Shown: positions 1 through 37,451 of the stretch, piece after piece | Layout: each line of letters begins with the position of its first letter | Numbering within the stretch: position 1 is the stretch's first letter | NCBI GenBank assembly: GCA_913056175.1 | Contig: CAJXLM010000028.1 | Coordinates: forward strand, 1-37,451 | Length of the DNA: 37,451 bases | Source of the DNA: an uncultured Opitutia bacterium | GTDB lineage: Bacteria > Verrucomicrobiota > Verrucomicrobiia > Opitutales > Puniceicoccaceae | Reading direction: 5' to 3' | The notes under the pieces: generated by a model | Seen by the model: only the letters and a program-made list of their open reading frames with translations | Databases searched by the model: none | What the model was told of the DNA's origin: nothing | Position numbers and translations under genes: made by a program

Positions 1-870
1 TGGGAAAGAGGGGTTGCTGAGGCCGATAAAGCGGTCTGTCCCTCGCATTCGCTGCAGCGGGGGCTTTTTTGAGGCGGGAGGCGGTCTTGGAGAGGGGTGG
101 AGGTGTGTGGCGATTGCAGGGGTGGCGGGGGCGGTTTGGGAGGGGAGGAGATGGCGGATGGGGGTGGTGGTTTGGCCGGGCGATGGCGAGCCCCTAGCGC
201 CCGTCGGGCGGCTCACCGTAGCTGGTCCAGGGAAGGGAAATGTTGATGGGCGGTTGTAGCGGTCCGTCCCTCGTAATTGCCACAGTAGGGCCTTTGGAAG
301 GGGGAAGGTAGTCTTGGGGAGGAGTGTGGTCCGTTTGGAGGGAGGTGGGGGGGCGACTGCAGGGGTTCCGGGTGGTTGGGGGTTGGTTTGGCCGGGCGAT
401 GGGAACCCCCGGCGTCCTTCGGCCCGCTCACCGGAGCTGGTCGTGGGAAGGAGGAGGAGTGCTGGGCGGTTATGGCGGTCTGTCCCCCGTATTTGCTGCA
501 GTGGGGCCTTTGGAAGGGGGAAGGTGGTCTTGGGGAGGAGTGTGGTCCGTTTGGAGGGAGGTGGGGTGGGCGACTGCAGGGGTTCCGGGTGGTTGGGGGT
601 TGGTTTGGCCGGGCGATGGGAATCCCCCCCGGCGTGTTACGGCCGACTCACTGGAGCTGGTCCGGGGAAGGAGAAGGGGATCTGGGGCAGTCATAGCGGT
701 CTGTCCCCCGCATTTGCTGCAGTGGGCGCTTTGGAGGGGGGAAGGTGGTTTTGGGGAGGGGTGGTGGTGTGGCTGGTGGGGAAGAGGGTTATGATTATGG
801 CGGTTCGGGCGGTTCGGGAGGGGGGTTGGGGTGGTTTGGGGTGGTTTGGTCGGGCGATGGGGACGATTGG
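1..870. repeat. Degenerate tandem repeat, unit about 216-228 bp, at least four copies
   Basis: A recurring block begins with gcggtctgtccc (or a close variant) at 31, 259, 475 and 696. Each copy continues with a CTGCAG-like core, a cctttggaagg stretch, a G-rich ttggggagga stretch, and then tttggccgggcgatgg. Copies differ by substitutions and small indels. The + strand is rich in G runs. The open frames crossing it repeat the same peptide in shifting registers, as expected of repeats rather than genes. The first copy may begin before the window. The fourth copy fades near 870. Confidence 0.8.
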
Positions 871-1178
871 GATCCCCGGGTTCCCGGATCCTTTAGTTGG
901 ACCCGGCATGGCCTTCCGAGCCTTTGGGGGGGCTGGGAATCGTGTGCCCAGACCCCCTCTGGCCGCCTCGGTCGTCGCCTTACGGATCCCTCGGCCGTTC
1001 CCTCTCGGAGCGCGCGCTCCGGCCTGTTCCCGCTTGGGGGGTCACCGCGGCGGGAGGTGCTGGGGTGACGGGGAAGTTTTGCGGGAGGGTGGCGGGGGAG
1101 GGAGAGTGGGAGGGTTCGGTCCCGGGTTCTTGGGTCGAGACCGGGGAGGGCTGAGATCTTCCCTGTGGTTGGGAGGGA
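871..1178. other. Non-coding stretch downstream of lysS
   Basis: I see no gene here. It contains a perfect 16-bp palindrome at 1006-1021 (arms CGGAGCGC/GCGCTCCG, no loop) and G-rich runs near 1080-1160. No hairpin followed by a T tract is visible on the minus strand, so the lysS terminator is not identified. Confidence 0.5.
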
Positions 1179-2720
1179 TCAGGGAGTGGGGCCGTCGGCC
1201 CCCTTTTCCGTTTCCGTTTCTCCGGCGGGGACGAGCGGGCGGACCGGGGGAAAGAGGATGGTGTCGCGGATGTGGGCGGCGCCGGTGAGGAGAAGGACCA
1301 GGCGGTCGATGCCGATGCCCATCCCGCCGGCCGGGGGCATGCCGTGTTCGAGGGCTTCGAGGAAGTCCTCATCGATCCGCTGGATTTCCTCACCCGCCTG
1401 GCGGGCGAAGGCCTCGCGCTGGACGAGCGGATCGTTTTGCTCGGTGTAAGCCGGGGCGATCTCCTGTCCGTTGATGCAGAGTTCGAAGACCTCGGCGGAT
1501 TCGGGGTCGTCCGGAGCGGTCTTGGCCAGCGGGATCAACTCCTTCGGCAGGTGGGTGACAAAGGTCGGCTGGACCAGGGTGGGCTCGATCCTTTTCTCGA
1601 AGACCTGGTTGGAGATCTCGAAGTCCTCGCGTTCCGCATCCACCTCGATGCCGAGGGCGCGCGCCTTCTCGATCTTGGCTGCAGAGGGAAGGGCAAACCA
1701 GTCCGGCTCCCCCGTGTGCTCGACGATCAGGTCGCGGTAGCGTCGCTCCGCCCATTCGCCCCCCAGCTCGAGGACGGTACCGTCGGCCCGTTCGATGGAG
1801 GTCGTGCCGAGGACCCGTTCGGCGACCCGCTGGAGGAGGGAGCGGACCAGCTCCATCATCCCCCGGTAGTCGCTGTAGGCCTCGTAGAGCTCCAGCATGG
1901 TGAACTCCGGGTTATGGCGGCGGGAGAGGCCCTCGTTGCGAAAGACGCGGCCCAGCTCGTAGACGCGGTCCATCCCACCGACGAGCAAGCGTTTCAGGTG
2001 CAGCTCGAGAGCGATGCGCAGGGCGAAGTCGGTCCCCAGGGCGTGCATGTGGGTGGTAAAGGGGCGGGCGGCGGCCCCGCCGGAAACCGACTGGAGGACG
2101 GGGGTTTCCACCTCGGTGAAGGAGCGTTCCCAGAGGAACTGGCGGATTTCCCGGATGACCTCGCTGCGGAGGAAGAAGCGTCGGCGGGAGTCCTCGTTGA
2201 CAATCAGGTCGAGGTAGCGCTGCCGGTGGCGCTGTTCCTCGTCGGCGAGCCCGTGCCATTTTTCCGGGAGCGGGAGGAGGGACTTGCCGAGGAGGACGAC
2301 CCGTTCCGCGGCGACGGTGATCTCGCCGGTCTTCGTGCGGAAGAGGCGGCCCTCCACGCCCGCGAAGTCACCCAGATCCTGCTTGCGGAAACGCCGGTAC
2401 TCCTCCTCCCCGATCTCCTCGCGGCGGAGGTAGCACTGGATGCGGCCGTCGCGGTCGAGCAGCTTGAGGAAGCTCGCCTTGCCCATGACCCGGAAGGCGA
2501 CGATCCGGCCGGCCACGGCCACGCGCGGCTGTTCGGCGGGCTCTCCCTCCCCCGGCTCCGCCTCCTCCCGGTAGGCGGCGAGGGCTTCGGCGGAGGTATG
2601 GTCCGGGTGGAAACGGTTCCGGAAGGGGTCGAGCCCGGCCTCGCGGAGCTCGGTGAGCTTGTCCAGGCGGACCTGGCGGAGTTGCTGGATGGACGCTGGG
2701 GATTCGGTTGCTTCAGCCAT
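1179..2720 (-). CDS. lysS: Lysyl-tRNA synthetase, class II
   Basis: Charges tRNA-Lys with lysine in the cytoplasm (ATP + Lys to Lys-AMP + PPi, then transfer to tRNA). The 513-residue length is normal for bacterial LysRS. An N-terminal OB-fold anticodon-binding domain spans about 65-145. The class II core has motif 1 around GFTEVETPVL-like residues 200-209, motif 2 around RVFRNEGLS (258-266) and motif 3 GMGIGIDRL (466-474). The lysine-specific THMHALGTDFALR region is at about 223-235. The start ATG at 2720 was chosen because upstream codons only mirror the overlapping gene. It overlaps the end of the PEPCK-like gene by 8 bp, so the two are probably cotranscribed and coupled. The C-terminal tail (about 497-513) is Glu/Thr/Pro-rich and looks disordered. 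Confidence 0.97.
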   Translation of the reverse strand: MAEATESPASIQQLRQVRLDKLTELREAGLDPFRNRFHPDHTSAEALAAYREEAEPGEGEPAEQPRVAVAGRIVAFRVMGKASFLKLLDRDGRIQCYLRREEIGEEEYRRFRKQDLGDFAGVEGRLFRTKTGEITVAAERVVLLGKSLLPLPEKWHGLADEEQRHRQRYLDLIVNEDSRRRFFLRSEVIREIRQFLWERSFTEVETPVLQSVSGGAAARPFTTHMHALGTDFALRIALELHLKRLLVGGMDRVYELGRVFRNEGLSRRHNPEFTMLELYEAYSDYRGMMELVRSLLQRVAERVLGTTSIERADGTVLELGGEWAERRYRDLIVEHTGEPDWFALPSAAKIEKARALGIEVDAEREDFEISNQVFEKRIEPTLVQPTFVTHLPKELIPLAKTAPDDPESAEVFELCINGQEIAPAYTEQNDPLVQREAFARQAGEEIQRIDEDFLEALEHGMPPAGGMGIGIDRLVLLLTGAAHIRDTILFPPVRPLVPAGETETEKGADGPTP

Positions 2721-5700
2721 GTGCCTCACGGGTCTGCGGAGGAATGTCACAGCCGAGCGTGCCAAAAAGCGAGGATGGATATCCCGGGTCCTCGACCCGC
2801 TTCCGCCGGGCAGCGAGGGCTTCCTCCTTCTGGCGGAGGGTTGCCTCGTCCAGCCCGTAGCGCCGCTCCCGGTAGTGGCGGGTTTCGGCGAGGTAGCGGG
2901 CCTGCCGGGCGACATGGTCGCGGTCGCGGGCCGCCTGGTTCTCGAGGCGCTGGCGGTACCAGTCCGAGCCGAGGAGGGCGTCCCGCGTGAAGAGGGCACG
3001 CAACTCCGGGTCGTCGATCCCGCGCCCCTCCCAATGACCCTCCGCCATGACATGGAGGAGCCGGCGGAGGGGCGGGCAGGCCTGCTCGATGGAGCCGTCC
3101 TCGAAGTAGAGCCGGGCCACCCACTGCTGGGCCTCCTGGATGTTGCGGATGCTGTCGACCCAGGCCTCGCGGTCCTGCCGCTCCGGCTCGAGGAATTCCT
3201 CCGGGAAGACGGCCGTGGGGTTGTGGAAAATGCGGCCGAGGAGGAAGCGGACGAAGCGGGAGGTGATCCGGTAGCCCAGCCGGCTCGCCCGGATGGTCTC
3301 TCCGCCGTGGTCGAAATCGGCCAGCTTCTCGAGGTAGCCCTCCCGGATCAGGTAGGCCGGGTCGCGCTCCTCCGGCTCCAGGCGCGCCCACACCTCCGGG
3401 ACCAGCAGGCTGATGTCGTGGGCGACGGGGCGGTCGGGCCCGATCGTGCCGGCGGAAGTCAGGAAGACCGGCGCTTCCGTGAGGAGGTAGCTGACCAGCG
3501 CGTTGTTCAGGTCGTGCACGGGGGGCAGGGCGTTGAAGGGGCCCTTGGTGAGGGCTCCCTCCGAGCCCGCGCCGGTCGTGGACGGGGATCGGCCGGTGAG
3601 GCTGGCGATCAACTCCATGAAGAGTTCCGGCAGCTCGAAATAGTGGATCGGATTGAAGGGGCAGAGGGCCCGGATGCCGTTCGCGGGGTCGGCCGCGTTG
3701 TTGCGGTGGCCCGGCAGGACGGCCTGCACCGGGAAGGGAACCGGGTCCTCCGGCCCGAGCCGGCGTCGGAGGCGGGCACAGACCTCCGCGAGGAAGATTT
3801 CCCGGGGCTCCTGCCAGTCCGGGCGGAGCTGCAGGTAGCGCGGGTTCTTTGTACGGACGCCGTCGACGATCCGGGGATTGGCCGAGGACACGCAGTAGTC
3901 CGGCCCGTCGCCGGCGGCGAAGGACTGCAGCCGTTCCCGCATGCGGTCGGTGTACTTCTCGAAGCGGATGGTGTCCCCAACCTGCTCCTGGACTTCCTCG
4001 CGGGTGAGCGGCTGGTAGTTCGAGGCGAAGGTGTCCGCAGAGGCTAGGTCGGCCTCGGCCTGCTTGTCGTAGCCCCGGATGATGGCGTCGTCCGGACGCT
4101 GGAAGAAGCGGAACTCGCAGTTCTCCACGAACTTGAGGGCCTTGGCTGCGGGGAAGGGGGGAGCACCCCGGATCCACTCGGCGGGCACCACCGTACTGGC
4201 GCTGATGTCGTCCTCCCGGGAGATCTTCGCGGCCGGGAGGAAATCCTTGCGCAGCCCGAAGGTGCGCCAGGACCCGTCCGGGGTGTAGCCGACCCGCAGG
4301 TACTGGGTGACCAGTTTCTGGTTGTGGTAGCGGAGTTCGTTGCCGGCGACCCCGTCGATGCTGTCGACGGAGAAGCGGTTCCACCAGTCCTCCTCCCAGT
4401 CGTCCTTGTGGAAGCGCTTCACGACGAGGACGAGGTCCTTGACGTGCTGGGGGATGGTGAGCAGCCACTCGTTGTACGCGTCGGTGTACTCCTCCGGGGA
4501 GGGGGTGAGCAACTTGATGACCGAGCCGAGGGAGCGCTCCGGACTGAGGATGGGCCTTCCCTGCTCGCGTCGCCGGGCCGGATCCCGGAAGCGGTTTCCG
4601 TACTCCTTGGCGAGGATCTCCCGCACCCGGGCGAGGTCCGCGGCGAGGTCGGCGACGAAGACCGGTCCCGTGAGGATGGCGTCGTCCAGCGACTTGGAGA
4701 TCTCCGACTTCCCGCCCCCGGAGACCGTGAACGGCTTGTGGCAGAAAGTGCCCTCCGGGGCGGTGCCGCGCAGGCGCCAGCGGCGACCCTCCGCCGGCTT
4801 GACCATGCGGACGCGGTAGCCCGAGGGCAGCACGTAGACCGCGTCCGGGCGGAGCCGCAGCTCGTGGGGGGACTCCTCCGGACCCCAGCGGACGACTTGC
4901 TCGTCCAGCCCGATGAAGACTCGCTCCGGCAGGTAGATCACGCTCGGGTCCCGCCGGTCGACGGCGTAGCCCTCCGGCCGCACCTCGGCGACCTCCGCGA
5001 GGAAGGGCCGGTTGTCGGCGAAGGTGATCCCCTCGCGGTTCTGGGCCGGTCCCGGCACGAATTCCTCCCCGAGGTCATAGCTCGGGAAGACGAGGGCACC
5101 CCCGGCGTGTTCCTCCTCGGCCTGCCCACAGAGGTTGGCGGCGAAGCTGATCTGGGTCTTCACCTCCTTCTTGGAGTAGCCGAAGTAGCTGTCGGAGATG
5201 GCCGTGACCATGACCCCTTCGGCCGAGCGGAGGGTCAGCTTGAAGGCACCCCCATCGTTGTAGACCTCGTCCTCGTTCTCCCAGCACATCCCGTCGCGCC
5301 GCTGGCGCTCGGTGGCCTCGCTGGCGTGGGGCAGCCCGAGGTCCCTCTTGCGCAGCTTGGAGATGTGTGGCGCGAGGATGACGCAGCCCGTCTGGCCGGT
5401 CCACCCCTCGATGTCGAGACCGGCGTCGTTGTCGGCGAGGTAGGGATCGCCGGCATTGCCGAAGATCGATTCGACGAAGTCCAGGTTGCTGACGAGCATC
5501 GGCGGGGCGAAGAAGCGGATTTCCATGCTCTGGCGCGGGCTCACACCCGGCACTTCCGGGCGCACCGTCGGGCGCAGGAGGAGACTCGTCCACGCGTAGG
5601 CCTTCTCCTCCTGGCCGGAGGTGAGGGGCATCTCGAGGAATTCGCGCGGCGGGTGGAGGGCCGCGTGGAGGATCCGGGCGGCCGCCGACGGCGGGACCGC

Positions 5701-6207
5701 CTTCTTTTCGCCCGGCACCGGCAGGCCCCAATCCGTCACATGGAAGACCCCGGCGGTGGTCCGGCGGTCACTGAGGGGGTTGTGGAGGACGCCCTGGGCG
5801 ACCCGGTAGCTCGTGCTGACCGGGCTCGCGTAGTGGTCGCTGTCCGCCGGCAGCGAGAGCGTGCGGGCGAGGCCGTGCCGGTCGAGCAGGAAGGTTTCCC
5901 GCGGCAGCGGAGGGGCCTCCTCCCCGAGCTCCGCGGCAAATCCGTCGAGAAAATCCTGGATGCGCTGGTCGACGGGCGGGAGGGGAATGGCCCCCAGCCG
6001 GGTGCGGGCCTGCAGGCTGCGCAGGAAGGGCTCGGCCACGCGACTGACTCCCGTGGCTCCCTCGCCGCCGCGGAAGCCGGGCTGGCCCAGCGCCTCCAGC
6101 TTCAGGTTGGCGTAGCCGAGGAATTCCTCGCGGTTGAGGACAGCGGGGCCGAGGCCGTGCCGCCGATAGATTTCCTCAGGGGTGAATCCGGTTTGGTGGG
6201 CATTCAT
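2713..6207 (-). CDS. Large PEPCK-like protein, probable PPi-dependent phosphoenolpyruvate carboxykinase
   Basis: At 1,164 residues this matches the size of the PPi-type PEPCKs described from Entamoeba and Propionibacterium, which interconvert oxaloacetate + PPi with PEP + CO2 + phosphate. From memory of that family I recognise SYFGYSKKEVKTQIS (340-354), the EEEHAGGALVFP block (365-376), a glycine-rich SGGGKSEISKS segment (496-506), and a later RPDDAIIRGYDKQAE block. No signal peptide or membrane segment is seen, so it should be cytosolic. The start ATG at 6207 lies 150 bp after prmA ends. Its stop overlaps the lysS start by 8 bp. The alternative is an uncharacterised conserved giant protein. 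The assignment rests on length and remembered motifs, not on an alignment. Confidence 0.65.
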   Translation of the reverse strand: MNAHQTGFTPEEIYRRHGLGPAVLNREEFLGYANLKLEALGQPGFRGGEGATGVSRVAEPFLRSLQARTRLGAIPLPPVDQRIQDFLDGFAAELGEEAPPLPRETFLLDRHGLARTLSLPADSDHYASPVSTSYRVAQGVLHNPLSDRRTTAGVFHVTDWGLPVPGEKKAVPPSAAARILHAALHPPREFLEMPLTSGQEEKAYAWTSLLLRPTVRPEVPGVSPRQSMEIRFFAPPMLVSNLDFVESIFGNAGDPYLADNDAGLDIEGWTGQTGCVILAPHISKLRKRDLGLPHASEATERQRRDGMCWENEDEVYNDGGAFKLTLRSAEGVMVTAISDSYFGYSKKEVKTQISFAANLCGQAEEEHAGGALVFPSYDLGEEFVPGPAQNREGITFADNRPFLAEVAEVRPEGYAVDRRDPSVIYLPERVFIGLDEQVVRWGPEESPHELRLRPDAVYVLPSGYRVRMVKPAEGRRWRLRGTAPEGTFCHKPFTVSGGGKSEISKSLDDAILTGPVFVADLAADLARVREILAKEYGNRFRDPARRREQGRPILSPERSLGSVIKLLTPSPEEYTDAYNEWLLTIPQHVKDLVLVVKRFHKDDWEEDWWNRFSVDSIDGVAGNELRYHNQKLVTQYLRVGYTPDGSWRTFGLRKDFLPAAKISREDDISASTVVPAEWIRGAPPFPAAKALKFVENCEFRFFQRPDDAIIRGYDKQAEADLASADTFASNYQPLTREEVQEQVGDTIRFEKYTDRMRERLQSFAAGDGPDYCVSSANPRIVDGVRTKNPRYLQLRPDWQEPREIFLAEVCARLRRRLGPEDPVPFPVQAVLPGHRNNAADPANGIRALCPFNPIHYFELPELFMELIASLTGRSPSTTGAGSEGALTKGPFNALPPVHDLNNALVSYLLTEAPVFLTSAGTIGPDRPVAHDISLLVPEVWARLEPEERDPAYLIREGYLEKLADFDHGGETIRASRLGYRITSRFVRFLLGRIFHNPTAVFPEEFLEPERQDREAWVDSIRNIQEAQQWVARLYFEDGSIEQACPPLRRLLHVMAEGHWEGRGIDDPELRALFTRDALLGSDWYRQRLENQAARDRDHVARQARYLAETRHYRERRYGLDEATLRQKEEALAARRKRVEDPGYPSSLFGTLGCDIPPQTREAHG

Positions 6208-6357
6208 AATGGATCAGGGGCGGGAGGGAGGTAAGAACCCGCGACAACCCCCTCCCCAACAGGTTTCGCGCCAATTCCATGGCGAGGTGGGACACCGGCG
6301 GGGAGGCGGAGCACGCCGGCGGGACGACTGGCGGCGGGGCGCTCCGCCGGGCGGGTC

Positions 6358-7242
6358 TCACGAGGGAGGGCGGTCGAGGGCAAGGGCTGCCCAGGCGCCA
6401 TCGGCCAGCAGCCGGGGTGTTGCCGGCGCAAAGCCGGCCGTCCCGGCGCGGGCGGCGTAGAATTCGCGGAGGGCCGGGGCCTCCTCCGCGAGGATGCCGC
6501 TGAGGACCAGCCGCCCGCCCGGAGCGACGGCGCGGAGGAGTTCATCCGCGTAGATCCGGAGGACATCCGCCTGGATGTTCGCGAGGACGAGGTCGGCCGC
6601 GGGCCCGGCGAGGCCCTCCTCCATGCCGGCCTCGAGCCACTCGATGTCACCCTCCCTGCCATTGGCGGCCGCATTTTCCCGGCTCACCCGGACGGCCTCC
6701 GGGTCCGAGTCGAAGCCGCGCACCGGACGGGCCCCGAGGACCGCGGCGGAAAGGGCGAGGATCCCGCTCCCGCAACCCGCGTCGACCACGGAAAACGGCC
6801 GGTCGCCCCGCTCGCGGGCGAAGCGCACCAGGGAACGGGCGCAGAGGCGGGTGGTCTCGTGGCTGCCGGTGCCGAAGGCGAGGCCCGAGTCGAGGTAGAC
6901 CACCCGCTGGTAGGGCTGGATGAAGTGCTCCGCCCGCTCCCACTCCGGGATCCAGCGGAGAGGGCCGCTCTGCCAGGGATGGAGGTGATGGCGGTAGGCG
7001 AGCATCCAGTCCTCGTCGGGCTGCTCCTCGAGCGTGTCCGGATCGTCCGGAAGCTCCGGAAAGGTGGAGCGCAATTCCTCCCAGGCGGCCCGGGCGCTCT
7101 CCCGGTCGTCGAAGGCCCCCTGGAGCTGGAGTGGGTCGGTCGGGTTCGGGCGGACCAGCCACCAGGGAGAGAGTTCCTCACAGCAGAAGGCCTCGAGGGC
7201 GTCGGCCCGGTGATCGTCGACAGCGGACTGCAGGAGGATCAT
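6358..7242 (-). CDS. prmA: Ribosomal protein L11 methyltransferase
   Basis: SAM-dependent enzyme that methylates ribosomal protein L11. It has 294 residues, the normal PrmA length. A short N-terminal substrate-binding domain is followed by a linker and a Rossmann methyltransferase fold. Visible marks are GLAFGTGSHETT, typical of PrmA, then the SAM motif VDAGCGSGILALSA and the catalytic-loop motif LVLANIQADVL. ATG 7242 is used because it sits in an ATGA overlap with the stop of the preceding adenylyltransferase gene and because the longer frame upstream is a shadow of dnaJ. It is the last gene of the coupled grpE-dnaJ-heptose-prmA block. Confidence 0.93.
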   Translation of the reverse strand: MILLQSAVDDHRADALEAFCCEELSPWWLVRPNPTDPLQLQGAFDDRESARAAWEELRSTFPELPDDPDTLEEQPDEDWMLAYRHHLHPWQSGPLRWIPEWERAEHFIQPYQRVVYLDSGLAFGTGSHETTRLCARSLVRFARERGDRPFSVVDAGCGSGILALSAAVLGARPVRGFDSDPEAVRVSRENAAANGREGDIEWLEAGMEEGLAGPAADLVLANIQADVLRIYADELLRAVAPGGRLVLSGILAEEAPALREFYAARAGTAGFAPATPRLLADGAWAALALDRPPS

Positions 7243-7742
7243 CGGGTCGGGGTGGGGGGATTCGCGCGGGCGGCGAGGGAGCTGGTCGAGACGCCCGCGA
7301 GGAAGGGCAGGAAATGGATCCTCGCCCCCACCTCCTCGAGGGCTTCCCGCTCGGCCGGGTCGAGGGAGTCGAGCGAGTAGTCCCCGGACTTCGCGTAGAG
7401 CTCCGGGGCGAGCCGGCGAATTTCCTCCGCGAGCCGCTTGCCCGGGAAGACGAAGACCGCGGCGACCCCGCGGATGCGGGAGAGGGCGTAGGCGCGTTCG
7501 CGCTCTCCCTGGAGGGGCCGATCCGGCCCCTTCAGCGCGCGCACGCTGGCGTCCCCGTTCACGCCCACCCAGAGCTCGGAGCCGAGCCGGGCGGCTTCCT
7601 GGAGGGCGTAGAGGTGGCCGGCGTGGAGCAGGTCGAAGCAACCGTTGGTGAGGACGAGGGTCCCTCCGCGGGCCCGGAGGTCCGCCCGACGGGCGAGCAG
7701 CTCTTCGGCCCGGACCGGTTCCGGGAGCGTGGGATCGCTCAT
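7239..7742 (-). CDS. rfaE2: D-glycero-beta-D-manno-heptose 1-phosphate adenylyltransferase, stand-alone RfaE domain II
   Basis: Activates heptose 1-phosphate with ATP to ADP-heptose for the LPS inner core. The 167-residue protein is one nucleotidyltransferase domain with [12 protein letters not shown] at 33-44, including the HxGH motif (HAGH, 40-43), and a GDYSLDSL segment late in the domain. In E. coli this activity is fused to a kinase in HldE. Here the kinase half is absent and must be elsewhere. The ATG at 7742 overlaps the dnaJ stop as ATGA, and its own stop overlaps the prmA start the same way. A relative acting on another sugar or alcohol phosphate is possible, but waaA nearby supports LPS heptose. 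Confidence 0.85.
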
Positions 7743-8902
7743 TTGAAGATCCCCTTGAAGAGCCCGCCGGCGGGCGACTCGTGGTCCTCCCCACAGGCCT
7801 TCGCGTAGGCGACGAGGGCCTCCTTCTGCTCGCTGTTGAGCTTGCGCGGGACGTCGATGGCCACCTTGACCATCTGGTCGCCGTGACCCGAGCCGCGCAG
7901 GCGGGGCATGCCCTTGCCCTTCAGCCGGAAGGTCGTCCCGCTCTGGGTGCCCGACGGGATCTTGAGGGTGCCCTTGCCCGTGAGGGTGGGCACCTCCAGC
8001 TCCCCGCCGAGCGCGGCCAGGGTGAAGGGGATCTTCAGGTCGAGGTGGAGGTTGTCCTTCTGCCGGGTGAACTGCTCGTGCTCCTGGACATGGACGACGA
8101 TGTAGAGGTCCCCGGGCTGGCCGCCACGGATGCCGGCCTCCCCCTTGCCACTGGAGCGAAGGCGGGAGCCCGTGGTGACCCCCGGCGGAATCTTCACGGT
8201 AAGCGTGCTCGACTCGTTCACCCGGCCCTCCCCGTGGCATTTCGTGCAGGGCTTCTCGATGACCGCCCCGGCCCCCCCACAGGTCGGGCAGACCTGGCGA
8301 AAGCTGATGAACCCACGGGAGCTGCTCACCTGGCCCATGCCCCCACAGGTCGGGCAGGTGGTACGCCCGCTGCCCGGCTCGGCGCCCTCGCCGTGGCAGC
8401 GGTCACAAGTGACCGGGCGCCGGTAGCGAATCTCCTTCTCCGCGCCGGAGGCGGCTTCCTCCAGGGTGATCTCGAGGTCGAAGCGCAGGTCGGCCCCGTC
8501 TTCCCCGGCCTCCGCGCGGCCCCCGCCGCCACCGCCGAAGAACTCCTCGAAAATGCTTCCGGCTCCGCCGGCACGGGTGCCCCCGCCGCCGCCGAAGACC
8601 TCGCGGAAGATGTCGAAGGGGTCGTGGAAACCCCCGCCCGGCCCGGCCCCGGGACCCGCACCGGCCCCGGCCCCACTGAAGGCCGCGTGTCCGTAGCGGT
8701 CGTAGGCGGCCCGCTTTTCCGCGTCCTTGAGCACCTCGTAGGCCTCGGAGATTTCCTTGAACTTCGCCTCCGCGGTCGGGTCGTCCGGATTCTTGTCCGG
8801 GTGGTAGCGGACGGCCTGCTTGCGGTACGCTTTCTTGATCTCTTCGGCCGACGCCTCGCGCGAGACGCCCAGCAGTTCGTAATAATCCTCTTTCTGGGAC
8901 AT
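7739..8902 (-). CDS. dnaJ: Chaperone protein DnaJ (Hsp40)
   Basis: Co-chaperone that delivers substrates to DnaK and stimulates its ATPase. It has 387 residues with the full class A layout: J domain 1-70 with the HPD triad at 34-36, Gly/Phe-rich linker about 72-130, then a zinc domain with four CxxCxGxG repeats (Cys pairs 166/169, 183/186, 205/208, 219/222) and a C-terminal substrate-binding region. The linker contains long Gly runs. It follows grpE by 11 bp, and its stop overlaps the next start (ATGA). dnaK is not in the window. No CIRCE-like inverted repeat was found upstream of grpE. Confidence 0.97.
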
Positions 8903-8913
8903 GCGGGCAGGGG

Positions 8914-9591
8914 TCAGCGGTTCTCGGCGGTGGACGCACCCTCCGCGGACTCACCGGCGGTCTCCGGTCCGCTGGAGACAATCACGGTGGCGGCCCGGAC
9001 GAGGCGCTCGCGGAGTCGGTAGCCCGGGCGCACCGTCTCCACAACGATCCCTTCCGCGTGGTCGTCGTCGGCCCGCTGGGAAACGCAGTCGTGCCGGTTC
9101 GGGTCGAAGGCCCGCCCGGTCGGCCGCTCCTCGGCGAGGCCGAAGGACTCCAGGGTGCGCTGGAGCTGGACGGCCACCATGCGGAAGCCGTTGGCGACCT
9201 CGGCCGCCTCGGGATGGTTGTCGGCCGCCTGCAGACCGAGCTCGAGGGTGTCGAGCACCGGGAGGAGATCCTCGATGAGGCCGGTCAGGGCGGACTCGCG
9301 GATCTCCTCCCGGTCGCGGGCGGCGCGCCGCCGGAAATTCTCGAGGTCCGCCACCGCCCGCAGGTATTTCTGCTCCTGCTCGTGGGCCTTTTCCTCTGCC
9401 GCGTTCAAGCGGGCGAGTAGTTCGCCGGCCCCCGTGGTCTCCGGGTCCCCGGGAGGATCTGCGCTCCCTTCGTTCGGCTCGGCCCTGCCGGATTCGTCCG
9501 CGCCCGGTGCCGGGTCGGGAACCTTCTCCTCCCGGCCAGTGTCGGGGGAGGGAGTCTCCTCGTGTGAATTCTTTTCGTCGGTATCAGCCAT
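8914..9591 (-). CDS. grpE: Nucleotide exchange factor GrpE
   Basis: Exchanges ADP for ATP on DnaK. The 225-residue protein starts with an acidic, Pro/Glu-rich disordered tail (about 1-58). A long helix follows (about 60-115, containing the GrpE-typical [14 protein letters not shown] stretch), and then a C-terminal beta domain ending with the conserved [17 protein letters not shown]-like segment. ATG 9591 is the only start giving this architecture; upstream codons are Arg/Pro-rich shadow of waaA. It lies 64 bp after waaA and 11 bp before dnaJ, so the chaperone pair appears embedded in an envelope gene run. Confidence 0.95.
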
Positions 9592-9655
9592 GGAAAAACG
9601 AGTGGGTTGTGCGGCCCGTGGAAACCGATCACGATGACGGAGGGAGTCTTCGACT

Positions 9656-11002
9656 TCAACCCTGCAGCGCGGGTAAGGCCTTCGCGCGGGCGGCGGCGGG
9701 GGCCGGCAGGTAGGCCTGGAGGGCCTCGGCCATCCGCTCGCAGGCCCCGTGGTTCGACTCGTACCAGGCGCGGGACCGTTCCCCCAGGGTGGCCCGGGCG
9801 TCGCCGTCGCGGAGCAGGGTGAGGAGGATCGCCTCGGCCTCCTCCGCCGAGGCGGCCCGGCGCAGTCCCCCGGCCGCCTCCAGCCCGCGGGAGGGCGTGC
9901 GGAAGTTGGAGAGGTCGGGCCCGGAGACGAGGGCCCGACCGGCGGCGGCCCCCTCGATCGGAGTCTGGCCCCCGCGGTGGGGCGGCAGGCTCTTGCCAAT
10001 GAAGACGAGGTCTGCCAGCGCGGTGAAATGACGCAGCTCTCCGGTGGTATCGGCGAGATAGACCACCGCCCCCGCGCGGCAGGGGCCGTCCTCGGAGCGG
10101 ACGGAGAGCGGGAGGCCCGACCCGGCGAGCTCGGCGCGCAGGTCCGCGGCCCGTTCGGCGTGCCGGGGCACCAGGACGAGCCGGAGGGGTTGCGCCGGCC
10201 GGTCGGCGAGGAAGGCGCGGACCACCCGCACGAGCAATTCCTCCTCGCCCGGCCAGGTGGACGAGCCGAGGAGGACAAGGGGTTCCTCCCCGCCCGCGGC
10301 GAGCAGGCCGAGGTCCGCGCGGGCCGTCCGGCGTGCGGGGGGGCGGAGGGGGCCGGGCAGGTCGACGTCGAACTTGAGGTTGCCCGTGGTTCGCACGGGG
10401 ACTTCCGGCCCGGCCAGTCTCCGGATGCGGCGGGCATCCCGGTCCGAGACCGCCAGCACCGCGCTGAGCCAGGACCAGGAAAAGGAGGCCCAGCGTCCGG
10501 CTCGCTGGTAGCGCCGGAAGGAACGGTCGGAGAGGCGCCCGTTCAGGAGCACGCAGGGCACCCCGCGACGGCGGGCCTGCTGGAGGTGCTCCGGCCAGAC
10601 CTCTCCCTCCGCGAGGAGGACGAGGCTCGGGCGGAGCCGGGACCAGGCGAGGGCGCTGCAGGGCCACCAGTCGAGGGGGAAGTAGCCAATCCGGGCGAGG
10701 TCGGCGAGGCGCTCCCGGGCGAGCGCGAACCCCGTGCTCGTGGTCGTGCTCACCCACCACTCGAGGTCCGGCCGTTCTCTCGCCAACTCACGGAGGAGGG
10801 GCTCGATGGCGAGGACCTCGCCGACGCTGACCGCCTGCACCCACACGCAAGGGGCGGGATGGCTGCCCCGCCGGGAGGGAAGCAGGCCGAAGCGATCGCC
10901 AAACCGGTGCCGGTAACCACCGCGCCGCCTCATCCGCAGGAGGATCCCCGGAAGAAGGACCGGCAGGACCAGCGGGTAGAGCGATCGGTACAACCAGATC
11001 AT
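9656..11002 (-). CDS. waaA: 3-deoxy-D-manno-octulosonic acid (Kdo) transferase
   Basis: Transfers Kdo from CMP-Kdo to lipid A precursor at the inner membrane. It has 448 residues, close to the usual 420-430. A membrane-anchoring N-terminal helix (about 1-23) is followed by the GT-B acceptor domain with the conserved ASVGE-type motif (VSVGEV, near 58-63). The nucleotide-sugar domain carries GSSTWPGEEE and the HRGGQTPIEGAAAGRALVSGP region typical of WaaA. The ATG at 11002 begins directly with the hydrophobic anchor. A 75-bp gap separates it from the upstream amidase-like gene. Confidence 0.93.
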   Translation of the reverse strand: MIWLYRSLYPLVLPVLLPGILLRMRRRGGYRHRFGDRFGLLPSRRGSHPAPCVWVQAVSVGEVLAIEPLLRELARERPDLEWWVSTTTSTGFALARERLADLARIGYFPLDWWPCSALAWSRLRPSLVLLAEGEVWPEHLQQARRRGVPCVLLNGRLSDRSFRRYQRAGRWASFSWSWLSAVLAVSDRDARRIRRLAGPEVPVRTTGNLKFDVDLPGPLRPPARRTARADLGLLAAGGEEPLVLLGSSTWPGEEELLVRVVRAFLADRPAQPLRLVLVPRHAERAADLRAELAGSGLPLSVRSEDGPCRAGAVVYLADTTGELRHFTALADLVFIGKSLPPHRGGQTPIEGAAAGRALVSGPDLSNFRTPSRGLEAAGGLRRAASAEEAEAILLTLLRDGDARATLGERSRAWYESNHGACERMAEALQAYLPAPAAARAKALPALQG

Positions 11003-11077
11003 ACCGGGGGAGGGTGGGGCGGGGCAGCCTGGCTTCCAACCGAAAAGCCCGGCTGCCGGGACCGCCGCCCGGGCGGG

Positions 11078-11944
11078 TCACTCCATCTCGCGTCGTCGTT
11101 CCCGCCAGTTCACCATGGCGTCGAGCAGTCCGGCAATCCCGGCCACCGCCACCACGGCCACGAGGATCAGGTGGGCGCTCACCAGGAGGACAAGGGCGAC
11201 AAGGGCGTTGAGCACGTAGACGAAGAGGGCGGCGATCACGTAGAGGGCGAAGGTGAGCCCATTCCGGAGGATGCGCACGGACCGGGCCTCGCCCCGGGAG
11301 TGAATGCGGGCGCCGACCTCGTCGAACTGGAGGGGATTCAGGCAGTCGATGGGCATGATCTTGCGCGGTTCCCTCTCGAAGGGGTAGACCCCCGCCCGGA
11401 AGAAAGCGTTGGCCACCAGTTCCGAACAGAAATAGGCGTCCCGGAAGGCGAAAATCCGGTCGAAAAAGCGGTTCTCGAGGGCGAAACGGAGACTCGGAGC
11501 AAACAGGTCGTTGAGGACAAAGTACAGTTCCTGGCGACCGTCATACTTGTGGCCGACTGCCTCCCGGGCGTAAGCGGCCACCTGCTCTCCCTTCTCCGCG
11601 CCCATTCGCCGGTGGCGCAGGACCCGCAGGTCCCGGTCCCGGTGGAAGTAGCCCTCCCGCAGGTCCGTTTCCACCACGCCCCCGGGCAAGGCTTCCACGA
11701 TCTTGCCGTCACCGACGTAGACTGCGGAGTGGCTCCAGATCCGGTCGCGGTAGCCGCGCTTGAAGAAATTGCCCACGCGGATGAGGAGCGTGCCGAGATT
11801 GGTCCAGCGTCGGGCGGTCAGGATGACGTCGCCGGGGCGAAGATCCTCGAGATCGACGGTGTTAACGGCGAGTCCGGAATCCTCGAGGACCGAGTCGACT
11901 TCTTCCTTGAGGGAGCGCTTGTGGTGCCAGGGGAGAGGAGACAT
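11078..11944 (-). CDS. Permuted papain-like (YiiX/C92-type) hydrolase with C-terminal membrane anchor
   Basis: The 288-residue protein looks like a permuted NlpC/P60 amidase. A RPGDVILTA strand is at 36-44, a catalytic His lies in WSHSAVYVG (His72), Glu84 in KIVEA, and a Cys nucleophile in YFCSELVANAF (Cys173). YiiX-type proteins of this fold are thought to act on acyl or amide bonds in the envelope, but substrates are mostly unknown. Residues about 228-276 form one or two hydrophobic helices followed by a strongly charged tail, so the enzyme is probably membrane-bound. ATG 11944 was chosen over upstream starts because upstream sequence is Pro/Arg-rich and non-coding in character. It may share a transcript with waaA, 75 bp downstream. 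Confidence 0.8.
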   Translation of the reverse strand: MSPLPWHHKRSLKEEVDSVLEDSGLAVNTVDLEDLRPGDVILTARRWTNLGTLLIRVGNFFKRGYRDRIWSHSAVYVGDGKIVEALPGGVVETDLREGYFHRDRDLRVLRHRRMGAEKGEQVAAYAREAVGHKYDGRQELYFVLNDLFAPSLRFALENRFFDRIFAFRDAYFCSELVANAFFRAGVYPFEREPRKIMPIDCLNPLQFDEVGARIHSRGEARSVRILRNGLTFALYVIAALFVYVLNALVALVLLVSAHLILVAVVAVAGIAGLLDAMVNWRERRREME

Positions 11945-12285
11945 TGGCGGCGAGCCGGGGGCGGGGAAGGAGGGGAAGGCGCGCGGGCGGGAAGGACCCG
12001 ACGGCGCAATCGGAAACGGAATCTTGCGGAAGGGGTCAATCCTGATTCGCCCGCAAACCGCGAACTGCGCCCGCACCGCCGCGGGTCCGCGGGAGCGGAG
12101 TCCGCTGGGGCACCCCGCAAGGAGGGCGACGGCGCGGGAGAGGGAGACCGGGCCACCCGGGGGACGGGCCGTGGAGCCCGCGGGGGCCGTGCATCCCGCG
12201 GAGGCCGTGCATGGGTCCGCGTGGTTCGGATTGACCCGGGCGCGCGGCGGCTTCATGCCTTTACCCTCCCAACCGTCCTCCCGCC
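11945..12285. promoter_or_regulatory. Divergent intergenic region between the papain-like hydrolase and the small membrane protein gene
   Basis: This 341-bp gap separates genes transcribed in opposite directions, so it should contain promoters for both. I found no convincing -35/-10 pair. A TTGACC hexamer at 12231-12236 has no good -10 partner. A short direct repeat, ggccgtgcat, occurs twice around 12185-12212. No gene is supported. Confidence 0.4.
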
Positions 12286-12420
12286 ATGCCGGAAATCATC
12301 AATGTCAACGACTACCTCGGGCCGTTCCTCGCCCTCAACGCCATCGGGCTCGGAATCGTGGTGCTCCTCGGGGAGTACCTCTGGAACAGCCGGACCCGCC
12401 GGACCGCCCGCCAGCGCTGA
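12286..12420 (+). CDS. Small single-pass membrane protein, 44 residues
   Basis: Not recognised as a known family. The product has a polar N-terminus, a hydrophobic helix at about 13-33 containing LALNAIGLGIVVLL, and a basic tail (NSRTRRTARQR) that predicts the C-terminus inside the cell. Nearly every codon ends in G or C, like its neighbours, which supports real translation. It ends 6 bp before the GTG of the DUF3568 lipoprotein gene, whose ribosome-binding GAGG overlaps this stop, so the two are probably cotranscribed. The chief doubt is its small size. Confidence 0.55.
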   Translation: MPEIINVNDYLGPFLALNAIGLGIVVLLGEYLWNSRTRRTARQR

Positions 12421-12426
12421 GGCACG

Positions 12427-12861
12427 GTGAAGGGTTCGGACTCCCATGCCCGCCGGTGGTCGCTCCACGGGCTGGGGCCGTGGGCCCTCCTCCTTTGCCT
12501 GCCCCTGCTCGCCGGGTGCGTGGCCGTCGCGGCCGGCGGGGCCGCGGCAGCCGGGGCGGCGACGGGGGTGGCCTACTACGAGGGAGACCTCCGGACGAAC
12601 CTCGGGACGCCGACCGCCGACGTGAACGATGCGGTCCTCGCCGCGGCGGATGATCTCGGGTTGGGCCTGGTTCGCGCGCAAGGGGACGCCTTCAGCGGCA
12701 CCTTCCGCTACCGGGACGCCCGTGGGACGACCATCCGCATGAGCACGCGGAGCCTCGGCTCCCGGACGACACGGTTGCAGATCCGGGTGGGGATCTTCGG
12801 GAACGAGAACCTCTCCCTCCAGATCCTCGAGGCGATCCGCAAACGGCTGCCGCCGGACTGA
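12427..12861 (+). CDS. DUF3568-family lipoprotein
   Basis: A 144-residue exported lipoprotein of unknown function. The signal sequence (about 8-30) ends in lipobox LAGC with Cys31 as the acylation site. A Gly/Ala-rich linker follows, then the DUF3568-like domain beginning with AYYEGDLRTNLG (49-60) and a helix predicted around ADVNDAVLAAADDLGL. The start is GTG at 12427, preceded by GAGG at 12419-12422. No ATG start leaves the signal peptide intact. It has the size and shape of small outer-membrane-anchored lipoproteins. lnt and lepB for processing lie in the same window. Confidence 0.8.
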   Translation: MKGSDSHARRWSLHGLGPWALLLCLPLLAGCVAVAAGGAAAAGAATGVAYYEGDLRTNLGTPTADVNDAVLAAADDLGLGLVRAQGDAFSGTFRYRDARGTTIRMSTRSLGSRTTRLQIRVGIFGNENLSLQILEAIRKRLPPD

Positions 12862-13525
12862 CCGCAAGGGGAGCGGGGCTCGGAGGGCACCGGGAAAAAC
12901 GCCTCCGGACGGCGGCCCGCAGCGAACGGACGCGGTCGATCTTGGCCCGGAGACCGTCCCGGCGGACGCCAACGAGTGCCGGCGGGTCGGGGCGAGGGGT
13001 TGCGGTCGCTCGGGGCGGGTGAGGCTCGGTGCCACCGCCGGAGAAAATGCACCGGGTCTCGGCGCGGGAGCCAATCATGCGGGGAGGTGGACGGGACGCT
13101 TACGCTACGCCCAGCCGAATCAGGGGGACGGGGAAGGTCGGGAGGGCGGCGCCGGCAGGTCGGGCGGGGGCGCTTTCCAGGGAGACGGTCGGTCGGATTT
13201 CTAAATTAGACATAATCAATATTGTGCGAAATCCAAGGCCGGCGCCGAGACGAACCAAGGGAGACCCCCCGACGAGACCGCACCTCCCGCCGCTCCCGAT
13301 CGAGTTGGCCCGGTCAAATAGGGTGAGCAATCGCCGCAGCGCCGGCGCGGCGCTCCCTCACCCGCGCCGACCGGGTCACGGGCGAGTCCGGTTCGCCCCG
13401 GCGGGATCGAGGGTCCGAGCGCCGGCGCGGGCGCCTGGCCCATGCGGGGCTCTGGAACTCGCCAGGGAATCCGTGCGAACCGGGAGCGGGTTTTTCTCCT
13501 CCGTGCGCGGACCTTCCTCCGTGCG
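12862..13525. other. 664-bp convergent gap with an AT-rich island
   Basis: The flanking genes converge on this gap, yet it is far longer than a terminator needs. I find no supported protein gene and no match to the conserved cores of RNase P RNA, tmRNA or SRP RNA. A conspicuous AT-rich stretch at about 13195-13233 interrupts otherwise very GC-rich DNA. The palindromic core GCGCCGGCGC occurs twice, near 13340 and 13420. Confidence 0.5.
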
Positions 13526-14797
13526 TCAGTGCGCGGGTCCCCAGCGTTGGCTGAAGGGATAGTAGATCCAGAGCGCCCGGCCGATGGTATCGCGGGGGTC
13601 GAAGGGTCCCCAGTAGCGGGAGTCGAGGGAATTGGGCGAGTTGTCGCCGAGGACGAAGAAACCATCGCCGGGCACCTCGTAGGACCGACCCGGCGCGAGC
13701 CAACCCTCGGGCACGTAGCCCGGGTAGCCGTGGATCTGCTGGGCGTTGTCGCGGAAGGCGACGTTGCCGAGGGCCGGCTCCCCGTTCCGGAAGAGCGCGG
13801 GCGCGTGGATCGTGAGGGAATCGCCCCCGGTACCGGCGAGCCGCTTGATGTAGTACTTGTCGACCGGTTCTCCGCGGGGACCGCGCATTCCCTCGATGTT
13901 GCCCGTGCGGAAGACGATGGGATCGCCCGGCTCCGGGCGGACGAAGTGGTAGCTGAAACGGTCCACGAAGAGCGCGTCCCCGCTGAGGAGGTCGAAGCGG
14001 AGCACCGTCTCCCCGGGCTGGAAGGACTCCCCGGGCACCGTCAACCAGGCGCGTCCTCCCCCGAGGCGCTGGAGGCGCCCGGTCGCCCCCTGTGCGCGGA
14101 TGACCTCGCTCCAGCTGTTGCTCTCCGGAAAAAAGCGTTCCCGCAGGAGGCGGTCGGCATTGAAATCGACCGGCACGCGGAAGGTCGCGATGTCCGCGCC
14201 CACCGCGATCCGGTACTCCTTCCTCGTGGCGGGCACGAAGCCGAACTTGCGCCCCTCCACCAGGGAGAAGGCGGGCCGGGCCCCGCCTCCCGGCCCCAGC
14301 TCCAGCGGGAGCCGGACCGGCCCCTCCCCGGCCGCCTCGACCGAGTGGGAACGGGCCCCGAGGAAGAGGAAGCGCAAGGGCTGGACCAGCGCGAGGGGCG
14401 CGTCCCCGTCCTCGAAGATCTCGTAGTGCATCCCGCTGTAGGTCGGGGCCATCGAATTGGTCGGGATGATGAAGGGCTGCAGGAAGAAGGCGCGGATCCC
14501 GAGGACGATGATGGCGGCGACGAGGAAGGTTTCCACGTTGTCCGTCCAGAAGGTCTTGGGGTGGATGCGGCCGCCGTGCGCGCGGAGGGTGGCGTCCCAG
14601 CCGGCGGCCTCGCCCTCCAGCTGCTCCCGGGTGAGTCCCCGGTCGCGGGAGCGTTCGCGGGCCCGGTCGCGGACCTCCGCCAGCGCCGCGATGGCTTCCC
14701 CGGCGAGCTGGTCCCGGCGGTAATGGAGCACCTTGGCCGCCTGGTCGGCGTATTCCCCCGCCTGCTTTCGCCACTTGCGCTGTTGCTTGCCGAACAT
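13526..14797 (-). CDS. lepB: Signal peptidase I with a large insertion
   Basis: Cleaves signal peptides of exported proteins on the outer face of the inner membrane. It is 423 residues long. A charged, helical N-terminus (1-85) precedes one membrane helix (about 89-110). Catalytic Ser115 lies in PTNSMAPT and the general-base Lys318 in YYIKRLAGTGGD. The C-terminal box GDNSPNSLDSRYWG is at 384-397. Between the Ser box (ending 119) and the GDALFVDRFSY segment (from 273) there are about 150 extra residues absent from the E. coli layout. Both catalytic residues are intact, so it should be active. It lies 78 bp after lepA, a common gene pair. Confidence 0.94.
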   Translation of the reverse strand: MFGKQQRKWRKQAGEYADQAAKVLHYRRDQLAGEAIAALAEVRDRARERSRDRGLTREQLEGEAAGWDATLRAHGGRIHPKTFWTDNVETFLVAAIIVLGIRAFFLQPFIIPTNSMAPTYSGMHYEIFEDGDAPLALVQPLRFLFLGARSHSVEAAGEGPVRLPLELGPGGGARPAFSLVEGRKFGFVPATRKEYRIAVGADIATFRVPVDFNADRLLRERFFPESNSWSEVIRAQGATGRLQRLGGGRAWLTVPGESFQPGETVLRFDLLSGDALFVDRFSYHFVRPEPGDPIVFRTGNIEGMRGPRGEPVDKYYIKRLAGTGGDSLTIHAPALFRNGEPALGNVAFRDNAQQIHGYPGYVPEGWLAPGRSYEVPGDGFFVLGDNSPNSLDSRYWGPFDPRDTIGRALWIYYPFSQRWGPAH

Positions 14798-14833
14798 GAG
14801 GGAGGGGGTTCTAGGACCTGCGCGTGAGGGAAG

Positions 14834-14847
14834 CGAGCCCGGGCTCG
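14834..14847. other. 14-bp perfect palindrome between lepA and lepB
   Basis: CGAGCCCGGGCTCG reads the same on both strands and sits midway in the 78-bp spacer upstream of lepB. It could form a stem in RNA or bind a dimeric protein. No T tract follows, so it is a weak terminator candidate. Confidence 0.3.
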
Positions 14848-14875
14848 GCGAAGGGAGGAGGAAGGACGGGGTCCC

Positions 14876-16681
14876 CTACCCCTGGCTGGACTTCAGGACC
14901 TGCACGAAGGCCTCCTGCGGGATGGAGACCGAGCCGATCTGCTTCATGCGTTTCTTTCCCTCCTTCTGCTTCTCGAGGAGCTTCCGCTTCCGCGAGATGT
15001 CGCCCCCGTAGCACTTCGCGGTGACGTCCTTGCGCATCGGGCTGAGGGTTTCCCGGGCGACAATCCGGCTGTCCACCGCTGCCTGGATGGGAATGCGGAA
15101 GAGCTGGCGGGGCAGCAGGTCCTTCAGCTTCTCGCAGAGGGCCCGTCCGCGGGCCTCCGCCTTGCTGCGATGCACGATGGAGGAGAAGGCCTCGATGGGC
15201 TCCTCGTTCACGAGGATCTCCAGGCGGACGAGGTCGGCCACCTGGTGCCCCTTGGGCTCGTAGTCCATGCTGCCGTAGCCGTGGGTCAGGCTCTTCAGGC
15301 GGTCGTTGAAATCGACGAGGATCTCGTTGAGCGGGAGGATCGCCCGGATCATCACCCGCTGGCTGTCGAGGGTTTCCGTGCCCTCCACAAGGCCGCGCTT
15401 CTCCGAGATGAGGGCGAGGAGGTCGCCGATCCCGGAATTCGGCGTGTGGATGGTCGCCTCGATCATCGGTTCCTCCACCCACTCCAGCTCGGTCTGCGGC
15501 GGGAAGAAGACCGGGTTGTCGACTTCGAGGAAGGTGCCGTCCGTCTTTTTCACCCGGTAGATCACGCTCGGGTAGGTGGAGAGGATGTCGAGGCCGTACT
15601 CCCGGCGGAGGCGCTCCTGGACGATCTCCATGTGGAGGAGGCCGAGGAAGCCGCACCGGAAGCCGAAACCGAGGGCGGCCGAACTCTCGCTCTGGTAGAC
15701 AAAGGCAGCGTCATTCAGGCGGAGCTTGCCGAGGCTCGCCTTCAGCTTCTCGTAGTCGGAGGTGTCCAGCGGGTAGAGCCCGCTGAAGACCATCGGCCGA
15801 ACCTCCTGGTAACCCGGGAGCATCTCCCGGGCGGGATCGTCGCGGCGGGTGAGCGTGTCCCCCAGCTTCACCTCCGCCACGTCCCGGATGCCCGTGACCA
15901 CGTAGCCGACCGTGCCCGTCTCGAGGGAGTCTTCCGGCACCATTTGCGGGGAGAAGCGGCCGACCTCCTTGACCTGGGAGGAGACCTCCGAGCCGACGAA
16001 GGACACCGTCTCCCCGCGGCGTACCTCCCCGGAAAATATGCGCACGTAGGTGATCACCCCCTTGTAGGGGTTGTAGACGCAGTCGAAAACCAGTCCGCGG
16101 GTTCCGATGCCCGCGGGGGGCTCGGCGGGGGGCGGGATCCGGTCGATGACCGCCCGGATCACCGCGTCGATCCCGATCCCGGATTTGGCGCTGGCGAGGA
16201 TGGTTTCCTCGCGCGGGATGGCGAGGACCTCCTCGATCTGGTCCTGGATCCGCTCCGGCTCCGCGCTGGGCAGGTCCACCTTGTTGATCACCGGGATGAC
16301 CTCCAGCCCCTGGGCCACCGCGAGGTGGGCGTTCGCCACCGTCTGCGCCTCGATCCCCTGGGCCGCGTCCACAAGGAGCAACGCTCCCTCGCAGGCGGCG
16401 AGGCTCCGGGAGACCTCATAGGAAAAGTCCACATGGCCGGGGGTATCCATGAGGTTGAAGAGGTACTCCCGGCCGTCGTCGTTGTAGACCATGGAGACCG
16501 GGTGGCTCTTGATGGTGATGCCACGCTCCCGCTCGAGGTCCATGGAGTCGAGCATCTGCTCCTTCATATCCCGGGCGGTGACCGTGCGGGTCAGCTCGAG
16601 GAGCCGGTCGGATAGGGTGGTCTTTCCGTGGTCGACGTGGGCGATGATGCAGAAATTGCGAATGGACAAGCGGTCCAGCAT
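14876..16681 (-). CDS. lepA: Elongation factor 4 (LepA), ribosome-associated GTPase
   Basis: Translational GTPase that acts on the ribosome and can back-translocate it. It has 601 residues, the normal length. The G domain shows all motifs: AHVDHGKT (G1), RGITI (G2), DTPGH (G3), NKVD (G4) and SAKSG (G5). EF-G-like domains II, III and V follow, and the LepA-specific C-terminal domain ends with the basic KRKLLEKQKEGKKRMK-type stretch. The ATG at 16681 gives the standard N-terminus (LSIRNFCIIAHVDHG). It is flanked by fabD (37 bp upstream) and lepB (78 bp downstream), probably one transcript. Confidence 0.98.
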   Translation of the reverse strand: MLDRLSIRNFCIIAHVDHGKTTLSDRLLELTRTVTARDMKEQMLDSMDLERERGITIKSHPVSMVYNDDGREYLFNLMDTPGHVDFSYEVSRSLAACEGALLLVDAAQGIEAQTVANAHLAVAQGLEVIPVINKVDLPSAEPERIQDQIEEVLAIPREETILASAKSGIGIDAVIRAVIDRIPPPAEPPAGIGTRGLVFDCVYNPYKGVITYVRIFSGEVRRGETVSFVGSEVSSQVKEVGRFSPQMVPEDSLETGTVGYVVTGIRDVAEVKLGDTLTRRDDPAREMLPGYQEVRPMVFSGLYPLDTSDYEKLKASLGKLRLNDAAFVYQSESSAALGFGFRCGFLGLLHMEIVQERLRREYGLDILSTYPSVIYRVKKTDGTFLEVDNPVFFPPQTELEWVEEPMIEATIHTPNSGIGDLLALISEKRGLVEGTETLDSQRVMIRAILPLNEILVDFNDRLKSLTHGYGSMDYEPKGHQVADLVRLEILVNEEPIEAFSSIVHRSKAEARGRALCEKLKDLLPRQLFRIPIQAAVDSRIVARETLSPMRKDVTAKCYGGDISRKRKLLEKQKEGKKRMKQIGSVSIPQEAFVQVLKSSQG

Positions 16682-16718
16682 GGCAGTGGTCAAGGGGGGA
16701 GGGCCGGATCGGGCCCGC

Positions 16719-17651
16719 TCAGGCGACGGGGGCCGGCAGGTCGGCGAGGGTGCCGAAGGAGCGCACGGTCCAGGAGCGGTCGGTGCGGCGGACGAGGCCC
16801 GCAAGGATCTGGGCGGGCCCGCACTCGACGAGGTGGACCGGGGCGTCCTGGTCACGGGCGAGGGACCGGAGATCTTCCTCGAAGCGCACCGGGGAGACCA
16901 CCTGTTCGACGAGACCCTGGCGGATCGCCTCGGGATCGTCGAGCCGGTCGCCGGTGACGTTGGCGTAGAAGGGGCACGCGGGCGGCCGGATCTCGACCTC
17001 CTCGAGCGCCTCGGCGAAGGAGGCCCGGGCGGGCTCCATGAGCTGGCTGTGGTACGCCCCGGCCACGGGAAGTTCCTTGACCATGCGGAAGCGCGCGTCC
17101 GCTCCGCCGCGCTCGACCGTGGCGGCGATTCCCTCGCGGGTTCCGGAGAGGACGACCTGGCCGGGGCAATTGTAGTTGGCGACTTCCACCCCGCATTCGC
17201 GGGCGAGCTCCTCGGCCTCTTCCCGCCCTCCCCCGATCACGCTGGCCATGCTGCCGGCCGTCGCCGCGCAGGCCTCCTCCATGAGCTGGCCGCGCAGGCG
17301 GACCAGCCGGAGGGCCGGGCCGAAGTCGAGACTGTCCGCCGCGGTGAGGGCGGTCCACTCCCCGAGGGAGAGTCCGGCGACGGCAGCAGGCCCTTCGATC
17401 GCCCCGCGTTCCCGGAGCAGGTCGAGGAGGACGATGCCGTGCACGAACAGGGCCGGCTGGCAGACCTCGGTGCGCTTCAATTCCTCCTCCGCACCCTCGG
17501 TGAGCATGCGGTCCATGTCCCAGCCGAGGACCGCCGAAGCCTCCTCGATACGGGCCCTCGCCCGCGGCGACGCGTCCGCCAGGCCCGCGCCCATGCCCGG
17601 GCGCTGGGCACCCTGGCCGGCAAAGAGGATCCCCGGTCGTGCTTCCTGCAT
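16719..17651 (-). CDS. fabD: Malonyl-CoA:ACP transacylase
   Basis: Loads malonyl groups onto acyl carrier protein for fatty-acid synthesis in the cytosol. The 310-residue length is normal. The active-site serine is Ser95 in GLSLGE (canonical GHSLGE, so the usual His before Ser is Leu). The N-terminal oxyanion motif reads AGQGAQ (11-16), an Arg lies in VRLRGQLMEEA (near 118-120) for the malonyl carboxylate, and the catalytic His is His201 in GAYHSQLM. It is the first gene of fabD-lepA-lepB. No other fab genes are adjacent. The 152-bp gap to divergent dapA should hold its promoter. Confidence 0.92.
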   Translation of the reverse strand: MQEARPGILFAGQGAQRPGMGAGLADASPRARARIEEASAVLGWDMDRMLTEGAEEELKRTEVCQPALFVHGIVLLDLLRERGAIEGPAAVAGLSLGEWTALTAADSLDFGPALRLVRLRGQLMEEACAATAGSMASVIGGGREEAEELARECGVEVANYNCPGQVVLSGTREGIAATVERGGADARFRMVKELPVAGAYHSQLMEPARASFAEALEEVEIRPPACPFYANVTGDRLDDPEAIRQGLVEQVVSPVRFEEDLRSLARDQDAPVHLVECGPAQILAGLVRRTDRSWTVRSFGTLADLPAPVA

Positions 17652-17803
17652 CCCCTAGGGTAGAGGGCACCAGAGGCCCCCGACTCAAGAAGAAACGGAC
17701 GCGGGGGGTGGGCGCGACCGGCCCGGCGCGAGCCCGCGCCTCCCCCGGCGGGACCGCTTCCGTCTTGGATCGCGGGCCCGATGCTGTTAGCTCCTCCCCT
17801 CGT

Positions 17804-18703
17804 ATGAGTGATTACTCCCGCATCTTCACCGGGGTCCACACCGCCCTGGTCACCCCCTTCCGGGAAGGCCGGGTGGCCTGGGAGGACCTCGAGTCCCTCG
17901 TTGAGCAGCAAATCCGGGCGGGAGTGGATGGCATTGTCGCCGTCGGCACCACCGGCGAGTCCCCCACCCTTTCCCATGCCGAGCACATCGAGGTGATCCA
18001 GCGGGTCAGCGCGGTGGCCAACGACCGGGTGCCGGTGATTGCCGGGACCGGGTCGAATTCCACCCACGAGGCCGTCGAGCTGAGCGTGGAGGCGGAGGCG
18101 GCCGGGGCCGATGCGCTCCTCCAGGTCACCCCGTACTACAACAAGCCCAACCAGGAGGGCCTCTTCCGCCACTTCGGGGCGGTCGCGGAAAAATGCGGGC
18201 TCCCCATCCTCCTCTACTCGATTCCCGGCCGCTGCGTCATCTCGATCGCCGTGGAAACCATGGCCCGGCTCCACGAGGCCTATCCCCACATCACCGCGGT
18301 GAAGGAGGCGGGCGGATCGACCGACCGGGTCGGCGAGATCGTGCGGACCCTCGGGCGGGGCTTTCCGGTCCTCTCCGGGGACGATTCCATGACCCTGCCC
18401 TTTACGGTCGTCGGGGGCTCGGGCGTGGTCAGCGTGGCCTCCAACCTCTTCGTGGAACCGCTCCGCCGCATGCTGGCGGAGGCGGCCGGGGGCGACCTCG
18501 TGCGGGCCCGGGAACTCCACGAGCGGCTCAGCCCGCTCTTCGCCGCCCTCTTCGTCGAGCCGAACCCCGTCCCCGCGAAGGTGGCCCTCGCCCAGCTTGG
18601 CCGGATCTCCTCGGAGGAAGTCCGGCTCCCCCTCGCGCCCGCCACCGAGGGCACCCGCGAACTCCTGCGGGGCGTGCTCGAACCCCTCGCGGACCTCGCT
18701 TGA
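17804..18703 (+). CDS. dapA: 4-hydroxy-tetrahydrodipicolinate synthase
   Basis: Condenses pyruvate with aspartate semialdehyde, the first committed step to diaminopimelate and lysine. The 299-residue TIM barrel shows TALVTPF (13-19), the GTTGESPTL loop (48-56), Tyr112 in TPYYNKP, Tyr138 in LLYSIPGR, and the Schiff-base lysine Lys167 in TAVKEAGG. These match E. coli DapA catalytic positions. The usual GRT after the proline reads GRC. The ATG at 17804 was chosen because an upstream in-frame extension is Arg/Pro-rich and non-conserved. The oligopeptide ATPase genes follow 29 bp later on the same strand. Confidence 0.93.
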   Translation: MSDYSRIFTGVHTALVTPFREGRVAWEDLESLVEQQIRAGVDGIVAVGTTGESPTLSHAEHIEVIQRVSAVANDRVPVIAGTGSNSTHEAVELSVEAEAAGADALLQVTPYYNKPNQEGLFRHFGAVAEKCGLPILLYSIPGRCVISIAVETMARLHEAYPHITAVKEAGGSTDRVGEIVRTLGRGFPVLSGDDSMTLPFTVVGGSGVVSVASNLFVEPLRRMLAEAAGGDLVRARELHERLSPLFAALFVEPNPVPAKVALAQLGRISSEEVRLPLAPATEGTRELLRGVLEPLADLA

Positions 18704-18732
18704 GGGAATCCCCGGCTCCGGTGGTGCACGCG

Positions 18733-19758
18733 ATGGTGACCCCCGCGGGGAATGCCGCGGATCCCCTCCTCTCCGTTGAGGGGCTCTCCGCCGGTTTCCA
18801 GACGGAGGGGGGCTTCCTCGAGGCGGTGGACCGCGTGTCCTTTGCCGTGCCCCGTGGCGGAGTCGTCGGGCTCGTCGGGGAGTCCGGGTGCGGGAAGAGC
18901 GTGACCGCCCACAGCATCCTCCAGCTGCTTCCCCAGCCCGCCGGAAGGATCACCGGGGGCGTCCTCCGCTTCGCCGGGGAGGACCTCCTCCAGCTTCCGG
19001 TGGAAGACATGCGAAAGGTGCGGGGAAGGCGGATCGGCATGATCTTCCAGGAACCGATGACCGCCCTCAATCCGGTCCAGACGATCGGCCGGCAAGTGGA
19101 GGAAACGCTCCACCTGCACGACTGGGGGCGCCCGGAAGAGCGGCCGGCCCGCGTCCTCGAGTTGCTCCAGCAGGTCGGGATTCCCGCCGCGAGCGAGCGC
19201 ATGGGGGCCTATCCGCACGAGTTGTCCGGGGGCATGCGCCAGCGGGTGGTCATCGCCATCGCCCTCGCCTGCCAGCCGGACCTGCTCATCGCGGATGAGC
19301 CCACCACCGCCCTCGATGTGACCACCCAGGCCCAGATCCTCGAGTTGCTCGCCCGCTTGCGCCGCGAGCTGGGGATGGCCCTCATCCTGATCACCCACGA
19401 TCTCGGAGTGATCGCCGAGACCTGTGAAGAGGTCGTCGTCATGTACGCCGGCAGGGTCGTCGAGCGCGGTCCCGTCCGCCGGATCTTCCGCGAGCCCCGG
19501 CACCGCTACACCGCCGGGCTCCTCCGGTCCATTCCCAGCCTTGGGAGCGCGCCCAAGGCGCGGCTCCCCACCATTCCCGGGCAGGTGCCCGGGCTCGCCG
19601 AACTCGCCGTGGGCGCCCGCTTCGCCCCCCGCTCCGACCATCCCCGCATCGACGAGTACCTCGCCTCCGCCGGGTACCGGGAGGTGCGCCCGGGGCTGGC
19701 GGAGGTCGCCCCCGACCACTGGGTAGAGGATTGCCCCTACGTGCGCACGGACGGATGA
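18733..19758 (+). CDS. Oligopeptide/dipeptide ABC transporter ATP-binding protein, OppD/DppD type
   Basis: One of two ATPases that power uptake of peptides or similar solutes. It has 341 residues: Walker A GESGCGKS (49-56), Q-loop around [11 protein letters not shown], signature LSGGMRQR, Walker B LLIADEPT and H-loop LITHDL. The C-terminal oligopeptide-type extension is present, but where relatives have a cysteine-bearing FAPRCP motif this one has RFAPRSDHP, and a long variant tail follows. The start is ATG 18733; GTG at 18721 or 18724 is possible. The next ATPase overlaps by 4 bp (ATGA). No permease or binding-protein gene is next to the pair. Confidence 0.88.
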
Positions 19759-20747
19759 GCCCGCTCCTCGAGGTGGCGGACCTCCGGGTCCACTTTCCGG
19801 TCGGCGGTGGCCTGCTCGCCGGGAGGAGGCGCTGGTGCCGGGCCGTCGACGGGGTCTCCCTCGCACTCGCCCCCGGGGAAACCCTCGGGATCGTCGGCGA
19901 GTCCGGCTGCGGCAAGACGACCCTCGGCAAGGCGATCTGCCGGCTGGTGCGGCCCACGGGCGGGACCGTGCGGGTCGACGGGGAAGATGCCCTCCGCCTG
20001 CGGGGCGGTCGCCTCCGGCGTTACCGGCGGCGCGTGCAGATGATTTTCCAGGATCCGGCGGAATCCCTCAACCCGCGCCAGACCGTCGGCCAGATCCTCG
20101 AGGAACCCCTCCGGATCCACCGGCGGGGCGGGTCGACCGAGCGGCGCCGGCGCATCGCCGAGCTTCTCGACCAGGTCGGTCTGCCGCGGGGTGCGGCCGA
20201 TCGCTACAGCTTCGAGTTTTCCGGTGGGCAGCGCCAGCGGATCGGGATGGCCCGGGCCCTTGCCCTGCGGCCCTCCCTGATCGTCTGCGACGAACCGGTT
20301 TCCGCCCTCGATGTCTCCGTGCAGAGCCAGATCCTCAACCTCCTCCTCGACCTGCAGGACGAGTATCACTTCGCCTACCTCTTCATCTCCCACGACCTCG
20401 CGGTGGTCCGCCACATGAGTGACCGAATCGCCGTCCTCTACCTCGGCCAGATGGTGGAGCTGGCCGACCGGGACGAGCTGTTCGCCCAGCCCCTGCACGC
20501 CTACACCCGGGCCCTCATCTCCGCGATCCCCGTGGCCGATCCGGAAGCCCGGCGGGAGCGCATCGTCCTGCGCGGCGATGTCCCCTCCCCCATCGATCCC
20601 CCGCCGGGCTGCCGCTTCGCGCCGCGCAGCCCACTGCCCCACGGGGAGGAGGAGGCCGCCCGGCCCGGCCGCTGGGAAGAGGTTCGGCCGGGGCACTGGG
20701 TGGAGGTCCACCCGGCCACCACCGGCGATCTCCTGCCGGAGGCGTGA
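19755..20747 (+). CDS. Oligopeptide/dipeptide ABC transporter ATP-binding protein, OppF/DppF type
   Basis: Partner ATPase of the preceding gene, 330 residues. It has Walker A GESGCGKT (48-55), Q-loop [11 protein letters not shown], signature FSGGQRQR, Walker [13 protein letters not shown] and H-loop FISHDLAVV. The C-terminal extension keeps one Cys in [11 protein letters not shown], but the second is Ser and the third is not evident. The ATG is set by the ATGA overlap with the upstream gene. Its stop codon lies 1 bp from the stop of convergent lnt, leaving no room for a terminator. The permease subunits must be encoded elsewhere. Confidence 0.88.
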
Positions 20748-20748
20748 T

Positions 20749-22359
20749 TCATTCCCGGGGGGCGGTGGCCTCCCCCGCCTTCCGGCCGGCGAGGCGCAGG
20801 CGGAGGAGCCCGCCGAGCAGGAGGAGCCCGCAGGCGCCGACAAACCAGTCGCCGTAGCGGACGTAGGGAGTGAGCACGCCGGCGAAGCGGGGATCCCGCC
20901 GAACGGGGAGGACCTCGCCTCCGCGAAAGTAGATGGAGCCCTCCGCGTCCGTCACCGCGCGGGCGACCCCCCACTCGTCAATCCAACCGGACCACCCGGC
21001 GATGCCGCTGCGCAGGACCGGGCGCCGGGTTTCCACCGCGCGGAGTACCGCGTGGGCGGCGTGCTGGGGGGCCCCGGCCTCCTCCCCGTACCAGACGTTG
21101 TTCGTGGCGACGAAGAGCCAGTCGGCCCCCGCCCTTACGTTGCTGCGGGCGAGGGCCGGAAAGACATCCTCGTAGCAGACGAGCGGTCCGATTTCCCCCT
21201 CGCCGGGCACCGGGAAGGGCAGGAGGAGCGGCCCGTCTCCCGGGCGGGCGTCCTCCCCGATGGCCACGGCCTTTTCCAGGAACGGGATCCAGTCGCGAAA
21301 GGGCAGGAACTCGCCGAAGGGCACGAGCTCCCGCTTGGCGTACCAGCGGGGATGGAGGCCCCGCCCCGGTTCCACGAGGAAGACGGCGTTCTCGTAGTAG
21401 TCTTTCCCCGGGGGGAAAGCGAGATTGCCCATGAGCAGGGGACGGCCGAGCTCCTCGACGAGCTGCTCGATGGCCACCCGCATCCGCTCCTCCCCCACCA
21501 CGGGATAGGGCGTGGCGGACTCCGGCCAGAGGAGGAGGTCGGGCCCGGCGGCGGCCACCGCCCGGGTGGTGGCCCAAAGGTCGGCGAGGTTCGCGTTGGG
21601 GGAGCCGCCGTCGCGGAGCATGGTGCTGTAGGGCTGGACGAAGCCGACGCGCACGGGATCGCCCTCCCGGGCCGCCCGGCTGCCGGGAAACGCGGCCACC
21701 GTCCATACCGCGGACCCGAGGAGGATTCCCACCGGGAGGAGGACCTGGTAGGGGCCGGCCCGGTGCAGGGCGAGGAAGCGGCGCGGGGGACGGGCCCGCG
21801 CCCACCCGCGGATCGTCCCGGCCAGGGCGAGGTTGGTCCAGACGAGCAGGAAGGAGAGGCCCCACCCGCCGGTGACCGAGGCGAGGGCGAGCACGGCGGG
21901 TCGGCTGGCCTGGGAGACGGAGAGCGGATTCCACGGGAAGCCCCAGAGGATCCAGCCGCGCACCCACTCGAGGACGACCCAGAGCGCGGCGAGGAGGAGG
22001 GCCGCGGTGAGCCCGGGAAGCCCCCTCCGCTGGACACGGACGTAGGCGAGGTACCAGGCCGCGAAAAAGAGGCTGAGCACGGCCGCGAGGCACAGGGTGC
22101 CGAGGAGGGTGACGTGGCGCAGCCAGATCAGGGAGGAGGCCCAGAAGAGGAAGCCGCTCGCCCAGCCGAGGGAGAGGGTCCGGCGGACGGTGAGGCCCTG
22201 CACCGGGAGGAGGAGCAGCGGGAGGAGGAAGAAGTAGGCGGCCTCCGGCCAGGCGACCGGCTCGTAGAGCGAGAACCGGAGCAATGCGGTGAGGACGACG
22301 GCGACTACGGCCGGGAGCGGGAACCGCCACCCTTCACCTGCATTCTTGCGATCGCTCAC
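20749..22359 (-). CDS. lnt: Apolipoprotein N-acyltransferase
   Basis: Adds the third acyl chain to the N-terminal cysteine of lipoproteins in the inner membrane. It has 536 residues. About six hydrophobic segments cover 15-225, then a periplasmic nitrilase-fold domain carries the Glu-Lys-Cys triad: Glu280 in LLLWPESATP, Lys342 in YAKRELVPFGEF and Cys395 in PLVCYEDVF. A last hydrophobic helix lies near 500-520. The start is GTG at 22359. It is divergent from a lipoprotein gene 59 bp away and convergent with the ABC ATPase gene, 1 bp apart. Confidence 0.95.
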   Translation of the reverse strand: MSDRKNAGEGWRFPLPAVVAVVLTALLRFSLYEPVAWPEAAYFFLLPLLLLPVQGLTVRRTLSLGWASGFLFWASSLIWLRHVTLLGTLCLAAVLSLFFAAWYLAYVRVQRRGLPGLTAALLLAALWVVLEWVRGWILWGFPWNPLSVSQASRPAVLALASVTGGWGLSFLLVWTNLALAGTIRGWARARPPRRFLALHRAGPYQVLLPVGILLGSAVWTVAAFPGSRAAREGDPVRVGFVQPYSTMLRDGGSPNANLADLWATTRAVAAAGPDLLLWPESATPYPVVGEERMRVAIEQLVEELGRPLLMGNLAFPPGKDYYENAVFLVEPGRGLHPRWYAKRELVPFGEFLPFRDWIPFLEKAVAIGEDARPGDGPLLLPFPVPGEGEIGPLVCYEDVFPALARSNVRAGADWLFVATNNVWYGEEAGAPQHAAHAVLRAVETRRPVLRSGIAGWSGWIDEWGVARAVTDAEGSIYFRGGEVLPVRRDPRFAGVLTPYVRYGDWFVGACGLLLLGGLLRLRLAGRKAGEATAPRE

Positions 22360-22418
22360 GGACTGTGGATTCTCGGGGTGGCGGTCCGTGGGGCCAAGCC
22401 CGGAAGCCGCCCACCGTC

Positions 22419-22922
22419 ATGATCCTCTCCCGCCCTCTCCGACTCCCCCTCCTCCTCGCGGTTCTCCTCGGGGCGGTCGGCTGCGCCAGCGTGCCCCCGG
22501 GCAAGGCCGGACCCGTGCAGGCACAAGGGTATCGATCCGCGGAGGATCTGGTTCGCATCCGGGAGTATTTCGGGGGCCGCGAGGACAGCGGTGCCCGCCT
22601 CTACCTGCGCACTGACCCGGAAGCGCGGGCCGGTTACTACTGGGCGGTGCCCCGGCGGGACTTGTTCCCGGCCGGCGACCCCGCCGAGGTCCTTCTCGAG
22701 GTCCAGGTGCCGGGGGATCCGGCCGACCGCAGCTTTGCCTGGACGGTGGATTCGGGGGAGGCGGCGCGGGACGGTCCGGTCTGGATCGGGCTGACGGGCG
22801 GGGAGAATCCGGGTCCCGGCCGGGAGCCGATTGCCTGGAGGATCCGCGCGGGGTCGCCCGAAGGGCCGGCCCGGGTGCTCTACGAGAGCTTCCTGTGGGG
22901 GGATCCGCCGCCGGATGGCTGA
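22419..22922 (+). CDS. Putative lipoprotein, 167 residues
   Basis: Not recognised as a known family. Residues 1-21 form a basic start and a hydrophobic Leu-rich signal ending GAVGC, with Cys22 as the likely lipidation site; the lipobox is imperfect, with Ala where Leu is usual. The rest is a soluble domain with Gly/Pro turns and predicted beta strands, including GYYWAVPRRDLF and RSFAWTVDSGEA. ATG 22419 was chosen because it places the signal at the N-terminus; a start 54 bp upstream would add a Gly/Arg-rich leader. It overlaps the DNA glycosylase gene by 8 bp and is divergent from lnt. Confidence 0.7.
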   Translation: MILSRPLRLPLLLAVLLGAVGCASVPPGKAGPVQAQGYRSAEDLVRIREYFGGREDSGARLYLRTDPEARAGYYWAVPRRDLFPAGDPAEVLLEVQVPGDPADRSFAWTVDSGEAARDGPVWIGLTGGENPGPGREPIAWRIRAGSPEGPARVLYESFLWGDPPPDG

Positions 22923-23832
22923 GCCGGGCGGGGTGGTCCGCGCTCGCTGGCAACCCCTCGGCCTGGTCCTGCCGGGCGGGGAACCGGTGCTCGCGGAGAT
23001 TCTGACCGGGGGCCAGACCTTCCAGTGGCGGGAGCGGGAGGGAGCGGGCGAGCGCCGGAGTTGGCGCGGGGTCTGCGGGCGGTGGTTGCTGGACCTGCGC
23101 CTCGCGGGAGAGCAACTCGAGTATCGGGTCATCGTCGGCCCGGACAGGGAATCCCGGGCCGCGGAGGCGCTCCGCGGCTTGTTCGCGGTGGAGACGGATT
23201 TCGCCGGGCGGGTGGACCGCCTCCCCTGGCGGAGCGACCCCGTTCTCGCGCGGGGCGTGGAGGCTTTCCCGGGCCTGCGCATCCTCCGGCAGCCCTGGGA
23301 GGTCGCCCTGCTCTCCTTTCTTCTCAGCCCCCTCAAGGCCATTCCGCAGATTCGGGCGGGGCTGGAGGCGATCGCCGCGCGCTGGGGGGAACCGCTTGCC
23401 GGGGGGTGGTACGCCCTGCCCTCCTGGGCGCTCCTCGCCGGGGCCGACGAGGAATCCCTCCGCGCCTGCGGGATCGGCTACCGGGCCCGCTCCGTGGCGG
23501 CCTGCGCGCGCCTCCTCGCGGACCGCCCGGGCTATGGGGAGGAGCTGGCCGCGCTGCCCACCGCGCAGGCCCGGGAGCGTCTCCGGGAGCTGCCGGGTGT
23601 GGGCCCGAAGGTGGCCGACTGCGTCCTCCTCTTCGGGCTGGGTCGGCTCGAATCCTTCCCCATCGACACCTGGATCGGGCGCGAACTGCGGGAGGCCTAC
23701 GGTCTCGGCGATTGGAAGGACCCCGCCCTCCAGCAGTTTGCCCGGGCCCACTTCGGGCCGGACGCCGGGCTCGCCCAGCAGTTCCTCTTCGCGGCCGCCC
23801 GGCGGCGGACGGGCCGGCCGTCCCGGGACTAG
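22915..23832 (+). CDS. ogg: 8-oxoguanine DNA glycosylase, OGG1 family
   Basis: Excises 8-oxoguanine opposite cytosine and can nick the resulting abasic site. The 305-residue protein has an OGG_N-like domain with ILTGGQTFQWRE (29-40), then a helix-hairpin-helix/GPD domain: LRELPGVGPKVADC (223-236) with catalytic Lys232, and Asp251 in SFPIDTWIG. The C-terminal LAQQFLFAA matches the last OGG1 helix. The NNN triplet of human OGG1 after FICSS is replaced here by PLK (139-141 in FLLSPLKAIPQ). Its start overlaps the lipoprotein gene by 8 bp. Its stop is shared in a CTAG palindrome with the convergent nitrilase-fusion gene. Confidence 0.88.
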   Translation: MAEPGGVVRARWQPLGLVLPGGEPVLAEILTGGQTFQWREREGAGERRSWRGVCGRWLLDLRLAGEQLEYRVIVGPDRESRAAEALRGLFAVETDFAGRVDRLPWRSDPVLARGVEAFPGLRILRQPWEVALLSFLLSPLKAIPQIRAGLEAIAARWGEPLAGGWYALPSWALLAGADEESLRACGIGYRARSVAACARLLADRPGYGEELAALPTAQARERLRELPGVGPKVADCVLLFGLGRLESFPIDTWIGRELREAYGLGDWKDPALQQFARAHFGPDAGLAQQFLFAAARRRTGRPSRD

Positions 23833-25397
23833 AGGAGGTCGTCCCCGTGGGCCGCCTCGGGCCGCGCCCGGAACTCGAAGAGATCCTGCCTCCGGTCGAG
23901 GCGGGGGGTCACGCTGCCGGCCGCCCGCGAGCGGTAGAGGTCGGCGATGTCGAGGTCCGTGACGAGGAGCATTTCCACGTTGCCGTCCGCCTGGGCCTGG
24001 ATGCCGTCGCGGGCGAACTCGAAGTCCGAGGGGGAGAACACGGCCGCCTGACCGTAGTGGATGTCCATGGCCGGGACACTCGGGAGGTTCCCGATGATCC
24101 CGCTGGTCACCACGTAGACCTGGTTCTCGATCGCCCGGGCCTGCGAGCAGTAGCGCACCCGCAGGTAGGCCTGCCGGTCGTCCGTGCAGTACGGCACCAC
24201 GAGCACCTCGGCTCCCTGGTCGGCGAGATAGCGGGCGGCCTCCGGGAACTCCGCGTCGTAGCAGATGAGGATGCCGATGCGGGCCTTGCTGGTCTGGAAG
24301 ACGGACATGCGGGACCCACCGGTAATGCCCCAGTACTGCTTCTCCGCGGGGGTGATGTGGATCTTGGTCTGCAGGTCGAGGGAACCGTCGGGATAGATGA
24401 GGGGGCTGGTGTTGAAGAGCAGGCCCTCCCGCTCGAAGGGGTGGCTCCCCGCCACGATGTGGACCCCGTAGTCCCGGGCGAGGGAGCGCATGAGGTCGAG
24501 GAAGGGCTTCTCCATCTCCGCGAGCCGGCGGATCCCCTCCACGGAGGGGAGTTGGCGCAGGCCCTTCTGGGAGAGGAGTTGCACGGAGAAGAATTCGGGG
24601 AAGACGACGAGGTCGGAGCGGTAGTCGGCCGCGGTCTCCACGAAGTACTCGACCTGCTCGGCGAAGGCCTGGAAGGAGTCCACGGGGCGCACGCGGTACT
24701 GCACGCTGGACACCCGCAGCTTGGCCCCCTCCCCGACCGCGGGCTGGTAATCGGGGTTGAGCCACTCGAGGAGGGTGGCGCAGTCGTCGGAGCGCGGGTC
24801 GGCGAGGTAGTGCCGGAGGACCTTGCGCACCACGAAGTGTTCCCGCAGTTGGAAACCGAGGACGGGATCGGCGCGGTCCCCGTTCTCCACCTCCCGCACG
24901 TAGTCCTCGGGGCTGAGGTGCCCGGCCACCTCCCGGTAGCCGGGGATGCGTCCGCCAGCGAGGATGCGGCGGAGGTTGAGTTTCCGGCAAAGTTCGCGGC
25001 GGGCCTCGTAGAGCCGATGGCCGATGCCCTGCCCCTGCACGCTCGGATGCACGGAGACCTCCGCCCCGTAGAGGGTGTCTCCCTGGGGATCGTGGTTGTA
25101 GAAGAAGCCCCCGTCGGAGATGCCCATGTAGGTGTGGGCCCGGTAGGGGTCGGAGCCGAGGTCGACAATGAGGGAGGAGACGGAGCCGACCACCCGCCCC
25201 TTCCACTCCGCACAGATCTGGCCGTCGGGAAAGATGCTCTGGTGGTTCTCCAGCTGTTCGCGGGTCCAGTTCAGGCCGGCCGCGGACAGTTCGGGGTAGA
25301 CCTCCTCGCCGAGGCGGAGGAGGGCGTCGATGTCGCGCCGCTCGGCGTTGCGGATGAGGAGGAGTCCCTCGGGAGTCTCGTGGCGCTGCAGAATCAC
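23829..25397 (-). CDS. GNAT acetyltransferase - nitrilase fusion protein
   Basis: A 522-residue two-domain protein. The N-terminal GNAT domain (about 10-200) has the acetyl-CoA loop VSVHPSVQGQGIG (114-126). The C-terminal carbon-nitrogen hydrolase domain (about 226-490) has a complete triad: Glu268 in LVVFPEFF, Lys345 in LQTKIHITP and Cys379 in GILICYDAEFPE. This fusion is a known conserved architecture, but its substrate is not established. The start is GTG at 25397, preceded by AGGA about 8 bp upstream. No membrane segment is seen. Its stop lies in a CTAG shared with the OGG1 gene. It follows the SDR gene by 65 bp on the same strand. Confidence 0.9.
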   Translation of the reverse strand: MILQRHETPEGLLLIRNAERRDIDALLRLGEEVYPELSAAGLNWTREQLENHQSIFPDGQICAEWKGRVVGSVSSLIVDLGSDPYRAHTYMGISDGGFFYNHDPQGDTLYGAEVSVHPSVQGQGIGHRLYEARRELCRKLNLRRILAGGRIPGYREVAGHLSPEDYVREVENGDRADPVLGFQLREHFVVRKVLRHYLADPRSDDCATLLEWLNPDYQPAVGEGAKLRVSSVQYRVRPVDSFQAFAEQVEYFVETAADYRSDLVVFPEFFSVQLLSQKGLRQLPSVEGIRRLAEMEKPFLDLMRSLARDYGVHIVAGSHPFEREGLLFNTSPLIYPDGSLDLQTKIHITPAEKQYWGITGGSRMSVFQTSKARIGILICYDAEFPEAARYLADQGAEVLVVPYCTDDRQAYLRVRYCSQARAIENQVYVVTSGIIGNLPSVPAMDIHYGQAAVFSPSDFEFARDGIQAQADGNVEMLLVTDLDIADLYRSRAAGSVTPRLDRRQDLFEFRARPEAAHGDDLL

Positions 25398-25462
25398 GGA
25401 ACTTTTCCTGCCGACCGGGGCCCGGCCTGTCGAACGCCTTTCGCCCTGCGGGGAGGCGGTCC

Positions 25463-26944
25463 TCAGGATTCTGCGGAGACCGGGGGCGGAGCGGCCCGGT
25501 CGACGTCCCCGATGCGCCCGAGGTGCCGACCGAAGAGCCGCATCACCGCGAGGTGTACGTAGGCCTGGGTGTGCGCGTACAACCACCACGGCAGGGAGGG
25601 TTGGAAACCGTGAATGGAGGCGATGAGAAAGCCCTCCCGCTCGAAGAGTCGGAACTCGAAGCGGCCGGGTGGATCGGGATCCCGGGTGAGGAGGCCGCCC
25701 TTGATGTAGTAGGCCCTGCGCCGCTGGCCCTCCCGCGAGTACGGGGTGGGTTCGAGCCGGAGGAGGAGCAGGCCGAAGGGGAAGAGGCGGAAGTCCAGCG
25801 ATCCGTCGGGCTCGACCTCCACCCGGATCACCCCGCCGAGCGTCCGGGTGAGCCAGCGGCCGTACTCCGCCCGGACCTCGTCCGCGGTCCAGCGGGGGGG
25901 CATGGGCATGCGTTGGACGGAGCGCACCTTGCGGTCGCGCTTGATCTTGCCGCGGTCCTGCCGGCGGGCGTCGCGGCGGGGATTGGGCAGGGGACGCCCG
26001 CGCTCGTCGGTGGAAGAGCGCAACGACTCCTCAAACGAAACCGCGTCCGGCAGGAGGCGGTCGAAGAGGGGGTTCGGCCGGGCGGTGAGGTCGTGGGTAA
26101 GGCTCTCGAGGAGGGGACCGACGAGTTCGGTGGGGATGCCCCCGAAAAGGGCAACCCACCGCTTGGAGAGCCCGAAGGCGTTGAAGGGAAACTGGACGAA
26201 GCGCACCCGGCGCCCGAGGATCCGGGCGGTTTCGAGGATGAGCTCGCGGTAGGTCATCGGCTGGTGCCCGCCGAGGTCGTAGGTTCCCCCGCGCAGGGAT
26301 TCCTCCCCGAGGGCGAGGTCAAAGGCCCGGACCACATCGTGGATATCCACGGAGTGCGTCCGCGAGCGGCACCAGCGGGGCAGGATCATCACCGGCAGGC
26401 GCTGGACGAGCCGGATGAGCATGGTGAAGGAGGAGCCGCCGGGGCCGAAGATGAGGCCGGCCCGCAGGGAGGTCACCGGGATCGACCGGCTTCGCAGGAC
26501 GTGCTCCACCTCGAGCCGGCTGGCGAGGTGCGGGGAGAGCTTGGACGGCTCCCCCTCGGGGATGAGCCCGCCGAGGTAGACGATATGGCGGACGCCGGCC
26601 GCCTCCGCCGCCCGGACAAAGTTGTCGGCGAGGAGGAGGTCGAGATCGGCGAAGTTGCTCTGCACGAGCCGGCTGGAGGGGGCCATCGAGTGAACGAGGT
26701 AGACGCCGTAGTCACAGCCGCGGAGGGCCTCCGTAAGCATGGGGAGGGAGTAGAGGTCGCAGTGGTGCCACTCGTTCCCGTGCTGGTCCTCCCCGGCGGC
26801 GGCGATGGTCGGGCTGCGGGTCAGGGCACGGAAGCGGTACTCCCCGGAGAGGTCGCTCCGCAGGAAGGTCCCCACGAAACCGCTGCCCCCGGCGATGGCG
26901 ATGAGCGGCCGGTCGCGGGCGGGCGGATTTCCCTCGGAGGCCAT
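25463..26944 (-). CDS. YbjT-like NAD(P)-binding SDR with extra C-terminal domain
   Basis: The 493-residue protein begins with a Rossmann fold, dinucleotide motif AIAGGSGFVGTFL (16-28). Its extended SDR/NmrA pattern (YLVHSM, HIVYLGGL, LSPHLASRLEVEHVL, LRAGLIFGPG) is characteristic of the E. coli YbjT group. From about 330, after a basic Arg/Lys-rich linker, a second domain resembles the DUF2867-type tail found with YbjT (GRFEFRLF, then an aromatic helix with PWWLYAHTQAYVH). The reaction is unknown; it could be a reductase, epimerase or redox sensor. It is divergent from thrS (177 bp apart) and precedes the GNAT-nitrilase gene. Confidence 0.75.
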   Translation of the reverse strand: MASEGNPPARDRPLIAIAGGSGFVGTFLRSDLSGEYRFRALTRSPTIAAAGEDQHGNEWHHCDLYSLPMLTEALRGCDYGVYLVHSMAPSSRLVQSNFADLDLLLADNFVRAAEAAGVRHIVYLGGLIPEGEPSKLSPHLASRLEVEHVLRSRSIPVTSLRAGLIFGPGGSSFTMLIRLVQRLPVMILPRWCRSRTHSVDIHDVVRAFDLALGEESLRGGTYDLGGHQPMTYRELILETARILGRRVRFVQFPFNAFGLSKRWVALFGGIPTELVGPLLESLTHDLTARPNPLFDRLLPDAVSFEESLRSSTDERGRPLPNPRRDARRQDRGKIKRDRKVRSVQRMPMPPRWTADEVRAEYGRWLTRTLGGVIRVEVEPDGSLDFRLFPFGLLLLRLEPTPYSREGQRRRAYYIKGGLLTRDPDPPGRFEFRLFEREGFLIASIHGFQPSLPWWLYAHTQAYVHLAVMRLFGRHLGRIGDVDRAAPPPVSAES

Positions 26945-27000
26945 ACCGCAAGGGGAATGCGGACGGCGGCCGGGCACAAGGGCGAAAGTGAAATTGCCGG

Positions 27001-27029
27001 GGGACCCCCGCGGAACCAGCGCGGGTCCC
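27001..27029 (+). promoter_or_regulatory. Leader hairpin upstream of thrS
   Basis: A strong stem in the thrS 5' region: GGGAC pairs with GTCCC, there is a CC bulge, CCGCG pairs with CGCGG, and the loop is GAACCAG. It lies about 93 bp upstream of the start. It resembles neither a T box nor the E. coli thrS operator, and the loop does not carry a tRNA-Thr anticodon. A regulatory role is only a guess; it also lies in the leader of the divergent SDR gene. Confidence 0.3.
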
Positions 27030-27121
27030 GGAGGAGTCGGCGGCGGGATTCCCGGCACCCTTCCGTCCCTCGCCCGGATTCCAAGGTTGCCGGCGACCGT
27101 GGGCGCTCCTACCACCCGGGG

Positions 27122-28975
<1,854 letters not shown>

Positions 28976-28988
28976 CGGCCCCGCGAGC

Positions 28989-29402
28989 ATGCCCGCCCTG
29001 CCCATCCTCCTCGGTCTGATCTTCCTCGGGGGCGGTCTCGGGGCCACCGCCCGTTTCGGGCTGAGCTACGCGGTGGGCCTCGCGGTGGGTCCGGCCCACC
29101 CTCACCTCGGCACACTGCTCTGCAACCTGCTCGGCTCCCTCGCGATCGGGGTGGTCACCGCCTGGCTGGCCGGACAGCCGGCGGGCTCCCAGGCGGTCCT
29201 CAAGGCCCTCCTGGTCACGGGGCTGCTCGGTGGGTTCACCACCTTCTCGAGCTTCAGCCTGGAGACGGTGAACCTCTACCTCACCGGCCAGGCCCGCGCC
29301 GCCGCCCTCAACGCCGCTGTCAGCCTCTTTCTCTGCCTGCTGGCCACGGGCGTCGGCCTGTGGGCCGGGCTGAAGTTTCGGGGGCCACTGCCGGGCGCCT
29401 GA
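28989..29402 (+). CDS. crcB: Fluoride channel CrcB/Fluc
   Basis: Small dual-topology fluoride exporter of the inner membrane. The 137-residue protein has four hydrophobic helices and the family marks GGGLGATARF (14-23), the helix-2 asparagine Asn46 in TLLCNLLGS, and the phenylalanine/serine region GGFTTFSSFS (81-90). It lies 13 bp after thrS, so it is probably cotranscribed; there is no space for a separate fluoride riboswitch in that junction. A strong inverted repeat follows the stop. Confidence 0.93.
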   Translation: MPALPILLGLIFLGGGLGATARFGLSYAVGLAVGPAHPHLGTLLCNLLGSLAIGVVTAWLAGQPAGSQAVLKALLVTGLLGGFTTFSSFSLETVNLYLTGQARAAALNAAVSLFLCLLATGVGLWAGLKFRGPLPGA

Positions 29403-29426
29403 GGGGGAGGGGCTGCGCGGGTTTCC

Positions 29427-29454
29427 CCGGCCGGCCGAACCGGTTCGCGGCCGG
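29427..29454. terminator. Bidirectional hairpin between convergent crcB and PfkB kinase genes
   Basis: Outer arms CCGGCCG (29427-29433) and CGGCCGG (29448-29454) enclose a perfect 12-bp palindrome CGAACCGGTTCG (29436-29447). It sits in the 74-bp convergent gap, where a shared terminator is expected. There is no T tract on either strand, so intrinsic termination is uncertain. Confidence 0.45.
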
Positions 29455-29476
29455 ACGGGCCGGACCCCGCCGGCGC

Positions 29477-30640
29477 TCAGTCCTCGAGGCGGTCGCCGAG
29501 GGTCCCCTCGCGCCAGCGGCGCAGCACGCGGGTCACGGCCTCGGGCTGCGGGAACTCCCCGGTGCGCACGAAGGTGCCGCTGGCGAGCACCCCGAGCAGG
29601 AGGAGAGCCTCCCCGTGCAGTCCGTGCAGGGCCCCCGCGAGGATCCCGGCCCCGAAATTGTCCCCGGCCCCGACGGAGCGGACGGGGTCGCGGGAGAGCG
29701 GCCCGGGCAGGCTGACCGTGCCGGCGGCCTCGCTGACGAGCGCGCCGTCGTTCGGGTGGATGACGAGGCGGTCGACCGCCGACCATGCCCGCAGGTCGTC
29801 GGCGAGCCGGGCCACCGCCGGACGCTCGCGTTCCCCGACCCCGCGGGCCCCCGCTACCTCCCCGAGTTGCCAGGCTTCCTTCAGGTTGAGGCTGAGGATC
29901 GCGGTACTCCGCGCGGCGATCGTCCGAAGGGTGTCCTGCAGGCCCCGCTTGTCCTCCTCCGCCCGGAAGGAGAACTCGGCGAGGTCCATGAAGAAGGGGA
30001 TCCGGTCGCCGGCCCGGTCGAGGGCCTCCAGCCGGTGTGCCAACTGCTCCCAGATCCGGCCGGCGTGGGGAAGCTTGCCCCAGTTGACCGCCGCAATGCA
30101 GTCGGTGGTGGCGAGGTCCTCGTCGAGGGTCCCCTCCCCCACCCGGGCGAGGAGGGCTTCCCAGGTGACCTCCGCGCAGTTGCGGAGGTCGCTGAGCATG
30201 ATCTTGCCGTCGCGGAATTGCAGGCAGTCGCTGTGGGCGGGATCGGCGAAGGAGTGGATCCGGTCGACCCAGCCGTCGAGGGCCTCCGCAAAGACGGGGA
30301 GGGGTTCCTGCCGGCCGAGGCCGCCGTAGTAGGTCAGGTGGGAGGAGGATCCCAGCAGGGCCCGCAGGCCGCAGGCGAGGAGGGGACCATTCCCTCCGAA
30401 GCGGTCACCCTCGTGGCGCACGGGAAAAGAGGTGGAGATTCCCGCAGCCTTCTCCACTTGCGGCCCGAACTCCGCCATGGAGGCGGGTTCCTCCATCTCG
30501 ATGAAAGTGTCGATGAAGCCGTCAAAGCCAACCAGGGCGCGGCGGGGCGGGCGGGAGGAATCGGCGAGGATCGACTCGACCTCGGCGAGGGCCTCCCCGA
30601 AGTCGGCCGGGGACTCGTGAATGCGCGGGGACTCGTTCAT
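29477..30640 (-). CDS. PfkB-family carbohydrate/nucleoside kinase
   Basis: Ribokinase-fold kinase of 387 residues. The C-terminal PfkB signature is SVGAGDNFGAGILAGAL, with catalytic Asp327 in GAGD. The N-terminal part has GFDGFIDTFIEM (about 38-49) and FGGNGPLLACGLRALLG, the latter standing where the family's GG sugar-binding motif lies. The substrate cannot be read from sequence; sugars, sugar phosphates and nucleosides are all possible. The ATG at 30640 gives a hydrophilic N-terminus; the longer upstream frame is Arg/Pro-rich. It follows pdxH on the same strand after 143 bp containing a hairpin. Confidence 0.82.
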   Translation of the reverse strand: MNESPRIHESPADFGEALAEVESILADSSRPPRRALVGFDGFIDTFIEMEEPASMAEFGPQVEKAAGISTSFPVRHEGDRFGGNGPLLACGLRALLGSSSHLTYYGGLGRQEPLPVFAEALDGWVDRIHSFADPAHSDCLQFRDGKIMLSDLRNCAEVTWEALLARVGEGTLDEDLATTDCIAAVNWGKLPHAGRIWEQLAHRLEALDRAGDRIPFFMDLAEFSFRAEEDKRGLQDTLRTIAARSTAILSLNLKEAWQLGEVAGARGVGERERPAVARLADDLRAWSAVDRLVIHPNDGALVSEAAGTVSLPGPLSRDPVRSVGAGDNFGAGILAGALHGLHGEALLLLGVLASGTFVRTGEFPQPEAVTRVLRRWREGTLGDRLED

Positions 30641-30704
30641 GAGTCCCGATTCTGGGGCGAGTGACGGAACGGTCGACGCAGAAGTGGGAGGGGCGGTGGT
30701 TCCG

Positions 30705-30719
30705 GCCCGGGATCCGGGC
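30705..30719. terminator. GC hairpin between pdxH and the PfkB kinase gene
   Basis: GCCCGG, a three-base loop GAT, then CCGGGC. It forms a compact six-pair stem in the 143-bp spacer downstream of pdxH. No T tract follows on the minus strand, so it is a weak terminator or processing-site candidate. Confidence 0.3.
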
Positions 30720-30783
30720 ACTGGTCTCCGCCGGGCCAGGGCGGTGCGGCGTCCCGACCCGGCGGCCCGTCCGCTCTCCCCGC

Positions 30784-31434
30784 TTACGGGCTGAGCCGCT
30801 CCCGCACCCACACCTCTCCCTCGCGCCGGTACTGGTGACGGTCGTGCAGGCGACTGGGGCGCCCCTGCCAGAATTCCCAGCGGGTGGGCCGGAGACGATA
30901 CCCGCCCCAGAATTCGGGTACGGGCACCTCGCCGCCGGCGAAACGCTCTTCGAGCTCGGCCTGCCGGCGCTCGAGAACCTCCCGCCCCGGGATCGCCTCG
31001 CTCTGCCGGGAGACCCACGCGCCCACCTGGCTGCCGCGGGGTCGGCTGCGGAAGTACTCGGTGGTCTCCTCCGGGGAGACCCGCTCACAGTCCCCCTCCA
31101 CGGTGACTTGCCGCTCGAGCTCGAGCCAGGGAAAGAGGAGGGTGCCGTGCCCGTTGGCGTCGAGGTTGCGGGCCTTGCGGCTTCCGTAATTGGTGTAGAA
31201 GACGAGGCCCTCCGCGTCGAAGCCCTTGAGGAGTACGGTCCGCTGGGCCGGACGGCCGTCCGCGTCCACGGTGCCGAGGACCATGGCGTTTACCTCGTTC
31301 AAGCCGGCCTCCTCCGCCTGGGAGAACCAGCGGGCGAACACGGCGGTCGGGTCGGGGTCGAGGTCCGCCTCGGACAGGCCCGCCCGGGTGTAGTCCTTGC
31401 GCAGGTCGGCGAGATGCTTCATGGGAGCCACCAT
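30784..31434 (-). CDS. pdxH: Pyridoxine/pyridoxamine 5'-phosphate oxidase
   Basis: FMN enzyme that oxidises PNP or PMP to pyridoxal 5'-phosphate. It has 216 residues, the normal length. Family marks are RTVLLKGFDAEGLVFYTNYGS, with the SRKARNL continuation for FMN and substrate, then SRPRGSQVGAWVSRQS, and the C-terminal EFWQGRPSRLHDR. The start is ATG 31434; an internal ATG at 31422 (MKHLADLRKDY) has a slightly better GGTGG upstream and is equally plausible. It is divergent from the lpt cluster and separated from the PfkB gene by 143 bp. Confidence 0.96.
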   Translation of the reverse strand: MVAPMKHLADLRKDYTRAGLSEADLDPDPTAVFARWFSQAEEAGLNEVNAMVLGTVDADGRPAQRTVLLKGFDAEGLVFYTNYGSRKARNLDANGHGTLLFPWLELERQVTVEGDCERVSPEETTEYFRSRPRGSQVGAWVSRQSEAIPGREVLERRQAELEERFAGGEVPVPEFWGGYRLRPTRWEFWQGRPSRLHDRHQYRREGEVWVRERLSP

Positions 31435-31502
31435 AAATGGCGGTCGGCGGCCCGGGCAAACCCGGCGTTGCCTCGAAGCTCCGGAATCCGCAGGTTCTGT
31501 CC

Positions 31503-31952
31503 GTGCGCACCTCTTTCCTCGCCCGCAGGATCGTCGCTGGCCCGCTGGCGCTCACCCTGCTCCTCCTCGCCCACCCGCTTCCGGCCGGGATCGAGCCGGA
31601 TACCCGGGTCGAGTCCTTCACGCTCCGCAAGTTCAGCGACCAGGGGGTAAGGCTCTGGGACCTTTCCGGCGAGGAGGCCCTCTTCCTCGACGACCAGGTC
31701 ATCCGGATCATCGAACTGGAACTGGACCTCAGCTCCCCCGGGGAAGCCGGCGGTACGCGGTTGCGCAGTCCACAGGCCCGCATCTACGTGGAGGATAATT
31801 CCGCCAGCGGCAATGGGCTGATCTTCGTGGAGGGCGATGGCTACACGCTGCGCGGGGAGGACTGGGAATGGGATGGGGAGGACGACACCATCGAGGTCCG
31901 CCGGAGGGCCCATGTCCGGTTTGACGAGGCTATCGACCGTATCCTCGACTGA
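31503..31952 (+). CDS. lptC: LptC-like LPS export protein
   Basis: Probable periplasmic component that passes LPS from the LptBFG complex to LptA. With GTG 31503 as start it has 149 residues and a clear signal or anchor segment (about 8-28, twin Arg followed by a Leu-rich stretch). A domain with the LptC-like pattern FTLRKFSDQGVRLWDLSGEEA follows (about 39-59). An ATG at 31437 would add 22 residues before the hydrophobic segment and lies 2 bp from the pdxH start, so I prefer the GTG. The lptA-like gene begins 4 bp after its stop, in the canonical C-A-B order, which supports the call despite low expected similarity. Confidence 0.75.
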   Translation: MRTSFLARRIVAGPLALTLLLLAHPLPAGIEPDTRVESFTLRKFSDQGVRLWDLSGEEALFLDDQVIRIIELELDLSSPGEAGGTRLRSPQARIYVEDNSASGNGLIFVEGDGYTLRGEDWEWDGEDDTIEVRRRAHVRFDEAIDRILD

Positions 31953-31956
31953 AGCG

Positions 31957-32571
31957 ATGAAGATTCTCCCGGCGATACCCGGCTTGCGGGATTCTTGGCG
32001 GTACCTCCGCCTCTCCGGCGCGCTGCTCCTCGCGGTCGCCGGGGCGGGGACTGCCGGGACGGCGGGAGCCCCCACCGAGCCGGATCCAGTGAGCGGGCGC
32101 GGGGAGGGAGACCGAACCGGCACGGTCATCGACAGCAACCACCTCGCCGTGGCCCGCGGGGAGGTGGGCAACCGCTTCGTGTTCTCGGGCGAGGTGCGGA
32201 TCCGCAGCGAGGACCTCGAGGCCCGCTGCGACCGCATGGAGGTGCACACGACAAAGGGGGCGGACGGCGAGGAAGGCCTCGACCCGGCCGGCTTCGGAGC
32301 GATCCGCCTGATCGAGGCGACGGGTTCGGTCGAGATCCAGCAAGGCACCCGCCGGGCCACCGCGGACCGCGCCCTCATCTTTCCCCGGGAGGAGAAGGTC
32401 ATCCTCGAGGGTGAACCGGTCCTCCGGGACGGGCGCGGCGTGGTCCGCGGCTACCGGATGATCCTCTACGGGGAGGATGGCCGGATTGCCGTGGAGCCGG
32501 GCCCCGGCGGGGAGCAACCGCGGGTGGAACTGCCCTCGGTGGAGGAACTGCGCCCCGCCGACGATTCGTGA
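31957..32571 (+). CDS. lptA: LptA/OstA-like periplasmic LPS transport protein
   Basis: Probable periplasmic bridge protein. The 204-residue product has a signal sequence (about 14-35, LLLAVAGAG core) and an OstA-type beta-jellyroll pattern of short repeated strands: TVIDSNHLAVARGEVGNRF, FSGEVRIRSEDLEARC, IRLIEATGSVEIQQG and RATADRALIFPREEKVILEG. It is longer at the C-terminus than E. coli LptA (185 residues). The ATG is 4 bp after the lptC-like gene. Its stop overlaps the lptB GTG, so the three genes form a tight operon. Confidence 0.82.
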   Translation: MKILPAIPGLRDSWRYLRLSGALLLAVAGAGTAGTAGAPTEPDPVSGRGEGDRTGTVIDSNHLAVARGEVGNRFVFSGEVRIRSEDLEARCDRMEVHTTKGADGEEGLDPAGFGAIRLIEATGSVEIQQGTRRATADRALIFPREEKVILEGEPVLRDGRGVVRGYRMILYGEDGRIAVEPGPGGEQPRVELPSVEELRPADDS

Positions 32572-33305
32572 ACACGGGGCAGTGGGAGCGGCTGCGGACG
32601 GAGGATCTGGTCCGCGACTTCGGGCGGCGACGGGTGGTCAATGGGGTCGCCCTGGAGGTGGGCGCCGGGGAGATCGTCGGCCTGCTCGGGCCCAACGGGG
32701 CCGGCAAGACGACGACTTTCTATCTGACGGTCGGCCTGATCCGCCCCTCGCGCGGCCGGATCTTCCTCGGCGATCGCGAGCTCACCCGCATGCCGATGTA
32801 CCGGCGGGCCCGCGCGGGCATCGGCTACCTCCCGCAGGAGCCCTCGGTCTTTCGCAAGCTCTCCGTGCGCGACAATCTCCGCGCGGTCCTCGAGACCCGC
32901 CGGATGCCCCGGGCGGAAAGGGAGGAAGCGGTCGACCGGGGACTGCAACGGCTGGGGCTGGACGCGGTCGCCACCCAGAAGGCGATGACCCTCAGCGGGG
33001 GGGAGCGCCGCCGGCTGGAAATCGCCCGCTCCCTCGCCCTCGAGCCCCGCTTCCTCCTCATGGACGAGCCTTTCAGCGGGGTGGACCCCATCTCGGTCGA
33101 CGAGGTCCAGGCGATCATCGCCGGCCTGCGCGACGAGGGCATCGGGATCCTCATCACCGACCACAATGTCCGCGAGACGCTCGCCATCACCGACCGCGCC
33201 TACCTGCTCTACGAGGGCAAGGTGATGGCGGAGGGGGACCGGGAGGCCCTCCTCGCCGACCCGCAGAGCCGCCGGCTCTACCTCGGGGAGGACTTCCGGC
33301 TCTGA
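32568..33305 (+). CDS. lptB: LPS export ABC transporter ATP-binding protein
   Basis: ATPase that drives LPS extraction from the inner membrane with LptF and LptG. It has 245 residues: Walker A GPNGAGKT (41-48), Q-loop [12 protein letters not shown], typical of LptB, signature LSGGERRR, Walker [14 protein letters not shown] and H-loop LITDHNVRE. The start is GTG 32568, overlapping the lptA stop in GTGA. The lptF and lptG permease genes are not in the window. hprK follows after 55 bp with inverted repeats. Confidence 0.96.
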
Positions 33306-33332
33306 GGCCGGGCAGCGTTTTGCCTCGCCCGG
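33304..33332 (+). promoter_or_regulatory. Competing inverted repeats between lptB and hprK
   Basis: GAGGC (33304-33308) can pair with GCCTC (33322-33326), and CCGGGC (33308-33313) can pair with GCCCGG (33327-33332). The two stems interleave with no linkers, so they cannot easily form together and would be alternatives. A gttttg stretch lies in the loop. This may tune read-through into hprK. Confidence 0.3.
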
Positions 33333-33360
33333 TCCCGTCCACCGCTCCATCCTCTTCGTC

Positions 33361-34320
33361 ATGAAGGGCCGCGAGCAATTCGTGGAGCACATCTCCGTAC
33401 GGGATTTCTACGACGCCTGCCGGGACGCCCTCCAGCTGGATTTGGTCTGCGGGGAGGACGAACTCGACCGGGTCATCTCCGAGAAGAGTCTGAACCGGCC
33501 GGCGCTCGCCCTCACGGGCTACTTCCGGTTCTTCGCCCACGGCCGTATCCAGCTCTTTGGCGCCGGCGAGATGGGCTACCTCCGCGACACGCCGGATGGG
33601 GCGATCGAGGTGAACCTCCGGACCATGGCGAAGAAGCAGGTGCCCTGCATCATCATCAGTCGCGGGCTCGCTCCGACCCCCGCCCTGCTCCGGGTCGCCC
33701 GGGAGCACCGCATCCCCCTCTTCCGTTCGCCGCTCAAGTCGAAGACCATCACCACGGAGGCGACCCTCATCCTCGAGGAACGCTTCGCCCCGCGCCAAAC
33801 CTTCCACGGGACACTCATGGACATCCGCGGCGTCGGTACCCTGCTCCGCGGGGAGAGCGGCATCGGCAAGAGTGAATGCGCCCTCGCCCTCATCGAGAGG
33901 GGCTTCAGCCTGGTGGCCGACGACCTTACCTACCTGCGCCTGCTCCGCGACCACGAGATTGTCGGCCGCAGCGCCGAGCTCAGCCGGGGCTTTATGGAAT
34001 GCCGGGGGATCGGGATCATCGATATCGCCAAGCTCTTCGGGGTCCACTCCGTCCGCCTGGAGAAACGGGTCGACCTGGTCCTTACCTTCGTGAGCTGGAC
34101 TCCGGGAATGGAGGAGGAACGCACGGGACTCGACCAGGACTCGGTCGAGATCCTCGGGCAACGCATTCCCCACACCACCATCCCGGTCCGGCCGGGTCGC
34201 GATCTCGCCCGCTTGGTGGAGGTCGCCTCCATGGTCCAGGCCCTCCGGCTCCTCGGCCACGACTCCGCCCGCGAGTTCAACAATCGGCTGATCGCGGAGA
34301 TGACGGGGTCCTCCTCCTGA
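33361..34320 (+). CDS. hprK: HPr kinase/phosphorylase
   Basis: Phosphorylates and dephosphorylates a serine of HPr, linking carbon status to regulation. The 319-residue protein has an N-terminal MurF-like domain (about 1-130), then the kinase core: His149 in FHGTLMDI, P-loop GESGIGKS (164-171), Asp-Asp at 187-188, and the HprK signature reading [11 protein letters not shown] (212-222; usual form EIRGLGIINV). No ptsH or other PTS gene lies in the window. In diderms without full sugar PTS, hprK is often near envelope and regulatory genes; here it follows lptB by 55 bp. The ATG at 33361 gives the expected N-terminus. Confidence 0.94.
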
Positions 34321-34400
34321 GGGGAAGACCCGCGAACCCTGCCGTTGGGGGCCTCGCGGGGAGCCAAGCCGAAAATCGCCCGAGTTTTGCCCACCGGCGT

Positions 34401-34409
34401 TGTGAATAA
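34401..34409 (-). promoter_or_regulatory. DnaA-box match
   Basis: TGTGAATAA on the + strand is TTATTCACA on the minus strand, a full match to the TTATNCACA consensus. It lies about 340 bp upstream of dnaA and may serve autoregulation or origin binding. I found no second full match in the region. Confidence 0.45.
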
Positions 34410-34710
34410 CATGGGCAGAACTTCCCCTTGCCTCCCCGATGGACTCCGCCGACGATCCTCCCGGTCGCAGGCGGGAAGCGCTCCCCTCCCCTTGGCATCG
34501 CTGGCAGCATGGTTCTGATCACCCTCCCTCTAGAAGCTCCCGCCGAGGTTTCTTTTTCTGTAAGTCACTCTCAAATAAGGATTTCCAACGCAATGCATGT
34601 CGGTCAACAGCAGCGGCGCCAACCGGGCGCACGGGGATGCGGTCGCGGAGAGGTCCCCTTCTGAGGGCAATCGCTCCGCTCTTTCCGCCACCGCTCCCAC
34701 CGCTCTGCCC

Positions 34711-34722
34711 ATTGTTAACAAT
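34711..34722. promoter_or_regulatory. 12-bp palindrome just upstream of dnaA
   Basis: ATTGTTAACAAT is a perfect inverted repeat ending 22 bp before the dnaA start, in the position of a promoter or operator. It is AT-rich within very GC-rich DNA. The binding protein is unknown. Confidence 0.4.
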
Positions 34723-34744
34723 TTCCGCCAATTCTGTTGCATCC

Positions 34745-36151
34745 ATGCCCTCTCCCACCCACGCCGAGACCCTCTGGGCCCAAGCTTGTGAGCGTTTCCG
34801 GACCCGCCTCAGCCCCGACATCTTCGAAATGTGGTTCAAACCGCTGCGGGCCGAGGAACGGGCGGATGGCGCGCTGCACCTGATCGCCCCGAACGACTTC
34901 GTGGCCATCTGGCTCCGCGACAACTACCGCGAGACCATCGAAGAGGAGGTCGCCGCCACCTTCGGTTCCGGGACTGTCGTGGCGATTGGGGTCGCCGAGA
35001 TTCCCACAGCCCGGAGGACGGGCCACGAGGAAGTCCGCACCGCCCCGAGCACGGTGGCGGATGGTCGCCGCCAGCCCGCCGTCGTCGAGCCGCCACGCCG
35101 CAAGAGCCCCGTCGCCGACCGGAGCGGGCTCAACCCCCGCAACACCTTTGCCAATTTCGTGGTGGGGGCCGGCAACCAACTGGCCCACGCCGCCGCCATC
35201 GCCGTGGCCAATGCTCCCGCGCGCGCCTACAATCCGCTCTTCCTCTACGGCGATACGGGGCTGGGGAAGACCCACTTGATGCACGCCATCGCCCACCAGG
35301 CCCTCGACGCCAACCCCGCGGCCCGCATCCTCTACATCTCGACCGAGAAGTTCACCAATAAGTTCATCACCGCGATCCAGGAGAACAAGTTGGTCGCCTT
35401 CCGCCGCCGCTTCCGCAAGGCCGATGTGCTCCTCATCGACGACATCCACTTCCTCTCCGGGCGGGAACGGATCCAGGAAGAGTTCTTCCACACCTTCAAC
35501 GAGCTTTTCGAAAACCAGAAACAGATTGTCCTGACGAGCGACCGGCCCGCCAGCGAGATTGCCCGCCTCGAGAATCGGCTGGTCTCCCGCTTCCAATGGG
35601 GGCTCGTCGCCGACATTCAGTCGCCGGACCTCGACACCCGGATGGCCATTCTCTCCAAGAAGGCACGCAGCCTCGAGGTGGAAATCCCCGAGGCGGTCCT
35701 CCGCTTCCTCGCGGAAAAGGTCTCCCGCAACGTCCGCCGCATGGAAGGCGCCCTCACCCGGGTCGCCGGCTACGCGGCTCTCCTCCACGACCCGCTCTCC
35801 GTCGAAGTCGCCGAGCGCCTCCTCTCCGACATCCTCCAGGAGGAGCTCTTCAACCAGGTGACCATCGACAAGATCCAGAAACGGACGGCCGAGTACTTCC
35901 ACCTCCGCGTGGCCGACCTCCTCAGCCGCCGCCGACCCGCCCGGATCGTGGTTCCCCGGCAGGTCGCCATGTACCTGTCGCGGCAGCTTACCGACAACTC
36001 CCTCGCCCGCATCGGCGACGCCTTCGGCGGCCGGGACCACGGCACGGTCATCAACGCGATCAAGGCGGTCGAGAACCTCCTCGAACAGGATCCGGCCACC
36101 CGCCGGAGCATTGACTATTTGACGAAGCAGCTCTCCGACGGCACTTCTTGA
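34745..36151 (+). CDS. dnaA: Chromosomal replication initiator protein DnaA
   Basis: ATP-dependent initiator that binds DnaA boxes and opens the origin. It has 468 residues: domain I (1-85, with WFKPL at 30-34), a short linker (86-130), an AAA+ domain with Walker A GDTGLGKTH (169-177), Walker B LLIDDIHFL (229-237), sensor TSDRP and arginine-containing SRFQWG (281-286), and domain IV with the DNA-binding signature GGRDHGTVINA (428-438). In E. coli the signature reads DHTTV, so one of the threonines is Gly here. The ATG at 34745 gives the standard N-terminus. No dnaN follows; a small acidic protein gene begins 4 bp later. Confidence 0.97.
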   Translation: MPSPTHAETLWAQACERFRTRLSPDIFEMWFKPLRAEERADGALHLIAPNDFVAIWLRDNYRETIEEEVAATFGSGTVVAIGVAEIPTARRTGHEEVRTAPSTVADGRRQPAVVEPPRRKSPVADRSGLNPRNTFANFVVGAGNQLAHAAAIAVANAPARAYNPLFLYGDTGLGKTHLMHAIAHQALDANPAARILYISTEKFTNKFITAIQENKLVAFRRRFRKADVLLIDDIHFLSGRERIQEEFFHTFNELFENQKQIVLTSDRPASEIARLENRLVSRFQWGLVADIQSPDLDTRMAILSKKARSLEVEIPEAVLRFLAEKVSRNVRRMEGALTRVAGYAALLHDPLSVEVAERLLSDILQEELFNQVTIDKIQKRTAEYFHLRVADLLSRRRPARIVVPRQVAMYLSRQLTDNSLARIGDAFGGRDHGTVINAIKAVENLLEQDPATRRSIDYLTKQLSDGTS

Positions 36152-36155
36152 AGCC

Positions 36156-36650
36156 ATGGATCTCTCCGACGAGCAGAAAGCACAAGTGAAGGATTGGGTG
36201 GCCGCGGGGGAGTCCCTCTCGGGGGTCCAGGAACGCCTCGATGAGGAGTTCGGGATCAAGATCACCTACATGGAGACCCGCTTCCTCGTCGAGGATCTCG
36301 AGGTCGACCTGCAGGACCAGGAAAGCGGGACCCACAAGGACGAGGCCGCCGAAGCCACCTCCGATGCGGTCGGGGCGGCCTCCGAGGGCGCGGTCGATCT
36401 CGAGGACGCTGGTTTCGATGCCGCCGCCGGGGCCGGGCAGGTCCGGGTCGAGGTCGACGACCTCACGCGGCCGGGCTCCGTGGTCAGCGGGAGCGTCACC
36501 TTCTCCGACGGGGAACGCTCCCTCTGGATGCTCGACCAGATGGGCCGCCTCCAGCTCCAGCCCTCCTCCGAAAGCTACCAGCCAAGCGAGGAGGATGTGC
36601 AGGCCTTCCAGGCCGCCCTCGAAAACGAGCTGCGGCGCAAGGGCTTCTGA
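36156..36650 (+). CDS. Small acidic protein of unknown function downstream of dnaA
   Basis: A 164-residue soluble protein without signal or membrane segment. Residues 4-50 look like a helical, HTH-sized module (QVKDWVAAGESLSGVQERL then YMETRFLVEDLEV). A low-complexity Ala/Asp/Glu linker follows (about 55-95). The C-terminal domain (about 96-164) contains VSGSVTFSDGERSLWMLDQMGRL and a terminal helix. I recall similar proteins as conserved hypotheticals of Verrucomicrobiota, but have no function for it. It begins 4 bp after dnaA, so it is very probably cotranscribed with the initiator gene. Confidence 0.8.
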   Translation: MDLSDEQKAQVKDWVAAGESLSGVQERLDEEFGIKITYMETRFLVEDLEVDLQDQESGTHKDEAAEATSDAVGAASEGAVDLEDAGFDAAAGAGQVRVEVDDLTRPGSVVSGSVTFSDGERSLWMLDQMGRLQLQPSSESYQPSEEDVQAFQAALENELRRKGF

Positions 36651-36739
36651 GCCCGAAGGGCCGGTCCGCTCGCACGAGACCCGCTCGGAAGCAGTCTTGA
36701 CTCCCACGCCCATCCCGGCGATTCCTTCCCTCTCCCTCG

Positions 36740-36813
36740 GCGGGTATAGTTTAATGGGAAAACCCCAGCCTTCCAAGCTGGTGATGTCGGTTCGATTCCG
36801 TCTACCCGCACCA
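36740..36813 (+). tRNA. tRNA-Gly, anticodon UCC
   Basis: A 74-nt cloverleaf with encoded CCA. The acceptor GCGGGTA pairs with TACCCGC and the discriminator is A. The D stem is GTTT/AAAC, the anticodon stem CCAGC/GCTGG has loop CTTCCAA (anticodon TCC, reads GGA), and the T loop is TTCGATT. The T stem GTCGG/CCGTC contains one U-U mismatch at the second pair. The 3' part, from the variable loop on, is repeated in the downstream tandem array, but only this copy has a 5' half. Confidence 0.95.
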
Positions 36814-37451
36814 TAAGGAGAACCCCGGTCCCTGGGAGAGCACAGCCACCGATACCCCGGTGAGCTCCCTCCGATCGCCACCCCGCCGCCGCTCCCAGCC
36901 GGCCACCCTCCCTCCACTCGCCCCGTCCGGGCAACCCGCGCCCCCTCCTGCCCACGGCACCCGCGGAATCGCTGGCCCCCGAACCGGACGGCACCACAGC
37001 TCCCCCGGAAAGCGACACCACCAGCGCACCTCGACAACCGGGCTCACGAGGAAAATCGCGGAACGCGATCGCCGAAAAGTCCACAGCCTCCCCGCGACCA
37101 TCCAAGATGTCGGTTCGATTCCGTCGACCCGCACCATAAGGAGACCCCCGGTCCTCGGTAGAGGGCAGCCTCCGATCACCCGGTGAGCTCCCTCCGTCCG
37201 CCCCTCCTCCGCCGTCCCAGCCAGTCACCCTCCCTCCACTCGCCCCGTCCCGGCAACCCACGCCCCCCTGCCCAGGGCACCCACGGAATCGCCGGTCCCC
37301 GAACCGGACGGCACCACAGCTCCCCCGGAAAGCGACACCACCAGCGCACCCCGACAACCGATCTCACGAGGAAGATCGCGGAACGCGATCGCCGAAAAGT
37401 CCACAGCCTCCCCGCGACCATCCAAGATGTCGGTTCGATTCCGTCGACCCG
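36783..37451 (+). repeat. Tandem array of about 320-bp units carrying the tRNA-Gly 3' end
   Basis: Units start with gatgtcggttcg at 36783 (inside the tRNA), 37106 and 37426, giving periods of 323 and 320 bp; the third copy is cut by the window edge. Each unit carries the tRNA T arm, the acceptor 3' strand and CCA, followed by taaggaga and about 280 bp of C-rich DNA. In copies two and three the acceptor strand reads GACCCGC, and only a short tccaa remnant stands where the anticodon arm was, so they are not tRNAs. Each unit also contains a stem ATCGCG-GAA-CGCGAT (37055-37069 and 37375-37389). No protein gene is supported here. Confidence 0.85.

Follow-up and report, generated by a model that had tools for sequence, protein, structure and literature searches.

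A complete tRNA-Gly gene with anticodon TCC and an encoded CCA (36740..36813, + strand; found by ARAGORN and by Rfam RF00005 at 70.2 bits) stands near the right-hand end of the DNA analysed here, and its own 3′ end recurs in the sequence that follows it. The locus raises the question of how the end of a tRNA gene came to be repeated. The window is an entire contig of 37,451 bp (C28), part of a bin of 2.61 Mb in 84 contigs with a completeness of 96.5%; the nearest relatives of its DnaA are from metagenome-assembled Opitutales (Verrucomicrobiota), at no more than 57% identity. Ahead of the tRNA lie dnaA (34439..36151, +; Pfam Bac_DnaA, 1.4e-70), which served as the upstream syntenic anchor, and the gene of a 164-aa protein (36156..36650, +) with tblastn identities of 58–59% in same-family genomes. 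In our assessment, the repeats probably arose when a segment was duplicated in tandem, one of its breakpoints lying within the tRNA gene, and unequal recombination and gene conversion followed.

The array consists of units that begin with the tRNA end. The 3′-terminal 31 nt of the tRNA, comprising the T arm, the 3′ acceptor strand and CCA (36783..36813, +), form the head of unit 1 (323 bp; 36783..37105, +), which is to say that this head is part of tRNA-Gly(TCC) itself. Unit 2 (320 bp; 37106..37425, +), delimited like the first by repeat search, TRF and alignment, follows without a gap at 91% identity and opens with a second copy of the 31 nt (37106..37136, +) that has one mismatch. A third head is truncated by the contig end after 26 nt (37426..37451, +). 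Both copied heads share a single T to G change (GTCTACCC to GTCGACCC). Start-to-start spacings are 323 and then 320 bp, and TRF reports a 320-bp period with 2.1 copies and a score of 1128. Given that only about 7e-11 matches to the 31-mer with at most one mismatch would be expected (first-order Markov model, 2 × 2.6 Mb), chance recurrence is excluded. A sequence-only reading of this locus had described at least three units, headed by the tRNA end and aligned end to end; the recurrence of the tail, the spacings and the contiguity all hold, but the contig carries only two complete units and the 26-nt head.

The same reading had drawn attention to a conserved stem with a GAA loop. This stem, ATCGCG-GAA-CGCGAT, is indeed found in both units (37055..37069 and 37375..37389, +), but the units fold no better than shuffles (z −1.5 and +0.6), and when the terminal 75 nt of unit 2 are folded, the minimum-energy structure does not retain the stem. 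Searched with all Rfam families to E=10, the array returned only the tRNA and a weak antisense match; with both Rfam and folding negative, we rejected the unit as a structured RNA. The 5′ half of tRNA-Gly is not discernible ahead of the copied heads, and homology of the unit to that half is not significant (the anchored score was matched by 767 of 5000 shuffles, the local score by 115 of 5000). No second copy of the unit exists elsewhere in the bin, a 34-nt match at 85% on another contig (C51) being taken as chance, and a comparison with the window's left-end array showed no relation. Nor were relatives of the unit found in the plasmids and phages searched or, by pattern search, in IMG/VR, and among the matches listed from 373 genomes of the order there was no second close pair of the Gly tail.

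The way in which the contig ends bears on whether the array is real. Counted from the last position at which the two unit ends differ, it runs on for exactly 77 nt, and the 77 nt that span the first junction (37055..37131, +) are identical to its final 77 nt (37375..37451, +). Many other contig starts in the same assembly are exact 77-mers found elsewhere, several of them within their own tandem arrays. Together, these observations indicate that the contig was broken off where an assembler using k=77 came upon the repeat a second time. The break is an assembly-graph break at a repeat, and the array is real and not an assembly error; the third head is supported as well, since contiguous sequence leads into it from bases specific to unit 2. 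At the start of another contig (C56:1-102), a repeated tRNA end has perhaps broken the assembly at k=77 once more: it begins 28 nt after tRNA-Lys(CTT), and its first 77 nt are the last 49 nt of that tRNA plus trailer.

Related genomes show the locus in another state. The order of dnaA, 164-aa gene and tRNA-Gly is conserved in three same-family genomes, in none of which a copy of the tRNA end or a long-period array was found 3′ of tRNA-Gly; the comparison that the sequence-only reading had suggested thus found the array absent from them. Among 26 distinct tRNA genes in relatives, including tRNA-Asn(GTT), none had a downstream tail copy (up to 3 mismatches in 18 nt) or a long-period array. Gene order and content downstream of tRNA-Gly differ between two relatives (G001 and G002), so that the far side of the array could not be located through the relatives' downstream genes.

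Within the host genome, the Gly(TCC) locus does not stand alone. All 41 tRNA genes found by Rfam were checked for downstream copies of their last 18 nt, tRNA-Lys(CTT) over the 28 nt available to it, and three stood out: Gly(TCC), Asn(GTT) and Gly(CCC). Set against none of 26 in the relatives, three of 41 is not significant alone, and the weight of the argument is on independent recurrence, not on this count. At tRNA-Asn(GTT) (C34:29146-30196), the 18-nt check found end copies 335 and 689 nt downstream, which belong to an array of 2.8 units of 353–354 bp (29190-30196). Each unit carries the T arm and 3′ end of tRNA-Asn (CGCTGGTTCGATCCC...), with the CCA decayed to CGA in one tail copy, and the array, which is complete, terminates within a unit and has no flanking tRNA end. 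A 10-nt colinear D-arm match (AGCGGTAGAG) precedes each copied T arm. It suggests that the Asn array may once have included more of the tRNA, with uneven support: equally high scores are reached at 5% and 0.2% of control positions, and at 10% and 4% of those within the array. A third array, behind tRNA-Cys (C14:57154-57858; 237 bp × 3.0), begins 10 nt past CCA, and its unit lacks a tRNA end.

The internal structure of the Asn and Cys arrays suggests units that have exchanged sequence. Positions where one of the three units differs from the other two, which agree, fall into clusters in the Asn array (runs test, 34 runs, P=0.0004) and weakly so in the Cys array (P=0.02); recombination or gene conversion among the units would produce such a pattern. 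Strand composition is opposite in the two tRNA-headed arrays (on the tRNA strand, the Gly body is 47% C and the Asn body 46% G) and balanced in the Cys array. Surveying stretches of the genome that came to 529 kb, we found eight long-period arrays, mostly near contig starts, as compared with none in 200 kb of the same-family genome G002; contig ends are over-represented in this sample, which inflates the rate. A short sequence was also met at several of these places. GGGGACAGACCGC, with at most one mismatch, occurs 46 times in the sampled stretches (overlapping loci double-counted), and 28 of the 46 occurrences are in or near tandem arrays with otherwise different bodies, namely at the left end of the window (1-864) and on C42, C41, C10, C14 and C22; it is possibly a REP-like element. 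CCCACAACCACGGG, again with at most one mismatch, lies shortly 3′ of tRNA-Lys(TTT), tRNA-Lys(CTT) and tRNA-Ser(TGA).

In a genome so rich in long-period arrays, the Gly array is one tandem duplication among many, and in two of them an endpoint falls within a tRNA gene. The existence of a second tRNA-headed array points to a recurring by-product of local duplication, neither a one-off nor an assembly error. In the mechanism that we favor, a duplication downstream of tRNA-Gly(TCC) would have taken in the DNA from where the T arm begins to a point some 290 nt further on, so that each new copy would comprise the tRNA 3′ end and an intergenic segment. As the initial event, slippage is plausible, and so is the breakage of a fork, at a gene that is transcribed so heavily. 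Once two copies were present, unequal homologous recombination would alter their number and gene conversion would keep the Gly units similar; the first, complete tRNA would be the sole gene, and the additional heads its passengers. For the Gly array, we infer the first duplication event, the recombination within the array and its lack of function. Of the three options offered by the sequence-only reading, stepwise duplication with the tRNA as its anchor fits best, although as an ordinary tandem duplication and not by way of an attachment site.

Two observations could point beyond plain duplication. First, tails are somewhat less diverged than bodies: 1 of 31 positions against 26 of 289 in the Gly array, 3 of 30 against 43 of 247 and 40 of 245 in the Asn array, and 0 of 19 against 8–9 of 159 in the comparable repeats of E. 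coli. This could be a hint of selection; the numbers are small, and wherever unit 1 is compared, one partner is the functional tRNA. Second, the seeding of arrays by two of 41 tRNA genes might reflect a preference for such genes as sites, something for which plain duplication does not account. It is conceivable, if unlikely, that tRNA genes in this lineage are preferred and recurrent starts of arrays that carry their 3′ halves, owing to an active cause such as fork breakage at these genes or an enzyme recognising the T arm; the Asn array would then perhaps carry D-arm remnants as well. If true, this would be a bacterial counterpart of tRNA-derived repeats.

The closest known parallel is the tyrT/tyrV locus of E. 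coli (RtT, rttR/tpr), where tandem units in the same orientation likewise follow directly after a tRNA at regular spacing, each beginning with the tRNA 3′ end including CCA, as in both the Gly and the Asn array. Downstream of tyrV in E. coli K-12, copies of the last 19 nt of tRNA-Tyr follow one another at spacings of 178, 178 and 178 bp. RefSeq annotates one to four RtT copies among E. coli strains, and the spans that matched (681, 503 and 323 bp) are one unit apart. The differences are these: the tRNAs are Gly and Asn here and not those of a tRNA-Tyr operon, units measure 320–354 bp as opposed to 178 bp, the tRNA segment is 31 nt as opposed to 19 nt, and two or more tRNA genes are affected within the same genome. 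Tandem copy-number change over a few hundred bp at tRNA loci is also known from Salmonella Paratyphi A, whose strains differ by a 175-bp VNTR in rtT RNA and in which a tRNA-Gly is a VNTR of 220 bp; the published table gives these without unit structure (PMC2658671). The copy-number differences among strains at the E. coli and Salmonella rtT loci speak for the duplication reading.

The E. coli tyrT repeats are annotated as a small RNA, RttR, and the shared anatomy invites the idea that the Gly array might be a functional transcript of the same kind, in which units co-transcribed with the tRNA would be freed as small RNAs and the tails would act as processing or decoy sites. The slightly lower divergence of the tails would fit such a role. 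The sequence family is nevertheless another one, as neither the RtT covariance model nor any other RNA family apart from the tRNA matched the Gly array to E=10, and the units show no excess folding, the Asn array has lost CCA in one copy and the two arrays are opposite in strand composition. The sequence-only reading had considered repeated T arms as processing signals; that idea is weakened by the CCA loss, by the unremarkable folding and by tails that lack the 5′ acceptor strand. On balance, we think a functional transcript quite unlikely.

The tRNA 3′ ends are classic att sites, and integrative elements leave behind a second copy of the tRNA 3′ end beyond the intact gene. Small elements or satellites might accordingly have inserted in succession at the tRNA 3′ end, with each junction retaining a copy of att. 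Such an event may have occurred elsewhere in this genome: at tRNA-Gly(CCC) (C21:16655-18070), the 3′ end and the terminator hairpin are copied 1271 nt downstream, where the 18-nt check found one exact copy of the tRNA end (at 1253 nt by its count), and the copies flank a stretch with a ribbon-helix-helix/ParG-like gene. This arrangement resembles two att sites on either side of an integrated element that has decayed; an empty site could not be demonstrated through gltB/sigma-factor synteny, as the sigma factor is located elsewhere in relatives. The difference in gene content 3′ of tRNA-Gly between G001 and G002 would likewise agree with integration there. At Gly(TCC), however, the copies are tandem and about 290 nt apart, too short for cargo, and the duplicated block runs on beyond the tRNA; the integrase family PF00589 has no match on the contig as assembled (six elsewhere in the genome); and the complete Asn array ends without a terminal copy of the tail. 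The sequence-only reading was therefore right that the locus resembles neither an IS nor an att pair around cargo, as the absence of another genomic copy also indicates. Its option of decayed satellites finds no footing, with neither relatives in the collections searched nor a copy elsewhere in the genome. We regard integration remnants at this locus as very unlikely.

A link has been drawn between the tyrT repeats and both Rho-dependent termination and a small protein, and the Gly units could in principle make the stretch behind the tRNA a zone of Rho-dependent termination. Every 78-nt window of the Gly array contains more C than G, with a mean surplus of 18 that only 1.7% of + strand windows reach, there is no intrinsic terminator in the array, and Rho is encoded in the genome; with this C-rich, G-poor sense strand, Rho-dependent termination at the Gly array is possible. 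As an account of the units it is highly improbable, because the tRNA strand is rich in G in the Asn array and balanced in the Cys array, so that termination would not be a common role of such arrays, and C>G bubbles predict Rho termination in vivo only to a limited degree (PMC9160355).

Local tandem duplication thus remains the reading that we prefer. We found no literature on tRNA-headed arrays outside enterics, and to our knowledge the enteric tyrT repeats have hitherto been an oddity of a single locus. Here, the same anatomy occurs at two other tRNA genes in another phylum, with unrelated bodies and opposite strand composition, a recurrence which suggests local duplication as a repeated source of tRNA-headed arrays. 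Short-read assemblies are prone to break at them. Both tRNA genes as duplication hot spots and the RtT small RNA as a secondary use of an array are now testable.
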